NCBI RefSeq assembly: GCF_024584705.1
Contig: NZ_CP097384.1
Span: forward strand, 186,001 to 250,000
Length of the DNA stretch: 64,000 nucleotides
Reading direction: 5' to 3'
DNA from: Blastopirellula sp. J2-11
GTDB taxonomy: Bacteria > Planctomycetota > Planctomycetia > Pirellulales > Pirellulaceae
Part shown: in pieces, positions 1-64,000 of the stretch
How the letters are laid out: each line of letters begins with the position of its first letter
Position numbering within the stretch: the first letter of the stretch is position 1
Notes under the pieces: generated by a model
The model's input: the letters and a program-made list of their open reading frames with translations, nothing else
What the model was told of the DNA's origin: nothing
Database searches by the model: none
Program-made: the position numbers and the translations under genes

Positions 1-2
1 TC

Positions 3-1415
3 ATCCTCTATGCGGATGATATGGGCTACGGCGACATGGGCGCCAACAATCCAAGCTCCAAGATTCCAACACCCAATCTCGATCGCTTGGCGAGCGAAGG
101 GATGCGTTTTACTGACGCGCATAGCTCTTCCGGCATTTGCACTCCCAGTCGTTACGCGCTGCTGACAGGACGATTTCATTGGCGCAAATTTCACGGCATC
201 GTCAATTCGTTCGACGCGCCGGTTCTCGAGCAGGAAATGACGATTCCTGAACTGCTGAAAGAAAAAGGATATCGAACCGCCTGCATCGGCAAGTGGCACC
301 TTGGTTGGAACTGGGACGAGATTCGCAACCAAGACGTGAAGCCGGAAAAGGATCAACGCGGTCGCGACATCTATTCGCCTGCGGCGTTCGACTGGTCGAA
401 GCCGATCAGCGGCGGGCCGTTGTCGCACGGGTTCGATTATTACTTTGGCGATGACGTGCCGAACTTCCCACCCTACGCTTGGTTTGAGAATGATCGGGTC
501 ATCACCGAGCCGACCGAGCCGCTCAGCATCACGCCGAAAACGGCCGAAGGATCGTGGGAAGCGCGGCCCGGTCCGATGGTGAAAGACTGGGACTTTTATC
601 AGGTCGTGCCCCGTTTGACGGAGCGAACGGTCGAGTGGATCGGCCAACAGAAAGAGAAGCAGGGCCCCTTCTTTTTGTACGTGCCGTTCAATTCGCCCCA
701 TGCGCCGATCGTGCCGACCGAAGAATTTCGCGGCAAATCCAAAGCCGGCGGCTTTGGCGACTATGTAGTGCAGACCGACGACAACATCGGCCGTATTTTA
801 AAAGCCCTCGACGAAAATGGTTTCGGCGAAAACACGCTGGTGATCTTCACCGCCGACAACGGCGCCGAGCGTTACGCCTATGATCGCGTTCGCAACTTCG
901 ATCATTGGAGTTCGGCTCCGCTGCGCGGCGTGAAGCGTGATTTGTACGAAGGGGGACATCATGTCCCGATGATTGTGAAGTGGCCTGCTCAGGTGCAGCC
1001 CGACACGACCAGCGATGCGCTGGTCAGCCAGGTCGATCTGCTGGCGAGCGTCGCGGAGATCGTCGGGTTTGAATTGCCGCAGGGCGCCGCTGACGACAGT
1101 TACAGTTTGCTGAAAGTCTGGAAAGAGAACGACGCGAGCCCGCGTCAGAGTATCGTTCATAACACGATGGCCGGCCGCTTTGCGATCCGCGACGGCGATT
1201 GGGTGCTGATCGCAGCAAAGACCGGCGCTCATAGCAAGGTCCCTGCTTGGTTCGACAAAGAACGAGGCTATACCGAGGATGGTTTGCCAGGCGAACTGTA
1301 CAACCTGAAGCTGGACATCGCTCAAATGCATAATCTGTACGCCGACCAACCAGAAAAGGTGAAAGAGCTGACGGAGCGGATGAATCAGATTCAAGCAAAA
1401 GGACAAGTGCGCTAA
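3..1415 (+). CDS. Sulfatase (5'-truncated by window edge)
   Basis: Type I sulfatase that hydrolyses sulfate esters, probably on polysaccharides, in periplasm or outside. The reading frame is open to the window edge, so the true start and signal peptide lie upstream. The fragment opens inside the N-terminal metal site (YADDMGYGD; both Asp present). The formylglycine signature CTPSR follows, with its Cys codon at 138-140; that Cys must be oxidised by a maturation enzyme. GKWHLGW and a TADNGAE motif, which supplies late metal ligands, are also present, and the C-terminus (LYNLKLDIAQMHNLY) is typical. A GTAG-headed palindrome lies 6 bp after the stop. The family is certain; the substrate cannot be read from the sequence. 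Confidence 0.95.
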   Translation: MLYADDMGYGDMGANNPSSKIPTPNLDRLASEGMRFTDAHSSSGICTPSRYALLTGRFHWRKFHGIVNSFDAPVLEQEMTIPELLKEKGYRTACIGKWHLGWNWDEIRNQDVKPEKDQRGRDIYSPAAFDWSKPISGGPLSHGFDYYFGDDVPNFPPYAWFENDRVITEPTEPLSITPKTAEGSWEARPGPMVKDWDFYQVVPRLTERTVEWIGQQKEKQGPFFLYVPFNSPHAPIVPTEEFRGKSKAGGFGDYVVQTDDNIGRILKALDENGFGENTLVIFTADNGAERYAYDRVRNFDHWSSAPLRGVKRDLYEGGHHVPMIVKWPAQVQPDTTSDALVSQVDLLASVAEIVGFELPQGAADDSYSLLKVWKENDASPRQSIVHNTMAGRFAIRDGDWVLIAAKTGAHSKVPAWFDKERGYTEDGLPGELYNLKLDIAQMHNLYADQPEKVKELTERMNQIQAKGQVR

Positions 1416-1420
1416 GCGTC

Positions 1421-1441
1421 GTAGGGAAGGCCGTGCCTGCC
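1421..1441 (+). repeat. REP-like GTAG-headed palindrome
   Basis: GTAG (1421-1424) is followed by a 17-nt imperfect palindrome GGAAGGCCGTGCCTGCC (1425-1441). Same head-plus-palindrome layout and nearly the same sequence as copies at 4596-4616 and 50577-50597. REP elements mobilised by RAYT transposases have this architecture; the link to the RAYT gene at 4.1 kb is inferred. Confidence 0.5.
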
Positions 1442-1610
1442 GCGGAATCATTTTTCAGCATGCGGGCTTCCTCGGCAAAGGGGGTGACGCCCAAGGCGAG
1501 TTTCGGAACGAATCGAACCACGTTTTTTCGAGCGTCACAACCTGCTGACGAATCAAATTTGGCCGCACGAAATCATGGCCGTCGAGTTTCAGAAATCAAC
1601 GTAGTGCTAG

Positions 1611-2354
1611 GTGACTCACTCGATGGGCGAATCTGTCAAAACAGTTTTGACGCTGCTGCTCGTCGGTTCGGTATTGATCGCGTCGATCGCGTGGTGGCAT
1701 GACCAACCGAACGAAGTCGTGTGGTCGGCGCGCATCGGCTTTTCCTTGTTCGCGGCGGCGTTGTTCTCCGTATTGGTCCGACGCAGGCGCCCGCAAGATC
1801 TGGCGACCGATTACCTGGCGGTATTCGGGGCTCGGTATTTCAACCGAGATGGGTTTTGCTTTGATATCGACGCCAGCGCCGACGACGGGATCTGCTATCT
1901 CATCGTCGCTTACCAAAGTCAATACTCCAAGCGATCCGAGGGGCGAATCGCGATTCGTCCCACATCGAGCTCCTGGATGTCACGACCGCAATTTGCGTCG
2001 ATCTGCGTCGACCTGGCGATCAATCCGGGTGAGTACGGCGTTCTTCGTCTGCCGGTTCCCGTTCCCAAAAAGATGCAGGGAAAAACAGTATCGTTCGAGA
2101 TGGGAGCAGCGGTCTGTTATCCCGATGGAAAAGGAGAACGGCTGCGCTTTGCCGACGGGGTGCTCCTGCGCGACAATCAAGAGTTTGGCGATACGTTCAC
2201 AACAGAGATTTTGGATTCCGCGGCGGCGGCAAGTCGGTTGGTATTGACGAGTCCGACTGTCATTCGCGTGTTGCTTCCTGCTGAAGTCGCAACCGAATTC
2301 AACGGCGATCAAACCATCGAACGCGAAACGGCTTGGACGTATATTTCGGAATAG
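1611..2354 (+). CDS. Hypothetical membrane-anchored protein
   Basis: Unrecognised protein of 247 residues from GTG 1611, or 243 from ATG 1623, which is the more usual codon and starts MGESVKTVL. Two hydrophobic segments sit near the N-terminus (about residues 10-26 and 39-56), followed by RRRRP, so the remaining soluble domain of about 190 residues is probably cytoplasmic under the positive-inside rule. The soluble part is mixed alpha/beta with no catalytic signature I can name. It stands alone between the sulfatase and the acetylesterase on the same strand. Confidence 0.6.
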   Translation: MTHSMGESVKTVLTLLLVGSVLIASIAWWHDQPNEVVWSARIGFSLFAAALFSVLVRRRRPQDLATDYLAVFGARYFNRDGFCFDIDASADDGICYLIVAYQSQYSKRSEGRIAIRPTSSSWMSRPQFASICVDLAINPGEYGVLRLPVPVPKKMQGKTVSFEMGAAVCYPDGKGERLRFADGVLLRDNQEFGDTFTTEILDSAAAASRLVLTSPTVIRVLLPAEVATEFNGDQTIERETAWTYISE

Positions 2355-2441
2355 GCGTGGTCTACGTGCGCTGTAGCGAGGCGTAGACGGGTCAACTACA
2401 GTGAAGGGCTTCCCGCCCATCTTCCTCTCGGAGTTCTTCCT

Positions 2442-3323
2442 ATGCTCGCTTTGCGTTTGTTTGTCGCCGGCTTGATGCTGACCAACGCAGCAGTTTCGCT
2501 TGCCGCACAGCCGCACGTCTATCTCCTTTCTGGCCAGTCGAACATGCAAGGGATCGGCATGCTTGCTGATTTGCCCGAGAGCGTACCGCACGAGATGCCG
2601 CACGCGTTCTTTTGGAATGGTAAGACGTTCGAGCCGCTTGTGCTGGGACAAACGAAGATCTCGACAAGGGCCGGCGAATTTGGTCCGGAGGTTGGTTTCG
2701 CGTTACAGATGGCGAGCGCTGAGCACCCGGTCTATCTGATCAAGTATCACGCGAGCGGGATGCCGCTCTATCATGGTTGGAACGGCGGAACCTGGGCGGG
2801 GACCGAACCGGGGCCGAAACGCCGCAACTTCTATCCAGGTATTACGGCCGCCGATCCGAATGTCGGCAAGCTCTATCAACAGATGCTCGCGATGTATCGC
2901 AAGGGTTTGACCCAACTCGCCAAGCAAGGGGAAGAGCCGCAGGTGAAAGGTTTTCTTTGGATGCAAGGTGAAATGGACGCCAAAGGGGAGCAGTCGGCCA
3001 TCACCTATGCCGCCAATCTAAAACGACTGCGCGATCGTTTGGCCGCTGATCTAAAGCTCGACGCCAACCTCCCGATGGTTTACGGACAAGTATTGCCGCA
3101 CGAACCGGCGCATGCTCGTTTCACGCATCGGATCGAAACGCGACAGCAGATGGCCGACGCCGATGCGGACTCCGGCAAACCAGAAGCGATCGCCAACGCC
3201 AAGATGGTTTCGACCGACGGTTTTGAAATGTTGCCAGACACGGTTCATTACAGCGCCCAAGGACAGCTTCAACTAGGCGAAGCGATGGCCGCTGCAATGA
3301 AACCGTTGGTCAACGCAAAATAG
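2442..3323 (+). CDS. Sialate O-acetylesterase-like (CE6/SASA) esterase
   Basis: SGNH-fold carbohydrate acetylesterase of 293 residues, predicted to remove O-acetyl groups from sugars outside the cytoplasm. A signal peptide covers residues 1-22 (cleavage near SLAAQ). Block I is LLSGQSNMQG, with the nucleophile Ser in GQSNM; GFLWMQGEMDA is the usual second block; the C-terminal DTVHYSAQGQ supplies the Asp and His of the triad. Length is normal for the family. Together with the sulfatase upstream it fits removal of substituents from algal or animal glycans. Family call is firm; the exact acetylated substrate is unknown. Confidence 0.88.
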   Translation: MLALRLFVAGLMLTNAAVSLAAQPHVYLLSGQSNMQGIGMLADLPESVPHEMPHAFFWNGKTFEPLVLGQTKISTRAGEFGPEVGFALQMASAEHPVYLIKYHASGMPLYHGWNGGTWAGTEPGPKRRNFYPGITAADPNVGKLYQQMLAMYRKGLTQLAKQGEEPQVKGFLWMQGEMDAKGEQSAITYAANLKRLRDRLAADLKLDANLPMVYGQVLPHEPAHARFTHRIETRQQMADADADSGKPEAIANAKMVSTDGFEMLPDTVHYSAQGQLQLGEAMAAAMKPLVNAK

Positions 3324-3354
3324 GGCAAGGCTTGCCGCCGTGCTTCTCATTTGA

Positions 3355-3693
3355 CTACGCGTGCACGCCGGTCAACGCGCGGCATTCGTGGGCGCAGCGA
3401 CGACACGCTTCGGCACACTTCTGGCAATGGTCCATCTCATGCTTTCCGCATTCGGCCGCACAAGCGTCGCAGATCTTGGCGCAAACGTCGCAAACTTCTT
3501 CGATAAAGAGCGAGCCGCGACTCATAAACGCGGCCGCCATCCAGCACGCTTCGGCACAGTCGCGATCCGTTTGAATGCAGGCGGCCATCGGCGTGACGTC
3601 GCTCTCGCGCAAACAAGATTGGGCGCAGTGCTCGCACGCATGGGCGCAACGAATACAAGTTTCGATACAGTCACGGATTTTATCGGTCGACAT
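3355..3693 (-). CDS. Four-helix-bundle copper-storage protein (Csp3-like)
   Basis: A 112-residue protein with 19 cysteines, most in CxxC/CxxxC spacing along predicted helices (for example CIETCIRCAHACEHCAQSC and CQKCAEACRRCAHEC). This matches the DUF326/Csp family, in which Cys side chains line the core of a four-helix bundle and bind many Cu(I) ions. No signal peptide or Tat motif is visible, so it should be cytosolic (Csp3 type) rather than the exported Csp1 type. The start is supported by an AAGGAGAAGAG ribosome site just before ATG 3693. No copper pump or copper regulator adjoins it. Confidence 0.85.
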   Translation of the reverse strand: MSTDKIRDCIETCIRCAHACEHCAQSCLRESDVTPMAACIQTDRDCAEACWMAAAFMSRGSLFIEEVCDVCAKICDACAAECGKHEMDHCQKCAEACRRCAHECRALTGVHA

Positions 3694-4098
3694 TCTCTTC
3701 TCCTTGGGTACGCCAAGATTGCAAAGTGTTCAGGCGCACTTGCGCCGTTTGACTTCGATCTGCAAACAACGCGCCAGACTTCCCGGTCATCGCGAGATCA
3801 TCGTAAGTTGCTGGCAATGGAAACGATAGTCGTAGGCGGCAGGTGGATCGTTTCTCTTGTGGGTGAACGAGGATGCGTTGGCGACGACCGCGCTGAACGC
3901 TGGGCGTTCGCCGGATGATCGAAAAAACAGAGAAGAGCGGTCGAATTCGTAGCGCTTTTCGACAAAGCAAAAAAGACGCATTTGCGAATTCGAATGCGAA
4001 AGAATGCGGCGAAAATTCGTGCCTGATGCGTGATTTTGTTGCACTGCAGCGATATAGTAATAGGAGAGATTCGCTCTAAGTTTTGCTTTTCGATACGC
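3694..4098. other. Intergenic region between divergent genes, nothing recognised
   Basis: 405 bp between the copper-storage gene (minus) and the RAYT gene (plus). Lower GC than the surroundings toward 3900-4080. It must hold both promoters. I see no convincing ORF, hairpin terminator or repeat. Confidence 0.5.
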
Positions 4099-4578
4099 AT
4101 GATGACTGATTCATTTCTTCCAACGGCTTCGTCGCCGACACTCGCCTATTTACTGACTTGGGTGACGCAGGGAACATGGTCGCCCGGTCGGCGACATGGT
4201 TGGACGCTAGGGGAAACGCAAGTTACGCTTGCCGTATCGCGAGGCCGAAACGGAGCGGCAAGATCGCGAGCTATTTCGTTATCGCTGCAACAGCGCGAAC
4301 GGGTCGAACAAGCGATTCGCGACTGTTGCGAAACCGAGCAGTGGAATCTCATCGCCGCCAACTGCCGTTCGAATCATGCGCATGCGATTGTAAACGCCAC
4401 GGCTGATCCTCATGAGATCTTGCGAGAACTGCAAACAACGTCGTCGCAGCAGTTGAACAAAACAGACTTGCCGCGCGAAACCTGGTGGGAAGCAGGGGGG
4501 AACGTGCGATCGCTGAAGAAGGAAGCAGGTTTGGAAGCGGCGACTTTTTATGTGGGCGTGATATTGCAGCGGATGTGA
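4099..4578 (+). CDS. RAYT-like Y1 (IS200-type) transposase
   Basis: REP-associated tyrosine transposase-like protein, 159 residues from ATG 4099 (a second ATG follows at 4102). The Y1 HUH nuclease layout is visible: an early strand AYLLTWVTQGTW, the metal-binding HxH in NLIAANCRSNHAHAIV, then WWEAGGNVRSLKKEAGLEAATFYV, where Tyr of TFYV is the candidate nucleophile. It is single-copy here, without IS200/IS605 ends or tnpB, as in domesticated RAYTs that act on REP palindromes. The C-terminus is slightly short compared with many family members. A GTAG-headed palindrome lies 18 bp past the stop codon, a good candidate substrate. Family confidence is high; activity is uncertain. Confidence 0.78.
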   Translation: MMTDSFLPTASSPTLAYLLTWVTQGTWSPGRRHGWTLGETQVTLAVSRGRNGAARSRAISLSLQQRERVEQAIRDCCETEQWNLIAANCRSNHAHAIVNATADPHEILRELQTTSSQQLNKTDLPRETWWEAGGNVRSLKKEAGLEAATFYVGVILQRM

Positions 4579-4595
4579 TCGTGCGTGGTTTGCTT

Positions 4596-4616
4596 GGCAG
4601 CCGCGGCCTGCCCTAC
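4596..4616 (-). repeat. REP-like GTAG-headed palindrome next to RAYT
   Basis: On the minus strand GTAG (from 4616) is followed by an imperfect palindrome; the plus strand reads GGCAGCCGCGGCCTGCC then CTAC. It starts 18 bp after the RAYT stop. Related copies lie at 1421-1441 and 50577-50597. Confidence 0.55.
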
Positions 4617-5293
4617 GATTTGTGCGCGGCCCAAGTCCAGTGGCGATCGCTCGTGACTTGAACGGTTTCGGGGGCGAAGCCGAGGGGAGTGATAAGCTCG
4701 CGAATCTCATCGATCGTCAATGCGGCTCGGAGCGAATCGCCGAAGAGTCGGCGCTCGGTTTCGTTGATTCCACCGTAAGTTTCCACCAGAAGCTTCAGTT
4801 CTTCTTCACTCTGAGGCCGCAGCAAGTCGCGGACGAAGATCATCCCCTGCGGTCGCGCCACACGGACGATCTCTTGCAACGTCGGCAGCGGATTTTCTAG
4901 GTGATGGACGATGCTGTTGGAGATCACCAAGTCAAACATCTCATTTTCATAACCAGTGTCAGCCGCATCGATATGCGCCAGCTGAATCCGGTCGAGCATG
5001 CCGTCCATGTCGACGTTCGCTTTCGCCAATGTCAGCATCGCGGTTGACATGTCGATCGCCATCACCCGCGCCATCGGCAATTTCTGGCAAATCGCGATCG
5101 GAATCAATGCGGTGCCGGTACCGACATCCAGCACGTCATGGTGCGAACCATCGGTCGTGGGCGGATCGAGTGGAAAGGTTGTGCAGAGATCTTCGACAAA
5201 CTGAGCGTTAACCGCCGAATGATCCATCGCGTCATAGGCCGCCGCTTCTTGCGGATTATCCATCACCTCGTCTTCTAAGATGCGAATGATCAT
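4613..5293 (-). CDS. Class I SAM-dependent methyltransferase
   Basis: A 226-residue Rossmann methyltransferase. Motif I is DVGTGTALIPI (about residues 60-70) with the acidic AdoMet-ribose ligand in MAIDMS; DLVISNSIVHHLENP is the post-motif IV region, and VARPQGMIFVRDLLRPQ is motif VI-like. The substrate is unknown; the fold resembles UbiE/ArsM-type small-molecule methyltransferases. ATG 5293 overlaps the stop of the upstream permease gene (ATGA, 5290-5293), indicating translational coupling. A longer reading frame upstream exists but would run deep into the permease gene, so it is rejected. Confidence 0.85.
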   Translation of the reverse strand: MIIRILEDEVMDNPQEAAAYDAMDHSAVNAQFVEDLCTTFPLDPPTTDGSHHDVLDVGTGTALIPIAICQKLPMARVMAIDMSTAMLTLAKANVDMDGMLDRIQLAHIDAADTGYENEMFDLVISNSIVHHLENPLPTLQEIVRVARPQGMIFVRDLLRPQSEEELKLLVETYGGINETERRLFGDSLRAALTIDEIRELITPLGFAPETVQVTSDRHWTWAAHKS

Positions 5294-7023
5294 GTCGTCT
5301 CTTTCCAATCGTCTTTCGATTCTAGCTCGGGCGATTCTTCCGATCGGCAAAAGTGGAAGAGGACCAACACCACCGCTGCCGATAAATAGGCGGCCAGCAT
5401 ATAGACCGGCGTTTGGCCCGCTGAAGTCGCCGGAAATTGTTCGACCGCCCAAGGCAATACTACCGGGCTTCCCGGCAATGGGGAATGGATCACCCCGAAG
5501 AGGGCGAACAGTCCGGATGTTGCGAAGAACCCGGCCGCTGTTAGCAAACGGCGATCAATAATCATCGCCAGCGCTGACCCCCACATCAAACTGGTGAGGA
5601 TGAACCCGCCGGAAAGCATCCGTAGCGTTTGCAGTTTTACCCCGAGCGGGCCAAAGAAGTTGCCCTGCGAGATCGACTGAATCGTCTCAGCCGAGGCTTT
5701 CACTTTATCGAGCCCGGCGGTGTCGGCCGGTAGTTGCTCGATCGCCGCCATCAACTGTGCCGACTGCCCCATGTATTGCCCCTGGGCGTCGTCCACAAAG
5801 ACCAGCACCAGCGCCGCCAACGCGGGTACGCAGGCGAGCGATACTGCCGCGTAATGCTTCTTGGAAGTCGCGAGAAAGCTTTGTGCGGTGATCTCAAGCC
5901 CGATGAAGACCAGGATTGGGAAGACCGTCGACTTGGGAACAAGCCAGTAGAGATAGCCGAAGTAGCCAAGCGTGCCGGCTCCTCCCACAAAGATCGCCGT
6001 CGCCAGCACATAGGCCGATCGGCCTCCCATCGCTTTGTACGCCGGATGTCCGATGTAGGGCGTCGTTTGAATGACGCCGCCGCACAGTCCGGCGATCAAC
6101 GTGGCGATCGCTTCGACCAGAATGATGCGGTCGGTATCGTACTCGTCGCCGACCGCCGCAGCGCTTTCGACGCAATCGATGCCGCCGATGACAGTTCCCA
6201 ACGCGAATGGAATCACCACCGGCAGGTAATGGAGCGCATCGCCAAACTGCGCGATCCAGCCAAACCGAAAGACCGCCAGCCAATCAGTCGGCAGCAGGCC
6301 TTCGCGCGGATCAAACGGCATCTCTTCCTGCGCCGCGCCCAAGATCCCGAGCCCCGACATCACGTAATAGATCGTCCCCGCGATCAGCAGCGCCGCCAGG
6401 GCGCCGGGGATCTGCTTGGGCAAACCGATGCGAGCGACCAAGGTGGTCAAGATAATCGCCAGCGCCGTCATGCCGACGACCGGGTAATGCATCGCTTCGA
6501 CGAACGGCAGAAAGCTGATCAGCACGAGCGCTACCGCCGCTAGCGAGCCGAGCAATCCGGCCCGCGGGAGGAACTTGCGGATCCAACCTGACCCGAAGGC
6601 GCACAATACCTTGAACAAGCCGCTGATGACGATCGAGCAAATCCCGATGTGCCACGTATAAACAGCGGCCTCTTCGACATTGAGTTGTAAAATGTGCTGA
6701 GCGTGGTTAAAGGCCGGTCCCAAGACAAAGAAGACCATGCCAAACGTGCTGGGCGTGTCGAGCCCTAAAGGCATAGCGGTTACGTCGTTACGTCCAGTTC
6801 TCTTGGCCAGCGCGAGGGCCATGAAGAAGAAGGCCAGGTCCCCGACAAACACGCCGATCGCGGTTCCCGGAGCCATGTGCGAGATCGCGAAGTTTGTAGG
6901 AAAGTTAAAAACCGTTGCTAGCAGTCCAATCGTTAAAAGCAGATCGGCGATGTTATCTAACATCAAGCCAAAGAACGCGTTAACGTCGCCAGCAGCCGCC
7001 CAACGGGGATGCTTATTTGTCAT
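5290..7023 (-). CDS. NCS2-family permease (AzgA/xanthine-uracil type)
   Basis: Integral membrane transporter of 577 residues with about 12-14 hydrophobic segments, related to the nucleobase:cation symporter-2 family. Recognisable parts are the N-terminal GDVNAFFGLMLDNIADLLL, a conserved TAMPLGLDTPSTFG stretch and the central GGIDCVESAAAVGDEYDTD, all like AzgA-type purine permeases. A loop around residues 425-465 is longer than usual and hydrophilic. ATG 7023 (MTNKHPRW) is preferred over an upstream GTG at 7041. It ends in a four-base overlap with the methyltransferase gene, so the two are co-translated. The substrate is inferred only from the family. Confidence 0.82.
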   Translation of the reverse strand: MTNKHPRWAAAGDVNAFFGLMLDNIADLLLTIGLLATVFNFPTNFAISHMAPGTAIGVFVGDLAFFFMALALAKRTGRNDVTAMPLGLDTPSTFGMVFFVLGPAFNHAQHILQLNVEEAAVYTWHIGICSIVISGLFKVLCAFGSGWIRKFLPRAGLLGSLAAVALVLISFLPFVEAMHYPVVGMTALAIILTTLVARIGLPKQIPGALAALLIAGTIYYVMSGLGILGAAQEEMPFDPREGLLPTDWLAVFRFGWIAQFGDALHYLPVVIPFALGTVIGGIDCVESAAAVGDEYDTDRIILVEAIATLIAGLCGGVIQTTPYIGHPAYKAMGGRSAYVLATAIFVGGAGTLGYFGYLYWLVPKSTVFPILVFIGLEITAQSFLATSKKHYAAVSLACVPALAALVLVFVDDAQGQYMGQSAQLMAAIEQLPADTAGLDKVKASAETIQSISQGNFFGPLGVKLQTLRMLSGGFILTSLMWGSALAMIIDRRLLTAAGFFATSGLFALFGVIHSPLPGSPVVLPWAVEQFPATSAGQTPVYMLAAYLSAAVVLVLFHFCRSEESPELESKDDWKETT

Positions 7024-7194
7024 TTTTGGCTGCCATGGCACGGTGTTTGCGATTAGTTCGATCGTGAGTTTAGGAGGCTAGTCGCACGCTGTCAAATCGG
7101 CGGATTTTGCTCCTTAAGAGCGTTTGCTGCGATCATTCATGGTAGGATGACCGGCAATCTGATCCGACGACAAGCGAGCGACGATCCAAGAGGA

Positions 7195-7227
7195 CTCCCG
7201 GCAGCCCGGGAGAAATCTGGGCCTTTT
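7195..7227 (+). promoter_or_regulatory. Possible leader hairpins upstream of ECF gene
   Basis: A 7-bp stem CTCCCGG/CCGGGAG (7195-7201 / 7206-7212) overlaps a competing GCCC...GGGC pairing that is followed by five T (7223-7227). This could be an attenuator in the leader of the sigma-factor operon that starts at 7272, or chance in GC-rich DNA. Confidence 0.25.
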
Positions 7228-7271
7228 TGGAATGGATGTCGAACCGTCGCCCACTTGCCGCGTAAGTAATC

Positions 7272-7925
7272 ATGACAGCCACACTTGAAATGACGCAGAG
7301 CGCTTCGGAGTTTACCTACCTCGAACCGATGTCCGACGAAGAATTGATTCTCGGATACCGGGAAACGGGGGATCGTGAGCTATTTGAAAGCCTCGTCAAT
7401 CGCTACGAGCGGGAGTTGTTCAACTACCTGCGACGCTATCTGAATGACGCAGAAATGGCGGAAGACACGTTTCAGGCCACTTTTTTACAAGTGCACCTGA
7501 AGTGTGATTCTTTTGAGGAAGGACGAAGATTCCGTCCTTGGCTCTACACGATCGCTACGAACCAAGCGATCGACGCCCAACGTCGTTCAAAACGGCATCG
7601 CATGGTCAGTTTAGACCGAACCGGTCGCGAAGATTCCGATGATATCGGAGGCTTGGTCGACCTGTTGGTCAGCGGTGAACCGGCTCCTGCTACGCAGATT
7701 GACGATGCCGAGCGCGAGATGTACATGCAAGAGGCAGTCAAGCAATTGCCGGAAACGTTGCAGGAAGTCGTGATCCTGGTTTACTACCAAGGTCTGAAAT
7801 ACCGCGAAGCGGCCGACATCCTGGGCATTCCGGTTGGAACTGTCAAAAGCCGACTGCATTCCGCCGTTCTCAAGCTGACGGAAGCTTGGAACCGCACTTA
7901 CGCCAACAACGACCATGATGCGTGA
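7272..7925 (+). CDS. ECF RNA polymerase sigma factor
   Basis: Extracytoplasmic-function sigma factor, 217 residues, which directs RNA polymerase to stress or envelope promoters. Region 2 is clear: LFESLVNRYERELFNYLRRY, AEDTFQATFLQVH, then RRFRPWLYTIATNQAIDAQRRSKR. Region 4 is VKQLPETLQEVVILVYYQGLKYREAADILGIPVGTVKSRLHSAVLKL, with a helix-turn-helix. The linker between regions 2 and 4 carries an unusual acidic stretch (REDSDDIGGLVDLLVSGEP). The end overlaps the start of the next gene by 8-11 bp, as expected for a sigma/anti-sigma pair. It is the first of three ECF genes in the window. Confidence 0.95.
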   Translation: MTATLEMTQSASEFTYLEPMSDEELILGYRETGDRELFESLVNRYERELFNYLRRYLNDAEMAEDTFQATFLQVHLKCDSFEEGRRFRPWLYTIATNQAIDAQRRSKRHRMVSLDRTGREDSDDIGGLVDLLVSGEPAPATQIDDAEREMYMQEAVKQLPETLQEVVILVYYQGLKYREAADILGIPVGTVKSRLHSAVLKLTEAWNRTYANNDHDA

Positions 7926-8967
7926 CAATCTACTAGGTTATTTGCTAAACGCCCTCGAAGAGGACGAAGCGCGCGACGTCGAAGTGATGGCCGAGCGCTC
8001 CCCGGACACCCAACAAGAACTACAGCGACTTCAATCGCACGTTGACCTGCTGGAGAACAGCTGGGTCGATGTCGCTCCGCCCGCCGGTTTAGCTGCGCGG
8101 GCTTGTGCGTTTCTTGATACCCCGGTTGGTCGCAAATCTTCCTCTGCCGACAGCTCTGCGGCGGCGACAAGGGAAGCCAGCGCGAACGATCTAGACGATA
8201 CGCCGATCGAGGATCGTCCCATCCCCCAAGGCAGCCGCGCGTTTGGCGCGCTGACTTCCGACTCGTCCCGGTTCACCATGGCCGATATGTTGGTCGCCGC
8301 CGGCGCTTGTCTGGCCGCCGCGGTCATCTTCTTCCCCGCTTTGGCCAGCAGTCGCATGTTGGCTTCGCGCTTGCAGTGCGAAAACAATCTGCATCAGGTC
8401 GGCATGGCGCTGCACGAGTTCGCCTATCAAAACAAGCAGCAATCGTATCCCGCGATCGATACCGATGGCCCCGCCGACTTTGCCGGATCATTCGGTCTGC
8501 CGCTGGTCGAACAAGGCTTTTTGAAATCGCCCGAGTATCTGAGCTGTGCGGCCAACCGCCCGAAGAACGACAAGTTCCGCTTGCCGACGCTCCAAGAAGT
8601 CGCCCAGGCCGCGCCCGACAAAATTCCAGGTCTCCACTCCAATTTTGAACTGGTTTACAACTACAACCTCGGTTCGCAGAAGAACGGCCGGGTCATCCCG
8701 CCGAAAATGCAGGGGCGCTCTGATTATCCGGTTGCTTCGGATATCGTGCGCGTTGGGGATAAGGGGGATCTTGCCCCCAACGGACACGGAGTAACCGGGG
8801 TCAATATTCTCTACGATGATGGACGCGTCGAATTCATTCGTCTGGATGAGATTCCAGATTTGGTCCGTCAGTACTATTTCAACGACCTTGGCAAAGTCGA
8901 AGCCGGCGTCAACGAGAACGATCCCGTCCTCGGCAGCGGTTTCACCAAGGCGATCGCCGGGCGCTAA
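7915..8967 (+). CDS. Anti-sigma-like / DUF1559-like fusion membrane protein
   Basis: A 350-residue protein translated from ATG 7915 or 7918, overlapping the ECF gene. Residues 1-65 (NLLGYLLNALEEDEARDVEVMAERSP) resemble the helical sigma-binding part of anti-sigma factors but lack the zinc-binding HxxxCxxC. One membrane segment follows (about residues 122-143, MLVAAGACLAAAVIFFPAL). The outer part starts SRLQCENNLHQVGMALHEFAYQN and ends NGHGVTGVNILYDDGRVEFI, the pattern of planctomycete DUF1559 pilin-like proteins (compare SCSNNLKQLGLALHNYH in the gene at 31 kb). I infer a sensor that holds the sigma factor and carries a pilin-like external domain. The fusion is visible; the function is inferred. 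Confidence 0.75.
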   Translation: MMRDNLLGYLLNALEEDEARDVEVMAERSPDTQQELQRLQSHVDLLENSWVDVAPPAGLAARACAFLDTPVGRKSSSADSSAAATREASANDLDDTPIEDRPIPQGSRAFGALTSDSSRFTMADMLVAAGACLAAAVIFFPALASSRMLASRLQCENNLHQVGMALHEFAYQNKQQSYPAIDTDGPADFAGSFGLPLVEQGFLKSPEYLSCAANRPKNDKFRLPTLQEVAQAAPDKIPGLHSNFELVYNYNLGSQKNGRVIPPKMQGRSDYPVASDIVRVGDKGDLAPNGHGVTGVNILYDDGRVEFIRLDEIPDLVRQYYFNDLGKVEAGVNENDPVLGSGFTKAIAGR

Positions 8968-9100
8968 GATCTAGCGAATTGGAAAAATTAACGGAATTGA
9001 GCGTTACATAAACGTAGATTCCAGATAGATTAGGGGAACTTCGTTCACGCGAGGTTGCTCATCTCCCCCGGAACTCCTAGATTTTTTCGATTGATACACC

Positions 9101-9352
9101 ATGCGCCGCACCGGCGATTCGACGACGATTTATTCGCGTACTCTGTTGATCCAAGACTCTTTACGACTTGGTTTCTTCATCGGCGCTGGGCTCGGCATAT
9201 TGGCCGGCGCAGCGTTCGGCGTCTATCTGCATGAAAATCTCCTGTCCCAGGCGATCGGCCTCGGCGTGGGTGGAAGTCTAGGTTCCCTGAGTGGCTGGAG
9301 AAACGGTCTGCGACGAGCCCGTTTGGCGGCGCAGCAAGTTTCGGTCGGGTAG
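9101..9352 (+). CDS. Small hypothetical membrane protein
   Basis: An 83-residue unrecognised protein with two predicted membrane segments rich in Gly and Ala (about residues 24-41 and 50-65, GFFIGAGLGILAGAAFG and AIGLGVGGSLGSLSG), similar to glycine-zipper membrane proteins, and a basic C-terminus. ATG 9101 has no strong ribosome site. Codon use resembles the neighbours, which supports a real gene, but with so little to recognise confidence stays moderate. Confidence 0.5.
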   Translation: MRRTGDSTTIYSRTLLIQDSLRLGFFIGAGLGILAGAAFGVYLHENLLSQAIGLGVGGSLGSLSGWRNGLRRARLAAQQVSVG

Positions 9353-9417
9353 AGAGGCTCCCGCGAGGTGCTCTTCTAGACGAATCGCTTGCGAGAAGCA
9401 GATCGCCAATTGGCTGG

Positions 9418-9954
9418 TTACTCCCTCGCCAACTCCAGCATCTTGCTAACCGTCCGCCAATTGCGGGCCGTTGTCGCCACACCCAAATGCCGATCCACCT
9501 TCTCCGCCAATTTCGAACGGCCAATTCCACTAGGCGCGTGTAGATAAAAAACGTCGCCGGCAAGCAAATACGATTCGTCCGCGGCTTTCAGCTTTTCGAG
9601 CGCCGCCAAGTCCGGCTTCTTTGCCGGCGCCGTAAGAAAGAAGAAATGGAGCGACTTGGGATCGTCTTGCGCGGTGGGAAAAGGATTCGCGGCGACGATC
9701 GCTTCCAGCTGATGCTGCGCAAGCAACAAGACGAGCGGAGCGAACCCTTTTGCGGCTTCGATCGCGGCGGTGATCTCGGCCGCCAGTTTGTCGCGGCTCC
9801 GTTGCTTGGATGCAAACGCCGCATTGCCGCTTTGGATGTAGGTTTTGACGTTGGTGCAACCAACTTCTTCGAGAATCGCGACCAACTCTTTCATCGGCAG
9901 CTTGTGCTTGCCGCCGACGTTGATCCCACGCAAGAAGGCCAGGTAGCTGGGCAT
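9418..9954 (-). CDS. DUF1697 family protein
   Basis: A 178-residue member of the uncharacterised DUF1697 family. The N-terminal signature MPSYLAFLRGINVGGKHKLPM and the following TYIQSGNAAF are diagnostic; the C-terminal GRSKLAEKVDRHLGVATTARNWRTVSKML is also family-typical. Length is normal. ATG 9954 is chosen because the family begins right there, and it lies 8 bp after the stop of the exonuclease gene, so the two are probably one operon. No enzymatic activity has been established for the family to my knowledge. Confidence 0.9.
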   Translation of the reverse strand: MPSYLAFLRGINVGGKHKLPMKELVAILEEVGCTNVKTYIQSGNAAFASKQRSRDKLAAEITAAIEAAKGFAPLVLLLAQHQLEAIVAANPFPTAQDDPKSLHFFFLTAPAKKPDLAALEKLKAADESYLLAGDVFYLHAPSGIGRSKLAEKVDRHLGVATTARNWRTVSKMLELARE

Positions 9955-9962
9955 GATGTCGC

Positions 9963-10808
9963 CTATGACTCGTCTGATTCTTCGGCAGTCGTCTCCTCCC
10001 AAGGATTCTCCCACCGCCCCCAACCTGCAAGATATTCTTGAAACACCGCCGTTTCGCTGGCTCGTTCTTCCAGCCAGGTTTTCGTTTGTTCAATCAGCGC
10101 TTGTTCGCGCTCCAGCGTCACCATCCCCAGCAACACCGCCGTCCGGAGAAACACAAAATAGGTGTCGAGCACGTCGCAGCGGCAGTAGTCGTTGATCTCG
10201 GCTAGGCGGCCTTCGTCGTAGAGATCCTGGACCATGTTTCCTTCGATTCCCATCTTGCCGGGCTTGCCGAGCAAGTTGGCCGCCAGATTCAAGCCGCCGG
10301 TGAACCGAGTCGCGCCGTAGTTGGTCAGCACGTCATGCAGATCAAAATGAGCGTCGACATTGTAGCGATTGCGGGGGAGCTCAAAGCTTTTGCCGTGCAT
10401 CTGAAACCAGTCCGGCACGCTGATGCCAAAGCGGAACGCGGCTAACTCGAGCAGCGGCACGTCGAACGAGCGGCCGTTGAACGTCACGAAGGTCGGCTTG
10501 CGATACGCTTTCCAGCCGCGCCAAAAGTTCTCGGCGATCACCGGCGGGCGAAAATTCGGCGCGTCAAGCAGCACCTGATCGACCAGATTGAACTCGGCGT
10601 CAACCTTGGCGATTGCGACCGAGACCGGCATCTGAAACGTGTACGGAATGAAGTCCGAACCCTTTTCGGCCATCAGCTCGGCGCGAAAGCGAGCGATCGC
10701 GTCGGCCGGCGAAAGCCCTTCGCCGGGATACTTGATCTTCGAGACGAGCGCCCCATCGGCGACGCTCTCGATATCGAAAACAAAATAGCGAATCGGATTG
10801 CCGTTCAT
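9963..10808 (-). CDS. DnaQ-like 3'-5' exonuclease (DNA_pol_B_exo2 type)
   Basis: A 281-residue protein with an RNase H-like exonuclease fold of the predicted PolB-like exonuclease group. The metal-binding motifs are visible: ExoI as FVFDIESVAD (DxE), ExoII as TFVTFNGRSFDVPLLE, and ExoIII as INDYCRCDVLDTYFVF (Asp in the YCRCDVLD helix). It lacks polymerase domains. Likely acts on single-stranded 3' ends in the cytoplasm, in repair or nucleic-acid turnover; the role is unknown. The DUF1697 gene follows 8 bp downstream. Confidence 0.85.
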   Translation of the reverse strand: MNGNPIRYFVFDIESVADGALVSKIKYPGEGLSPADAIARFRAELMAEKGSDFIPYTFQMPVSVAIAKVDAEFNLVDQVLLDAPNFRPPVIAENFWRGWKAYRKPTFVTFNGRSFDVPLLELAAFRFGISVPDWFQMHGKSFELPRNRYNVDAHFDLHDVLTNYGATRFTGGLNLAANLLGKPGKMGIEGNMVQDLYDEGRLAEINDYCRCDVLDTYFVFLRTAVLLGMVTLEREQALIEQTKTWLEERASETAVFQEYLAGWGRWENPWEETTAEESDES

Positions 10809-10891
10809 CGTGCGAGTCCTTCCTGCAAAGTATCCGACGTGCAGATTACCAGATTCGCAGGGAGGGGGCGAGCAAGGTTTGTGAAAGCGGA

Positions 10892-10912
10892 AAGGTCCGT
10901 TGTACGGACCTT
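10892..10912 (-). terminator. Hairpin between aldo/keto reductase and exonuclease genes
   Basis: Perfect 9-bp stem AAGGTCCGT/ACGGACCTT with a 3-nt loop, located 65 bp after the minus-strand stop of the aldo/keto reductase gene. The following T run is poor on the minus strand, so termination is plausible but not certain. Confidence 0.4.
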
Positions 10913-10976
10913 GGGAAGCGGCACGGACCCGCTTGCGGAATTCTCCCTCTGGCTTTCCGGTTTCCGCTTTTCTTCC

Positions 10977-11963
10977 CTACCGCATCGGCATGACTTCGCG
11001 CGGCGTATAACAGCTTTCCAGCGTCTCCAGCTCTTCGTCGGTGAGAACAATCTCGAGCGCCGCCAACGCATCCTCTAGGTGATGCGGTTTGGACGCGCCG
11101 ATGATGGGCGCGGTGACCACGGGGTTGCTCATCACCCAGGCCAGGGCGATCTGGGCCATCGAAACTTCGCGGCTGGCGGCGATCGCTTCGACCGTATCGA
11201 TGATCGGTTGGTCGACGTCGGCCGTTTTACCGAACAGTTTGTTTCCATAGTCGTCATTGTTGGCTCGGGTGGTCGCTTGTTGATCGGTCCAAGGACGAGC
11301 CAACTTGCCGCGAGCCATCGGGCTCCAGGGGATCACGCCGATCCCTTCTTCCTCACACAGCGGCAACATCTCGCGTTCTTCTTCGCGATAGAGCAAGCTG
11401 TATTGCGGCTGCATCGTGGCGAAGCGAGTCCAACTGCCGGCGTCAGCCAAATAGAGCGACTTGGCGAATTGCCACGCGAACATCGACGATGCGCCGAGAT
11501 AGCGAACCTTGCCCGACTTCACCACGTCGTGCAGCGCTTCGAGCGTTTCCTCGATCGGCGTGTCGTAGTCCCAGCGATGGATTTGGTAGAGATCGATGTA
11601 GTCGGTCCCTAGTCGCCGCAAACTGTCGTCGACCGCCGTGAAGATCGCTTTGCGAGACAGACCGCCGGCGTTGGGACGTTTTTTCCAAGAGAAGAAAACC
11701 TTGGTCGCAATCACGACTTCATCTCGAGGCGCGAAATCCTTGAGCGCTTGGCCGACGATCTCTTCACTGGTTCCAGCTGAATATGCGTTGGCCGTATCAA
11801 AAAAGTTGATCCCCGCGTCCCACGCCGTTTGCAAAAACGGGCGGCTTTGTTGCTCGTCCAGCGACCAAGGATGAGCTCCTTGATCGGGAACGCCGTAGGT
11901 CATGCAGCCGAGGCAAAGGGGCGAAACCTTCAGGCCGGTATTGCCAAGTTGGACGTAGTTCAT
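10977..11963 (-). CDS. Aldo/keto reductase
   Basis: A 328-residue NADPH-dependent oxidoreductase with a TIM-barrel fold. Motifs seen: MNYVQLGNTGLKVSPLCLGCMTYG at the N-terminus, FFDTANAYSAGTSEEIVGQAL with catalytic Asp and Tyr, VVIATKVFF with catalytic Lys, and YIDLYQIHRWDYDTPIEETLEAL with His. The C-terminal cofactor loop PIIGASKPHHLEDAL is also typical. ATG 11963 is chosen because the family starts with NYxxLGxTGLKVS; a longer upstream frame is not coding-like. Resembles YajO/YghZ-type reductases; substrate unknown. Cytoplasmic. Confidence 0.93.
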   Translation of the reverse strand: MNYVQLGNTGLKVSPLCLGCMTYGVPDQGAHPWSLDEQQSRPFLQTAWDAGINFFDTANAYSAGTSEEIVGQALKDFAPRDEVVIATKVFFSWKKRPNAGGLSRKAIFTAVDDSLRRLGTDYIDLYQIHRWDYDTPIEETLEALHDVVKSGKVRYLGASSMFAWQFAKSLYLADAGSWTRFATMQPQYSLLYREEEREMLPLCEEEGIGVIPWSPMARGKLARPWTDQQATTRANNDDYGNKLFGKTADVDQPIIDTVEAIAASREVSMAQIALAWVMSNPVVTAPIIGASKPHHLEDALAALEIVLTDEELETLESCYTPREVMPMR

Positions 11964-12281
11964 TGCAGGACTCCAGGCGAGATTTCGATACGGATAGACG
12001 TACCGATTAGATGCAGCGAACCCGTCAGGGTTACAAACCGTTCCGAATCGCCGTGACCGCGCCGCGCGAGTGGTAAGGTGCGATCCGTCGTCGCCATTCT
12101 TCTTAGCTGGCTGCGCGAGCGACGAGGGAAAATCGCTCGGCGATTCTGATACGGTTTGAAGTAGCCAGCCGCATTCCCTCGCTGGCGCTGGCGGGCTAGT
12201 GTTCAATCAATTCGAAAAAGCGCAACCTCAAAACTTGGGCTTCGGGCTACGAAGCGAGTTGGGGCGTGGTGAATCGATGTG
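11964..12281. other. Intergenic region with repeat fragment
   Basis: 318 bp between two minus-strand genes. It contains a single 31-nt arm at 12172-12202 matching the large inverted repeat at 54 kb, and the outer motif GCGCAACCTCAAAA at 12220-12233. No ORF is credible here. Confidence 0.5.
12172..12233 (+). repeat. Half-copy of the 54-kb inverted-repeat element
   Basis: 12172-12202 matches the right inner arm of the element at 54038-54068 with two mismatches in 31 nt, and 12220-12233 matches its outer right arm (54143-54156). The left half is missing or unrecognisable. Confidence 0.6.
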
Positions 12282-14009
12282 TTACAAGCTGCGCAGAAAC
12301 GCGATAAGCGCAGCTCGCTCGTTGTCGCTTAGATCACGCGGTTGTTGATGTTTTTGCACGGCGATCACCTCTTCCAATGTTTCGCAGCGGCGATCATGGA
12401 AGTAGGGACCGCGATGGCCGACTCCGCGGAGAGAAGGGGGATTGAACGCCTCGTTCCCCTTCTTGTCATGCAGGCCGACGTCATAAACGTCAGGCGTCGT
12501 GTAAGTGGGCGGAGCATGGCACTCTACGCAGCTCAGTTCGGTGAAGAGCGCCTTGCCAGCGGCGACTTGGGCGTCGTCGCGCGTTTGTTGCAACGTGTCA
12601 ATCGGCGGAGGGAGCGTCAGCGTTTCGAGAAACGAGGCCAGATGATTCGCTTCTTCTTCGCGGATATCTTCTCCCTGCATCGTTTGCGTGATCGACTTGT
12701 GAATTTGAACCTGCAGCGTGTCGCTCTTGCCGAGCCAACCGTAGGGCGCCGTATCACTTTGGCTGAGCAGCGAGAGAACGCGCTTGGGCGCTCCATACGA
12801 ATCGTCGCTGAGATTGTCGTTGGCCAGACCGTTGGCGTGCCCGTCGGTATGGCAGCTATGACACGACATCCAACCTTCCATCGAGAGCCCGCGATAGAAG
12901 AGCGCTTCTCCTTTTTCCACCGACGTCCGTTCACGCAGGGGGCCGAGCGAGATCATCCCAACCCGCTCGCGCCGTTTGACGTCGACGATCGAGATCGTAT
13001 CGTCCAGCGAGTCGGCGACATAAACCAGTTTTTGATCGGCCGAGAAGATGACATCGGTCGGACGCTGGCCCACCTTCACGCGCCAGATGCCGTAGGCGTG
13101 GTCTTTGCCGATCGCGATTTGATTGGTGGCGCCCATCGATACGGCGTAGTCGTCAGTCATCGCGATCGCGATGCTGGTCGGATCTCCGCTGCCGCGCCCC
13201 GGCTCACCGATCGAGTGCATCCGATTCCCTTCGTAGAGATCGGCGTCTTGCTTTACCAGCGCGTCGACCGCGAGCCAACGAATGTCGTTGGACATCACCA
13301 TTCCCCAGTGAATGTCATTCTCGTTGGTAAAAGCCAGTTCGCTGAGCATCTGATGCGCCAGTGCAACGCTCTCCCCATCATCGGCGGCCTGCATGCGCTG
13401 AATGTTATGGGCCGGAAATTGATTGATCGCCTGCACTTCGAAATCATCGGTCGACAGCGCCGCCAGGTTGCCGGCAAATGCGTCGGCGACAATCAAGACA
13501 TTTCGCCGTGGCAACAACAAAAGTTCACGCGGAGCGAACGGGAGCGTGAGTCGCTTCGTCTCGCGCCATTGCCCCGCTTGTTTCTCCAGCCGGGTCATTT
13601 GCTTTGGCCAGAGCGAACTGACATAGATCACGTCGCCATCGGCGGTCGCGGCGATGCGCTGCGGATAGGCGGGAACCGGGACTTGCTCAACGACCGAGAT
13701 CTGGTCGTCGGCCAGTGCGATCTCAATGACTTCGTGGGCGACCGGATCGGTCAGCAGAAAGTGATCTCCGGGGAGGATGGTGAGGGACGAAACGCTTTGT
13801 CCGACCCGGAATTCACCGATGGTTTGGTGCGTTGTCAGGTCAATCAGCGAGACGCTGCCGCTCTTCTGATTAGCGGTTAGCAGGCGATTTCCAGCGTGCG
13901 ACAAGGCCAGGCGTTGCGGCTGACGTAGGTCAGCTCGCTGAAGATCGAGCGATTTTGCGCCGATAACAGCGGAGACGACCAACAGAGAAATCGTGGCAAG
14001 GCCGGACAT
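12282..14009 (-). CDS. Beta-propeller protein with two c-type heme motifs
   Basis: A 575-residue protein beginning with a hydrophobic export or anchor segment (residues 3-18). Residues about 25-340 contain YVTN-like propeller blades (NRLLTANQKSGSVSLIDLTTHQTIGEFRVG; KLVYVADSLDDTISIVDVKRRERVG). The C-terminal half is a MauG/cytochrome c peroxidase-like part with two heme-attachment sites, CHSCH (about residue 383) and CVECH (about residue 494), and the family-typical PSLRGVGHRGPYFHDRRCETLEEV. Likely a periplasmic electron-transfer or oxidase protein. The enzymatic activity is not determinable. It is transcribed divergently from the PfkB-like gene. Confidence 0.87.
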   Translation of the reverse strand: MSGLATISLLVVSAVIGAKSLDLQRADLRQPQRLALSHAGNRLLTANQKSGSVSLIDLTTHQTIGEFRVGQSVSSLTILPGDHFLLTDPVAHEVIEIALADDQISVVEQVPVPAYPQRIAATADGDVIYVSSLWPKQMTRLEKQAGQWRETKRLTLPFAPRELLLLPRRNVLIVADAFAGNLAALSTDDFEVQAINQFPAHNIQRMQAADDGESVALAHQMLSELAFTNENDIHWGMVMSNDIRWLAVDALVKQDADLYEGNRMHSIGEPGRGSGDPTSIAIAMTDDYAVSMGATNQIAIGKDHAYGIWRVKVGQRPTDVIFSADQKLVYVADSLDDTISIVDVKRRERVGMISLGPLRERTSVEKGEALFYRGLSMEGWMSCHSCHTDGHANGLANDNLSDDSYGAPKRVLSLLSQSDTAPYGWLGKSDTLQVQIHKSITQTMQGEDIREEEANHLASFLETLTLPPPIDTLQQTRDDAQVAAGKALFTELSCVECHAPPTYTTPDVYDVGLHDKKGNEAFNPPSLRGVGHRGPYFHDRRCETLEEVIAVQKHQQPRDLSDNERAALIAFLRSL

Positions 14010-14130
14010 ACGGCATATACTTCCGGAAGGAGCGAAGGCGGGAGCTTCCAGTTTCCCACAGGCTTCCGCCGGTCACAAGAGAAGTTGCCGCGTCAATCGA
14101 GCCGCTGGTCGCCGGTGAAGCGGTAAAATC

Positions 14131-15072
14131 GTGATATCACCCCTATTTTTACGAGAATTAGTGTTGAGCGACATCGCGGCAATCCGAGACGTACTCAGCC
14201 AATTTTGGCGGCTCCGCATCGCTGTGGCCGGCGATTTAACCCTCTGTCGTACGTTGCACGTGACCGAGGAAGGGCGGGTCACCAAAGCCGAAGATACGGT
14301 CGGGGGCATTGGCTTGGTGCTGGCGGCCCTGTGTGAACTAACGGTTCAAATTCGAGCCGCGGTGACCGTCGTAGGGGATGACGGGGTTTGGTACGAACTA
14401 AAGGGACGTTTTGCCGAGCTTACCTTTTCGACCGACTATCTGCAGAGCGATGGCCGCTGGACGACTCCGGTCGACTATCAAATCATCGAAGCTGGCGCAG
14501 CGCGGCGTTGGCGACTACGGCATGACGGAGTGCTCGACGAGGCGCTGTCGCTGCCGCTGCAAATGCAACTGCGGGTCGCTTGCCGACAACATGATGGGCT
14601 GGTGATCGTCGACCGGAGCCCGGTCAACGAGGCGAGCGTGATCGACAACGAGATCCGCCGTGTGGCGCGGCATATTGCCGAACAAGACGCGCGTAAACGT
14701 CTGATCGTCTGGAGCGACGCTCCGCTTGGGCAGTTCGCCGGTTGGTGGCGATATTTAGAGTTGGAAGATTGGTCCGCTTCGATCGTGGATAACGATCTAG
14801 GAGCCATCTCTGCGGCGGCGACCGAGCATCGTGAGACCTATTTTTTACGGACTGAAACGGGGTTGATCGTCGCGCCGCCTGGCCAAGCGGCGCAGCTTCT
14901 GCCGGCGAGAGCGAGAGCCGATCTCTCGCCTGATGCAATTTTGGCGACGATCGCTGCAGCGGGGATCGCCGGCGCCGATCCGCTGACTGCGGCTCAGATC
15001 GGCGTCGCGGCTGCGACGATCTCCGGGACTGTCACTTCGGGCGCAATTGCGGCGGTGATTGAGAAAAAATAG
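14131..15072 (+). CDS. Degenerate PfkB/HldE-type kinase fold protein
   Basis: A 313-residue protein from GTG 14131 that I align by eye with the kinase half of HldE-type sugar kinases: LRIAVAGDLTLCRTLHV corresponds to VMVVGDVMLDRY, EDTVGGIGLVLAALCELT to the GGAANVA helix, VTVVGDDGVWYELK to GLTGIDD, and the C-terminal ADPLTAAQIGVAAATISG to the final helix. Key residues are gone: the GGAAN sugar-binding motif is altered, and the catalytic TGAGD anion hole is replaced by ARADLSPDAIL. It is therefore probably a non-catalytic relative. A sugar epimerase gene follows 78 bp downstream on the same strand. The fold assignment is an inference. Confidence 0.55.
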   Translation: MISPLFLRELVLSDIAAIRDVLSQFWRLRIAVAGDLTLCRTLHVTEEGRVTKAEDTVGGIGLVLAALCELTVQIRAAVTVVGDDGVWYELKGRFAELTFSTDYLQSDGRWTTPVDYQIIEAGAARRWRLRHDGVLDEALSLPLQMQLRVACRQHDGLVIVDRSPVNEASVIDNEIRRVARHIAEQDARKRLIVWSDAPLGQFAGWWRYLELEDWSASIVDNDLGAISAAATEHRETYFLRTETGLIVAPPGQAAQLLPARARADLSPDAILATIAAAGIAGADPLTAAQIGVAAATISGTVTSGAIAAVIEKK

Positions 15073-15150
15073 CGTTTTTGAGTTCCGGCAAGTATCATCA
15101 AGCGGCGCCTTGGTTTGTTCCTTCGCTCTGACCTCCCTGGAGACATCCCC

Positions 15151-16206
15151 TTGACCGTTCTCGTTACCGGCTCGACCGGACTCGTCGGCAATAATGTCGT
15201 CAGACGTCTTTTGGGCGATGGGCGGAAGGTGCGCGTGGTGGTGCGCTCTGAGCGTTCGACGTTGCCGATCGACGATCTTGACTTGGAGATCGTCAACGGA
15301 GACATCTGTGATCGCGACAGTCTGCGAGCCGCGGTGCGTGGGGTTGATCTGGTGATCCACTGCGCTGGCTACGTCCATATCGGTTGGACCGGCAAAGAGC
15401 GAGCCGAAGAGGTCAACGTGGGCGGAACGCAGAATATCTCTGTCGTTGCGCGTGAAGTCGGCGCCAAGATGGTTCATGTTTCCAGCGCCGATACCTTGGG
15501 CGCTGGATTACGCGATCAACTGGCCGACGAAGAAACGAGGCAAGTCTACAATCCGCCGATTCCATATGTGGTGACCAAGACCGCGGGAGAAGCGGAAGTT
15601 CGCCGCCAGGTTGAGCTCGGGCTCGATGCGGTGATCGTCAATCCTGGCTACATGTTAGGCCCTTGGGACTGGAAGCCGTCGAGCGGACGAATGCTGATCG
15701 AAGTGGCCAAGGGGAGACCGCCGCTAGCGCCGCGCGGCGGCACCACGGTTTGCGACGTACGGGATGTGGCCGAGGGGATCTTGCTGGCCAGTGAAAAAGG
15801 TCGCCGCGGCGCGAACTATATTCTGGGTGGCGAGAACATGACCTACTTGGAGCTTTGGAAAATGTTCGCCGAAGTCGCCGATATCCCCAAGCCAATTTGC
15901 CGGATGGGACCGTTGATGGTGTTCGGTGCAGGGCTGGTCGGAGATGTCTGGTGCAAGCTTACGGGAACCGAGGGGACGGTCAATTCGGCGGCGATGAAGA
16001 TGTCGGTCGTCTATCACTATTACTCAAGCCGCCGAGCCGAAGAAGAATTGGGCTATCACTGCCGACCGGCGAGGACATCGATCATGGACGCTTGGGAGTG
16101 GTTCCAAGCACACGGCTACATGGAAAAACTTCCGCCTGAGGAAGAACGAATGAAAGCGTCGACCGCCGCCACCATGGCCAAGTCTAGCTCGCAGGCGATC
16201 CAATAA
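15151..16206 (+). CDS. NAD-dependent epimerase/dehydratase (extended SDR, HpnA-like)
   Basis: A 351-residue extended short-chain dehydrogenase. The NAD-binding motif TGSTGLVGNNVVRRL is at the N-terminus, DVVxHCAG-type VDLVIHCAGYVHIG follows, and the catalytic Ser and YxxxK are in HVSSADTLG and PYVVTKTAGE. The NPGYMLGPWDWKPSSG region resembles hopanoid-associated sugar epimerases (HpnA) and dihydroflavonol reductase-like SDRs. No ATG precedes the nucleotide-binding strand; TTG 15151 (TTG-ACC-GTT-CTC) with GGAG about 10 bp upstream is the best start, although TTG 15115 is also in frame. It probably pairs with the upstream PfkB-like protein. It ends one base before the convergent MG2 gene. Confidence 0.85.
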   Translation: MTVLVTGSTGLVGNNVVRRLLGDGRKVRVVVRSERSTLPIDDLDLEIVNGDICDRDSLRAAVRGVDLVIHCAGYVHIGWTGKERAEEVNVGGTQNISVVAREVGAKMVHVSSADTLGAGLRDQLADEETRQVYNPPIPYVVTKTAGEAEVRRQVELGLDAVIVNPGYMLGPWDWKPSSGRMLIEVAKGRPPLAPRGGTTVCDVRDVAEGILLASEKGRRGANYILGGENMTYLELWKMFAEVADIPKPICRMGPLMVFGAGLVGDVWCKLTGTEGTVNSAAMKMSVVYHYYSSRRAEEELGYHCRPARTSIMDAWEWFQAHGYMEKLPPEEERMKASTAATMAKSSSQAIQ

Positions 16207-16207
16207 C

Positions 16208-19200
16208 CTACTTGCTCGCCTTTTTTGACGGCGGCGGAGTTGCGCTGTTTGCGACCGGAAGGGTCGAGAAGCGATGGCGGACCGAGCCGAGCCGACCGTC
16301 GCCCAAAGCGTCGATCGTGATGCGATACTTGCCGGGAGTTGGCGGCAATTGGAAGCTGAGGGTCGCTTGGCCGCTGGAGTCGGTCTGAACAAGCGGCGCC
16401 CAATAAATCGTTTCCGGCGCCGTCTGGTTGCTCAGGTCGCCTGCAGCATCTTTCTGTTCGGATGCGCCGTAGGCGAAAGCGCGATAGTAAAAATCTTTCG
16501 CTGATTTCTCGGTTCGTTTGTCGGTTGCGTCGGTACTCGGTTGAGCGTCATCACCGGCGGCGCGGTCCCGTTGCGTTGCGCCTCGCGACAACATCATTCG
16601 TTGCATCGGTTGTTGATTGGGGGCCGCTTCTGCCGCAGGTTGCGAAGGGGCGAAGCCTGCGACTGGACCAGCTTGTCCCCCGCCCATTCCGGCGCCGGCG
16701 GCTTGCATCGGCAGAGCTTGCTGGGCCCTGCCTGCCTGTTTGATTTCTCGCTGTGACTCGGCCTGGCGAAGTCCGTATTCGGTCGCGCCGAGCGTTTGAT
16801 TTCGCAAGAGGAGGTCGTTCTCCGTTTGCAGCGTGGACATGTTGTCGCGCCGCTGTTGCAATTGGCCTAGTTGCGACTTCGCTTTCTGGTCGGAGAGCGA
16901 ATAACGTGATTGCGGGCGAGCGCCGACGACGCCCATTTTTCGACTATTTTCTTTGGATTCTGACGTTGGTGTTGGTGCTTCCGACACTGCGCTGATCGCG
17001 GCCATCGGCGTCGCAGGAGCAGGGCTCGCTTCCTTCTTGGCCGCCGCTTCGTCGTTGGCGGCTCGCATGGCGCGCGGCTTTTCACCGGCCCGATTTTCCG
17101 CCGTACCTTTCAACATCGGCACAGGGGCCGACTCGGCGGGGGTAGCCATCGGCGCGGCCATCGGCGTCGCTTTGCCGGCGACGCCAGGCGGTTTGGATTC
17201 GGCCAGCTTTCGCTGTTCTTCCATTTCGGCATCCGCTGTCATCGGCTGCATGTCTGAAAAAGGGGAGACAACTGCGTCGCCTGGCTCCGCGGCAAGCGAC
17301 TGACGTCGCATCTGGACGCGATCGACGTCCATGACCGACGAATCCATTTCTGTCACCGATTCTTCCAGCACCGCATCGCTAAGCTGCGTCAGGCCGTCGT
17401 TTAGTTCCGCGCGTCCGGCGCTAGACATGGCTGCTTCCGGAGCAGCGGTCGGCGCCGCGACGCTCTTCTCACGCATTGCCAGCGGATTGCTGATCGCGGG
17501 GGAGCCGACGGTTGTTGGCGCTGACATCACTCCGATCAAGATCACCGCCAGGGAAGAGACGATGATCGCCGGCCCCCAGAACCAGGGTGATCCGGCCGAA
17601 TGGAGCAGCACCAATCCGATCAAGCCAAGCATGGTGAAGATCGCCGCGCAAAGCAGCCACGGCGTCATAGAAAAGCCGGAACCGACTGCGGCCGAAGCCA
17701 TGGGAGCGGATGCGGTCGACGACGACGCGACGACGGAAGACGAGATGCGATTCTTGAGGATCAAGATCGGCGGTTCCGGATCGAAAGAAGCGAAGTTGCC
17801 GAAGTCGTTGGGGAGCATCTCCCCCATTCTCTCCAACTCTTCCGCAGGCACCGCTTGGCGACCGTAAGCGAGCTCTTGCGAGAACGCATCGCCATCGCCA
17901 TAGTCGTTGTCAGACTTGATAAATTGTCGCCAACCGTCGGTCGCCAAGATGAAATCGAGTTCCCGTTCGGCCTCCGCGTCTCCGCTCATCAACGCTTGCG
18001 GATCTTGCAATTCTTCGGGGCGTTGCAGCCGTTTGGTCAACAGTTGCGATGCGACCAACGTCGGCGAAGCTTGCGTCGTATGGGCGAAGGCGTTTTCGTT
18101 GACGACGGCGACTCCCAGGGCGGCGAGCGTCGGTTGACCCGTTTCGTCTTTGGTGACGACATGGATGTTTACCTGCTCATTGGCCGCATAGTCTTGCTGC
18201 AAATCAGGCGTTTCGATCGCCAGACGATGCGCCGGTCGACGGAAGACCATCCGTTCGGCCAGCGGCGTGATTTGTCCGAACTCACTCGCTGCGTAGAGGG
18301 TTACTTCGCCGGCGCCGGCGATCTCGCGCGGCACGTCCAAGCGAACACGCGTCGATTTGAGCGTTTGCGGAACGGCGAAGAATTGCTGCGTGACCAAGGC
18401 GCCGTTGTTGTAATAGGCCAAGCCATACCGTTGGTCGGCGTCGCGACTGACCACTTCAACTTCGAGCGGTTGATCGGCGTCGACCACCGAGTCAGACACT
18501 TTGATGGTCGCGAGGGCCGTCTCACTGATGGCCGGCAAATCGGCGTCAATCCGGCTATCGCCCAACGCGGCGGTCAGGCGATAGTTTTGCTGCGGCAGCG
18601 GAATGAAATCAAACCGGCCGCGACCACGATATTCGGTCTTCGCCGTGGCGACGACTTCGTCACGACTGTTGAGGACGGCGCCTTGCAGTTCGACCGGCTT
18701 GCCATTGGCGTCGGTCGCATGAAAGTAAACGCGATTGCTGAGGCCAGCGACCAGCGTTCCTCCTTCGGGACAGAAGAGGACATCGACCGATTGCGGTTCA
18801 AGCGGAATCGGCGAGGCGAAAGCCCAACTTTGATCGGCGTTGGAGAAGTAAAGATGTTGCGAAATGTGAGGGGCAACGCTGTCGGTCAACTGCAACTTGA
18901 CCATCGCCAGACCATCGGCCGACGTTTCAATCTCTTGCGGCGCGGCGACAAAGCTCCCTTTCACAATCTGCCGCATCTGCAGCTTTTGATTGGCCAGCGG
19001 CTGACCCGATTGCGAATTCAATTGAAGCGACGCCGAGACTTCTTCACCAGGGCTGAACCATTCTTGGGCAAAATCAAGTTGTGCGTTCCAGACCGGCGGC
19101 GCGATCGGATCAACTTGGAACCGCGTTACATCGGCGACTCCATCCGCGTTTTTGGCGATCAGCGAATAGTTGCCGGCGATGATGTCGGAAGGAAGCGACC

Positions 19201-20122
19201 ACATGCTGGCGGCGACCCCCTGACGCGTCTCTCCCTGGTCGACGAATCCAGTCACCGGTTGTTGATTGGGATCGAAAATCTCAAAGGCGACCGCTCCATC
19301 AACCGGTTGTTGCGTCTGGCTGGTCAGCGTATTGCTGCGCCAACGGAGGGTGTCGCCGGCGCGGACCAGCGAGCGATCGAGCGAAAGGGAAGTGACCGTC
19401 TTGGGGGGCGCATTGGCCAATTGCGGAGATTCGACTTCGGCCAATTCACGACCCTGCTGCGCGAATACTTGCAGCTTCAGGTCCGCGCGAGCTTGGTCGG
19501 CCGGCAGCGCGATTCGCGCCAAGCCGTTGACCGCTTGTTGCTTGCCGGCGGCGATTGTTTCGCCTTGCGGTGATTTGAAATTGTAAGAGATCTCGGTCTC
19601 TTCCTGAGGCGCCGCTTCGTTACGAACCGAGATCGCGAAGCGATTTGCGACTTCGCTGCTGAGGACGCGGGGGCCAGAGACTTCCAGCTCGATCGCCGGG
19701 GGCGAAACTTCCGAGCCAGCCACCGCAACGCGAACTTTGGACGGCGTTGAATGGAAAGCCGTTTGCGTCAACTCTGCTGTGTTCGAAAAGAAGACCGCCG
19801 CGCCGCTAGCGAGAACCAGAACCGACGCCGCCAGAGCGGTCAAGACTTGCAAGCCGCGGACAAACCCCTGCATCGCTCGTGAACGTTCCACCCGATCTTG
19901 GTCTTGCGCCTGCTTCTTCCAAGCGGCGAAGTCGGGCAGGGGAACTTCGGTCATGCGAACGGCCGACCCCAACAAATCGGTCTGCTCTTTCACCTCGGCG
20001 TAGGTCCGGGCCAACTCCGGATCGCGACCGATACGACCAGCCAACCGTGACGCTTCGTCAGCGGGGAGCAAGCCGTAAATCAGCTCGAGCAATTGTTGTC
20101 GGATTTCGTCGTGATCGGTCAT
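16208..20122 (-). CDS. Anti-sigma-like / MG2 macroglobulin fusion membrane protein
   Basis: A 1304-residue protein. Residues 1-65 (HDEIRQQLLELIYGLLPADEASRLAGRIGRDPEL) look like the helical sigma-binding part of anti-sigma factors without a zinc site. A membrane segment lies at about 88-112. A long run of beta-sandwich domains follows, including macroglobulin MG2-like PVWNAQLDFAQEWFSPGEEVSASLQLNS split over several modules. Two further membrane segments lie at about 820-870, then an Ala/Met/Gln-rich stretch, and the last about 90 residues start an alpha-2-macroglobulin domain (YWAPLVQTDSSGQATLSFQLPP). The rest of A2M, including any thioester CGEQ, is absent. It lies 69 bp downstream of an ECF gene on the same strand, so it probably holds and senses for that sigma factor. 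Confidence 0.75.
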   Translation of the reverse strand: MTDHDEIRQQLLELIYGLLPADEASRLAGRIGRDPELARTYAEVKEQTDLLGSAVRMTEVPLPDFAAWKKQAQDQDRVERSRAMQGFVRGLQVLTALAASVLVLASGAAVFFSNTAELTQTAFHSTPSKVRVAVAGSEVSPPAIELEVSGPRVLSSEVANRFAISVRNEAAPQEETEISYNFKSPQGETIAAGKQQAVNGLARIALPADQARADLKLQVFAQQGRELAEVESPQLANAPPKTVTSLSLDRSLVRAGDTLRWRSNTLTSQTQQPVDGAVAFEIFDPNQQPVTGFVDQGETRQGVAASMWSLPSDIIAGNYSLIAKNADGVADVTRFQVDPIAPPVWNAQLDFAQEWFSPGEEVSASLQLNSQSGQPLANQKLQMRQIVKGSFVAAPQEIETSADGLAMVKLQLTDSVAPHISQHLYFSNADQSWAFASPIPLEPQSVDVLFCPEGGTLVAGLSNRVYFHATDANGKPVELQGAVLNSRDEVVATAKTEYRGRGRFDFIPLPQQNYRLTAALGDSRIDADLPAISETALATIKVSDSVVDADQPLEVEVVSRDADQRYGLAYYNNGALVTQQFFAVPQTLKSTRVRLDVPREIAGAGEVTLYAASEFGQITPLAERMVFRRPAHRLAIETPDLQQDYAANEQVNIHVVTKDETGQPTLAALGVAVVNENAFAHTTQASPTLVASQLLTKRLQRPEELQDPQALMSGDAEAERELDFILATDGWRQFIKSDNDYGDGDAFSQELAYGRQAVPAEELERMGEMLPNDFGNFASFDPEPPILILKNRISSSVVASSSTASAPMASAAVGSGFSMTPWLLCAAIFTMLGLIGLVLLHSAGSPWFWGPAIIVSSLAVILIGVMSAPTTVGSPAISNPLAMREKSVAAPTAAPEAAMSSAGRAELNDGLTQLSDAVLEESVTEMDSSVMDVDRVQMRRQSLAAEPGDAVVSPFSDMQPMTADAEMEEQRKLAESKPPGVAGKATPMAAPMATPAESAPVPMLKGTAENRAGEKPRAMRAANDEAAAKKEASPAPATPMAAISAVSEAPTPTSESKENSRKMGVVGARPQSRYSLSDQKAKSQLGQLQQRRDNMSTLQTENDLLLRNQTLGATEYGLRQAESQREIKQAGRAQQALPMQAAGAGMGGGQAGPVAGFAPSQPAAEAAPNQQPMQRMMLSRGATQRDRAAGDDAQPSTDATDKRTEKSAKDFYYRAFAYGASEQKDAAGDLSNQTAPETIYWAPLVQTDSSGQATLSFQLPPTPGKYRITIDALGDGRLGSVRHRFSTLPVANSATPPPSKKASK

Positions 20123-20191
20123 CGAACTTTTAGGTGGTAAACGCAGGTGGGCGAGTTTCCTTGGGCGGTTTCCGGGGGGCGGAGCTATCGG

Positions 20192-20752
20192 TTAGTGAGG
20201 TGCGTCGGCCTTGCTAGGGGCCAGGATGGTGCGCAGTTTTTCGAGCGCCATCCGCATGCGTGTTTTCACCGTGCCGGAGGGGATCTCCAGCGCCACGGCG
20301 ATTTCGTCGTAGGTCATGTCACCATTTTGACGAAGCAGGAACACTTCCCGTTCTTCGTCACGCAGTTGCATCACGGCAAGCCGCATCCGATCGATCTGTT
20401 CGGCATGCTCCGCTTTGCTCTCGACCGACGCATGCGGGCTGATGACCGTTTCTTCTTCGGCGACCAGGTGCTGGCGCTTGCGGCGCCAGGCGCTTTCACG
20501 ATGATCGCGACCGGTGTTGATCGCAATGCGGAAAATCCAGGCTCGCACATTTTCAATTTCGGGTAATTTGTCTTGGTGCCGCCAGCATTTGATGAAGGAG
20601 TCTTGGAGTGCGTCGCGAGCGTCCTCCATATTACCTAGCAAATGGTACAAGGCGCCCAGCAACTCGCCGTGAAGGCGCGCAAACACGTCCTCCAACGATT
20701 CCTGCTGTTTTCGGCAGGTCCGAGTTTTGTTGCCTTGACCGAGCTTCGCCAC
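20192..20752 (-). CDS. ECF RNA polymerase sigma factor
   Basis: A 186-residue sigma-70 family factor. Region 2: VFARLHGELLGALYHLLGNMEDARDALQDSFIKCWRH and VRAWIFRIAINTGRDHRESAWRRKR. Region 4: MQLRDEEREVFLLRQNGDMTYDEIAVALEIPSGTVKTRMRMALEKLR with the helix-turn-helix. The start is GTG 20752 with GAAGGGCG about 8 bp upstream; no ATG is available early in the frame. The gene precedes the anti-sigma/MG2 fusion and diverges from a second ECF operon across a 184-bp spacer (20753-20936). Confidence 0.93.
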   Translation of the reverse strand: MAKLGQGNKTRTCRKQQESLEDVFARLHGELLGALYHLLGNMEDARDALQDSFIKCWRHQDKLPEIENVRAWIFRIAINTGRDHRESAWRRKRQHLVAEEETVISPHASVESKAEHAEQIDRMRLAVMQLRDEEREVFLLRQNGDMTYDEIAVALEIPSGTVKTRMRMALEKLRTILAPSKADAPH

Positions 20753-20936
20753 GTTTCGCCCTTCACCCTGTTAGACGACTGCTGAGTACGGCAAGATTTC
20801 GCCGCGGAGACGATTTTCAACGATTTTGACCGAAATCGCCAGCCAGTGACCAATTCTGGTCGAGAATTACCCCTTGTTTAACCAGAAACGCCGGCATTCT
20901 TGCGGTTTACCCCCATCCCTGACGATAATTAAATCT

Positions 20937-21563
20937 ATGTGGCCTACAGCCGAAAAGACGGAACAACTGATCCTGGACGCCAAAGGGGGCGACGCCGACG
21001 CGCGCGATAAGCTGCTCGAGCGGCATCGCGACTCGCTGCGCCGGATGGTCGAGATGCGGCTGGACCGAAAGATTCGCCGCCGAGTCGACGCCAGCGATGT
21101 GGTCCAAGACGTGTTGGTCGAAGCGAATCGTCGCTTGGCCGACTACATGGACAACCCAAAGATGCCGTTCCATTTGTGGCTGCGGCATCTTGCTCACGAT
21201 CGCATCATTGACGCGCATCGTCGCCATCGCGCGTCGCAAAAGCGGAGCGTCGATTTAGAGCAAAACATCGCGGCGCCGCTGAACGTCGACCAATCGTCGA
21301 TCAACATCATCGCCCAGATCTGCGATAGCGAACTGACCCCGGCCGCCGCGGCGACCATGCATGAGCTGCAAGCTCGTTTTGAACAGGCGATCGCCCAGTT
21401 AGAGGATGTAGACCGCGAAGTGGTGGTGATGCGCCATTTTGAGCAACTCTCGAATCAAGAAGTCGCCGCGGCGCTGGAGCTGTCAGCCGCCGCCGCCAGC
21501 ATGCGTTACTTGCGCGCCTTGCGCCGCCTGCGCGTGTTGTTGGGCGAACCGACCGACGAGTAA
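20937..21563 (+). CDS. ECF RNA polymerase sigma factor (kinase-linked)
   Basis: A 208-residue sigma factor of the planctomycete type that travels with Ser/Thr kinases. Region 2: LLERHRDSLRRMVEMRLDRKIRRRVDASDVVQDVLVEANRRL and PFHLWLRHLAHDRIIDAHRRHR. Region 4: LEDVDREVVVMRHFEQLSNQEVAAALELSAAAASMRYLRALRRLR. The MVEMRLDRKIRRRVDASDVVQ wording is characteristic of ECF factors found with kinases in Planctomycetes. ATG 20937 (MWPTAEKTEQ) is preferred over an upstream frame extension. The kinase gene starts 7 bp after the stop codon, so the two form one operon. Confidence 0.93.
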   Translation: MWPTAEKTEQLILDAKGGDADARDKLLERHRDSLRRMVEMRLDRKIRRRVDASDVVQDVLVEANRRLADYMDNPKMPFHLWLRHLAHDRIIDAHRRHRASQKRSVDLEQNIAAPLNVDQSSINIIAQICDSELTPAAAATMHELQARFEQAIAQLEDVDREVVVMRHFEQLSNQEVAAALELSAAAASMRYLRALRRLRVLLGEPTDE

Positions 21564-21570
21564 ACCACGT

Positions 21571-23229
21571 ATGACCGAAGACGCCGACCAGCGTGACGAG
21601 CGCCTTGCCGCATTGATCGATCAGCTCACCTCCCAGGTGCAAGCCGGGCAATCGGTCGATCTGGATCACGTCGCCGCGTCGCATCCCGATCTAGCGAGCG
21701 ACCTGCGTGAGCTGTGGGGCGCCGTGATGCTGGCCGACGCGGTGGCGACGCAAGTTCGCAGCGACCAGGCCATCACGCAAAGCATCACTGGCTCATCCAG
21801 CGGTAATTTGTCGCCGCTTAGTTTGCCGGCGGATTTCGGCGACTATCACCTGTTGGAAGAGATCGGTCGCGGCGGGATGGGAATCGTCTATCGCGCGCGG
21901 CAAAAAAGTCTCGATCGCATCGTCGCCGTGAAGATGGTCTTGCGCGATCGCCTGGCGTCGCTTGAAGATCAGGCCCGCTTTCGCAGTGAAGCGGAAGCGG
22001 CCGCGCGGATCGAGCATTCCTCGATCGTGCCGATTTACGAAGTGGGAGAGTTTGATCGCCGCTGCTACTTCACAATGAAGTACGTGCAGGGAGAGACGCT
22101 TTCAGACCGAATTGCCCGCGGTCCCATGGCGCCGCGTGATGCGGCTCTGCTGCTAAAGCAAGTCGCCGACGCGGTGCACTGCGCGCATCAGCAAGGAGTG
22201 CTGCATCGCGACTTGAAGCCGTCCAACATCTTACTGGATGAGACGGGGCGCCCGCTCGTGACCGACTTTGGCCTGGCGAAGCGAACGACCGACGGCATTG
22301 ATCTGACCCGCACCGGCGCGATCCTCGGCACGCCCACCTACATGGCGCCGGAACAAGCGGCCGGCAATCGAGGTCGCATCGGTCCGGTCAGCGACGTCTA
22401 TAGCTTGGGGACCATCCTCTACGCCATGTTGACCGGGCGGCCGCCGTTTCAAGGAGACTCGCCGGTCGAAGTCGTCTTGAAGGTGCTGGAACAAGACCCG
22501 CCGCTCCCACGCGAGATTTATCCCAAGGTCGATCGCGATCTAGAAATGATCGCGCTCCGCTGTTTGCAAAAGCCAATCGATCTGCGGTACGGCAGCGCCG
22601 ATGCGCTGTCACGCGACTTGAACGCCTATCTGCATGACGAATCGATCTCGGCTCGCAGCGGACGGTTCGGGCAAATCGTCTCGCGACTTTTTCGCGAAAC
22701 GCATCACGCCCAGGTGCTGGAGAACTGGGGACTGCTCTGGATTTGGCATAGCCTGGTCTTGCTGGCGATGTCGCTGGCCACCTTTGGCCTGCAACTAATC
22801 GGCGACGAAACTCGCTGGCATTACATCTTCATTTGGACCGTGATCGCCGGCGCTTGGGCGATCATCTTTTGGGGAATGCGCCGGCGTATGGGGCCGGTCA
22901 CGTTTGTCGAAAGACAGATCGCCCACGTCTGGGGCGCTGGGATGATCGGCGTAGTGTCGCTCTTCCCCATCGAAGCGCTGATGGGGATGCAACCGGTCGA
23001 ACTCTCGCCAATTCTGGCCGTGATTTTAGGAATGCTGTTTTTGATCAAAGGAGGGATCCTCACCGGCTGGTTTTATATCCAGGCCGGCGTGCTGTTTCTA
23101 ACGGCGCTGCCGATGGCGATCTTTCCGCTCTATGCGCATCTAATCTACGGCGTGATCGCGTCGCTGTGCTTTTTTATTCCGGGGGTGCAGTATTATCTGC
23201 AGCGGTTGCGGAGTGGGTTAGGGAAGTGA
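21571..23229 (+). CDS. Membrane Ser/Thr protein kinase (Hanks type)
   Basis: A 552-residue protein. The kinase domain spans about residues 90-355 with GRGGMGIVYRA (P-loop), VAVKMV (ATP-binding Lys), HRDLKPSNILL (catalytic loop), DFGLAKR (Mg site) and a TPTYMAPEQA activation segment. All catalytic residues are present. The C-terminal 180 residues carry about six membrane segments instead of the PASTA or repeat sensor domains common in this family, so the kinase faces the cytoplasm and has no large extracytoplasmic sensor. It is 7 bp downstream of an ECF gene; phosphorylation of that sigma factor or its regulator is a reasonable inference. Confidence 0.93.
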   Translation: MTEDADQRDERLAALIDQLTSQVQAGQSVDLDHVAASHPDLASDLRELWGAVMLADAVATQVRSDQAITQSITGSSSGNLSPLSLPADFGDYHLLEEIGRGGMGIVYRARQKSLDRIVAVKMVLRDRLASLEDQARFRSEAEAAARIEHSSIVPIYEVGEFDRRCYFTMKYVQGETLSDRIARGPMAPRDAALLLKQVADAVHCAHQQGVLHRDLKPSNILLDETGRPLVTDFGLAKRTTDGIDLTRTGAILGTPTYMAPEQAAGNRGRIGPVSDVYSLGTILYAMLTGRPPFQGDSPVEVVLKVLEQDPPLPREIYPKVDRDLEMIALRCLQKPIDLRYGSADALSRDLNAYLHDESISARSGRFGQIVSRLFRETHHAQVLENWGLLWIWHSLVLLAMSLATFGLQLIGDETRWHYIFIWTVIAGAWAIIFWGMRRRMGPVTFVERQIAHVWGAGMIGVVSLFPIEALMGMQPVELSPILAVILGMLFLIKGGILTGWFYIQAGVLFLTALPMAIFPLYAHLIYGVIASLCFFIPGVQYYLQRLRSGLGK

Positions 23230-23294
23230 ATTTTTCTGCAGATTTGTCGAACTTACTGCCGCCGGCATACAATGAGCCAGAAGGTGAAACGGCC

Positions 23295-23372
23295 ATGCAA
23301 ATCGAAATCCCGCCAGCCGAGCGGCAAAAGCTAGAACAACTGGGACGCCGTCGAGGATTCTCGAGGGAATGA
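23295..23372 (+). pseudogene. Truncated ParD/RHH-type antitoxin remnant
   Basis: A 25-codon frame, MQIEIPPAERQKLEQLGRRR followed by GFSRE, that resembles the first third of ParD-like antitoxins, which usually have about 80 residues. The toxin-neutralising C-terminal part is missing. Its TGA overlaps the former toxin ATG (ATGA, 23369-23372), the arrangement of an intact antitoxin-toxin operon, which suggests an internal deletion. Confidence 0.5.
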
Positions 23373-23700
23373 AATAATATCGCGTCGTGATTTCTACGGA
23401 AGCTCTTTCTGGTATTGATACATTTCTAGCTTTTATCGCCGTTGAGAGGCAGTCGCCGATCAATTCGGAAAGATGGCGGCGCAAGGCGTCAAAAGCGATC
23501 GAAAGCCTCGCGTATTTTCCTCATCGCTGCCCTATTGCGCCGGAAAATGCGTTTCGTGATTACGAAATCCGAGCGCAGATCGTCGATCCCTGCGTATTTC
23601 TTTTTGCATTGACGAAGAAAAAAGCCTGGTGCGCATCATTAGCTGTCGTCATGGCCGACAGCAGATAGACGTTGAGCATTTGTCTGAGACAGGTTCTTAA
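23369..23700 (+). pseudogene. Decayed ParE/RelE-type toxin
   Basis: ParE-like sequence broken twice. From ATG 23369 the frame reads Met-Lys-stop (TAA 23375-23377) and then YRVVISTEALSGIDTFLAFI, RWRRKASKAIESLAYFPHRCP and YEIRAQIVDP. After about 23590 the homology moves to another frame, LRISFCIDEEKSLVRIISCR then HGRQQIDVEHLSET, ending at TAA 23698-23700. Restoring one C in the run at 23588-23590 would rejoin the two halves. The toxin fold and the conserved RHG end are recognisable, but a full protein cannot be made without frameshifting. Initiation at GTG 23387 would give only a 93-residue protein with the wrong C-terminus. Confidence 0.75.
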
Positions 23701-23709
23701 CGGTCCTAT

Positions 23710-26700
23710 CTATTCCATCTTCCCATCCGGCTGCTCCGCCGTGATCGCCATCACGATCGGCGCACTAGGATGCGGCCCCTTTACCAACTCCACTTCGGCA
23801 ATTTCGGCCGTTCGCTTGGGCTCAATCTTGAGGTAACGCATCTGTTGTCCGCCAGAGAACGAGAAGGCGAACTTGGAGTCAGGCACATCGACCCGGCGGA
23901 CGTAGTCGGCGAAGTGGCGCCCGTTTTTCAGGGGAACTTCTTCGACTTGGCCATCGGCGTAAAGCAGCCGGACAGTCATTACCGTCGTCTGGTTGTCGTC
24001 GAACGGTGCGCCCCAGCCGCTGATTCCGCTGAGCAGGTGGATTGCTTGAGCCGGTGCGTGCAGCGGCAATTTGACGGACTGCGGCATGGCGGCCGGTATC
24101 GGCCCTTTTGGGCTCTTTAGCATGACGACGTTCGGCTTGTCGCCGGTAGGATCGATCAGCACGAATGGAACGCCTTCGATCGTCTTGGGCGACCAGTCGG
24201 TTAGACGCAGCATCTCGCCGGGGCTATCGGCGCTGTAGAACATTCCTTGGTTGCTGGTGATGGTCGCGACACGATCGAGCGCCAGCGGGATAAACTTTCC
24301 TTTGTGGGTCAAAAACTCCAACAGGTCGGTTAGTTCTTCGCGGGTCATCTGTTTCTCAAATCCATCCGGCATCAGCGACTTGCGCGACGCGACCAACTCT
24401 TCGATATCTTCCCGCGCTAGCGAATGCTTCTTCGCTTCGGCGTCAATGATTTCGATCGCGGTGCGCGATTCGCCGGCGAGCATGCCGGTCAGCAACTTGC
24501 CGTCGATCGTCAGCACTTTGTAGGTGCGGAAGTTGCCTTCGACGCTCCGGCTTGGATCGATGATGTTGGTCAACAGTTCGGCTTTGGGGTGAACGGCCAT
24601 GCCGGTTAGATCAGGGCCGACGTCGCCCCCTTCGCCGCTATGCTTGTGGCATTTGGCGCAATGCTTTTTGAATAGCTCCAGACCATTTTTCGGATGGCCT
24701 TTGGCTTCGGTAATCGCCAGCAGTTCGTGCAGCACGGCGTCGCGATCGGCATTGGGAAGTCCGCCCCCCATGGCCAACAATTTGCGGGCCTGCTCGCGAA
24801 TCTTGGCGTCAGGATGATCTGCGAGCGCCTGACGTTGATCGAGCTTTAGATCGTTAAACGCCAGCGCGCCGGATTCCAACGCGCTGACCAGATCGCCGGT
24901 GGTGGAAGCTCGCGACAACAGTACGCGAATCGCCGCATCGCGCGTCGCCGGGGTCATCGTGCCGGCGCTTTCGGCCAGCGTTTCTCCGGTCGCTGCGGCG
25001 GTGCTGGCTGAGAGAGCGGAGAGGAGGCCTTCGTTCAATTTCGGAGTCGCATGGGGGCCGACGATATCCAAGATCACATCCACCGGCTGCATGCTGTCTG
25101 CGAGAAACTCGACAGCCTGACGAGCCGCCAAGATTCGTGCGTCTTCGCTGGCGTCTTCATCTTCTACGACTCCCAACAATTGGTCGGCGACTTTGTCGGC
25201 ATAGGTTTGCAGATCGACTCCGTTCCAGTTGCTGGCTAAGCGAATCAACGCCGCTTTGGTGGCGATCGGCGCTTTTTCGACCACGGCGCCGGCGACAGAA
25301 GTAGTGGTCGGCATCGCGTCGATCTTGTAGTCCCTGGGCCAGCCGTTGTTGAGACCATCGATCACTGCGCTGACGATCGCCGGGTCGGCCGCTTCGAGGC
25401 TACTCAATAGCGAATCAAGTTGACCAGCGTCCAGCTTGCCGCGCGCAACATGCTCGGCGACGATGGTCGTCAGTCGCAGGACGCGATCGTCAGGCGATTG
25501 GGGCGCCGCGATCTGCGGCAGGAAAGCGTCGGCATGTTTTGCCGCCGCAGACGTTAATGCATCGGGCAACCAGCGGTCGTTCATCAACTTGGCGTCGGTC
25601 GTCAATTGGGCGATCGCGGCGCCTGCGGCTTGGTTGGCAGGCATCTCGGCAAGGGCCAACAGCGCCGCCAGGCGAACTTGCGCATCGCTGTCTTGCAGCG
25701 TTCTACTGGCGAGAATCGCCGCTGTCGAAGTCGCCGTCGGCGGCAACACGGCCAGCGCGTTGCGTCGTACGCCGGCCGAGCGATGTTGGAGCGCCTTCGC
25801 TGCGGCGCTATGAGCGGCCGTTTGTTGCGGATCAGACAATACGCCGAGTCCTTGCAATGTCCACAACGCATGAATTGCTCCTGCGTTCAGGCCGATCGCG
25901 TCCGTCGTTGGATCGAGCGTTATTTGTATCAACTGCGGCACGACATCACGCTCTCCGCGATCGATCAGCAATCGCTGGGCATGCAGGCGCCATTGCATGT
26001 TCGGGTGCTTGAGCCCTGACAGTAAAGCGGCGACATCGGCGTTCTTTAGAGTGATCGCAGGATTGGCGTTTGGGTTCGCATTGTCGTAGGCGACACGGTA
26101 AATGCGGCCATGTTTCTTGTCACGCAGATCCGATTCGTAGGCGGCGCCTTTGCCGGTTTTAAAGCCATGCGGCGTTGGATTGTGCTGTACGACATAGTTG
26201 TACCAGTCCAGGAACCAGACGTTGCCGTCCGGGCCGACCTGGGCGGCGATCGGCGCTGTCCATTCGTCATTGCTGGCGATCAGATTCATTGGGCTGGTCG
26301 AGTGGAAGTCAGAGCCATCCGGAGTCAGCACAAACGTGCCGATTAGCTTGCCGGTCGGGCCGCAAACGAAGGCGGTCTTGTTCCACCATTGCTGTGGATA
26401 AACGCGAGCCGTGTAAAGATCATGGCCGGCCCCAGCGGTGTAGCCCCCATGTTGATCGACCTGACGAACCTTGTCGGAAATCGGTTTAAACAGATAGGTG
26501 TCGGCGATCGTGCCTAACCGACTTGGTCCCCAGCCGCGAACTTGCTCGTAGTAGCGATTGGCGATCGGCATATAGACGCTGGGATTGCGATTCGCCGTTG
26601 AACCGAAGATGAGGCCTTCTTCGCTGATGCCGAGTCCCCAAGTGTTGTTGTCGGTCGAGCGGACGAACTCTAGATCGGTCACGTTCGGCGGATCTTGATT

Positions 26701-28122
26701 GTCCAGGCGAAAACGAAAAAAGCCCATCCGAAAATTCGGCTGCTTCTGCCCATTGATCATCGGGGCGGAGTCGTTGTACCCTTGCATCCCCCAGACCCAG
26801 TTGTCGAGCCCATAGTGGAAGTTGCTGACGCCGCCGTGCGTATCGCCCAAGGTCCAGTTGGTGATCAACGGTTTGCGAACGTCGGCTTTGCCGTCGCCGT
26901 CGGTATCTTTGAGGAACAGGGTCTCCGTCCCGTTTTGTACGATGGCGCCGCCGCGATAAGGCAAGATGGTTGTCGGAATACTGAGCTCTTCGGCGAAGAT
27001 CGTAAACTTGTCGGCCTGGCCGTCGCCGTTGGTGTCTTCGCAAATGCGAATCCGATCGCGACCACGGTTGTTCGGTTGCAGTTCGTTCGGATAGTCGAGC
27101 GTTTCGCACAGCCAGAGTCGCCCTTGCTCGTCCCAATTCATCGCGATCGGTTTTCCGCCCAACTCGGGATCGGCCGCGTATACGTCCACCGAAAAATCGA
27201 CCGGATGAATCATATGAGTCAGCGACTCTTGGGCCGGTAGCGGCGCCTGCATGACGGTGAGCGGCGCGGCTTGCACTCCCCATTTGTCGCTCGGCGTATA
27301 GTTGGGGATCTTTGCGCCAACATCGAGGTAATCAAACTTGGCGGCGTCGGCCGAAACTTTGGTCATCGCCGGCGGATCGAACCGCGACTTGTCAGCAAAG
27401 TCGGGCACGACGCTCGGATCATGCTTGGTCGCCCAACGAATTCCCCGTTCAACTAGATTTAAGAAGCCGGGGTTGCCCCACGTCCGCGCGTCATGTCCCC
27501 AAGCGGTATAGAAGATGCGGCCGGCGCCTTGCGTGCGAATCCAGGTCCAGGGTTCACGCGTTTGTCCCTTGGCTTGACCCCCTTGGATGCGATACTCCAG
27601 CACGATGCGATCGCGATCGTTGTGGCGATGGTGGATGTACGTTTCGTCCCAACTTTGAAAACCGTGAAAGCCTTGCATGAGGGGATGATCGGGCTCAGCG
27701 ATAACGGTGCTGAAGATTTCGCCTCCATGCTTGGAGAACTGTCCGCCCACCAAGTCGACATAGGCCGGCGAGTTGAGAAAACAGTAAGTGGCGCAGTGCA
27801 GCGGAATCAAGCCGCCTCCTTGGGCGACATAATCCAACAGCGCCGCTTCTTGGTCCGCCGAGATCTTCTCGGTGTTGGCGTAGATCATCAAACCGTCATA
27901 TTGCTTGAGCCGTTCTTTGTTGAGCGCCGTGATGTCCTCCGTGTACTCGATGTCGACGCCGCGTTTTTTCATGGCCGGAATCAGCTGGGCGGCGCGATCA
28001 GCAGGGTGGTGATGCCCTTGGTCGCCGAGAAAGAGAATCCGAATCGGCGCTTCGTCCGCCGCCTGGGAAAGCGAGTTGAAAAGAGAAGCGAACAGCACAG
28101 CTGCGGCAAGCAAACGAATCAC
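23710..28122 (-). CDS. ThuA / propeller / HEAT / c-heme giant protein (PVC type)
   Basis: A 1470-residue secreted protein with a signal peptide (residues 1-21). Domain order: ThuA-like glutamine-amidotransferase fold (about 27-235; ILFLGDQGHHHPADRAAQL, GGGLIPLHCATYCF); a PVC-type membrane-bound dehydrogenase beta-propeller (about 310-690; FSVDVYAADPELGGKPIAMNWDEQGRLW, CEDTNGDGQADKFTIFAEEL); HEAT-like helices (about 700-1110); a c-type heme site CAKCH (about residue 1155) in a HSGEGGDVGPDLTGM context; and a beta-rich C-terminal domain. GTG 28122 is the start, with GGAG 8 bp before it. Such proteins are abundant in Planctomycetes and are thought to oxidise sugars. Convergent with the decayed toxin. 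Confidence 0.9.
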   Translation of the reverse strand: MIRLLAAAVLFASLFNSLSQAADEAPIRILFLGDQGHHHPADRAAQLIPAMKKRGVDIEYTEDITALNKERLKQYDGLMIYANTEKISADQEAALLDYVAQGGGLIPLHCATYCFLNSPAYVDLVGGQFSKHGGEIFSTVIAEPDHPLMQGFHGFQSWDETYIHHRHNDRDRIVLEYRIQGGQAKGQTREPWTWIRTQGAGRIFYTAWGHDARTWGNPGFLNLVERGIRWATKHDPSVVPDFADKSRFDPPAMTKVSADAAKFDYLDVGAKIPNYTPSDKWGVQAAPLTVMQAPLPAQESLTHMIHPVDFSVDVYAADPELGGKPIAMNWDEQGRLWLCETLDYPNELQPNNRGRDRIRICEDTNGDGQADKFTIFAEELSIPTTILPYRGGAIVQNGTETLFLKDTDGDGKADVRKPLITNWTLGDTHGGVSNFHYGLDNWVWGMQGYNDSAPMINGQKQPNFRMGFFRFRLDNQDPPNVTDLEFVRSTDNNTWGLGISEEGLIFGSTANRNPSVYMPIANRYYEQVRGWGPSRLGTIADTYLFKPISDKVRQVDQHGGYTAGAGHDLYTARVYPQQWWNKTAFVCGPTGKLIGTFVLTPDGSDFHSTSPMNLIASNDEWTAPIAAQVGPDGNVWFLDWYNYVVQHNPTPHGFKTGKGAAYESDLRDKKHGRIYRVAYDNANPNANPAITLKNADVAALLSGLKHPNMQWRLHAQRLLIDRGERDVVPQLIQITLDPTTDAIGLNAGAIHALWTLQGLGVLSDPQQTAAHSAAAKALQHRSAGVRRNALAVLPPTATSTAAILASRTLQDSDAQVRLAALLALAEMPANQAAGAAIAQLTTDAKLMNDRWLPDALTSAAAKHADAFLPQIAAPQSPDDRVLRLTTIVAEHVARGKLDAGQLDSLLSSLEAADPAIVSAVIDGLNNGWPRDYKIDAMPTTTSVAGAVVEKAPIATKAALIRLASNWNGVDLQTYADKVADQLLGVVEDEDASEDARILAARQAVEFLADSMQPVDVILDIVGPHATPKLNEGLLSALSASTAAATGETLAESAGTMTPATRDAAIRVLLSRASTTGDLVSALESGALAFNDLKLDQRQALADHPDAKIREQARKLLAMGGGLPNADRDAVLHELLAITEAKGHPKNGLELFKKHCAKCHKHSGEGGDVGPDLTGMAVHPKAELLTNIIDPSRSVEGNFRTYKVLTIDGKLLTGMLAGESRTAIEIIDAEAKKHSLAREDIEELVASRKSLMPDGFEKQMTREELTDLLEFLTHKGKFIPLALDRVATITSNQGMFYSADSPGEMLRLTDWSPKTIEGVPFVLIDPTGDKPNVVMLKSPKGPIPAAMPQSVKLPLHAPAQAIHLLSGISGWGAPFDDNQTTVMTVRLLYADGQVEEVPLKNGRHFADYVRRVDVPDSKFAFSFSGGQQMRYLKIEPKRTAEIAEVELVKGPHPSAPIVMAITAEQPDGKME

Positions 28123-28213
28123 GGCGAAACTCCGGCCATCGCGCTCGTCACAGCGGCGACGAGCGTTTGGGTAAGTGATATAGATTCTTCAATCCCTCTT
28201 GCGCGCTCTAGCG

Positions 28214-29329
28214 TTAGGCGAGCGTGAAATCAGGCAAGCGAACGATTTCGCCTCCCTGTTTGGTCGATTGGTGGGCGCACAATCCGACGCAGGTCCAGTT
28301 GGCGCTGATAACCGCGTTGGGCCAGGGATCACGATCTTCGGTCAATGCACAGGCGAACTCGTTGGCCAGATGCGGATGGGAACCGCCGTGTCCGGCGCCT
28401 TGGATGAACGACAAGTGTTCAACATCCTGAATCGCCCGCGTGAATTTTTGAATCTCGGCCGGCAACCGTTGGGCGAAGTCTGGCACGGTGATTCGTTGGG
28501 CGATTTCGTGTTCTGGCTTTTTCGCCGTATGCAGTACGTGTTCCTCCCCTTCGATCAGCGCCCACTCAAAACTTTTCTTCGTGCCGTAGACATCAAAGCT
28601 TTCGCGATATTGTCGCGCCGTGTCAAACAAAAAACGCCAGATATGAGCGGCGACCGGACTATCTTTTAGCTTGATGTGACACGTTTCCACCGCGTATTGA
28701 TTGCCCGATTTCTCGGCCAGTTCGGGCGAGATAGCGCCAGAGCCGAAACAGCTGACGTATTCGGCGCGGCTGTTCATCAGGCCCAGTACGGGGCTGACGA
28801 CATGGGTCGCGTAATGCATCGGGATCATGCGCTCCCAATATTCGGGCCAGCCTTGCATATCTTGCGGATGGGAAGCGGCCATGTATTGAATGTCTCCCAG
28901 TTCCCCCTGGTCGTACAGCTGTTTGATGTAGAGAAATTCGCGGCTGTAGACGACCGTTTCGGCCATCATGTACTTCAGGCCGGTTTCGGCGACCTTCTCG
29001 ACGATTTGACGGCATTCTTCGATCGTGGTCGCCATCGGTACGGTGCACATCACATGCTTGCCGGCGTCAAGCGCCTTGAGCGACATCCAGCCATGATCCG
29101 GTATCGGCGAGTTGATATGAACAAAGTCGACCGCCGGGTCGGCCAGCACCTGATCATAGCTGGTGTAGCGCTGCTCGATCTCCAGCATGTCGGCCATTTT
29201 GTTCATTTCGGCTTCGTTCCGTCGACAGACCCCATACATCTTGATTTGCGGGTGAGCTTTGTAGATCTGGATGAACTCGGCGCCGAAACCGAGACCCACA
29301 ATCACCACGTTGAACTGCTTCGTATTCAT
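28214..29329 (-). CDS. Gfo/Idh/MocA family oxidoreductase
   Basis: A 371-residue NAD(P)-dependent sugar or inositol oxidoreductase. The Rossmann motif is VVIVGLGFGAEFIQIYKAHP; the second fold is a Gfo/Idh C-terminal domain. The usual EKP motif after the GKHV strand is replaced by CTVPMA (GKHVMCTVPMATT), so the canonical lysine is absent. HGGSHPHLANEF near the C-terminus is conserved in planctomycete paralogues. ATG 29329 is preferred over TTG 29332. It is divergent from the XylR regulator at 29550, which may control it. No signal peptide is visible, so it is probably cytoplasmic. Confidence 0.9.
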   Translation of the reverse strand: MNTKQFNVVIVGLGFGAEFIQIYKAHPQIKMYGVCRRNEAEMNKMADMLEIEQRYTSYDQVLADPAVDFVHINSPIPDHGWMSLKALDAGKHVMCTVPMATTIEECRQIVEKVAETGLKYMMAETVVYSREFLYIKQLYDQGELGDIQYMAASHPQDMQGWPEYWERMIPMHYATHVVSPVLGLMNSRAEYVSCFGSGAISPELAEKSGNQYAVETCHIKLKDSPVAAHIWRFLFDTARQYRESFDVYGTKKSFEWALIEGEEHVLHTAKKPEHEIAQRITVPDFAQRLPAEIQKFTRAIQDVEHLSFIQGAGHGGSHPHLANEFACALTEDRDPWPNAVISANWTCVGLCAHQSTKQGGEIVRLPDFTLA

Positions 29330-29549
29330 CAATAATCCTTCGAGCGAGAAGATGCATGGAGAGTGCAGCGTACTGACAAAATGGCGACGGCGTTCAGCAC
29401 GTTCTTATAACCTGATCTGTCGCCGCGCTAAAAGCCATGAGAAAACGCGAACACGATCGGAGGTATTTCACATAAGGTGCAGTGTCACCACAATTTTCGT
29501 CTACAATGGAGCCAACCACGCCGCTCCTCCAAGGGATAAACGCTTTCTC

Positions 29550-30707
29550 ATGAAACGCCGCAAGACAGTCGCGCTGTTGATTGAAACGTCAAACGCGTAC
29601 GCACGGGGGCTGTTGGAAGGGATCATCTCGTATGTCCACGAGCATCAGCCGTGGTCGATTTATGTGCCGGAACAAGAACGCGGCGCGTCGCCGCCGGCCT
29701 GGTTAAAAAGTTGGAAGGGGGATGGCGCGATCGTTCGAATCGAAACTCCTCAGATCGCAGCGGTTGTAAAAAAGCTGAAGATGCCGGTCGTCGACGTCAG
29801 CGCCGCGCAGTTGGTGCCCGGCGTGCCGTGGGTCGAAACCGATGACGCCGAAATTGCCCGAACCGCCGCCGATCATTTGTTGGAGCGTGGGTTTCGTGAG
29901 TTCGCATTTTGCGGAGAGCCTCATTTCAACTGGTCCAAGTGGCGCGAAGAAAACTTTGTCGAGCGTCTCAAGCAAGCGAAGCGACGTTGCCATATCTTCG
30001 AGTCGACGCCGCGCGATAGCGAGTCGTATTCCTGGACGCGCGAAAAACGTCGCATGGCCGCCTGGTTGCACAAACTGCCGAAACCGATCGGTTTGATGGC
30101 CTGTTACGATATCAAAGGTCAGCAGGTGTTGGACATCTGTCGCGAGTTGGAGATCGCCGTACCGGAGCAGGTCGCCGTGATCGGCGTCGATAACGATCGC
30201 TTGTTGTGCGATCTTTGCTCGCCGCCGCTGTCAAGCGTGATCCCTGACGCGCGCACCACCGGATACGAAGCGGCTCGTTTGCTCGATCGTCAGATGAACG
30301 GCGAAACGGTCGGTGACGAAGGCATGTTCGTGCCGCCGCTGGGGATCAACACGCGACAATCGACCGACGTGATGGCGACCGAAGATCCGATCATCGCCAA
30401 AGCGATGCAGTTCATTCGCGAACATGCCTGCGACGGCGTCAACGTGCAAGACGTGTTGTCGGTGGTGCCGCTTTCGCGCCGCGTGCTCGAATATCGCTTT
30501 AAAGAAGCGGCCGGCAAAACGCCGCACGAAGCGCTGGTCGGAGTGCGACTGGATCGCGTCCGCCAATTGCTCCGCGACACGCAACTCTCGATGGCCGACA
30601 TCGCCGATCGCACCGGCTTCGAGCATGTCGAATACATGAGCTCGGCGTTTCGCAAGAAGACGGGAATGTCGCCGTCGGAATATCGGCGTCAGGTGCAGCC
30701 GAAGTAA
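29550..30707 (+). CDS. XylR-type transcriptional regulator (PBP-like + AraC)
   Basis: A 385-residue regulator. Residues 1-275 form a LacI/periplasmic-binding-like sugar sensor (KTVALLIETSNAYARGLLEGI at the start, AVIGVDNDRLLCDLCSPPLSSV late in the domain). Residues about 285-385 hold two AraC helix-turn-helices (VQDVLSVVPLSRRVLEYRFKEAAGKTPHE and SMADIADRTGFEHVEYMSSAFRKKTGMSPSEYRRQ). This matches the E. coli XylR type. ATG 29550 is chosen because the sensor begins there; AAGGG lies about 14 bp upstream. It is divergent from the Gfo/Idh gene, the usual place for a local sugar regulator; target and ligand unknown. Confidence 0.93.
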   Translation: MKRRKTVALLIETSNAYARGLLEGIISYVHEHQPWSIYVPEQERGASPPAWLKSWKGDGAIVRIETPQIAAVVKKLKMPVVDVSAAQLVPGVPWVETDDAEIARTAADHLLERGFREFAFCGEPHFNWSKWREENFVERLKQAKRRCHIFESTPRDSESYSWTREKRRMAAWLHKLPKPIGLMACYDIKGQQVLDICRELEIAVPEQVAVIGVDNDRLLCDLCSPPLSSVIPDARTTGYEAARLLDRQMNGETVGDEGMFVPPLGINTRQSTDVMATEDPIIAKAMQFIREHACDGVNVQDVLSVVPLSRRVLEYRFKEAAGKTPHEALVGVRLDRVRQLLRDTQLSMADIADRTGFEHVEYMSSAFRKKTGMSPSEYRRQVQPK

Positions 30708-31048
30708 AAGCGACAAGCGAAGTCGATTTGTCGCCGCGCGCTTCAAGATCTGTTTTACCTTAGCTTGGCCAAAAGAAAGACATTGCGCTAGTGTTTTGCG
30801 CTGGTTGACGCTTTCTGTTGATGATTGCGCGCATTTGTTCCGAAATCGGTTTTTGCGAAGAGGCCTCTTGGCTTTGCGAAGAGGCCTCTTGGCTTTGCGG
30901 AAGATATAACGCAAAGAACTTTGATCGAATCTTCATATGGTCTTGTTCGATCTGGGATTCGCTTATTGCTAGTTTGTAGAGACCAGCGGCAATCGACTTT
31001 GACGCTTGGTTTTTTCCGCTCTCTATCCAGCCAAGAGAATCCTTGAAA
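30708..31048. other. Intergenic region with palindromic tandem repeat
   Basis: 341 bp before the DUF1559 gene. Contains the repeat annotated at 30852-30893 and probably the promoter of the DUF1559 gene. No credible ORF. Confidence 0.4.
30852..30893. repeat. Two 21-bp units with a palindromic core
   Basis: TTTGCGAAGAGGCCTCTTGGC occurs twice in tandem (30852-30872, 30873-30893), followed by a partial unit. Each unit has the perfect 12-bp palindrome AAGAGGCCTCTT. It lies about 155 bp upstream of the DUF1559 start; it could be a pair of binding sites or simple repeat expansion. Confidence 0.6.
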
Positions 31049-32122
31049 ATGCATGCCTCCACGCCTTGCTTGAACGGACGTTCCGAAGATCTGGTCGGGG
31101 ATGTCCGCCATTCGATCGAAAACGGCTCCGCCCCGACTTCTGCATTCCGAATTCGTGCAGGGTTCACCCTGGTCGAATTGCTGGTGGTCATTGCGATCAT
31201 CGGCGTGTTGATCGCTCTTTTGCTGCCCGCTGTGCAACAGGCCCGCGAAGCGGCCCGGCGGATGTCTTGCTCGAACAACCTCAAGCAACTCGGCTTGGCT
31301 CTGCATAATTACCACGACACCTTCGGCGCTTTTCCGATTGGCAGCGCTTATCAGTACGCATCGTCCTGGATGGTGGGAGTGTTGCCGTTCATTGAAGAGC
31401 GCGCCTTGTACGATCAATGGACTTTCGTCCAGAGTCGTGGGGGACAAACCTCCAATGCGCCTACGACAACCAAAACGGCCTTCGCGGATGTGGTGATCTC
31501 GGGCTATATCTGCCCTTCGAGTCCCTTAGAAAACCTGAGCAGAGCAAGCGTTAGTCCCCGTTTTGGCGCTTCCAACTATATGGGGATTTCAGGAGCGGCG
31601 ACGCCCACCGACGTGGTGTCGTCGACAACCGGAGATCGCTGCATCCAAGGGAAATATGGCTATGTCTGCTCCAATGGGTTGATGCCTCCCAATTTGTCGA
31701 TTCGGATGGGAGAAATCACCGATGGCTTGACCAACACGCTGCTCGTCGGCGAACAGTCTGATTTCTGCGTTGACTCGACAGGAGCGAAAGTAGATCTCCG
31801 AAATTCGTGGCGCTGGGGTTTCACGATGGGGACTGGATCCCCGGGATACCCTGGGACCTCGGATTGGACGAGCACCATTGAGAACGACACGCACAATATC
31901 TCGACCATTCGCTATGCCGTGAATTACAAAGCGAAGACTTCCGACACCTTAGGCAATGTTGAATACGGCACCAATGCGCCGATTCAGTCGGCTCATCCCG
32001 GCGGAGCGCAGGTGTTGTTTGCGGACGGAAGCGCCCATTTCCTTGCGGAAACGATTGATGTAAATGGGATCCTGTGTCCGCTAGCCGCACGGAATGATGG
32101 TCTCACGATCGGCGATTACTAA
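31049..32122 (+). CDS. DUF1559 prepilin-like protein
   Basis: A 357-residue pilin-like protein of the DUF1559 family that is greatly expanded in Planctomycetes. A type IV prepilin cleavage/methylation site (RAGFTLVELLVVIAII) is followed by the hydrophobic pilin helix and the hallmark LLPAVQQAREAARRMSCSNNLKQ. The C-terminus has the H-x9-DG element (AHPGGAQVLFADGSAHFL). The leader before the cleavage site is long (about 30 residues), as usual here. ATG 31049 is preferred to TTG 31043; AAGAGA lies about 10 bp upstream. Likely exported by a type II/IV pilin-like system to the envelope. Function of the family is not established. Confidence 0.95.
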   Translation: MHASTPCLNGRSEDLVGDVRHSIENGSAPTSAFRIRAGFTLVELLVVIAIIGVLIALLLPAVQQAREAARRMSCSNNLKQLGLALHNYHDTFGAFPIGSAYQYASSWMVGVLPFIEERALYDQWTFVQSRGGQTSNAPTTTKTAFADVVISGYICPSSPLENLSRASVSPRFGASNYMGISGAATPTDVVSSTTGDRCIQGKYGYVCSNGLMPPNLSIRMGEITDGLTNTLLVGEQSDFCVDSTGAKVDLRNSWRWGFTMGTGSPGYPGTSDWTSTIENDTHNISTIRYAVNYKAKTSDTLGNVEYGTNAPIQSAHPGGAQVLFADGSAHFLAETIDVNGILCPLAARNDGLTIGDY

Positions 32123-32257
32123 TCGGTCGTAGAGAAAGCTAGGGAGTGCGGATGCCGTACTTCCGATTCCTTGCTTGTCGGTAAGAAATGATCCAGAACG
32201 GGAACGCTCTATTGGCCCGTTGACTTCCTCCTGCATCTCTCCAATTGGGCTTGCACT

Positions 32258-32710
32258 ATGTACTCAAGAACTACTCTCCAGAATTTCTATTTCGGGATCG
32301 CTGGCGGCGTCTTGTGCTGCATGTTCGCTGGTTGCATGGGAGGAAATCAAGTTCCGATCGTCCCGGTTACCGGACAAGTCATGATGAACGACGAGCCGGT
32401 CTCCCAAGCGATCGTCTCTTTTGAAAATGCGCGCACCGGTTTCGCCGCGATGGCGGTGATCGCAGACGACGGCAAATACCGGATCCGATCGCAGTATGGC
32501 GACGGGATTCCGCCAGGGGAATATGTCGTTTCCGTTTCCCCCCCCTCGACTCGAGACGAACTGGATAAGCGGATCCCGCTTACTCCGATTCAGGCGAAAA
32601 TCCCGAGGAAGTTTCAGTTCTCACAGTCCAGCAATTTGTCCGCCAGCGTGAAAGAGGGAAAGAGCACGTTCAATTTTCAATTGGGTTCTTCTTCAACAGA
32701 CCATCGGTAA
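32258..32710 (+). CDS. Carboxypeptidase regulatory-like lipoprotein
   Basis: A 150-residue predicted lipoprotein. The lipobox MFAGC places the acylated Cys at residue 26. The mature part is a transthyretin-like or carboxypeptidase regulatory-like beta-sandwich (VTGQVMMNDEPVSQAIVSFENARTG; GKYRIRSQYGDGIPPGEYVVSVSPP). Such small lipoproteins commonly follow DUF1559 genes in Planctomycetes. It lies 135 bp downstream of the DUF1559 gene and 10 bp upstream of the first LVIVD gene, so the lipoprotein and LVIVD genes are probably co-transcribed. Role unknown, probably surface-associated. Confidence 0.82.
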   Translation: MYSRTTLQNFYFGIAGGVLCCMFAGCMGGNQVPIVPVTGQVMMNDEPVSQAIVSFENARTGFAAMAVIADDGKYRIRSQYGDGIPPGEYVVSVSPPSTRDELDKRIPLTPIQAKIPRKFQFSQSSNLSASVKEGKSTFNFQLGSSSTDHR

Positions 32711-32720
32711 AGCCACTTTC

Positions 32721-33794
32721 ATGATTGTAAATTTCAAGTTTCTCTTGCTTGTCGTCTTTTTCTTTGGATCTGCATTTGCGTATTACGGGGCTCTTGAGGC
32801 CGCTTCTCCTTTTGTCGGCGTGCTGGTCGATCCTGTGCTGTTGCGAGGAGTGGAAGACGTTTACCTCGACGGCGATCGAGCCTATCTTCCATGTCGCGAG
32901 GGGCATCGACTCACGGTTTGCTCGATCAAGGATCCGACTCAACCGCAGATTTTAGGTTCGTTCACCCACCCGGCGCTGGATCAAGCGGCGGGGTTCGCCT
33001 TGGATGGGACGACGGCTTATGTCACATCCAATAGTAATCATCATCTGCTGATCGTGGATGTGGCCGATCCGGCGGAGATGAAGTTGCTAGGAAAGGTATT
33101 GATCGGCACGGCGGATGGCCCCGGCGCACTTTACAAAGTCGCTTATCGAGATGGCTACTGTTATGTAGCTTTGCAACAAAGCAAGCGGATGTATGTGGTC
33201 GACGTACGCGACAAAACAGAGCCCAAAGTTGTTAGCAATATTCAAGTCACCACGGATAATGATGGTCCTTTCAGCGTCGAGTTGCGAGATCAATATGCCC
33301 TGGTGGGGACGTTGTTCGGCCGCAACAATCGTCTCGCGGTAGTCGACATCCAAGATCCGCTGCATCCGCAGTTGACCGCGGTATTGCTGAACCCGCATCT
33401 GTGCCAGGTGAGCGGGAAGTTTGTCGGCGATCGATATGTCGCCGTTTGTTGGAACAATAATTCGCTTCTGGTGGTGAACATCTCCAATCCAACCAAGCCT
33501 TCTCTCGAAGCAGTGCTGGTTGACGAGCGTCTAGGGAAACCAAATCGGTGCGAAGTCGTCGAAGACCGAGCCTACTTGCCGATGGTGGAAGGAGATGGCG
33601 TCGCCGTTGTCGATATTTCCGATCTGTCGAAACCTCGTTTTTTGTCGTCGTTCACGCATCCACTATTGGATAAAACCTACGGAATCGCCGCTCGCGGCGA
33701 TCTGTTGTTCGTCGGCTCGCGTGAAGGCAATAGCCTCGTGGTGATGGATCGCCGGGATCTTGAGCCGGGATCGGCGAGCGGGCTGGTCAAGTGA
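32721..33794 (+). CDS. LVIVD-repeat beta-propeller protein, copy 1
   Basis: A 357-residue secreted protein with a signal peptide (residues 1-28) and six or seven LVIVD repeats, each ending in a YxLxVxDIxDP-type strand (HHLLIVDVADPAEMKLLGK, KRMYVVDVRDKTEPKVVSN, NRLAVVDIQDPLHPQLT, GVAVVDISDLSKPRFLSSF). Such repeats form beta-propellers that usually bind ligands or surfaces. A YLPCREGHRLTVCSIKDP blade contains two Cys that are kept in the paralogue downstream. It starts 10 bp after the lipoprotein gene. Ligand unknown. Confidence 0.87.
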   Translation: MIVNFKFLLLVVFFFGSAFAYYGALEAASPFVGVLVDPVLLRGVEDVYLDGDRAYLPCREGHRLTVCSIKDPTQPQILGSFTHPALDQAAGFALDGTTAYVTSNSNHHLLIVDVADPAEMKLLGKVLIGTADGPGALYKVAYRDGYCYVALQQSKRMYVVDVRDKTEPKVVSNIQVTTDNDGPFSVELRDQYALVGTLFGRNNRLAVVDIQDPLHPQLTAVLLNPHLCQVSGKFVGDRYVAVCWNNNSLLVVNISNPTKPSLEAVLVDERLGKPNRCEVVEDRAYLPMVEGDGVAVVDISDLSKPRFLSSFTHPLLDKTYGIAARGDLLFVGSREGNSLVVMDRRDLEPGSASGLVK

Positions 33795-33896
33795 TCTCCA
33801 CTGCAGCGGCGCTTGAGGGAGCGAAAGTCACCCCCTCTTATCTGGAAGAAGGGATGGGTTCGCCTCCTCTCGGGGTTGGATTCACAGGAGTGAGCA

Positions 33897-34964
33897 ATGC
33901 AGCGAGTTTCGTCCTTTTTCAACAAAGTTATGCTTCTGATGGGGGTGGCCGCGAGTCTGATTTCTGGCGGCGAGCCGGCGCTGGCGGGATCTCCGATCGT
34001 GGGCACGTTGGTCGACAGCGAGCAGTTGAACGGCGTAGAAGACATCTTCTTGAGCGGCGATCTCGCGTACTTGCCTTGTCGGGAAGGGCGTCGCTTGACC
34101 GTCTGCTCGATCAAAAACCTGGCAGCGCCCACCATCGTAGGATCGTTCAGCGATCCGGATTTGGATCAAATTACTGGTTTCGCTTTGGAAGGCGAAACCG
34201 CTTATCTGGCGTCGCAAAATAGCCAGTATCTCCTGATTGTCGATGTATCCGATTCCGCCGCGATGAAATTACTGGGCAAGGTTCGCATCGGTCAGCCGGG
34301 AAGCAAAGGCCCCCTCTATAAAATGGCGTATCGAGACGGGTACTGTTACATGTCTCATCAAGCCGAGAAGCGGCTGTACATTGTCGACGCACGAGACAAG
34401 TCACGCCCCCAGGTAGTCAGTCACGTGCAGGTAACCACGGCCGATGACGGCGCCTACTGCGTTACGATGCATGGGAACTATGCACTGGTAGGAACCGTTT
34501 TCGGCCATCCGAATCGCCTGGTCGTGGTTAACGTTGAGAATCCGGTGAAACCGCGAATCGTGGGGGAGGTGCTCGCCCCACATCTCAGTCAGGTGATTGG
34601 CGTCGTCGTCGGCGACCGGATGTACGCTGCGTGTTGGCCATGGGATGCGATGGCGGTCATCAATCTTGCCAGGCTCTCTGATACGACCATGCCGAGTCTC
34701 GAAGGAGAATTGGTGGATGAACGACTGGGTGAGCCGAATCGCTGTGCAGTTGTTGGAGATAGAGCTTACCTGCCGATGGTCCGCGGAGATGGAGTAGCGG
34801 TGGTCGATATCTCCAATCCCGCGAAACCACGATTTCTGACATCGTTTAGCGATCCTTTGGCGAAACGAACTTACGGTCTGGCGGCTCGCGGCGATTATGT
34901 TTACTTGGGAGCACGTACCGGCGACAGTCTGGTCATTCTGAATCGCCACGAACTTGAGAAATAA
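33897..34964 (+). CDS. LVIVD-repeat beta-propeller protein, copy 2
   Basis: A 355-residue paralogue of the preceding gene, in the same orientation 102 bp downstream. The blades match one for one (YLPCREGRRLTVCSIKNL, YLLIVDVSDSAAMKLLGKV, KRLYIVDARDKSRPQVVSHVQ, GVAVVDISNPAKPRFLTSFSDP). I judge the two to be roughly half to two-thirds identical by eye. A signal peptide is present (residues 1-29, ending GGEPALAGS). Clearly a local duplication that has been kept, suggesting two related binding proteins on the cell surface. Confidence 0.87.
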   Translation: MQRVSSFFNKVMLLMGVAASLISGGEPALAGSPIVGTLVDSEQLNGVEDIFLSGDLAYLPCREGRRLTVCSIKNLAAPTIVGSFSDPDLDQITGFALEGETAYLASQNSQYLLIVDVSDSAAMKLLGKVRIGQPGSKGPLYKMAYRDGYCYMSHQAEKRLYIVDARDKSRPQVVSHVQVTTADDGAYCVTMHGNYALVGTVFGHPNRLVVVNVENPVKPRIVGEVLAPHLSQVIGVVVGDRMYAACWPWDAMAVINLARLSDTTMPSLEGELVDERLGEPNRCAVVGDRAYLPMVRGDGVAVVDISNPAKPRFLTSFSDPLAKRTYGLAARGDYVYLGARTGDSLVILNRHELEK

Positions 34965-35028
34965 TCGGTCTTTAGGGATATCTCCCTCGGGCGCAGCCGA
35001 ATTAGGCAAGGCGACGTGCGATCTCTCC

Positions 35029-35056
35029 TTGACTTTTCCGCGACGAACACTATATT
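35029..35056 (+). promoter_or_regulatory. arsR promoter
   Basis: TTGACT (35029-35034), a 16-bp spacer and TATATT (35051-35056), 27 bp before the arsR ATG. The -10 box lies inside the palindrome annotated as operator 1, as expected for repression by ArsR. Confidence 0.6.
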
Positions 35057-35071
35057 CGTTTAAGCGAATGT
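35052..35071. promoter_or_regulatory. ArsR operator 1
   Basis: Imperfect palindrome ATATTCGTTTAAGCGAATGT overlapping the -10 box before arsR. It has the same ATTCG...CGAAT arms as operator 2 at 35459-35480. Two near-identical palindromes before the regulator and before the pump gene make ArsR the probable ligand. Confidence 0.65.
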
Positions 35072-35083
35072 AATGGTTCAAGC

Positions 35084-35440
35084 ATGAAAACGATCACCCA
35101 GGCCCTAAATCCCGAGCTAGCGTTTCGCGCTTTGTCCGATCCGACCAGGTTGCGGATTTTGCATTTGCTGCGTAAGGGAGAGCTCTGCGTTTGCGATCTG
35201 GTCAACGTGCTGGACGTGCCGCAGCCGACCGCTTCGCGACATTTGGCCTACTTGAAAAAGTCAGGCCTGGTCGCCGCTCGCAAGGAAGGGCTGTGGCAGT
35301 ATTACCGTTTGATTCAACCGGCCAGCAAGTTTCATCAGACGCTGTTGAAATGCGTTACGGATAGCGCCGAGTTGCTGCCGCAACTTGCCGCCGATCGCGA
35401 CTATTTGTCATCGTGCGGCGAAAGCGATTGTTGCGAATGA
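35084..35440 (+). CDS. arsR: Arsenic-responsive ArsR/SmtB repressor
   Basis: A 118-residue winged-helix repressor. ALSDPTRLRILHLLRKGELCVCDLVNVLDVPQPTASRHLAYLKKSGLV is the ArsR core; C35 and C37 (ELCVCD) form the classical As(III) site in the alpha-3 helix, and the C-terminal SCGESDCCE adds further thiols. It should release the operators at 35052-35071 and 35459-35480 when arsenite binds. First gene of the ars operon; the gap to acr3 (73 bp) contains the second operator. A promoter with near-consensus boxes lies upstream. Confidence 0.93.
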   Translation: MKTITQALNPELAFRALSDPTRLRILHLLRKGELCVCDLVNVLDVPQPTASRHLAYLKKSGLVAARKEGLWQYYRLIQPASKFHQTLLKCVTDSAELLPQLAADRDYLSSCGESDCCE

Positions 35441-35458
35441 CTCCTTTTTTTTGATTTA

Positions 35459-35480
35459 TATATTCGCCTAAGCGAATATA
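35459..35480. promoter_or_regulatory. ArsR operator 2
   Basis: A 22-bp palindrome with a single mismatched pair, TATATTCGCCTAAGCGAATA then TA, between arsR and acr3. It contains a TATATT box like the one in the arsR promoter, so acr3 may have its own ArsR-controlled promoter. Confidence 0.65.
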
Positions 35481-35513
35481 GTGCCTAGAGTAGCAAGTGA
35501 ATTGGAATTTGAT

Positions 35514-36743
35514 ATGGACATGAATTCTGGACGTTGCGCTGACGAACCGTCGAAAGGAATCGGCTTCTTCGAGCGATACTTGACCGTGTGGGTTTTGCTC
35601 TGCATCGGCGGCGGCGTTCTGCTCGGAAAAGTGGTCCCAGGCGTGGCTCGTTCGCTAGATCAAATGGCGATTTATGTGGGGGATGCGCCGGTCATTTCGA
35701 TCCCGATCGCGCTCTGTCTCTTTTTTATGATGTATCCGATCATGGTGAAGATCGACTTTGCCAAAGTCGTTCAGGCAGGCAAAGCTTGGAAGCCGGTCGG
35801 GTTGACGTTGCTACTGAACTGGGGCGTCAAGCCGTTCACCATGTACGCGATTGCATTGTTCTTTCTGGGGTACCTGTTTCTGCCGCTGATTGGGGAGGAT
35901 GCCGTCGATTTGGTCAAACCGCCGCTAGGCGTCAACCTGGTGGAAGGCGACGTCTACGGATCAGGAACCGTCGTTTTGGTGGACGGAGTCAAGATGCTGC
36001 AGGTTCCCTTGTGGCGCAGCTATCTGGCGGGTTGCATTCTGTTGGGAATCGCTCCCTGCACGGCCATGGTGTTGGTCTGGGGATATTTGGCTCGCGGCAA
36101 CGATGGCTTGACCCTGGTCATGGTTGCGATCAACTCGCTCACCATGTTGCTGCTATACGGCGTCTTGGGCGGTTTTCTGCTGGGGGTTGGTCAGCTTCCC
36201 GTTCCTTGGCAGGCGTTGCTGCTGTCGATCTCCGTCTACGTAGCGTTACCGCTGGCGGCCGGCTACGCATCGCGAATCGCGATCATTCGCACCCAAGGAA
36301 AAGCCTGGTTTGAAGAGAAGTTTCTGCATTGGCTGACCCCGGTCACGATCACCGCTTTGTTGGCGACGTTAGTGCTGCTCTTTTCGCTGAAGGGGGAAGT
36401 GATTCTTGGCAATCCGCTGACGATCGTATGGATTGCGATCCCGCTGCTGTTGCAGACGATCCTGATATTCGCGCTGGGATACGCCGTCGCAAGATGGATG
36501 AAATTTTCGTACGAAGATGCGGCGCCCACCGCCATGATCGGCGCTTCCAATCATTTTGAGGTCGCCATTGCGACGGCGACGATGTTGTACGGTTTGTCGT
36601 CAGGCGCCGCGCTGGCGACGGTCATCGGCGTCTTGATCGAAGTGCCGGTGATGCTGATGCTGGTGCGGTTTTGCGTCAAAACGCAGTCGTCGTTTGCGAA
36701 CCAATCGTCCGAGTCGATTACGGCAACAAAGGGAGCCATATGA
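35514..36743 (+). CDS. acr3: ACR3-family arsenite efflux permease
   Basis: A 409-residue inner-membrane arsenite exporter of the ACR3 (BASS/bile-acid transporter-like) family with about ten membrane segments. [26 protein letters not shown] at the N-terminus and [19 protein letters not shown], with the essential Cys, are diagnostic; [18 protein letters not shown] is also conserved. About 40 residues between helices ([23 protein letters not shown]) form the periplasmic loop. The GTG at 35481 adjoins the operator; ATG 35514 is more plausible. The stop codon overlaps the next gene (ATGA, 36740-36743). Confidence 0.93.
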
Positions 36744-36991
36744 TGGAGAATCAGCCGCTTCCCGATTGCTACTCGAAAATGTTCCCCGACGTACTTCATC
36801 TGCCGGCCGGCAGAACCGTATCTGGTAAGGCGCTAGGAGTGGAAATTCAAAAGTCGGGCGGATTGGTGACATCTGGCAAGCGTGTCGTCGTGAATCATGA
36901 GCAATGGGACGCTTGCCGCCGCTGTCCTCAGTTTGAACATTGCTATCAACTGTCGATGGCCAAGTTGGCGCTATCAGCGGCCATTCAATAG
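36740..36991 (+). CDS. Small Cys-rich protein of the ars operon
   Basis: An 83-residue protein starting at ATG 36740 inside the acr3 stop (four-base overlap), so it is translationally coupled to the pump. It has four cysteines: one near the N-terminus (C9) and three in [27 protein letters not shown]. The CxxCxxxxxC cluster could bind metal or arsenite. I do not recognise a named family. Its place between acr3 and arsC argues for a function in arsenic resistance, for instance as a chaperone or accessory to the pump. That role is inference only. Confidence 0.7.
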
Positions 36992-37027
36992 ATTTCCTTC
37001 CAACCATCAAAAATAGGAGCACGCTTG

Positions 37028-37441
37028 ATGAAACGCGTTTTAGTTCTGTGCACCGGCAACTCCTGCCGTTCGCAAATGGCCGAGGCCTTGTTCGAGACTT
37101 TGAGCGAAGGCGCCTGGCAGTCGGAGTCAGCCGGTTCCAAACCTTCTGGCTACGTTCATCCGCTGGCGATTCGTGCGATGAGCGAACTGGGCGTCGACAT
37201 CTCGTCCCACGAGAGCAAGCATGTTGACCAGTTCGCCGACCAGCCGTTTGATCTGGTCGTGACCGTTTGCGATAACGCCAAAGAGGCTTGTCCGGTTTTT
37301 CCTGGCGCCAAGCAAACGTTGCACTGGCCCTTTGATGATCCGGCCGATGCGACCGGCGACGACGAAGAAAAGATGTTGATGTTCCGCCGCGTGCGCGACG
37401 AGATCAAAACGAAAATTTTGGGCTACTTGCCGACCGTCTAA
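37028..37441 (+). CDS. arsC: Arsenate reductase, thioredoxin-coupled LMW-PTP type
   Basis: A 137-residue enzyme reducing arsenate to arsenite in the cytoplasm. The phosphatase loop CTGNSCR (C8, C13, R14) at the N-terminus and the redox pair C81 and C88 (VTVCDNAKEACPVF) occupy the positions of C10, C82 and C89 in the S. aureus pI258 enzyme. Length matches. The start is ATG 37028 with AGGAG about 10 bp upstream; TTG 37025 is ignored. Supplies arsenite to Acr3 and ArsM in the same operon. Confidence 0.95.
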   Translation: MKRVLVLCTGNSCRSQMAEALFETLSEGAWQSESAGSKPSGYVHPLAIRAMSELGVDISSHESKHVDQFADQPFDLVVTVCDNAKEACPVFPGAKQTLHWPFDDPADATGDDEEKMLMFRRVRDEIKTKILGYLPTV

Positions 37442-37462
37442 TTCGATTCAAAGGGGAACAGG

Positions 37463-38347
37463 ATGACCAACGAAAACACCGCTGCAATCAAGTCGAACTA
37501 CGGCGCGGTTGCGACCAGCGGCCTTTCCAGCGAACATGCTGGCGTCAAAGCGATCGCCGAGGCGTTCGGCTACTCGGCCGCCGAACTTAGTTCGATCCCG
37601 GCCGGCGCCAACATGGGGTTGTCGTGCGGCAATCCGACGGCCACCGCCAATCTGCGAGCAGGGGAAGTGGTTGTCGATCTCGGCTGCGGCGGCGGTCTCG
37701 ACGTCTTCTTGGCGGCGGCGAAAGTGGGCCCAACCGGCAAAGCGATCGGCATCGACATGACGCAGCCGATGATCGATCTAGCAAACAAGAACGCCGCCAG
37801 CAGTAACCCGCCGCTGACGAATGTCGAGTTTCACCTGGCGACGATTGACGCGATGCCGCTTGATGATAACAGCGTTGACTGCGTGATCAGCAACTGCGTG
37901 ATTAACCTTGCCGAGGACAAAGCGGCCGTCTTTCAGGAGATTGCCCGCGTCTTGAAGTCCGGCGGCAGGGTCGCCGTCAGTGACATTGCGCTAAAGAAGC
38001 CGCTGCCGCCAGAGTTGGCAGGCGATATCTCGGCCCTGGTCGGTTGCATCGGCGGAGCGATTCCGATCGCCGATTATCGCCAAGGTCTGCTCGACGCCGG
38101 TTTCGCCGCGGTCGAAGTGGTCGACGACCAGGCCGATCTCAACGCCTACGCCAGCGTCGACAATCAGGCCGGCTGCTGCTCACCCACGATGAGCGACGAT
38201 CCGCTGGCGATTATCGACGCCGGTTGCTGCGGCGGCAATGAAGCAGTGCTGGAACCCGGTATCCATCAGCGTTTGACCGAACTGCTGCAGAAATATGACA
38301 TCAACGAGTACGCGGCGAGCGTGAAGGTTTACGCCGTGAAGCCGTAA
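37463..38347 (+). CDS. arsM: Arsenite S-adenosylmethionine methyltransferase
   Basis: A 294-residue methyltransferase converting As(III) to methylated species in the cytoplasm. SAM motif I is [31 protein letters not shown] is motif IV; the three cysteines C55 (MGLSCGNP), C145 and C195 (ALVGCIGG) match the As-binding triad of ArsM. The C-terminal region has extra CC pairs (AGCCSPT, GCCGGN) typical of bacterial ArsM. Lies 21 bp after arsC; a strong terminator follows, so it is the last gene of the operon. Confidence 0.95.
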
Positions 38348-38380
38348 GCGAGAATGCGTGCATTTATTTTGCGTTATGCA

Positions 38381-38411
38381 GGCGTCAGGAAGTTTTCCTG
38401 ACGCCTTTTTT
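38381..38411 (+). terminator. Rho-independent terminator of the ars operon
   Basis: Perfect 11-bp stem GGCGTCAGGAA/TTCCTGACGCC with loop GTT, followed by six T (38406-38411). Located 34 bp after the arsM stop. Confidence 0.92.
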
Positions 38412-38574
38412 GGTCTAGGAATAAGTTTGCCGCGGTCGCGGTCAGACCGGTATAAGTAAGGTTATGATCGGCGGTTCTCTCGCCCCATGCGCGGCGTCTG
38501 TGAGTGGGAGGCGAAGCTAATGAGAGCCTGAGCCAAGACCGCAAGACGTTAGCCAACGGAAAATAGTTACTCGC

Positions 38575-39822
38575 ATGAAATCCTCACTCTCGTTCTTCCT
38601 CTTGTTGGTCTGGAGCGCCGTCGCGTCGGCCAATGTGGTGCAGACAACGCCGCAGGCAGACGCGACTGCGTCGTTTGCCAACAAGCTGGAAGCGAAGTTG
38701 ATTGATGTTCGTACTAGCCAGCTTAGTCCATTGCAAACCATTGAATATCTGCAGCGCATCATCGATGAGCAAACGGCGAATCAAGCCAAGCTGACCACCT
38801 GGCAAGGCAAGTACCAGCTGTTTCAAAAAGAGTATCGCAGAGTCGTAGGGCTGCGCCCCAACGGGACGCGGATTGCCGAGATCGGTTTTGGTGAAACGAC
38901 TGCGCATGTTGAGTTTGCGGCCAATTTTTTGACCGACGTTTGCTATTACAAGTATGTGCAGCTCCAGCCCCCGCGGTTGTTTCATCTGCCGCGACGACTG
39001 GACGCCAGGTCGACCATTATCCCGGCTCAACAATTAGTACAGATCATTGCAGGCCCTAGCCAAGTGCTGGGGCTGCGTACGCTTCCGCGCGATCCGCAGC
39101 GGATCGATAAACAGGCGATACCCGCCGATTCTCTATTGCCGAGACGGATCGTGCGCCATAAGCCGGTCGAACCGATGCGGCCGTTCGCGTTGGGGCCGAT
39201 GGCCGATCCGCGGGCGCTTTTCATTTCGGTCGCCGGCAGCAACGTGATCGACATCTGCCGCAAGCGAATCGAAGAACTCAGCAATGAGGAGACCGAAGGA
39301 ATTGTCGCCGCCCAAATTGATCAAACGGGTGATCGCCATTTTTTGGTGATGCGGCACGAACCGACTGATTCGCCGTATCGCACGATCGATATTTTTTCGC
39401 TGGCCACTGGGTGCTCGCTAGTGACGCGGCGAATCACACAAAAGCAGGGGGACGAAACGCTGGTCGACGATTGGTTTTTCAACACCTACCAACAGCAGCA
39501 GGGCGTCTTGTTGCCGGCTAGCCATGTGCGGCATTCGCGCGACTATAGCAGCGGGCGACCGGGGCCGGTCATTGTGCGAGCTCGGTTGGTTGAGAGCCGG
39601 CTAGGAGAAGAGCTGCCGGCGTTTGACTTGGCCTGTTTAGGAGCTCGTGACGGGGACATCTATAGCGACCGCATTGCAAAAAAACTTTCGTTTCTCGATC
39701 CGCAACTTCAGCCGGTGGGGCCGAACGCCGTCAAGCGTTCGATCGATCAATACCGCATCTACCATCAGATTTTGCGGAGCGAGAGCCGGTTCTATAATCG
39801 GCTTGACGCCCAGCGTCCGTAG
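38575..39822 (+). CDS. Hypothetical secreted protein
   Basis: A 415-residue protein of unknown function with a clear signal peptide (residues 1-20, cleavage near ASANV). The mature part is mixed and has a basic, Arg/Pro-rich middle (RRLDARSTIIPAQQL). Several strand-rich segments in the second half look like outer-membrane lipoprotein-carrier (LolA/LolB)-like folds (HFLVMRHEPTDSPYRTIDIFSLATG), but I cannot assign it. It is the sole gene between the ars operon and the small membrane protein downstream; planctomycete secreted proteins of this kind are common. Confidence 0.6.
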   Translation: MKSSLSFFLLLVWSAVASANVVQTTPQADATASFANKLEAKLIDVRTSQLSPLQTIEYLQRIIDEQTANQAKLTTWQGKYQLFQKEYRRVVGLRPNGTRIAEIGFGETTAHVEFAANFLTDVCYYKYVQLQPPRLFHLPRRLDARSTIIPAQQLVQIIAGPSQVLGLRTLPRDPQRIDKQAIPADSLLPRRIVRHKPVEPMRPFALGPMADPRALFISVAGSNVIDICRKRIEELSNEETEGIVAAQIDQTGDRHFLVMRHEPTDSPYRTIDIFSLATGCSLVTRRITQKQGDETLVDDWFFNTYQQQQGVLLPASHVRHSRDYSSGRPGPVIVRARLVESRLGEELPAFDLACLGARDGDIYSDRIAKKLSFLDPQLQPVGPNAVKRSIDQYRIYHQILRSESRFYNRLDAQRP

Positions 39823-39944
39823 CAAGATCCTCAACGATAGTTGGCGATTGTTTCGGAAATCCCGCTTGTAGCGATTTGACTTGCCCCGTCCGTATGACAG
39901 GCTTCCTAATGGATAACTGTCACTTTTCAGGACGCGGATGGCTT

Positions 39945-40088
39945 ATGTCGTATCTCATTCTCTTTTGCGCCTTGATTGGGTTTGGCTGTTACATGGATTG
40001 GAACGTCATGCTAACCGCCGGCGTCACCTTCGGCGGGCTCGCGATCTGGTTCTTGCTGCTCAACCGGCGGCTGGCCATTCCGAAGTAA
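39945..40088 (+). CDS. Small membrane protein
   Basis: A 47-residue protein from ATG 39945 with two hydrophobic segments (SYLILFCALIGFGCY and VMLTAGVTFGGLAIWFLLL) and a basic end (NRRLAIPK). The longer frame from 39876 is less likely. No family recognised. The short length makes this tentative; the clean membrane-segment pattern favours a real gene. Confidence 0.45.
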   Translation: MSYLILFCALIGFGCYMDWNVMLTAGVTFGGLAIWFLLLNRRLAIPK

Positions 40089-40121
40089 CGCTGCGCGAAG
40101 CAGCTCGACCGCTGCGTGCGG

Positions 40122-40829
40122 CTATGCATCCGGCGATGGGATGGCTCCTGCTTGCTCCAGCATTTCTATGATCGTCGGGTCACCGCAATGCCATGCCTCG
40201 TCGAGCGGGGTCAGGCCGCTTTCGGGATTGGCCGCATTCACATCTGCTCCAGCATCAATCATCCGTCGAATTTGAGCTTTGTCGCCGCTGCGGATCTTCT
40301 CAATCAACAGCGGTATTTTGGCCTCGATGCGAGTGCTGACCATGCGTTGCGATCCGAAGTCGGGCGTCGCCTGACGCTCATTCAAATAGGTATGGGCGTA
40401 ATAGCGAGTGGGAAAACGCCCTCGGCTGGCGATGGCGGAGAAGCCTCCGTTTGGGCCTGGTGATTGGTGAGCGAGAAGCGTCCGTTGTTGGAATCCCCGA
40501 TAAGCCTCTTCGCCGTTCAGATAGGACCAGCCGGCGACCCCCAGGGTCGACGGAATCGCCAGCAATACGAACAGGCCTGCCCAATGGGGCCTGGTCAGAT
40601 ATCTCTGCGAACGGCTCGGATCGCCATCTTGGGGTTCAGCATCTACCGCTGAATCAGCTTTGTCGCGCCAAGCGATCTGCAGCACCGCCGACCAGAAGAT
40701 CACGGTCAGCGTCATCAGCGCGACGCCGCTCAGGCTCTCCCATTCAAACTGAGCAGGGCGAAGCCGCCAGAAGTAAAACCCGGCCTGGGCGGTCGCGATG
40801 GCGAGGATAATTAGCAGGCTGCGCATCAT
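40122..40829 (-). CDS. Membrane protein with C-terminal ankyrin repeat
   Basis: A 235-residue protein. Two or three membrane segments lie in the N-terminal half (MRSLLIILAIATAQAGFYF; LSGVALMTLTVIFWSAVLQIA; WAGLFVLLAIPSTLGVAGW). The C-terminal about 65 residues form one and a half ankyrin repeats (IRSGDKAQIRRMIDAGADVNAANPESGLTPLDEAWHCGDPTIIEMLEQAGA). The start is ATG 40829 with GGAG 4-5 bp before it; the longer frame begins in poorly coding sequence. Likely an interaction protein at the inner membrane; partner unknown. Confidence 0.7.
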   Translation of the reverse strand: MMRSLLIILAIATAQAGFYFWRLRPAQFEWESLSGVALMTLTVIFWSAVLQIAWRDKADSAVDAEPQDGDPSRSQRYLTRPHWAGLFVLLAIPSTLGVAGWSYLNGEEAYRGFQQRTLLAHQSPGPNGGFSAIASRGRFPTRYYAHTYLNERQATPDFGSQRMVSTRIEAKIPLLIEKIRSGDKAQIRRMIDAGADVNAANPESGLTPLDEAWHCGDPTIIEMLEQAGAIPSPDA

Positions 40830-41074
40830 GGTCTCCGGTTCGGCGGGGGGAACGCAGTTCGGCATGGCGTCTTTGCAAGCGACTGAATTGTTCGCTTGCG
40901 GCGTTGTCGAGTCTAGGCGTTAATCGTCCCGTGTGTCGCGATTTCGTCTCACATCGCGAGGCGCGAAGTCAGATTGATACCTGCTAGCAGGCGCGATTGG
41001 TAATTTATCGGCCGCAGATGGTAGTTTGGATAAGATTTAGGGCCGATATTCGGGATGTTTTCGCCTCCGAAGCA

Positions 41075-41092
41075 TTTGGCACAGCGCTCGCC
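41075..41092 (+). promoter_or_regulatory. Possible sigma-54-type promoter
   Basis: TTTGGCACAGCGCTCGCC has the invariant GG (41078-41079) and GC (41090-41091) ten bases apart and a full TGGCAC half; the TTGC half is degenerate (TCGCC). It lies about 43 bp upstream of the 35-residue ORF. Confidence 0.3.
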
Positions 41093-41134
41093 TATTAAGT
41101 CTGCCAACTTCCCCCAAGTTTGGAGACTTTTAAA

Positions 41135-41242
41135 ATGCTCGCCATCCAATCCTGCCTGATTTTCGCCGGTTTCGTTTTTTCGCTGATTGCTTTGACCGCC
41201 GCTTTGCGCCCGGTGAAGCGAACGACTCCGTTCGGCGTCTAA
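41135..41242 (+). CDS. 35-residue single-span membrane peptide
   Basis: Short ORF from ATG 41135 to TAA 41240-41242. It has a ribosome site TGGAG (41121-41125) 9 bp upstream and one membrane segment (LIFAGFVFSLIALTAALRP) before a basic tail RPVKRTT. Below usual ORF-length cutoffs, but the start signal and composition are convincing. A weak sigma-54-like promoter lies about 43 bp upstream. No homologue recognised. Confidence 0.5.
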   Translation: MLAIQSCLIFAGFVFSLIALTAALRPVKRTTPFGV

Positions 41243-41424
41243 GCCTTACGTTTGTCGAGCGAATCCCCTTCGCGCGGCATGCTCAAATTGCGTCTCTATT
41301 TCCTGCATGAAAATAGCTTCAGGTTCATCAACCACAAAAGCGCTATGGTTGACCCTGTTTCGTTCTGAATCGATAATCCGGCTTTTACCGCACCATGACG
41401 CCTCGACTCAGTCGGATTTAGTCG

Positions 41425-42609
41425 ATGAAAATTCACGAATACCAGGCGAAGCAGCTTCTCCGCGACGCAGGCGTCGCCGTCCCGCGCAACATCGTCGCCA
41501 CCACGCCTGAAGAGGCGGCCAAGGCCTACGCAGAGCTCGGCGGCAAGATCGCCGTTGTTAAAGCTCAGATCCACGCCGGCGGGCGCGGCAAGGGGACGGT
41601 AAAAGAGAACGCCGACCAACGCGGCGTCCAACTCGTCAAATCTGCCGACGAGGCGAAAGCGGTCGCCGCCGCATTGCTGGGCAAAGAGCTGGTCACCATT
41701 CAGACCGGCCCCGAGGGGAAACTGGTCAGCCAGGTTTTGGTCGAAGAAGGGTGCGACATTGCCCGCGAACTCTATATGGGGATCGTGCTGGATCGCGCCG
41801 CCGCCAAGCCGGTGCTGATGATGTCGAGCGAAGGGGGGACCGAAATCGAAGAGGTCGCCGCTCATAGCCCTGAAAAAATTCTGAAAGAGCATTTCGATCC
41901 TTCCCGCGGTCCTGACGCATTCCAGGTTCGCAAGCTTTGCAAAAAGCTGGGCATCGAAGGCGCCGCGATCAAAAGCGCCTACAAGTTTATTCAAGGGCTC
42001 TGCAAGGTTTACGTCGACACCGACTGCAGCCTATTGGAGATCAACCCGTTGGTCATCACCGGCTCGGGCGACATGATCGCACTCGACTGTAAGATGAACT
42101 TCGACACCAACGGCTTGTTCCGTCATCCGGCGATCGTGGCGCTGCGTGACCTGTCGGAAGAAGAACCGGCCGAAGTCAAAGCGGCCGATACCGGGCTCAG
42201 CTACGTCAAGCTCGAAGGCAACATCGGTTGTCTGGTCAACGGCGCCGGTTTGGCGATGGCGACCATGGATATCATTAAGCTGCACGGCGGCGAACCCTCG
42301 AACTTTCTCGACGTAGGCGGCGGCGCCAACGTCGATCAAGTCACCGAGGCGTTCCGCATTTTGCTGGACGACAAGAACGTGAAAGCGGTCTTGGTCAACA
42401 TCTTTGGCGGCATCATGCGGTGCACGACGATCGCCACCGCAGTGGTCGAAGCGTACAAGAGCGTCGGCTTTAACGTGCCGTTGGTCGTCCGTTTGGAAGG
42501 AACCGAAGTCGAGCAGGGCCGCAAGATCTTGGCCGAGTCGGGCATCCCGATCATCATTGGCGACGGCTTGACCGACGCCGCGAAAAAGGTTGTCGCGTCT
42601 GTCGCGTAA
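41425..42609 (+). CDS. sucC: Succinyl-CoA synthetase beta subunit (ADP-forming type)
   Basis: A 394-residue subunit of the TCA-cycle ligase that converts succinyl-CoA and ADP (or GDP) to succinate, CoA and ATP. It starts [17 protein letters not shown], with the ATP-grasp fold in the first about 240 residues ([12 protein letters not shown]; the nucleotide loop; [23 protein letters not shown]). The C-terminal ligase/CoA part contains [30 protein letters not shown] and [12 protein letters not shown]. All expected motifs are present and length is normal. sucD follows after 171 bp, an unusually long spacer that contains a REP-like palindrome. Confidence 0.97.
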
Positions 42610-42706
42610 GCGTCTGCTGACAACTTGGACACTTGCCCGAGGCGCAAGCCGAGGGAATGCGGTTAGGAGCAATTTTCTCTCCTGACAACATTTCAAAACG
42701 TGACAA

Positions 42707-42728
42707 GGTGCGTCGCGACGCACCCTAC
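42707..42728 (-). repeat. REP-like palindrome between sucC and sucD
   Basis: A perfect 18-bp palindrome GGTGCGTCGCGACGCACC (42707-42724) followed by CTAC, so the minus strand reads GTAG plus palindrome. The palindrome differs from the 1.4/4.6/50.6-kb family, but the head is the same. Confidence 0.5.
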
Positions 42729-42780
42729 AAAGATTAATAAACTCCCTTAGGCTAAAACACCTCGAGAAGAAGCTGTTCCA

Positions 42781-43656
42781 ATGAGCATCCTGATCAACAA
42801 AGATACGAAGGTCATTTGCCAGGGGATCACCGGCCGCGTCGGCGGCTTCCATACCAAGGGTTGCCTGGAGTACGGCACCAAAATGGTTGGCGGCGTTACG
42901 CCGGGCAAAGGTGGCCAAGAAGTCGAAGGCTTGCCGGTTTGGGATACCGTCGAAGAAGCGGTCGCTGCAACCGGTTGCGAAGCGACGATGATCTTTGTGC
43001 CGCCGGCTGGCACGGCCGATGCGATTCTCGAAGCGCTCGACGCCAAAATCAAAGTGATCATCGCGATCACCGAAGGGGTCCCGGTCCTCGACATGGTTCC
43101 GGTCTACGAGAAAGTGCGAGCCTCTGACTCGGTCTTGATCGGCCCCAACTGCCCCGGCGTGATTACGCCGGAGGAATGCAAGATCGGCATCATGCCGGGC
43201 TACATTCATAAGAAGGGCCCCGTCGGCGTGATGAGCCGCAGCGGTACGCTCACCTACGAAGCGGTTTGGCAGCTGACCAGCTTGGGATTGGGCCAGTCGA
43301 CCTGCGTCGGGCTCGGCGGCGATCCGATCGTCGGAACCTCGTTTATCGACCTGCTGAAGATGTTCCAAGCAGATGGCGCGACCGAAGCGATCATGATGAT
43401 GGGCGAAATCGGCGGCACCGCCGAAGAAGAAGCGGCCGAATACATCAAAGCCAACGTCGATAAGCCGGTCGCCGCGTTCATCGCCGGACGAACCGCTCCT
43501 CCCGGCAAACGAATGGGCCATGCCGGCGCGATCATCTCGGGCGGCAAGGGAACGGCCGACGAAAAGTTCGCCGCGCTGCGAGCCGCCGGCGTCGAAATCG
43601 CCGAAAGCCCGGCCGACATGGGAACCGCGCTGAAGCGAGCGATCGAAAAGAAGTAA
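42781..43656 (+). CDS. sucD: Succinyl-CoA synthetase alpha subunit
   Basis: A 291-residue partner of SucC, binding CoA and carrying the phospho-histidine. CoA-binding Rossmann part: [37 protein letters not shown]. The ligase domain contains [20 protein letters not shown] and the active-site His in [21 protein letters not shown] (H at about 244). The protein ends [17 protein letters not shown]; the last 17 codons and the terminator recur 1.2 kb downstream (44845-44971). Normal length. Confidence 0.97.
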
Positions 43657-43726
43657 CGATCTGGCTGACATTTCACCATCCAAAACAAAGAACGCGTTCC
43701 GCATGGGACGCGTTTTTTTTGTGCGC
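43599..43726 (+). repeat. sucD 3'-end direct repeat, copy A
   Basis: 128 bp covering the last sucD codons, the stop, the spacer and the terminator. It matches 44845-44971 with four substitutions and one T-run indel. Both coding differences (CGA/CGG, AAG/AAA) are synonymous. Confidence 0.95.
43691..43720 (+). terminator. Rho-independent terminator of sucCD
   Basis: Stem AACGCGTTCC/GGGACGCGTT (one G-T pair) with loop GCAT, merging into eight T. Lies 35 bp after sucD. Confidence 0.88.
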
Positions 43727-43840
43727 CTGAGGAGACGTGATTTTGGCGTCTACAATAGGCGTAAGTTCTTTTAAAGCCGTGTGTTAAGTCCACATGTTGG
43801 TGGGCTATCGAGCCTACGACAAAGTTCATTAGCCGCTGAG

Positions 43841-43868
43841 CAGCTATTTTTTAGCCAAAAAATAGTTG
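43841..43868. promoter_or_regulatory. Palindrome before the RHH gene (probable operator)
   Basis: CTATTTTTT/AAAAAATAG arms of 9 bp around AGCC, with pairing that extends outward (CAG/TTG). It ends 47 bp before the RHH ATG and is very AT-rich relative to the neighbourhood. RHH antitoxins usually repress their own promoters through such sites. Confidence 0.45.
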
Positions 43869-43915
43869 TCATCGGGATGTCGCGGCGAATAATAAGTGAT
43901 ATTGGAGACATCATC

Positions 43916-44125
43916 ATGAACAAACGTACGATGACCCTTAATTTGACCGATCGCGAGATGCAAGTTCTCGACGAACTTTGTGAAAAGAAGGGTCTGAATA
44001 AAACTGCACTCATGCGCCAAGCGCTTCGACTTTATCAGGCGGTCGACATTCGGATGGAACAAGGAGAACGACTTTTGTTCGAAAATGAAACGACCAAAGT
44101 AAAATCGGAATTAGTTGTGCTGTGA
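43916..44125 (+). CDS. Ribbon-helix-helix (CopG-like) DNA-binding protein
   Basis: A 69-residue protein with one N-terminal strand (KRTMTLNLTDREMQVL) and two helices (LDELCEKKGLNKTALMRQALRLYQ), the RHH fold, followed by an acidic/helical tail (MEQGERLLFENETTKVKSEL) of the kind antitoxins use to wrap the toxin. ATG 43916 has TTGGAGAC 7 bp upstream. Its TGA overlaps the GTG of the GNAT gene (GTGA). Codon usage and GC are lower than in flanking genes, consistent with acquired DNA. Probable antitoxin and autorepressor; the alternative is a plain repressor of the acetyltransferase gene. Confidence 0.8.
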   Translation: MNKRTMTLNLTDREMQVLDELCEKKGLNKTALMRQALRLYQAVDIRMEQGERLLFENETTKVKSELVVL

Positions 44126-44709
44126 GTAGTTCTTCATCCGCAGTATTTCTCCGTCATGGAATGTCGGGAAAGCTGGTTTCCGCGGAACTTTACGATGCGA
44201 TTCTCCAGCGGCATTTGGACGATCACGCCGACTGCTGGAAACCTCTGATCGTTGCGGAAGGAGAGCAACATGGTCACTGGGATTGGGAAGCGAAGTGGAG
44301 TTTTTTTTCGGCTCAGCTCAGATTTCAATCGTTTGCGATTGAGTGCGACGGTCGAACTCAGGGCCTGATGATCGTCAACACCATCAAGCGATGTCGAATA
44401 CCAACGCAGGCCAACCAGCATCTTGTTTATGTCGAGTACTTGGAGGCGGCTCCCTGGAATCGCCGTGATGTTCCTGACTTCGTACGGTATAAGGGAGTTG
44501 GAACGGTGATGGTCGCAGCTGCAATTCAACGGAGTCGTGATGAAGGGAACCGCGGTCGAATTGGTCTTCATTCGCTACCACAGGCCGATCTTTTCTATCG
44601 AGAAAAGTGTGGAATGACCGACCTCGGCCCTGACACTGCGTACGATCCGCATCCGCTACGGTATTTCGAGATGACAGAGGAACAAGCAGCAAAGTTTCTT
44701 CCACAATAG
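44122..44709 (+). CDS. GNAT-fold N-acetyltransferase-like protein
   Basis: A 195-residue protein from GTG 44122, overlapping the RHH gene by four bases. The acetyl-CoA region is VRYKGVGTVMVAAAIQRSRDEGNRGRIGLHSLPQADLFYREKCGMTDLG: the pyrophosphate loop (R-YKGVGT) followed by helix alpha-3 and the FYREKCGM end of GNAT enzymes. The preceding strand is LVYVEYLEAAPWNR. The substrate is unknown. RHH-GNAT operons include tRNA-acetylating toxins (TacAT, AtaRT), but this N-terminus differs from the classic toxins, so an ordinary acetyltransferase remains possible. Part of the cassette flanked by sucD tails. Confidence 0.75.
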   Translation: MSSSSSAVFLRHGMSGKLVSAELYDAILQRHLDDHADCWKPLIVAEGEQHGHWDWEAKWSFFSAQLRFQSFAIECDGRTQGLMIVNTIKRCRIPTQANQHLVYVEYLEAAPWNRRDVPDFVRYKGVGTVMVAAAIQRSRDEGNRGRIGLHSLPQADLFYREKCGMTDLGPDTAYDPHPLRYFEMTEEQAAKFLPQ

Positions 44710-44719
44710 GGGCAATAGT

Positions 44720-44902
44720 ATGGAACTGCGAATCAGCAAAAACTGGTTTGAAGATCGCATTCAGACCAACGAAAATTATGAAGTTGGTGCGGGAGCGCCA
44801 ACCAAAAGCGAGGCGAAGTACGACAAGCCGAAAGTTGCCGCGGGCGCCGAAAGCCCGGCCGACATGGGAACCGCGCTGAAGCGGGCGATCGAAAAGAAAT
44901 AA
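44720..44902 (+). CDS. Small chimeric ORF ending in the SucD tail
   Basis: A 60-codon frame. The first about 42 residues (MELRISKNWFEDRIQTNENY then EVGAGAPTKSEAKYDKPKVAAG) look like the start of a small unknown protein. The last about 18 ([18 protein letters not shown]) equal the C-terminus of SucD because they lie in the duplicated sucD 3' end. The fusion is in frame. Probably a gene truncated by the duplication or integration event that made the cassette; whether it is translated is unclear. It starts 10 bp after the GNAT stop. Confidence 0.55.
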   Translation: MELRISKNWFEDRIQTNENYEVGAGAPTKSEAKYDKPKVAAGAESPADMGTALKRAIEKK

Positions 44903-44971
44903 CGATCTGGCTGACATTTCACCATCCAAAACGAAGAACGCGTTCCGCATGGGGCGCGTTTTTTTGTGCGC
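44845..44971 (+). repeat. sucD 3'-end direct repeat, copy B
   Basis: 127 bp matching 43599-43726 with four substitutions and one base shorter T-run. It carries the sucD tail codons, the stop and the terminator. Together the copies bracket the RHH-GNAT cassette. Confidence 0.95.
44937..44965 (+). terminator. Duplicated sucCD terminator
   Basis: Second copy of the AACGCGTTCC-GCAT-GGGGCGCGTT hairpin with seven T. It terminates the cassette transcript. Confidence 0.85.
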
Positions 44972-45041
44972 ATTGCCGATGACCAATATTTTTCTTCGCT
45001 TGCTCGAAGGTGCGTATTGTGACACCCCGACCGGCCCCTGT

Positions 45042-45197
45042 TTTTTCAGGTTGAAACCTGGGACTGGACCGGACTGCTGCTTTTCCGGGCTGAAACCTGG
45101 GACTGGACCGGACTGCTGTATTTCCGGGTTGCCCCAGCCCAGGACTGGACCGGACCGCTGTTTTTTCGGGTTGAAACCATGGACCGGACCGCGTTGT
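45042..45197. repeat. 39-nt tandem repeat, four units
   Basis: Units at 45042-45080, 45081-45119, 45120-45161 (42 nt) and 45162-45197 (36 nt). Consensus core is GGACTGGACCGGACTGCTG preceded by TTGAAACCTG. All unit lengths are multiples of three. Confidence 0.85.
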
Positions 45198-45207
45198 GTG
45201 AATTTTC

Positions 45208-45380
45208 GTAGGATGGGTGGAGCAAAAACCGAGATCGATTTAACCATCTTCGATTGACATGACCGGTTTTGCGTAACCCACCAAAAACCTGCTTGCCGAC
45301 ACGACATCATCGGTGGGTTGCGCAAGCGGCGATGTCGATTGATCTTGGTCGCCGGAATTCGCTTGCTCCATCCACCCTAC
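45208..45380. repeat. Nested inverted-repeat (MITE/BIME-like) element
   Basis: Outer arms GTAGGATGGGTGGAGCAA (45208-45225) and TTGCTCCATCCACCCTAC (45363-45380) match 16 of 18 when inverted. Inner arms GCGTAACCCACC (45271-45282) and GGTGGGTTGCGC (45312-45323) match 11 of 12. Both outer ends show the GTAG head. Confidence 0.6.
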
Positions 45381-45625
45381 CGCGTTGGCGATCTGGTGGA
45401 TCGGCGCTCGGAATGGTCCGCGCGCAGCATCGCTCTCTCAAGTCGGCCTTCTCGGCCGCCAAATTATTGTTGTTGGCTGAATCGGGATTTCGTTGGTAGT
45501 GGACCTCTGATCTGTGCGCTTTGTCAATCGACAAAATAAGGGATGCTTTCAGGCCGCAGGCGGCCATGTCCCCATGATGTTTGGCGCCGACATGCAAAAC
45601 ACGGCCTGATCGCTTCGCACCGCGT

Positions 45626-45658
45626 GCCCCGACCAGTTCTGAACGAACTGGTCGGGGC
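45626..45658. repeat. Perfect 14-bp hairpin
   Basis: GCCCCGACCAGTTC (45626-45639), loop TGAAC, GAACTGGTCGGGGC (45645-45658). No T run follows on either strand, so it is not an obvious terminator. Confidence 0.7.
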
Positions 45659-45786
45659 GCCCAGCGATCGATTCCACCATCACCCAGCGTGCGCAACCAT
45701 CGAGCAAATCGTCCCCGTTCGCTTCGTGAAAGGGGACTTGGGGGCCAAACGTCGTTGGTGGGTTGCGGGCTACGAAGAAATGGAGC

Positions 45787-47103
45787 CTAAAAGAGCTCCG
45801 TAATCAGCTCGCCCCCTTTGACCAGCGCTAGCGGTTGGTCTTGGTCGGTGACGTATTCTTCGTGCGGGTCGAGCCCCAAGATATTGCAGAAAGTGACGAA
45901 CAGGTCCTGCACGCCGACCGGGCGATCGCTGACGTGGACGCCGTCTTTGTCGGTTGCGCCGATCACTTGGCCGGTTTTGACGCCGCCGCCAGAGAGACAG
46001 GTGATCCAACCGTCCGAATAATGCTCGCGGCCGCCGTCGGGTTTGAACTTCGGAGTTCGACCGAACTCGCCCATCCAGACGACCAGCGTGTCTTCCAGCA
46101 TGCCGCGTTGTTCCAGATCACGCAGCAAGGTCGCATAGGCCTGATCGATTTCGCCGGCGAGCATGGGATTTTCTTTCCAGCCGTTTTTGTGCGTGTCCCA
46201 CCCTTGGTCGCCGGTCGTGCCGGAGCTGAAAACCTCGATGAAACTCGCGCCATGTTCGACCAGACGGCGAGCCAGCAAACAGCCTTGGCCGAAGTTGCTG
46301 CGGGTATATTGATCGCGGAGCTTGTCGGGCTCGTTGTCGAGTCGGAAGACGTCGAGCTTTGGGCTCAGCACAAAGCGGCTGGTTCGCTGATAGATCTCTT
46401 GCTTCTCATGCACGCGATCGGCGCCGCCTGTGGATGCGAACTGCTGATCGAACTGTGAGGACAACGCCAAGCGGCGCTGCAGTCGCTGCGAGTTTACGGA
46501 GGGCAACACGTCTTCCGGCAGTTCACCAGCCGTGTTGATTTTGAACGAGTCATAACGGGGTCCCAGGACGCCGGCGTCGACATCGCGAGTTTTGATCCGC
46601 GGAGCGCCAATGCGCACGAACGCCGGCAACGCGTAACCAGGATCCCAGCGATCGCGCGCGACGACCGATCCCCAAGTGGGATAAGCGATCGACGGGTTGA
46701 TCGGATAGCCGGTGCGGACCAATTTGATCGCGCGAAAGTGATCTCGCTCGCTGCTATGCATCGAACGAATCAACGCGATCTTGTCCATCACCTTGGCGGT
46801 CTCGGGCAGATATTCGGAGATCCGTACGCCGGGCAAGTTGGTCGCGATGTCGGTGGAGGGGCCTTGGTTCTTCGAGCCGATCTTGGGATTGAACGTTTCA
46901 AACTGGCTCGGACCGCCGTCCATCCAGAGCAAGATCATCGACTTGCCCCGTTTGCGGAGCTCGTCGGCCTGGGCGATCATCATGTCGCGCCACGAGAGCG
47001 TGACCGCTGTGCCTGCGGCGCCGGCGCAAAGTTGCTTCAAGAAACCTCGGCGCTGCGAGACGCCGTCTCGGCCGGCATGCAAATTCCAAAACGGCTGAAT
47101 CAT
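45787..47103 (-). CDS. DUF1501 Tat-exported protein
   Basis: A 438-residue protein of the planctomycete DUF1501 family (sulfatase/alkaline-phosphatase-like fold). A twin-arginine signal QRRGFLKQLCAGAAGTAVTL lies at the N-terminus. The mature part has ILLWMDGGPSQFETFNPKIGSKNQGP, SERDHFRAIKLVRTGYP and the C-terminal LVVWMGEFGRTPKF, all characteristic. ATG 47103 is preferred over TTG 47109. The gene starts 14 bp after the DUF1549/1553 stop; these two families are almost always paired in Planctomycetes. Molecular role unknown. Confidence 0.93.
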   Translation of the reverse strand: MIQPFWNLHAGRDGVSQRRGFLKQLCAGAAGTAVTLSWRDMMIAQADELRKRGKSMILLWMDGGPSQFETFNPKIGSKNQGPSTDIATNLPGVRISEYLPETAKVMDKIALIRSMHSSERDHFRAIKLVRTGYPINPSIAYPTWGSVVARDRWDPGYALPAFVRIGAPRIKTRDVDAGVLGPRYDSFKINTAGELPEDVLPSVNSQRLQRRLALSSQFDQQFASTGGADRVHEKQEIYQRTSRFVLSPKLDVFRLDNEPDKLRDQYTRSNFGQGCLLARRLVEHGASFIEVFSSGTTGDQGWDTHKNGWKENPMLAGEIDQAYATLLRDLEQRGMLEDTLVVWMGEFGRTPKFKPDGGREHYSDGWITCLSGGGVKTGQVIGATDKDGVHVSDRPVGVQDLFVTFCNILGLDPHEEYVTDQDQPLALVKGGELITELF

Positions 47104-47117
47104 GAGCAAGTTCTCAC

Positions 47118-49241
47118 TTAGCGACGAGTGGTGAATTCGGCCGAGTTAATCAGGCTCCAAAGCAAATCCTCGAACGCCGCGCGGCGATCGTCGACCTGCT
47201 TCAAGTAGTCGCGCGAGATCTGGGCGTCTTTGTCAGTCGGGCGACGACCCAGCACGTTGACGAATAGCTTTTCAATCGCCTGAGCGTCGTCGGGGTTGTC
47301 GGCCAAGATCTTCGCTAGTTTGGTGCGGGCGCCTTCGTCGGCGGCGATCTGCGCTTGCAGTTGGCGGTTGTTCATCATGAACATCGCTTGCTGCATCGTT
47401 TGTGGGCGAAACTGATCGCCAAGCGACGGATCATAACCAAACGCGTCGCGGACCAGGTCTTGCGTACTTTTGGGAGGAGGCGGAAAACGTTCATCGCCGG
47501 TCGGCTTCTTTTGTTCTCCCTTGAGGTTCGGCAGATCAATCGCCGCGGCGAGCGAAGCGAAGATCTCGTCGCTACGCAGCTTCTCGGGAGAGGAAGCTTC
47601 TAGCGGGCCGTGATGCTCATCGGTCTTTGGCAGTTGGCGTTGATAGGCCTGGCTGTTGAGGATCAACCGCAACAGCGCCTTGGAGTCGTACCGGTTGGCG
47701 ACAAAATGCTCGGCGACCGCGTTGTGCACTTCGGGCAGCGTGGGGTAACCGGCCAGGTCGGTGATCTCATCCACCGGATCGCAGAAGGGGCGATCCATCA
47801 GACGATCCCACATCCGATTGACGTACGCTTTGGCGAACAGCTCATTCTCGGGCGAAACGACCCACTTGGCCAATTGAGCGCGACGCTCCAAGTCGGAGGT
47901 GTCTTGCGCGAGCGGCTCTCCGTCAAAGACGGCCGGCAACATGATCTGTTTTGTTTCCGGCATCTTATGTTCGCCCTTGGGCTTGCTCTTCACGACAATC
48001 TGGGTGCTGTCGTTCCAAGGCAATTCGGCTTTGGTGCGGACGAAGAAGGCGGCCATCTGATGGAACCGCTCCTGCGGAATGTCAACGAACGGATGATCGT
48101 GACACTCGGCGCATTGAATCTGGGCGCCCAGGAAGATGCGGGTCGACTCGCCGGCGAGACGTGAAACGTCGGCCTGATGATAGCCGACATAAAACGCGGC
48201 CGGGTTATCGGCGACTTTGCCGACGCCGGTCAGCAGTTGATAGCTGACCTGGTCCCAGCCGACGCCTTTGTTGAGTTGCTCGGCGAGCCAATGTTTGGGC
48301 GTGTTATACGAGAGGAAGGTGAGTTCCGGTTGCGGCGTGCGATAGCTAAAGACGTCGCTCCAATAGTTCGCCCAGTTGACGCCAAACTCTTCTGACGCCA
48401 ACAGCCGGTCGATCAACTTGGCGCGTTTGTCAGACGAAGGATCTTCTAGGAACGTTCGCCATTCTTGCTCGGTCGGCACGCGACCGATCGCGTCTAAGGT
48501 GACGCGGCGCAGGAACGACTCGTCATCGACCAACGGGGTTGGATTGTCGATCGCGGCGACCGATTCGATCAGCTCGTCCAATTCGCGCGGCGTGAGGGTA
48601 TGCAGCCCGGTCGTCTCGATTCGCTCAAACGGCGGCGCTGTCGCAAGTTCTTCTTTTTGCTGCTGGGCCTTTTTATCACCGGGATCGACCGTCTTGGCTT
48701 CAAACTTTTTCAGCTTTGGCAAATCCTTGATCGCGACGAGCAAGACGGCGTCGGCGATGATGATGCCGTCGGGATTGTCGTTGGTGATTTTGACGACCGC
48801 TTTTTCGTCGGATGGAAAGTGAAACTTGCCAAGCGATTGGAACGACGCCGGGCCCTTAGGACCGGGGCGTTGATTCAGGCGTTGGCGCGATTCGCCGTTT
48901 TGGTGCTGGATGATGATCGGCGCTTGCTGGGCCCGATTCGCTCCGCCGTTGTACGCCAGAAAAACTTCGTACTCGCCTGCTTCCGGCACTACGGTGGCGA
49001 AGGTCAGCGACTTGGGCGCGTTGCTGTCGGGCATCTTGGAGGTGCCGCTATGGAGATAGCCTGCGCCGACGTAGGGAGCGGAATGAGTGGAGTCGTGCCA
49101 AGGACCTTCCTTTTGCGCCGCCGCATCGTCGAGCAAGATTCCCGGCAATTTCGAAACGTCTAACACGTCAGCAGCTTGCGTTAGTTGGGGCCAAGCAAAA
49201 CAGGCCGCCAACAGAACGAGAGCGAAACGACGGAGCACCAT
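47118..49241 (-). CDS. DUF1549/DUF1553 protein with N-terminal golvesin-like domain
   Basis: A 707-residue secreted protein with a signal peptide (residues 1-23). Residues about 27-170 form a carbohydrate-binding-like sandwich (DVSKLPGILLDDAAAQKEGPW, PYVGAGYLHSG, DGIIIADAVLLV) of the golvesin C-terminal type. It is followed by DUF1549 (DDESFLRRVTLDAIGRVPTEQEWRTFL), a CxxCH-like site in IQCAECHDHPF, and DUF1553 (FAKAYVNRMWDRLMDRPFCDPVDE; LRLILNSQAYQR). Operon partner of the DUF1501 gene 14 bp downstream. Family well established, function unproven. Confidence 0.92.
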   Translation of the reverse strand: MVLRRFALVLLAACFAWPQLTQAADVLDVSKLPGILLDDAAAQKEGPWHDSTHSAPYVGAGYLHSGTSKMPDSNAPKSLTFATVVPEAGEYEVFLAYNGGANRAQQAPIIIQHQNGESRQRLNQRPGPKGPASFQSLGKFHFPSDEKAVVKITNDNPDGIIIADAVLLVAIKDLPKLKKFEAKTVDPGDKKAQQQKEELATAPPFERIETTGLHTLTPRELDELIESVAAIDNPTPLVDDESFLRRVTLDAIGRVPTEQEWRTFLEDPSSDKRAKLIDRLLASEEFGVNWANYWSDVFSYRTPQPELTFLSYNTPKHWLAEQLNKGVGWDQVSYQLLTGVGKVADNPAAFYVGYHQADVSRLAGESTRIFLGAQIQCAECHDHPFVDIPQERFHQMAAFFVRTKAELPWNDSTQIVVKSKPKGEHKMPETKQIMLPAVFDGEPLAQDTSDLERRAQLAKWVVSPENELFAKAYVNRMWDRLMDRPFCDPVDEITDLAGYPTLPEVHNAVAEHFVANRYDSKALLRLILNSQAYQRQLPKTDEHHGPLEASSPEKLRSDEIFASLAAAIDLPNLKGEQKKPTGDERFPPPPKSTQDLVRDAFGYDPSLGDQFRPQTMQQAMFMMNNRQLQAQIAADEGARTKLAKILADNPDDAQAIEKLFVNVLGRRPTDKDAQISRDYLKQVDDRRAAFEDLLWSLINSAEFTTRR

Positions 49242-49514
49242 GTCGAATCACCTGGGTAGGAATGTGAGTGGCGAGCGGAAGGCGAGACTCTCCGGAAGAG
49301 AGCGGAATCGAATTTACCCAATGGAGAGGGCCGGGTCAACAAAAACCAAGCTTCTGCGAAGTTTTTCGTTGCCTCATGCTGGCATAGGGGGGGATAGATT
49401 CTCTTTGCGCGCTATGGGCATCGTGGCGATATTTGCGTCGCGCTTTCGCTCCGGCTACGATAAAATCGCAAATTGCTCGTTGATTCTCTCATCGCACCCT
49501 CCCGGATTCGCCCC

Positions 49515-50519
49515 ATGTCGATTACGCGCATTACTTTTGCCCTGCTGGGAATGCTAGCTCTACTTATTTCGCCTGTGGCGGCGGAAACGCCCAAATCGAT
49601 CGGCAAGATTCAGCGTCTCGATCCGGCGATCGACCAACTGATTCCGGCCGACGCGGTGATTGAGGTCTTGGCCGACGGTTTTGATTGGAGCGAAGGGCCG
49701 GTCTGGGTTCCGCAAGGAGAATACTTGCTGTTTAGCGATATTCCCCCCAACCGCATGATGAAGTGGAAAGCGGGAGAAGGGGTCAGCGTTTTCATGGAGC
49801 CGAGCGGCTATACCGGCAAGACGCCGTTCACCGGCAAAGAGCCTGGTACGAACGGTCTGGTGCTCGACGCTGCGGGGAATTTGACCGCTTGTTGCCATGG
49901 CGATCGCAACCTGGTGAAGTTTGTCGACGGCGAGCGGATTGTCTTGGCCGACAAGTATGATGGCAAACGACTCAACAGCCCGAACGATCTTACGATCCAC
50001 AGTAGCGGCGACATCTACTTTACCGATCCGCCGTATGGATTGCCGAAAAACTTTGACGATCCTGGTCGCGAACTGCCATGGTGCGGCGTCTATCGTTTGA
50101 AGAAAGATGGCCAGGTCGAACTGCTCACCAGCAAGCAGACGCGTCCCAACGGCATCGCGCTGTCGCCAGATGAAAAGACGTTGTACGTCGCTCAAAGCGA
50201 CCCCGCCGCGGCGACCATCACGCAGTATCCGGTCAACGCCGATGGCAGCATCGGCGAAGGGAAAATCTTGTTTGACGCGACCGACCTGGTTGGCAAAATG
50301 CCGGGCTTGCCGGATGGAATGGCGATTGACGCGTCTGGCAACATCTGGGCGACCAGCCCCGGCGGCGTCTATATCTTTACGCCGGCAGGGAAGCAGCTCG
50401 GTCTGCTTAATACCGGCGAAAAAACCGCCAACTGCACCTTTGGCGACGACGGTTATTTGTATCTCACCGTGGATATGTATTTGTGCCGCGTGAAGACGAA
50501 GACAACGTCCGCAAAGTAG
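49515..50519 (+). CDS. SMP-30/gluconolactonase-family protein
   Basis: A 334-residue six-bladed propeller with a signal peptide (residues 1-23). Metal-site and family motifs: FDWSEGPVWVPQGEYLLFSDIPPNRMMKW, KRLNSPNDLTIHSSGDIYFTDPPYG, RPNGIALSPDEKTLYVAQSD and LPDGMAIDASGNIWATSPGGVYIFTP. The Glu, Asn and Asp ligands (SEGP, SPND, LPDGM) are intact, so a lactonase activity on sugar lactones in the periplasm is likely. ATG 49515 (MSITRITFAL) is chosen as the start of the signal peptide. Confidence 0.92.
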   Translation: MSITRITFALLGMLALLISPVAAETPKSIGKIQRLDPAIDQLIPADAVIEVLADGFDWSEGPVWVPQGEYLLFSDIPPNRMMKWKAGEGVSVFMEPSGYTGKTPFTGKEPGTNGLVLDAAGNLTACCHGDRNLVKFVDGERIVLADKYDGKRLNSPNDLTIHSSGDIYFTDPPYGLPKNFDDPGRELPWCGVYRLKKDGQVELLTSKQTRPNGIALSPDEKTLYVAQSDPAAATITQYPVNADGSIGEGKILFDATDLVGKMPGLPDGMAIDASGNIWATSPGGVYIFTPAGKQLGLLNTGEKTANCTFGDDGYLYLTVDMYLCRVKTKTTSAK

Positions 50520-50576
50520 GGGAGGCCTGCGTTCACCTCGTTCGCTTGCGCTGGGAAATTGAAGAGCGGTCAGAGC

Positions 50577-50597
50577 GGCAGGCACGGCCTGCCCTGC
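50577..50597 (-). repeat. REP-like palindrome (GCAG-headed)
   Basis: GGCAGGCACGGCCTGCC (50577-50593) followed by CTGC. The minus strand reads GCAG plus a near-perfect 17-nt palindrome, and the sequence closely matches 1421-1441 and 4596-4616. It sits within longer arms GGTCAGAGC (50568-50576) and GCTCTGACC (50602-50610). Confidence 0.5.
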
Positions 50598-50736
50598 GAC
50601 TGCTCTGACCACCGCTTGCCAGCGAAGATTCGCATTTCCATTCATCGATCGCTAAAATAAATGCTTCCCTGGCGGAAACCAAATGGAACTGCGTTTCTGA
50701 GTCACCGTGACCTCCTGCTTTCGTATGGCGTGAACG

Positions 50737-51102
50737 ATGAGCGATTCGAAACTCACGGATGAGGAGATCCTGGCTTTGATCGGTACGCCGTCGACGATCC
50801 TCTTTGGCAAAGCGCCTGTAGGGCCGGAAGAGCGACGGCGGGAAAAGTTTTACGAGCGAATCGCCGAGTGTTTGGGGCATCGCGTCGAGTTGGCCAATTT
50901 GCGCGAAGAGTTTGAGTCGCCTGACGCTTCGGAAGGGCTTCTCTCGGCGCTCGATGAATTTATCGCGAGAGCGAGTGACGCGCACGAGTGCTGGACATTC
51001 TGTTCGCCCCAAGCCGCCTGGCGGAGTCTTGCGGAGTACGGCGGCTACGCGTTGGTCATCAAGGGACGCGTGACGGACGTTTTGATTACCATCCGGAATT
51101 GA
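50737..51102 (+). CDS. Hypothetical protein
   Basis: A 121-residue unknown soluble protein. The first half is helical and charged (PEERRREKFYERIAECLGHRVELANLREEF); the second half ends in a strand-rich YGGYALVIKGRVTDVLITI. No signal peptide. It precedes a TPR gene and a SUKH-like gene on the same strand. I cannot name the family; its position suggests membership in the same immunity-like group. Confidence 0.55.
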   Translation: MSDSKLTDEEILALIGTPSTILFGKAPVGPEERRREKFYERIAECLGHRVELANLREEFESPDASEGLLSALDEFIARASDAHECWTFCSPQAAWRSLAEYGGYALVIKGRVTDVLITIRN

Positions 51103-51221
51103 AGCACTCATTGGAGGGGGGATTCCGCTGCGGCGACATGGGCAAAGTAGGCGATTACGTGTTACAATTGCCTGCGAAATCAAACCCCCTTTTGACGCTT
51201 AACCGATGGCCGGACTTCGAC

Positions 51222-51668
51222 ATGTCTGAACTGGATGACGCACTCTACGAACAGGTCACCGAGCTGAGCCAAGCGGGGAACGTGCTGTTTGACGCCGGCG
51301 ATTTGGACGCGGCGAACGAAAAATTTGACGCTGCTTGGGAGTTGCTGCCGCAACCCCCAACGCAGTGGGAAGCGGCGCTCTGGCTGCTAGCGGCGAAGGC
51401 CGACATTCATTTTGCCCGCGAGCAGTACGCCGAAGCGGCCGCGGTGCTGACGCGAGCCGCGATGTGTCCGGACGGGCTGGGGAATCCGATTCTCCATTTG
51501 CGGATGGGGCAAGCTCAGTTTGAGCTTGGCGATAAGTCCCGCGCCGGCAACGAGTTTACGATGGCGTACATGACCGCTGGCGCCGATATATTTGAAGACG
51601 AGGACCCCAAGTACCTCGATTACCTGAAAACGATCTTGCAACCGCCAGTCGGACAAGACACGCTGTAA
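51222..51668 (+). CDS. TPR protein (polymorphic-toxin-locus type)
   Basis: A 148-residue protein of two to three tetratricopeptide repeats (ELSQAGNVLFDAGDLDAANEKFDAAWELLP; AAKADIHFAREQYAEAAAVLTRAAMCPDGLGNPILHLRMGQAQFEL). The ending GADIFEDEDPKYLDYLK is characteristic of small TPR proteins found beside SUKH immunity genes and polymorphic toxins. ATG 51222 is chosen because it opens the first repeat; ATG 51138 is also in frame. Cytoplasmic. A binding-protein role is inferred. Confidence 0.7.
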   Translation: MSELDDALYEQVTELSQAGNVLFDAGDLDAANEKFDAAWELLPQPPTQWEAALWLLAAKADIHFAREQYAEAAAVLTRAAMCPDGLGNPILHLRMGQAQFELGDKSRAGNEFTMAYMTAGADIFEDEDPKYLDYLKTILQPPVGQDTL

Positions 51669-51708
51669 TTTTTAACGAACCCTTAGAAGGACGATTTTTC
51701 TACTCGCC

Positions 51709-52239
51709 ATGAACATTCAATCATGGGGCTCGGCGGTCAAACGACTTTTAGCCGAGCTGCAAGAAATTGACTTTGGAACTCCCTTGGGCGAAAACGTCCT
51801 TCCCGATCCTCAGCCGACCGAAGAGGTGCAAAAGCACATCGACCGGATCGGCCTGCAAGACGGGACGCGACTGGCCGAATTCTATTCGTATTGCGACGGC
51901 GTCAGTTGGCCCGATGTCCACGTCGGCTACTTTGTTTCGCCAATCGACCGGATCGCGGATGTCCGCGCAGGAGACCCGACCGAACTGGTTGGCGGTCCCA
52001 ACGAAGGCCCTGTGCAACTGATCGGCAGCGATGGGAGCGGCCGCTTGTTTGTGATGCGCAAGCAAGAGCAAGACGTGTTGGTCCTGCCTCCGGGCGAGAT
52101 CGTCGATGGCAAGTACGACGACGCCGACGGACGCTCGGTTTGGGTTGCGATTGACCTGAAGACCTTCTTGCAATTGCTGCATGACGATTTGAAGGCGGTC
52201 GTGCTCGACACGCCGGATCATAATTTTCTCGGAACCTAG
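51709..52239 (+). CDS. SMI1/KNR4 (SUKH)-like protein
   Basis: A 176-residue protein with SUKH-type landmarks: a helical N-terminus, the LAEFYSYCDGVSWPDVHVGYFVSPIDRIADV segment (FYxxCDGxxW followed by a V-x-x-x-x-I strand), GPVQLIGSDGSGRLFVMRK and a C-terminal DLKTFLQLLHDDL. In bacteria this superfamily mostly neutralises contact-dependent or polymorphic toxins. No toxin gene lies nearby in this window, so this may be an orphan immunity gene. No signal peptide. Confidence 0.72.
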   Translation: MNIQSWGSAVKRLLAELQEIDFGTPLGENVLPDPQPTEEVQKHIDRIGLQDGTRLAEFYSYCDGVSWPDVHVGYFVSPIDRIADVRAGDPTELVGGPNEGPVQLIGSDGSGRLFVMRKQEQDVLVLPPGEIVDGKYDDADGRSVWVAIDLKTFLQLLHDDLKAVVLDTPDHNFLGT

Positions 52240-52424
52240 AAACATCATTTGCTCATCTCGCGAGAAGTGATGAACGGAGCTTGGCCAGGCGCATCGTACC
52301 GTCTGGCCACGCCCTTGTTTGGGGGGGCGTGAAGAAATGTTTTGCGTTGGCCATTGGTTCGGCGATATCATGAGACATCACAAGTCCTATGATTCCGCTA
52401 GATTTTTGCCTGCCGACTGCACAC

Positions 52425-53900
52425 ATGATCCAACCTACGCTCCGTTCCTGCTCACGCAGCGTCGTTTTGCCCGCGCTGTTGGTCGCCGGATTGTTCGCCT
52501 GTTTCTGTGATCCGGCGCTTAGCGCCGACGAGCCGCCGCCGAACATTGTCCTGTTCTTTGTCGATAACCTGGGGACCGGCGACATCGGCTGCTACGGCTC
52601 GCAGCTTCATCGCACGCCGCACATCGATCGGCTGGCGGCGGAAGGCGCCAAGTTCACCAGCTTTTATGTCGCCAGCGGCGTTTGTACGCCGAGTCGTGCG
52701 GCGCTGCTGACTGGTTGTTACCCGCTGCGGGTCGATATGCACGAAAGCGGCGAAGGGGGCGCCGTGCTGCGACCGCTCGACACCAAGGGGCTGAATCCGG
52801 CGGAAACGACAATCGCCGAAGTGGTTCAGTCGGCCGGCTATGCAACCGGCGTCTTTGGCAAATGGCATTTGGGAGATCAGCCTGAGTTTCTGCCGACCCG
52901 GCAAGGTTTTGATACGTTCTTTGGTATTCCGTACAGCGATGACATGACCAAGGACCTCCGTCCCCAGTTGTGGCCCGAACTGCCGCTAATGCGAAACGAA
53001 CAGGTGATCGAAGCGCCAGTTGATCGCGACTATTTGGTGAAGCGCTGCACGGAAGAAGCGATTCAATTTATCGAGCAAAACAAAGATCGCCCCTTCTTTG
53101 TTTACATTCCCCACACGATGCCTGGCTCGACGAAGCGTCCCTTCTCGAGTCCCGCGTTTCAAGGGAAATCAAAAAACGGCCCTTACGGCGACAGCGTCGA
53201 AGAACTTGATTGGAGCACAGGTCAAGTGATGGCGACGCTCAAGCGGCTCAATCTTGATGAGAACACGCTGGTCATCTGGACCAGTGACAACGGAGCGCCG
53301 CGCCGCAATCCGCCGCAAGGGAGCAACCTGCCGTATCAAGGGGATGGTTACAACACCAGTGAAGGCGCGATGCGGATGCCGTGCTTGATGCGGTGGCCGA
53401 AGAGGATCATTGCCGGTCGCACGACCGATGCGGTTTGCTCGACCATGGACCTGTTGCCGACGATCGCCAAGCTGGTGGGGGCTCCGCTGCCAGAGAACGA
53501 TATTGATGGACACGAAATCAGCCGCATTGCGTTCGCTCGTCCTGAGTTCGGCCAGGAGTCGGTCGACTCTCCCTGGGACGAACAGGGATTCGCGTTTTAC
53601 TACATGGATCAACTTCAGGCGATTCGCGCCGGACGCTGGAAGCTCTACCTTCCGCTCGATCCCAAGACAGGCCTTCGTCTTCCACCGGCGGCTAGCAAAG
53701 AGGGCAAAGTTGCGTTGTACGACGTTCGCAACGATGTCCACGAAGATCGAGAAGTCGCAGCCGAGCATCCCGATGTGGTCGCGCACCTTACCGAACTGGC
53801 TGCGCAGATACGCCGCGAGATTGGGGATGTGCGACAAGTGGGAACGGGGCGGCGCGAAGCTGGAAAGGTCGAAGATCCGCAACCGCTAATAAAGCCATAG
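52425..53900 (+). CDS. Sulfatase with Asp-Asn metal motif
   Basis: A 491-residue arylsulfatase-type enzyme with a signal peptide (residues 1-34). Formylglycine signature CTPSRAALLTG (C87), GKWHLGDQPEF, PFFVYIPHTMPG and VIWTSDNGAPRRNP are all present. The first metal motif reads VDNLGTGD, so the second of the two usual Asp residues (D48) is Asn. This can lower calcium affinity or mark a substrate subgroup. ATG 52425 is chosen in place of 52389 so that the signal peptide is of normal length. Target probably a sulfated glycan. Confidence 0.93.
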   Translation: MIQPTLRSCSRSVVLPALLVAGLFACFCDPALSADEPPPNIVLFFVDNLGTGDIGCYGSQLHRTPHIDRLAAEGAKFTSFYVASGVCTPSRAALLTGCYPLRVDMHESGEGGAVLRPLDTKGLNPAETTIAEVVQSAGYATGVFGKWHLGDQPEFLPTRQGFDTFFGIPYSDDMTKDLRPQLWPELPLMRNEQVIEAPVDRDYLVKRCTEEAIQFIEQNKDRPFFVYIPHTMPGSTKRPFSSPAFQGKSKNGPYGDSVEELDWSTGQVMATLKRLNLDENTLVIWTSDNGAPRRNPPQGSNLPYQGDGYNTSEGAMRMPCLMRWPKRIIAGRTTDAVCSTMDLLPTIAKLVGAPLPENDIDGHEISRIAFARPEFGQESVDSPWDEQGFAFYYMDQLQAIRAGRWKLYLPLDPKTGLRLPPAASKEGKVALYDVRNDVHEDREVAAEHPDVVAHLTELAAQIRREIGDVRQVGTGRREAGKVEDPQPLIKP

Positions 53901-54226
53901 AACATCGCGCTCTTTCTTCGCAGCGCGAGCTTTGAAGCTTTGAAGTTGCGCTATTTCGAATCTATCGAACACTAGCCCGCCAGCGCAAGCGAGGGAATAC
54001 GGCTCGCCAATTCAATCCGTGTTAGGATCGCCAACTCTATTCCCTCGCTTGCGCTGGCGGGCTAGTGTGACGATTTTCGGCTGATTCGGACCCTGTTTTA
54101 TCGTGCTTCACCCGTGTTCAACACTTCCTGAATTGCTAAATAGCGCAACCTCAAAAAGCGCGAGCGAGGGAAATGCGTTACGAAGAAAAGGCGCCTAGCG
54201 AAAGTCTTCCCCCCATTCGTCATTCC
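53901..54226. other. Intergenic region filled by an inverted-repeat element
   Basis: 326 bp between the convergent sulfatase (plus) and aguA (minus) genes. Most of it is the nested inverted repeat annotated at 53939-54155. No gene is seen. Confidence 0.6.
53939..54155. repeat. Nested inverted-repeat (MITE-like) element
   Basis: Outer arms TTTGAAGTTGCGCTATTT (53939-53956) and AAATAGCGCAACCTCAAA (54138-54155), one mismatch. Inner 31-nt arms at 53969-53999 and 54038-54068 are perfect inverted copies beginning ACACTAGCCCGCCAGCGC. A half-copy is at 12172-12233. Confidence 0.85.
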
Positions 54227-55261
54227 CTACGCCATGATCTGCTGCGTGATGCAGTGATACGCGCCGAGTCCCCAGACCAGGTCGAGCGCCGGCAGCGGGA
54301 CGATTTCGCGTTCCGGAAAACAGCGGCGCAAAACTTCGACGGCCCCCGCATCGGCCGGGTCGTCAAACTGCGGGACGATCACCACGCCGTTGGCGATGTA
54401 GAAGTTGCAATAGCAAGCCGGAATCCGCTGTTCGCCAACCAGCTTGGGTTGCGGCATCGGCAGCTTGATGACTTCAAATGGCTTGCCGTGCTGGTCGGTC
54501 ATTGCCTGGAGGCGCGCAAAGTTCTCGGCCAGCGGCTCGTGATTCTCGTCTCCGGGATTGGGTTCGTAGGCGGCGACGATTCGGTTGGGCGCGACAAAGC
54601 GGGCCAACTCATCAATGTGTCCGTCGGTGTCGTCGCCGACGATGCCGCGTCCGAGCCACAGCACTTTCTCTGCGCAAAGATAGTCGCGCAGATAACGCTC
54701 CATGTCGTCGCGAGAGAGCGTCGGATTGCGATTGGGGTTCAGCAGACATTCTTCGGTCGTCAGGATCACGCCGGCGCCGTTCCCTTCGACGGCGCCGCCT
54801 TCCAGGATGATGCCGGGCTCGAAGTAGGGAATGTCGAGATCGGCGAGCAGCAGTTGGGCCGAAGCGTCATCGGCGTCCCACGGCGGATACTTGCCGCCCC
54901 ACGCGTTGTAGCGCCAATCGAGCGCCGCCCGCGGTTGCTCACCGGCGGTCGATTGCAGGAAGATCGGCCCATGATCGCGGGCCCACGCGTCATTGGTCGC
55001 GATGGGGTGCAGCGTGACGTTGGGGAGATGGCCGACCATGCGCTGCGCTTCTTCCAGCGCATCGCCGGCGGCTTGAATATGGACCGGCTCGAACTGCGAC
55101 AACGTCTCGACCAGACGCTGGTAGACAAACGGGATCGGCTTAAATTTGTCGGGCCAGCTTTCGCGGTTGTGCGCCCAGGAGAGGAGCGTGCCGACATGCG
55201 GTTCCCATTCGGCGGGCCAGCGATAGCCAAGCTCGCTGGGCTTTCCTGCCAACTTCGCCAT
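54227..55261 (-). CDS. aguA: Agmatine deiminase
   Basis: A 344-residue guanidine-group hydrolase of the peptidylarginine deiminase superfamily; it makes N-carbamoylputrescine and ammonia from agmatine. Motifs seen: WPAEWEPHVGTLLSWAHN, NDAWARDHGPIF (catalytic Asp), LEGGAVEGNGAG, GDDTDGHIDELARF (catalytic His) and the C-terminal nucleophile in GLGAYHCITQQ. All catalytic residues are present. The ATG overlaps the upstream aguB stop (TAATG at 55259-55263), so the genes are translationally coupled. Product feeds AguB. Confidence 0.95.
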   Translation of the reverse strand: MAKLAGKPSELGYRWPAEWEPHVGTLLSWAHNRESWPDKFKPIPFVYQRLVETLSQFEPVHIQAAGDALEEAQRMVGHLPNVTLHPIATNDAWARDHGPIFLQSTAGEQPRAALDWRYNAWGGKYPPWDADDASAQLLLADLDIPYFEPGIILEGGAVEGNGAGVILTTEECLLNPNRNPTLSRDDMERYLRDYLCAEKVLWLGRGIVGDDTDGHIDELARFVAPNRIVAAYEPNPGDENHEPLAENFARLQAMTDQHGKPFEVIKLPMPQPKLVGEQRIPACYCNFYIANGVVIVPQFDDPADAGAVEVLRRCFPEREIVPLPALDLVWGLGAYHCITQQIMA

Positions 55262-56157
55262 TAGTGCGCGCCTTCGTCAAGGTAGAGCTTGGTGAGGCCG
55301 CTGTAGGCGTCGACCCGGCGATCGCGCAGAAAGGGCCAATGCGTGCGGGCAAAGTCGAGCTGCGCCAAGTTGCACTCGACCAGCAATATTTCTTCCTGAT
55401 CGTGCGAGCCGACTTTCAACAGATTGCCGTTCGGATCGCTGACGAACGAGTGTCCCCAGAACTCAATCGTTCCTTCCAGGCCGACGCGATTCGGTGCACA
55501 GACAAATACGCCGTTGGCGATCGAATGGCTGCGCATCATCGTTTCCCATGCCGAGACTTGGGCTGGGCCATACTCTTCTTTCTCATCGACCAGCCAGCCG
55601 ATCGCCGTGGGATAGAAGAGCATCTGGGCGCCGGTCAGCGCGGTCAAGCGAGCCGCTTCCGGGAACCATTGATCCCAGCAGATGCAGACGCCGATGCGGC
55701 CGTACTTGGTTTGGAACGAGCGAAAACCGAGATCGCCCGGCGTGAAGTAAAACTTCTCGTAGTAGTGGGGATCGTCTGGGATGTGCATCTTGCGATAGAT
55801 CCCCAACTGCGTCCCGTCGGCGTCAAAGACAGCGGCCGTGTTGTGGTAAAGACCTTCGGCCCGCTTCTCGAACAATGACGCGACGACCACGACCCCATGT
55901 TGGGCGGCGGCGGCTTGAATCGCCTGACTGGTTGGGCCCGGGATCGGCTCGGCCTCCTGAAACTTCAGGTGATCTTCTTCCTGGCAAGGATATTGCCCGG
56001 CGAACAGCTCTTGCAAGCAGACGATATTGGCGCCCAGTTTGGCCGCTTCGGCGATCCGCGCAACGGCCTTGTCGACGTTCTCTTGCTTGACGGTCGAGCA
56101 GGTCATTTGCACGACGGCGACGTTTACTTTATCAGGCGCTTTGGCGGGCATGGTCAT
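55261..56157 (-). CDS. aguB: N-carbamoylputrescine amidase
   Basis: A 298-residue nitrilase-superfamily enzyme that hydrolyses N-carbamoylputrescine to putrescine, CO2 and ammonia. The catalytic triad is visible: Glu in NIVCLQELFAGQYPC, Lys in YRKMHIPDDPHYYEKFYF, Cys in GVCICWDQWFPEAARL. The HYYEKFYFTPGDLGF and YPTAIGW stretches distinguish this group from other nitrilases. It precedes aguA with a one-base overlap; together they convert agmatine to putrescine in the cytoplasm. ATG 56157 and ATG 56151 are both possible starts. Confidence 0.95.
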   Translation of the reverse strand: MTMPAKAPDKVNVAVVQMTCSTVKQENVDKAVARIAEAAKLGANIVCLQELFAGQYPCQEEDHLKFQEAEPIPGPTSQAIQAAAAQHGVVVVASLFEKRAEGLYHNTAAVFDADGTQLGIYRKMHIPDDPHYYEKFYFTPGDLGFRSFQTKYGRIGVCICWDQWFPEAARLTALTGAQMLFYPTAIGWLVDEKEEYGPAQVSAWETMMRSHSIANGVFVCAPNRVGLEGTIEFWGHSFVSDPNGNLLKVGSHDQEEILLVECNLAQLDFARTHWPFLRDRRVDAYSGLTKLYLDEGAH

Positions 56158-56327
56158 CGGTTTGGGGGCCTTGCAAAAGATTGCCAGCGGTTATGATTTG
56201 TCAGGGGCGAAGCGCAGCGCGATCGCGCGGATTCAGTGTGATGTTACAACAGCCGGGAATGCGGGAAAACTACGGCTTATCGCGGATTGGAACGAACTTG
56301 GCCGACGACGGGATTTTGAACGCGAAT

Positions 56328-56864
56328 ATGGACCTGGGAGACGCACTTACGCGCTGGTCCATTCGCGCCGCTTTGACGGTGCTGGTTCTCTGCTGCGCCG
56401 GTCGACAGTTGGCTGGCGATAACCGGCGCTGGCAAGCGATCGATCGGCTGTTGTGGCCGCTGGGCTGCGCACTGTTTCTGACGCATATCGCCGCCGCGAT
56501 CTATTTTTTCCACCACGGCAGCCAAGCCGCCGCGTTCGCCGACATCGCCAATCAGACCAAAGAAGTGCTGGGCGCCGCCGTAGGAGAAGGTCTGTACGTC
56601 AACTATCTGATGGCGGTTGTCTGGACCGCCGACGCGCTCTGGCTCGCCGCGCTGCCGCAGTCTTATCGTCGGCGCCCTGCTTGGATTGAAGGGGCGGTGC
56701 TCGGGTTCTTTCTGTTTATCGCGTTCAATGGAACGGTCATCTTTAAAACCGGTTGGCTGCGCGTCGCCGGATTGGTCGGTACGACGGTAATTGCGGCGGC
56801 GCTGATCTGGCGCGGTTGGCGTCGTCATGGTCATCGCGCAGACGCGGACAATCGCGCGCCTTGA
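56328..56864 (+). CDS. Hypothetical integral membrane protein
   Basis: A 178-residue protein with four or five membrane segments (AALTVLVLCCAGRQL, LLWPLGCALFLTHIAAAIYFF, VNYLMAVVWTADALWLAAL, GAVLGFFLFIAFNGTVIF, VAGLVGTTVIAAALIWRGW). No catalytic motif is evident. ATG 56328 places the first helix at a normal distance from the N-terminus; earlier starts (56259, 56181) are possible. Divergent from aguB and convergent with the CorA-like gene. Unrecognised family. Confidence 0.6.
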   Translation: MDLGDALTRWSIRAALTVLVLCCAGRQLAGDNRRWQAIDRLLWPLGCALFLTHIAAAIYFFHHGSQAAAFADIANQTKEVLGAAVGEGLYVNYLMAVVWTADALWLAALPQSYRRRPAWIEGAVLGFFLFIAFNGTVIFKTGWLRVAGLVGTTVIAAALIWRGWRRHGHRADADNRAP

Positions 56865-56883
56865 TGCCGCTGCCGCCGTCCGA

Positions 56884-57681
56884 CTATCTTCCCGGATCGC
56901 GTGGCGGCCGGGCTTCGCTGTGATCGCGTTGGACGCGCTTCGCCGATTCGATTGGCGAACTGACGAACGCCCACAGGAGCAAGCCTAGCAACAGCCCCAT
57001 GCCGGTCATCGCGAGGAACGGCCAAGGAGCGTTCCAATCTTCAAAACCGTGATGCAAGTCGGCGCCAAAGATCGTCGCCAACGTCACGATCGGAAAGAAG
57101 AAGGCGGCCAGCACGTTCAACCGATGCGCTGAGATCGACATCCGGTGGCTCGATTCGGCCTGACGTTCGGTCTGTTGGGCGATCGCGAAATCAAGTTCAT
57201 TCTTGGCTTCGTTGTAAAGCAGCTCGGCCTTGCGTTCCAACTCATACGCTTGATCGCGCGCGTTGATCAGCACCTTGTGGTTGTCGCCCATCTCGCGCGC
57301 TTGTTGCAGAACCGCTTGCAGATTACGCGTGGCGCGAAGCAGGGGACTAAGATCGGAGATCACTTGAAAATAGGCCGCGCTTCCTTCGGCCGCTTCTTCC
57401 CGTTTTTCCAGACGGTCGATGGCCGCTGCATATTGTCCGAGATGTCGGACCAGCACGCCGTCGCCGGAACCGAGGTCGCTAGAGTTCCATTCCCCTTTGG
57501 CGTCTCGCCAAAAGTAGCGGCCGATCCGGATTTTTTCGCCCGGTTTTGGGGGCTGATGCAAAACGATGAGCAGATGGCCGTCTGCCTGCATGACGCGCTG
57601 GCGTCCCGCTTGGTCCCCCAAGCGGCGGCGAAAAACGTCAGGTACATCCCAAATGGCGGGCAAAATCGACTTGTTGTTCAT
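56884..57681 (-). CDS. CorA-like membrane protein lacking the GMN motif
   Basis: A 265-residue protein with a long helical cytoplasmic domain (AAIDRLEKREEAAEGSAAYFQVISDLSPLLRATRNLQAVLQQ; KVLINARDQAYELERKAELLYNEAK) and two C-terminal membrane helices. The first helix ends ISAHRLNVLAAFFFPIVTLATIFGADLHHG; at the position of the GMN selectivity motif of CorA Mg2+ channels it has GAD. It could be a degenerate or altered-specificity relative, or not a transporter at all. ATG 57681 (MNNKSILPAI) is chosen over an upstream non-coding extension. The N-terminal domain is shorter than in CorA. Confidence 0.7.
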   Translation of the reverse strand: MNNKSILPAIWDVPDVFRRRLGDQAGRQRVMQADGHLLIVLHQPPKPGEKIRIGRYFWRDAKGEWNSSDLGSGDGVLVRHLGQYAAAIDRLEKREEAAEGSAAYFQVISDLSPLLRATRNLQAVLQQAREMGDNHKVLINARDQAYELERKAELLYNEAKNELDFAIAQQTERQAESSHRMSISAHRLNVLAAFFFPIVTLATIFGADLHHGFEDWNAPWPFLAMTGMGLLLGLLLWAFVSSPIESAKRVQRDHSEARPPRDPGR

Positions 57682-57909
57682 CGGTAGACTCGCGGTGATG
57701 GGAAAAAATCGCGGCTCTCTTGAGTTTCGCGGCCGGCGCTCAATTATTACCCGCTTTTGATAGGTCGATTGCGTGAAGTCAGCGAATAGACAGTGAACTT
57801 TGCAGCTGTTATCCTCGAATTGTCCGCTTGTTGACTCTTTCGACGAGCATGAGTGACCCTTTTTACCAGATATCCCCCCCGGGACCTTCACTACATATTG
57901 GAGAAGCGA

Positions 57910-58542
57910 ATGAAGCGATTGACTCTACTCAGCTTGTTGTTCTTGGCCCTGACCGCGGTTTCGGCGCGTGCTGCGGATGACGATAAGGGCTGGGTCTCGC
58001 TGACCGACGGCAAGAGCTTCGATGGTTGGAAGATCAACGAGAATGAAAAAGCTTGGAGCATCAAGGATGGCGCGTTTGTCGCCAACGGCAGCCGAAGCCA
58101 TCTGTTCTATGTCGGTGACGACAAGCCGTTCAAGAACTTCATTTTGAATCTCAAAGTGATGACCAAGAACAACAGCAACGGCGGCGTTTACATCCATACC
58201 AAGTACCAGGACGAAAACTGGCCGAAGCATGGTTTTGAATGCCAGGTGAACAACAGCTACAACTCGGACCCGCGTAAGACCGCTAGTCTGTACGCTGTCA
58301 AAGATGTGAAGGAAGCTCCGGCCGGCGATGACGAGTACTTTGACTACACGATCGAAGTCAAAGACAAGACCGTGAAATTGTCGATCAACGGCAAACTGGT
58401 CAACGAGTACACGGAACCGGCCGACGCCGAAGCGGGCAAAGATTTTACCCGCGTCTTTGACAAGGGAACCTTCGCACTGCAAGCGCATGATCCCGGCAGC
58501 ACGGTGTACTACAAAGACATCCGCGTGAAACGTCTCCCGTAA
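57910..58542 (+). CDS. DUF1080 (3-keto-disaccharide hydrolase) protein
   Basis: A 210-residue secreted protein with a signal peptide (residues 1-21). The concanavalin-like sandwich is recognised by WVSLTDGKSFDGWKINENEKAWSIKDGAFVANG, LKVMTKNNSNGGVYIHTKY, FECQVNNSY and the ending GTFALQAHDPGSTVYYKDIRVKRLP. Members cleave 3-keto glycosides made by sugar dehydrogenases. GGAGAA precedes ATG 57910 closely. A terminator follows. Fits with the FAD and Gfo/Idh oxidoreductases of this window. Confidence 0.93.
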   Translation: MKRLTLLSLLFLALTAVSARAADDDKGWVSLTDGKSFDGWKINENEKAWSIKDGAFVANGSRSHLFYVGDDKPFKNFILNLKVMTKNNSNGGVYIHTKYQDENWPKHGFECQVNNSYNSDPRKTASLYAVKDVKEAPAGDDEYFDYTIEVKDKTVKLSINGKLVNEYTEPADAEAGKDFTRVFDKGTFALQAHDPGSTVYYKDIRVKRLP

Positions 58543-58574
58543 GAGGGGCCAACTCGCGGTAATAAAAAGAATCG

Positions 58575-58607
58575 AAAGCCGTCGGCGGCATGCCGCCGGC
58601 TTTTTTT
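58575..58607 (+). terminator. Terminator after the DUF1080 gene
   Basis: Stem AAAGCC-GGCGGCA/TGCCGCCGGCTTT with a 3-nt bulge, then seven T (58601-58607). Confidence 0.8.
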
Positions 58608-58703
58608 ATGGGATCTTGGCTGTTTCTTTGCCTTCCGGTTCAATTTACAATAAAAGAAATAGGAATTTCCCGCCCCAATCCCTGCCTTTCTGGAGTCTTT
58701 CGC

Positions 58704-60770
58704 GTGATTCGATCCATCGCTCTGTGCGCCATGCTGTTGGCGACCTGCTTCACCGCTCGCCTATCGGCGGCCGAAAAGAGTTATGACGTCGTCATTTATG
58801 GCGGTACGTCGGCGGCGATTGCGGCAGCCGTGCAGGTCAAACGGATGGGCAAGTCGGTGATTGTCGTTTCGCCGGACGTTCACTTGGGCGGACTTACCAG
58901 CGGCGGACTCGGCTGGACTGACAGCGGCAACAAAGCGGCGATCGGCGGCATCTCGCGCGAGTTCTATCAGCGCGTCCGCAAGCACTATGATGAGCCTTCC
59001 GCTTGGCGTCAGCAGAAGCCGGAGCAGTACAGCCGCTACAAGAAAGAGGAAGATGCGATGTGGGTCTTCGAACCGCATGTCGCGGAACAAATCTTTGAAG
59101 ACCTGGTCGCCGAGTACAAGATTCCGGTCGTCCGCGACGCTTGGCTCGATCGCGAAAATGGCGTCGTCAAACAGGATGGCAAGATCGTCGCGATCAAAAC
59201 CCTGGATGGCGAAACCTACCGCGGCAAGATCTTCATGGATACGACCTACGAAGGCGACCTGATGGCGGCCGCCGGCGTCTCGTACTTTGTCGGACGCGAA
59301 GCGAACAGCGTCTATGACGAAACGATGGACGGCGTGCAAACGGCCCGCGCTCGCTCGCATCAGTTTGAATACCCGGTCGATCCGTACGTCACGCCGGGCG
59401 ATCCCAGCAGCGGTTTGCTCCCCAAGATTTCGGCCGACCCGCCGGGCGAAGATGGCGAAGGGGACAAGAAGCTGCAGGCCTACTGTTTCCGCACTTGCTT
59501 GACCACCGCCGAAGACAACATGGTTCCCTTCCCAAAACCAGACGGTTACGATGCGAACGACTACGCGCTGCTGGCCCGTTATCTGGCCGGCGGTTGGAAA
59601 GGGGTTTTCAACAAGTTTGACCCGGCGCCCAACTTCAAAACCGACGTCAACAATCATGGCGGTTTCTCGTTCGACAACATCGGCATGAACTATGACTATC
59701 CCGAAGCGACTTACGAACGCCGCCAAGAAATCATCCAAGAGCACGAAGATTATCAGATCGGTCTGCTCTACTTTCTGACGAACGATCCGAGCGTGCCGGC
59801 CGATATTCAAGCGGAAATGAAGCAGTGGGGGCTGTCGAAAGATGAGTTCGTCGACAACCACAACTGGCCGCACCAGCTTTACATTCGCGAAGCGCGCCGC
59901 ATGGTCAGCGACTTTGTCATGTCTGAGCAATATCTGAAAGCGCTGAAGCCGACGCCAGAGTCGATCGGTCTGGGCTCGTACAACATGGACTCGCACAACA
60001 CGCAGCGGTACGTCGACGAAAAAGGGAACGTCCGCAATGAAGGAGATATCCAGGTCAGTCCCGGCGGCGCCTATCCGATCAGCTATCTTTCGATCGTGCC
60101 GAAGCGGGACGAGTGCGAAAATCTGCTGGTGCCGGTCTGCGTTTCGTCCTCGCACATCGCCTATGGTTCGATCCGCATGGAGCCGGTCTTCATGATCCTG
60201 GGGCAATCGGCCGCGACGGCCGCCGTCCAAGCGATCGAAGGGAGCAAAGCGGTGCAGGACGTGAAGTACGACCAGCTGAGCGAACGCTTGTTGGCCGACG
60301 GTCAGGTGCTGGAGATGGCTCGCAAGCCGAAAGTCTCGACCGTGGTGTTGCGTGCGGAAGACTTGCCGGGGATCGTTGTTGATGATATTGACGCCGAGAC
60401 GGTCGGATCGTGGGGAGAAAGCAGCGTCGTGCAGCCGTACGTCGGCAGCGGCTATCGCTTTAACGACCCCAAGTCAAAATCCAAAGCGACGATTTCGTTC
60501 AGCACGAAACTGAAGCCGGGTCGTTATGACGTTCGCGTCTCCTATTCGCCCAGCGGCAATCGAGCCAGCAACGTCCCGGTCGCGATCGAGTCAGGCGGCG
60601 AGTCGCACCCGGCGAAAATGAACCAGCGCCAAAACCCGGAGCATGACAAAGCGTTTACGTCGGTCGGTCAGTTCGATCTGGACGGCGAAACGACCGTCAC
60701 GATCAGCAACGACGGCGCCGATGGTTATGTGATTGCCGATGCGGTCTCGTTTGTGCCGGTGAAAAAATAA
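58704..60770 (+). CDS. Secreted FAD-dependent oxidoreductase with golvesin-like domain
   Basis: A 688-residue flavoprotein. Signal peptide residues 1-23 (ending LSAAEK); FAD motif YDVVIYGGTSAAIAAAVQVKRMGKSVIVVSP; FAD_oxidored family segments HLGGLTSGGLGWTDSGNKAAIGGISREFYQR and IPYS-type VPVCVSSSHIAYGSIRMEPVFMILGQSAATAA. The C-terminal about 130 residues (LPGIVVDDIDAETVGSWGESSVVQPYVGSGYRF ... DGYVIADAVSFVPV) match the N-terminal domain of the DUF1549/1553 protein. GTG 58704 is the start, with TGGAG 8 bp upstream; upstream ATGs lack signal peptide context. Oxidises an unknown sugar or alcohol in the periplasm. Confidence 0.92.
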   Translation: MIRSIALCAMLLATCFTARLSAAEKSYDVVIYGGTSAAIAAAVQVKRMGKSVIVVSPDVHLGGLTSGGLGWTDSGNKAAIGGISREFYQRVRKHYDEPSAWRQQKPEQYSRYKKEEDAMWVFEPHVAEQIFEDLVAEYKIPVVRDAWLDRENGVVKQDGKIVAIKTLDGETYRGKIFMDTTYEGDLMAAAGVSYFVGREANSVYDETMDGVQTARARSHQFEYPVDPYVTPGDPSSGLLPKISADPPGEDGEGDKKLQAYCFRTCLTTAEDNMVPFPKPDGYDANDYALLARYLAGGWKGVFNKFDPAPNFKTDVNNHGGFSFDNIGMNYDYPEATYERRQEIIQEHEDYQIGLLYFLTNDPSVPADIQAEMKQWGLSKDEFVDNHNWPHQLYIREARRMVSDFVMSEQYLKALKPTPESIGLGSYNMDSHNTQRYVDEKGNVRNEGDIQVSPGGAYPISYLSIVPKRDECENLLVPVCVSSSHIAYGSIRMEPVFMILGQSAATAAVQAIEGSKAVQDVKYDQLSERLLADGQVLEMARKPKVSTVVLRAEDLPGIVVDDIDAETVGSWGESSVVQPYVGSGYRFNDPKSKSKATISFSTKLKPGRYDVRVSYSPSGNRASNVPVAIESGGESHPAKMNQRQNPEHDKAFTSVGQFDLDGETTVTISNDGADGYVIADAVSFVPVKK

Positions 60771-60793
60771 TCACCGCATCCGAGTAGAAGTTA

Positions 60794-60829
60794 AAAGCCG
60801 CGTGAGCACTGGCTCACGCGGCTTTTTTT
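60794..60829 (+). terminator. Terminator after the FAD oxidoreductase gene
   Basis: Perfect 14-bp stem AAAGCCGCGTGAGC (60794-60807) / GCTCACGCGGCTTT (60812-60825), loop ACTG, T run to 60829. Confidence 0.93.
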
Positions 60830-60998
60830 GCGTGCAGCGGGAACTTCGTCAAATGCTTTTCAGCTTGTTTGAATCGTAGTGCGACGCTACGGAGATTGCG
60901 CACTATGTCTTAGATGACCTGGGGCATATCAGCGGATGGAGTGATTGTGTCGTTCGACAAAGGGGACGAGAAAGAATTGCCGCCGGAAAATTGAGCGC

Positions 60999-61625
60999 CT
61001 ACCAACGAACCGGACGGTTCATAATCTCGTTCAAGATAATCACCTTGCGCATGTCGCTGGGGTTGCGGAACATCGCGGCTAGTTCCGCGGCGGCGGTGGC
61101 TGATTGGCGTTTGCCTTCTTCCTCTTCCATATCGCCGAGATCGTAGTCGAACGCTTCCGGTTCGCGGGCCGGTTCTCGCGCCGCTTGCAGATAGGTTTCG
61201 ACTTCGTCGGTATAATCTTCGCCATGCGACGGGAGCGCCTCTTGGGGCGTATCGGCAAGATGGCTGGGAAGTTGGTCATGCGCTGTTAGCGCGGGAAGCG
61301 GCGTGACGATTTCCGCTTCGACCATTTCATGCTCGGAAGCGTAGGTCGGTGGAGCGGATTCGCCCCGTTGATCGCGATTGGCTCGCTGCAAGAAGTCGGA
61401 GATTTCCGATTCGAGATCGTTGCCTCCCCCTTGCTGTGGACGGGGCTTTTGCGGCGTTCTCGGCGGGCGAGGAGTCTCCCGATTCCGGCCGCTGTCGCTT
61501 TGCGTGGTGCTGCCGCCGAACATCTTTAGGATTGCCGGTCCGACGACAAACAACAGCACGATCGCGATCTTGATGATCACGTCGAGATCGACGCCAAGCA
61601 GGATTGGGGTTAGCAACATATCCAT
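60999..61625 (-). CDS. Hypothetical membrane protein of the floA cluster
   Basis: A 208-residue protein with one N-terminal membrane segment (VIIKIAIVLLFVVGPAILKMFGG), then a Pro/Arg/Glu-rich, probably disordered region (GRNRETPRPPRTPQKPRPQQ and further acidic stretches) and a short hydrophobic-basic end NPSDMRKVIILNEIMNRPVRW that looks conserved. GAGG precedes ATG 61625. It lies 15 bp downstream of floA on the same strand, so is co-transcribed. Not a recognised family; probably a FloA/NfeD partner. Confidence 0.65.
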   Translation of the reverse strand: MDMLLTPILLGVDLDVIIKIAIVLLFVVGPAILKMFGGSTTQSDSGRNRETPRPPRTPQKPRPQQGGGNDLESEISDFLQRANRDQRGESAPPTYASEHEMVEAEIVTPLPALTAHDQLPSHLADTPQEALPSHGEDYTDEVETYLQAAREPAREPEAFDYDLGDMEEEEGKRQSATAAAELAAMFRNPSDMRKVIILNEIMNRPVRW

Positions 61626-61640
61626 CCACCTCGTCAGATG

Positions 61641-62681
61641 TTACTTGGACGGATTGGAACCGGAGATCGCGATCGATTTTCGCATGTCGGTATCGGCCTG
61701 GACGTTGCGTAGCGAGTAATAGTCCATGATGCCGAGCCGGCCTGATTGAAACGCTTCGGCCATCGCCAGCGGGACTTCCGCTTCGGCTTCGACCAAGACT
61801 GCTTTGGCGTTTTCGATCTCGGCCATGTTTTCTCGTTCGGCGGCGACCGCCATGGCGCGTTTTCCTTCGGCGCGAGCCCGAGCGACGCGAGTATCGGCTT
61901 CGGCCTGGTCGGCGCTCAAACGAGCGCCAATGTTCTCGCCGACGTCGATATCGGCGATGTCGATCGAAACGATCTCGAACGCGGTGTTATGGTCCAAACG
62001 CCGTGCGAGCACCGTCTTGGAGATCATGTCGGGATTCTCGAGCACGACCGAATGGGTTTCGGCCGAACCGATCGCGCTGACGATCCCTTCGCCGACGCGG
62101 CCGATGATCGTTTCTTCAGTGGCGCCGCCGATCAGCTTTTGCAGGTTGGCTCGCACGGTGACGCGAGCTTTCACCTTCAGCTGAATGCCGTCTTTGGCCA
62201 CCGCATCCAGCGAAGGGCGCGCCGAACCCCGCGGCGGGCAGTCGATCACTTTCGGATAAACGCTGGTCTGAACCGCTTCCAGCACGTCGCGTCCCGCCAA
62301 GTCGATCGCGGTCGCTTCGCGGAAGGTCAATTGAATCGTTTTCGCTTTGTTCGCGGCGATCAAGGCGCGAATTACCAGCGGGACATTGCCGCCGGCCAGA
62401 AAGTGGGCTTCCAGCGCTTTGCTGGTGATGCCGGTGCTTTCGCCCAGACCGGCTTGCACGGCCATGATTTTACTGCGGACGATCGTCTTGGGATTCACTT
62501 TGCGGAACGACATGCCGATCAAATCCCAGATGCCGACGCCGGCTCCGGTCCAGATCGATTGAATCCAAAGCCGGAAGTAAAAGGCCATCACGCCGAAAAT
62601 GATCAGAAAAATGACCGCAACAACCAACATCCCAAAGATGATTACGGGCGTAAAGTTGTCCAAAAAGTCGGCGATTAACAT
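61641..62681 (-). CDS. floA: Flotillin-like protein FloA
   Basis: A 346-residue protein of bacterial functional membrane microdomains. N-terminal membrane segment ([30 protein letters not shown]), then the YqfA-type SPFH/PHB domain ([92 protein letters not shown]) and the EA-rich coiled coil ([30 protein letters not shown]). The [12 protein letters not shown] linker is intact. Length and order match FloA of Bacillus. ATG 62681 is chosen over 62726. Downstream of two nfeD genes, as usual. Confidence 0.95.
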
Positions 62682-62755
62682 GGTGATTAACTTCTCACTC
62701 GCTGGTGTTGGGGCAAATCTCCGCACCCATGTTTAATCTGGTTCGGTAGCGCAAG

Positions 62756-63349
62756 TCAAGCGAACGGATCCTCGAACGAGTCGATTCCGAGCGAGTCAAT
62801 CGGTTGCGTGAAGGGATTGCCGTCGGCTGTCTGGTCGGCGGCGGTGGGAGCGCTCGGCGACTGGTCCTCGGCTCGAACGACGACAATTCGGGTCCCATCG
62901 ACTTCGACCACTTCGATTTTCTCGCCAGATTCGATTGCGCCCGACTCGCTGATGACGTTCCAGCTTTCCCCTTCAATGTCGGCGTAGCCGCCTGGCAGCA
63001 GCGTGCAAGTCGCGACGCCGAGCTTGCCAACCAGGCGGGTTAAATGCTCTTTTTCGGCCTCTTCTTCCTTCGTACTGGAAGGAGTATTGAGCAGCACCAG
63101 CTTACCGATAGGGGTATGGGGCCAAAACTTGACCGCGATTCCAAAGACCGCCGGCATTGCGATCACTGCGACGCCCAAGAAGATGGTTCCCACCGTGGGC
63201 CCGCAGTAGTAATAGGCCCAGCCGATCGAGCTGAGCATCGTGAAGAACGCGAGCACTCCCAAGATGCCGGCCGAGGGAAGCAGGAATTCCAAAAAAATCA
63301 GCGCGAAGGCGATCACCATCAGGATCAGCGCAAAGTAAATTGGCGGCAT
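62756..63349 (-). CDS. NfeD-like membrane protein
   Basis: A 197-residue NfeD-family protein with four membrane segments (YFALILMVIAFALIFLEFLLP; GVLAFFTMLSSIGWAYYY; IFLGVAVIAMPAVFGIAV) and a C-terminal OB-fold domain (LVGKLGVATCTLLPGGYADIEGESWNVISESGAIESGEKIEVVEVDGTRIVVV). It lacks the protease domain of long NfeD forms. It lies 74 bp upstream of floA in the same operon. NfeD proteins pair with flotillins at membrane microdomains. Confidence 0.9.
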   Translation of the reverse strand: MPPIYFALILMVIAFALIFLEFLLPSAGILGVLAFFTMLSSIGWAYYYCGPTVGTIFLGVAVIAMPAVFGIAVKFWPHTPIGKLVLLNTPSSTKEEEAEKEHLTRLVGKLGVATCTLLPGGYADIEGESWNVISESGAIESGEKIEVVEVDGTRIVVVRAEDQSPSAPTAADQTADGNPFTQPIDSLGIDSFEDPFA

Positions 63350-63390
63350 CTTTATTTTCCTGCAAATATCTTACGTGATGCGCTGTGCGA

Positions 63391-64000
63391 TTACTTCGGC
63401 CGTACGATGAGATAATTCCCGCGGGCCGAAACGGCGATCAATTCGGCGCCGCGCGGCGCGAAACCTGTTTCGCATGTCACGTTCACCAGTTCGCGGCCAA
63501 ACTTGGCCTTGCCGCCGGGGACCAATTGCGACTGCGCTACGCCGGTTTGTCCAACCAGGTGCGTCAAGTCGACGATCGTCTCGCGACGGCTTTGCGCTTC
63601 CGCCGACTCTTCGTCCGGCGGTTGCAACATTGTATCGCGCAAGTAGGGGACGTACGGCACGATATGCTTGGCGAACATCATCGCCGCTCCCATTGCGGCG
63701 ATCACGATAAAGATGTTCGCCAGCGAGTAAGGAACTTGGGCGAGTTGATAGTCGGTCTGCGGCCAGATAAAGGTTTGGCTAGCCAGAACGACCGAGCCCA
63801 GGATCATTGCTCCGCCGCCGAGTCCGAAAATGCCAAAGCCCGGCAGCACGAAAATCTCAACCAAAACAAAGCCGACGCCGCCGACAAACAGCAGCACTTC
63901 CAACCAACCGGCGGTGCCGCTGAGAAATTGACTCCAAAAGTAAAAGCCAAAACAGATCGCCGACATAAAGCCAAAGATGCCGACGCCGGGCGCTTGCATC
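63391..64000 (-). CDS. NfeD protein, N-terminus beyond window
   Basis: C-terminal part (at least 202 residues) of a long NfeD-type protein. Visible are membrane segments (WLEVLLFVGGVGFVLVEIFVLPGFGIFGLGG; ANIFIVIAAMGAAMMFA) and the OB-fold domain at the end (DLTHLVGQTGVAQSQLVPGGKAKFGRELVNVTCETGFAPRGAELIAVSARGNYLIV). The frame is open to the window edge, so the N-terminal ClpP-like protease domain, if present, is outside. First gene of the nfeD-nfeD-floA operon as far as visible. Confidence 0.88.
   Translation of the reverse strand, partial: MQAPGVGIFGFMSAICFGFYFWSQFLSGTAGWLEVLLFVGGVGFVLVEIFVLPGFGIFGLGGGAMILGSVVLASQTFIWPQTDYQLAQVPYSLANIFIVIAAMGAAMMFAKHIVPYVPYLRDTMLQPPDEESAEAQSRRETIVDLTHLVGQTGVAQSQLVPGGKAKFGRELVNVTCETGFAPRGAELIAVSARGNYLIVRPK

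What the first reader, a model, noticed from the sequence alone, without database searches (positions are those of the whole stretch)
16208..20752. ECF sigma factor followed by an anti-sigma/macroglobulin fusion with a truncated A2M end
The 1304-residue protein joins an anti-sigma-like N-terminus, a membrane span, a long series of beta-sandwich (MG-like) domains, a second membrane hairpin and only the first part of an A2M domain, without the thioester. It looks like a sensor in which macroglobulin-like domains outside the cell control a sigma factor inside. The second membrane hairpin near residue 820-870 would put the A2M piece on an unexpected side of the membrane.
Basis: partly seen in the sequence, partly recalled or inferred. 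Interest (0 to 1): 0.6.

Follow-up and report, generated by a model that had tools for sequence, protein, structure and literature searches.

The report
Complement-like ring fused to anti-sigma factor
In planctomycete bacteria a gene-switch protein appears to be held at the membrane by a protein whose outer part is built like the core ring of our complement and macroglobulin proteins, so an immune-type scaffold may serve as a bacterial sensor; the copy studied here lacks the protein-trapping half and has only the ring.

Summary
The pair is real and conserved: an ECF sigma factor (20192-20752, -) followed by a 1304-residue protein (16208-20122, -). Residues 1-58 are, by a two-step profile link, a zinc-less relative of class I anti-sigma domains. 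Residues ~143-1288 model as a complete MG1-MG6 macroglobulin ring. The "truncated A2M" piece is the second half of MG6; the membrane hairpin and long disordered linker occupy the slot where alpha-2-macroglobulins carry the LNK/bait insert. A two-helix hairpin returns the chain to the same side, so the A2M piece lies outside with the ring. Relatives with the same head, hairpin and sigma neighbour are mostly of two forms: long, with MG7-CUB-TED and a CxEQ thioester, or short like this one, ending 3-44 residues after MG6. Short members are scattered over the tree. None of 22 has the Arg/Phe "plug" pair that in alpha-2-macroglobulins retracts after bait cleavage; 45 of 48 hairpin-bearing thioester members do. 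Best reading: a membrane anti-sigma factor with a macroglobulin-ring sensor. That the head binds this sigma factor, and what the ring senses, are inferred. I found no description in the papers searched.

The parts
20192..20752 (-). ECF sigma factor (186 aa, GTG start)
   Evidence: Sigma70_r2 and Sigma70_r4_2 over cut-off; three same-genus orthologues 94-99% identical
16208..20122 (-). 1304-aa membrane anti-sigma / macroglobulin-ring protein
19949..20122 (-). residues 1-58: zinc-less class I anti-sigma-type head
   Evidence: hhalign to zinc-type heads of relatives, probability 97.8; those hit anti-sigma structures; zinc-less heads alone do not
19787..19858 (-). residues 89-112: first membrane span
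   Evidence: hydropathy
18098..19699 (-). residues 142-675: MG1-MG5 and first half of MG6
   Evidence: AlphaFold2 model and structural alignment; MG2 Pfam 247-337; domain limits are approximate
17927..18097 (-). residues 676-732: helical LNK-like segment
   Evidence: helices in model; alignments to C3/C5 beta chains end beyond it, at residue ~793
17522..17665 (-). residues 820-867: two-helix membrane hairpin in the LNK/bait slot of MG6
   Evidence: loop charge across the family
16424..17521 (-). residues 868-1233: long disordered linker rich in Ala, Pro, Ser and Gln (bait position)
   Evidence: mostly pLDDT under 50; composition and fast divergence of 868-1205, about as fast as the stretch before the hairpin
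16259..16423 (-). residues 1234-1288: second half of MG6 (the 'A2M piece'); plug positions just before/at its start are Asn1232 and Ala1235 instead of Arg and Phe
16211..16258 (-). residues 1289-1304: conserved short C-terminal tail
   Evidence: 87, 81 and 75% identity to three same-genus orthologues
20937..21563 (+). divergent second sigma factor (TIGR02984); neighbour, membership of the system uncertain
21568..23229 (+). divergent Ser/Thr protein kinase; neighbour, membership uncertain
   Evidence: Pkinase over cut-off; C-terminal membrane spans computed in relatives of it, not for the window copy; neighbour counts

Best explanation
A sigma / anti-sigma switch. The head (1-58) inside the cell holds the ECF factor encoded just upstream. 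One span leads out to a complete MG1-MG6 macroglobulin ring. A membrane hairpin sits in the slot where alpha-2-macroglobulins carry their LNK/bait insert, followed by a disordered linker and the strands that close MG6. So the ring is tied to the membrane at two points, its N-terminus and its trigger slot. A change outside (ligand, envelope strain, or a cut in the exposed linker) would shift the ring against these anchors and loosen the head, freeing sigma. Shown by computation: the architecture, its conservation, the sigma neighbour, homology of the head to anti-sigma domains by a two-step link, and the absence of trap and trigger residues in short members. Inferred: sigma binding, the signal, and how it crosses the membrane.
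For: Head: zinc-less and zinc-type (Hx3Cx2C) heads of relatives match over 62 columns, hhalign probability 97.8, pairwise E 7.9e-13; the zinc-type profile hits 3hug_B 4.7e-5 (listed as a membrane protein, recalled as RslA), RsiW 5.9e-4, RsrA and DdvA 1.1e-3. Sigma: of 93 scored rows out of 107, window included, 70 have hairpin (at least one hydrophobic segment) and sigma, 2 hairpin only, 20 neither, and 1 (L069) is a contig-cut row that does show two spans. Of 71 sigma-linked genes 23 overlap the sigma gene by 4 nt and 65 overlap it or lie within 100 nt; sigma and ring distances correlate, r 0.68 in 68 pairs, maximum of 2000 shuffles 0.30. Ring: window residues 143-1288 align to C5 20..820 (Z 22.2, 604 residues, rmsd 5.7) and 143-1287 to C3 23..825 (Z 22.6, 615 residues, rmsd 6.8), while C3/C5 beta chains, which lack the second MG6 half, reach only residue ~793 (Z 15.2-15.7); the L080 homologue gives Z 27.3 (512 residues, rmsd 3.9) to C5b over 141..1013 of 1016. 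Side: hairpin loop net positive in 63 of 72 rows, neutral in 8 (window included), negative in 1. Constraint: second MG6 half 92/80/78% identical to three orthologues, linker 68/35/31%.
Against: No binding or regulation data. The window head alone matches no Pfam family; a profile of 20 zinc-less heads reaches no anti-sigma structure, and 1 of those 20 matches zf-HC2 weakly, E 0.0063; the zinc-less profile misses two of 15 zinc-type heads, and scores several others only at E 1-7. Window model: mean pLDDT 68.6, pTM 0.66, no inter-domain error given; rmsd of the listed complement/A2M matches 5.5-11.2 A, and only range ends are reported. The hairpin-sigma association is one change on the tree. The window's own hairpin loop is uncharged. 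L064 and L065, sigma-linked, show no MG6 half to my profiles.
Confidence: 0.72

Rival explanations
1. Protease sensor: cleavage of the exposed linker, as of a bait region, is the signal that releases sigma; long relatives also trap the protease through the thioester. (A version of the best explanation that fixes the signal.)
For: Hairpin and linker occupy the LNK/bait slot; the linker is disordered and fast-changing; hairpin-bearing thioester members keep the Arg/Phe plug in 45 of 48.
Against: The window protein and the other short members lack the Arg/Phe pair (0 of 22) and MG7-CUB-TED, so the known trigger-and-trap route cannot run here. The stretch before the hairpin diverges as fast as the linker, so fast change is not special to a bait. 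No protease is known.
Confidence: 0.25
2. Ligand or envelope sensor: the ring is used as a sensing body that does not depend on proteases, at least in short members. (The other version of the best explanation.)
For: Trap and trigger residues are absent together in short members placed apart on the tree, while ring and second MG6 half stay conserved in the window's genus.
Against: No ligand or pocket identified; the long disordered linker is then unexplained.
Confidence: 0.45
3. Decayed alpha-2-macroglobulin: short members are eroding remnants without regulatory role.
For: Thioester half missing; plug pair absent.
Against: Open frames; second MG6 half and tail conserved in four orthologues; no TED match in the downstream DNA at hand of 22 short genes, while the same queries hit 10 of 10 control loci, the weakest at E 0.002; tail lengths fall in two classes.
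Confidence: 0.05
4. The head is a helical cytoplasmic tether that does not bind this ECF factor, and the gene pair is coincidental.
For: The zinc-less heads alone reach no anti-sigma structure.
Against: Homologous zinc-type heads that do, sigma gene upstream in 70 of 72 scored hairpin rows, 23 of 71 genes overlapping the sigma gene by 4 nt.
Confidence: 0.1

Closest known systems
Class I anti-sigma factors (RsiW, RslA, RsrA, DdvA)
   Same: Small helical head, cognate-type ECF gene next door, membrane span (as in many of them)
   Different: Outer part is a six-domain macroglobulin ring plus a second membrane hairpin; the window head lacks the optional zinc motif
Bacterial alpha-2-macroglobulins, type I (E. 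coli YfhM/ECAM, Salmonella SaA2M)
   Same: MG domains, split MG domain with an insert at the bait position
   Different: No MG7, CUB, TED, thioester or plug pair; carries head, span and hairpin
Type II bacterial alpha-2-macroglobulins (MagD)
   Same: No thioester
   Different: In the passages of PMC5764988 that I saw, MagD traps a protease and sits in a six-gene operon; here nothing follows MG6 and the upstream gene is a sigma factor
Complement C3/C4/C5 MG ring
   Same: MG1-MG6 arrangement; insert in MG6
   Different: Nothing after MG6; a membrane hairpin and linker in the slot that holds the anaphylatoxin domain in complement

Membership tests
Class I anti-sigma factor | Head homologous to known anti-sigma domains | tested here: met
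   Only through zinc-type heads of relatives; the window head alone matched no Pfam family and the zinc-less profile no anti-sigma structure
Class I anti-sigma factor | Three-helix bundle plus helix 4 | tested here: inconclusive
   Model of the homologue L080 has helices 4-19, 25-37, 39-58; the following stretch 60-93 is low confidence; the window head was not modelled
Class I anti-sigma factor | ECF gene adjacent | tested here: met
Class I anti-sigma factor | Direct binding and inhibition of the ECF factor | not testable with these tools
   needs experiment
Alpha-2-macroglobulin | MG1-MG6 ring | tested here: met
   predicted models and structural alignments
Alpha-2-macroglobulin | Insert in MG6 at the LNK/bait position | tested here: met
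   position by model and alignment; protease cleavage not tested
Alpha-2-macroglobulin | Conserved Arg/Phe plug before the second MG6 half | tested here: not met
   Asn1232 and Ala1235
Alpha-2-macroglobulin | MG7-CUB-TED with CxEQ thioester | tested here: not met
   protein ends 19 residues after the second MG6 half, no motif, no TED match in 4 kb downstream
Type II bacterial A2M (MagD) | A2M that lacks CxEQ and is encoded in a mag operon | tested here: inconclusive
   CxEQ absent but so is everything after MG6; of the neighbours I named the sigma factors and the kinase; mag genes were not searched for

The most novel reading that the evidence does not exclude
A signalling macroglobulin: long relatives are alpha-2-macroglobulins whose bait cleavage and thioester capture of an attacking protease also release a sigma factor, linking protease attack to transcription; the window's short form is a derived ring-only sensor, reached repeatedly by shedding trap and trigger together.
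Probability: 0.28. Interest if true: 0.85.

Novelty: new variant of a known kind. Interest (0 to 1): 0.64.

Why it matters
Macroglobulins are known as traps and opsonins. A ring wired to a sigma factor, with a membrane hairpin in the bait slot, would be a new kind of input for ECF signalling and a natural set of parts (with and without trap) to ask which piece of the macroglobulin machine carries a signal.

Tried and rejected
Hairpin puts the A2M piece inside: rejected, two spans restore the side; loop net positive in 63 of 72 rows, though the window loop itself is uncharged.

Frameshift or assembly truncation: no TED match at E 0.01 in the 158-4000 nt downstream at hand of 22 short genes (L076 and L095 had under 500 nt); the same queries hit 10 of 10 control loci, the weakest (L065) at E 0.002.

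Short form as one clade: rejected on an 85-row tree, p-AU 3.4e-64, after dropping 22 of 107 rows (long-branch, divergent or fragmentary; 6 of the 22 short members among them). In the 103-row quick tree starred branches force at least 6 changes of the short label, with long-branch warnings. The trees are unrooted for this purpose and do not tell loss from gain; loss is my inference.

Plug absence against truncation on independent pairs: 5 pairs on starred branches, same way in 4.7 on average, opposite in 0, median p 0.0625 (range 0.0625-0.25), the least that 5 pairs can give; three rows disagree (L087, L110, L125).

The neighbouring sigma/kinase pair: a match to that sigma factor occurs in 84 of 98 genomes; one lies upstream of the ring gene in 13 of 71 loci (10 of the 20 short ones, 1 thioester member, 2 unclassified); 20 sampled regions around it, some short, hold no ring protein. 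So it is a frequent neighbour, not shown to be a part.

Upstream DNA of four orthologues is conserved but I could name no promoter. Zinc-less head profile against solved structures: no anti-sigma hit. Hand choices: starts of L106, L124 and L142 were moved, L134 (one weak segment) was counted as hairpin-less, and three sigma sequences (L128, L131, L142) both trained and were scored by the sigma profile, which is circular for those three; 14 of 107 rows were not scored (five of them do have a sigma gene upstream). In one search L067 has no Trp at the anchor position and was read by eye (Ala at the Phe position).

Full report
Check of the observation. The ECF protein has Sigma70_r2 and r4_2 over Pfam cut-off; the 1304-aa protein has MG2 at 247-337 and a sub-threshold A2M match at 1238-1280 covering profile positions 1-44 of 92. 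No thioester motif. The genome shows one copy at E up to 0.01, and two complete matches to the A2M domain elsewhere, in frames of 2072 and 2806 aa.

Relatives. Matches occur in 35 of 98 relative genomes, the window's own included. A scan of named genomes gave 273 confirmed stretches, of which only the best 80 were returned and studied; the nearest is Blastopirellula marina (83%). From the window and loci L031-L150, after merging identical rows and dropping ORFs under 700 aa, I had 107 family proteins. The order head, span, MG domains, hairpin, linker, A2M piece recurs, with an ECF gene upstream. With a general sigma profile 93 of 107 rows could be scored: 70 hairpin and sigma, 2 hairpin without sigma (L106, L138), 20 neither, and L069, a contig-cut row counted as sigma without hairpin although it has two spans near its cut end. 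The hairpin-less members carry the thioester motif and no anti-sigma head; that they are secreted is inferred; they also occur outside Planctomycetota. On an 85-row tree the hairpin changes once, so this association is a single event.

The head. A profile of zinc-less heads finds zinc-type heads of relatives at E from 1.1e-6 (L148) up to 6.5 among 4086 ORFs, and misses L127 and L145; hhalign joins the two sets at probability 97.8 over 62 columns. The 15 zinc-type heads, picked for the motif, share Cys, His, Cys and Cys at fixed columns. Eight of 17 members of a mixed set match zf-HC2, as does 1 of 20 zinc-less heads, weakly (E 0.0063). The best four structure matches of the zinc-type profile are RsiW, RsrA, DdvA and 3hug_B, the last listed only as a membrane protein and recalled by me as RslA. 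The zinc-less profile reached no anti-sigma structure, so the assignment rests on the two-step link.

The ring. The window model (residues 112-1304; model number plus 111 gives the protein residue) has mean pLDDT 68.6; over the second MG6 half, after a linker of very low confidence, the ten-residue blocks are 78 and then 89-97. It aligns from residue ~143 to ~1288 to complement and A2M chains, ending at C5 820 or C3 825, which by recalled domain limits is the MG6/MG7 border. Chains that stop before the second MG6 half match only to residue ~793, with Z 15.2-15.7. The homologue L080, a natural short form, gives a better model (pLDDT 80.6) and Z 27.3 to C5b. In A2ML1 the LNK and bait region are one continuous insert in MG6 (passages of PMC9156758), so hairpin and linker take that place. 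The aligner reports range ends only, the listed rmsd values are 5.5-11.2 A for the window model, and no inter-domain error was available.

Two main forms. After the second MG6 half, 21 of 22 short members have 3-25 residues and one (L067) has 44; longer ones that are complete at the C-terminus and have a scored MG6 half have 572-679. Five long members have no thioester motif, and L064 and L065 show no MG6 half to my profiles. The short form is not one clade. The downstream DNA at hand holds no TED match (control).

The plug. In A2ML1 Arg730 and Phe733, just before the second MG6 half, thread a channel and retract after bait cleavage; the authors call them conserved in human family members (passages). 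The profile alignment sets our R-x-D-F on human A2M R-K-Y-F. Both residues occur in 45 of 48 hairpin-bearing thioester members (exceptions L061, L062, L068). Among 22 true hairpin-less members Arg is in 21 and Phe in 22. None of 22 short members has both in register; L101 has the Phe, with Arg one place off. None of the five long members without thioester has both. So trap and trigger go together, which also argues that the window protein cannot work by the classical bait trigger. On independent pairs the trend is consistent but the sample is too small for 0.05.

Mechanism. I hold that the head restrains the ECF factor and that the ring, anchored at its N-terminus and at its bait slot, reports an outside change. 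Architecture and conservation are shown by computation; binding, release and signal are inferred. The hairpin loop is net positive in 63 of 72 rows, as expected for the inside. Ring and second MG6 half are well conserved among four same-genus orthologues, linker and pre-hairpin stretch are not.

Literature. Anti-sigma with macroglobulin gave 3 papers whose titles and abstract starts show no relation; adding ECF sigma gave 1 of these; macroglobulin, Rhodopirellula and sigma factor gave none; anti-sigma factor, Planctomycet and extracellular domain gave none; macroglobulin, Planctomycet and sensor gave 4 that look unrelated by title and abstract start. One search matched 100 papers, of which 20 were listed. 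Three papers that I asked for on ECF classification and planctomycete sigma factors are not held, so an earlier mention is possible. From PMC7406223, PMC4498604, PMC8103513, PMC5764988 and PMC9156758 I saw passages only.

Noticed in passing
window 20937-23229 (+): Divergent sigma factor (TIGR02984) and Ser/Thr kinase; a match to the sigma factor occurs in 84 of 98 relative genomes and lies just upstream of the ring gene in 13 of 71 loci, 10 of them short-form.
   Followed up: partly
window ~20753-20936: The stretch between the two divergent sigma genes is well conserved in four same-genus species, suggesting shared regulatory DNA; no promoter assigned.
   Followed up: no
L128:6200, L131:6398, L142 (residue 530 of the long ORF): The same ring and hairpin carry a different head type next to a different-looking sigma factor, so heads may have been swapped.
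   Followed up: partly
L106:6472 and L138:6347: Hairpin-bearing relatives without a sigma gene upstream; L106 has a zinc-type head beside what reads like an efflux adaptor gene, L138 shows no head in the ORF as called.
   Followed up: partly
L056:5255-5812 and 5520-10322: Head with span and ring lie in two overlapping ORFs in this relative; split gene or frameshift, not examined.
   Followed up: no
L074 residues 831-892 of the ring protein: The hairpin region weakly resembles PF20712 (Cyanobacterial TRADD-N associated two-transmembrane domain), 18.0 bits, below cut-off 24.3.
   Followed up: no
L089: A record titled Candidatus Nealsonbacteria carries a copy nested among Pirellulales in the tree; perhaps a mis-binned contig.
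   Followed up: no
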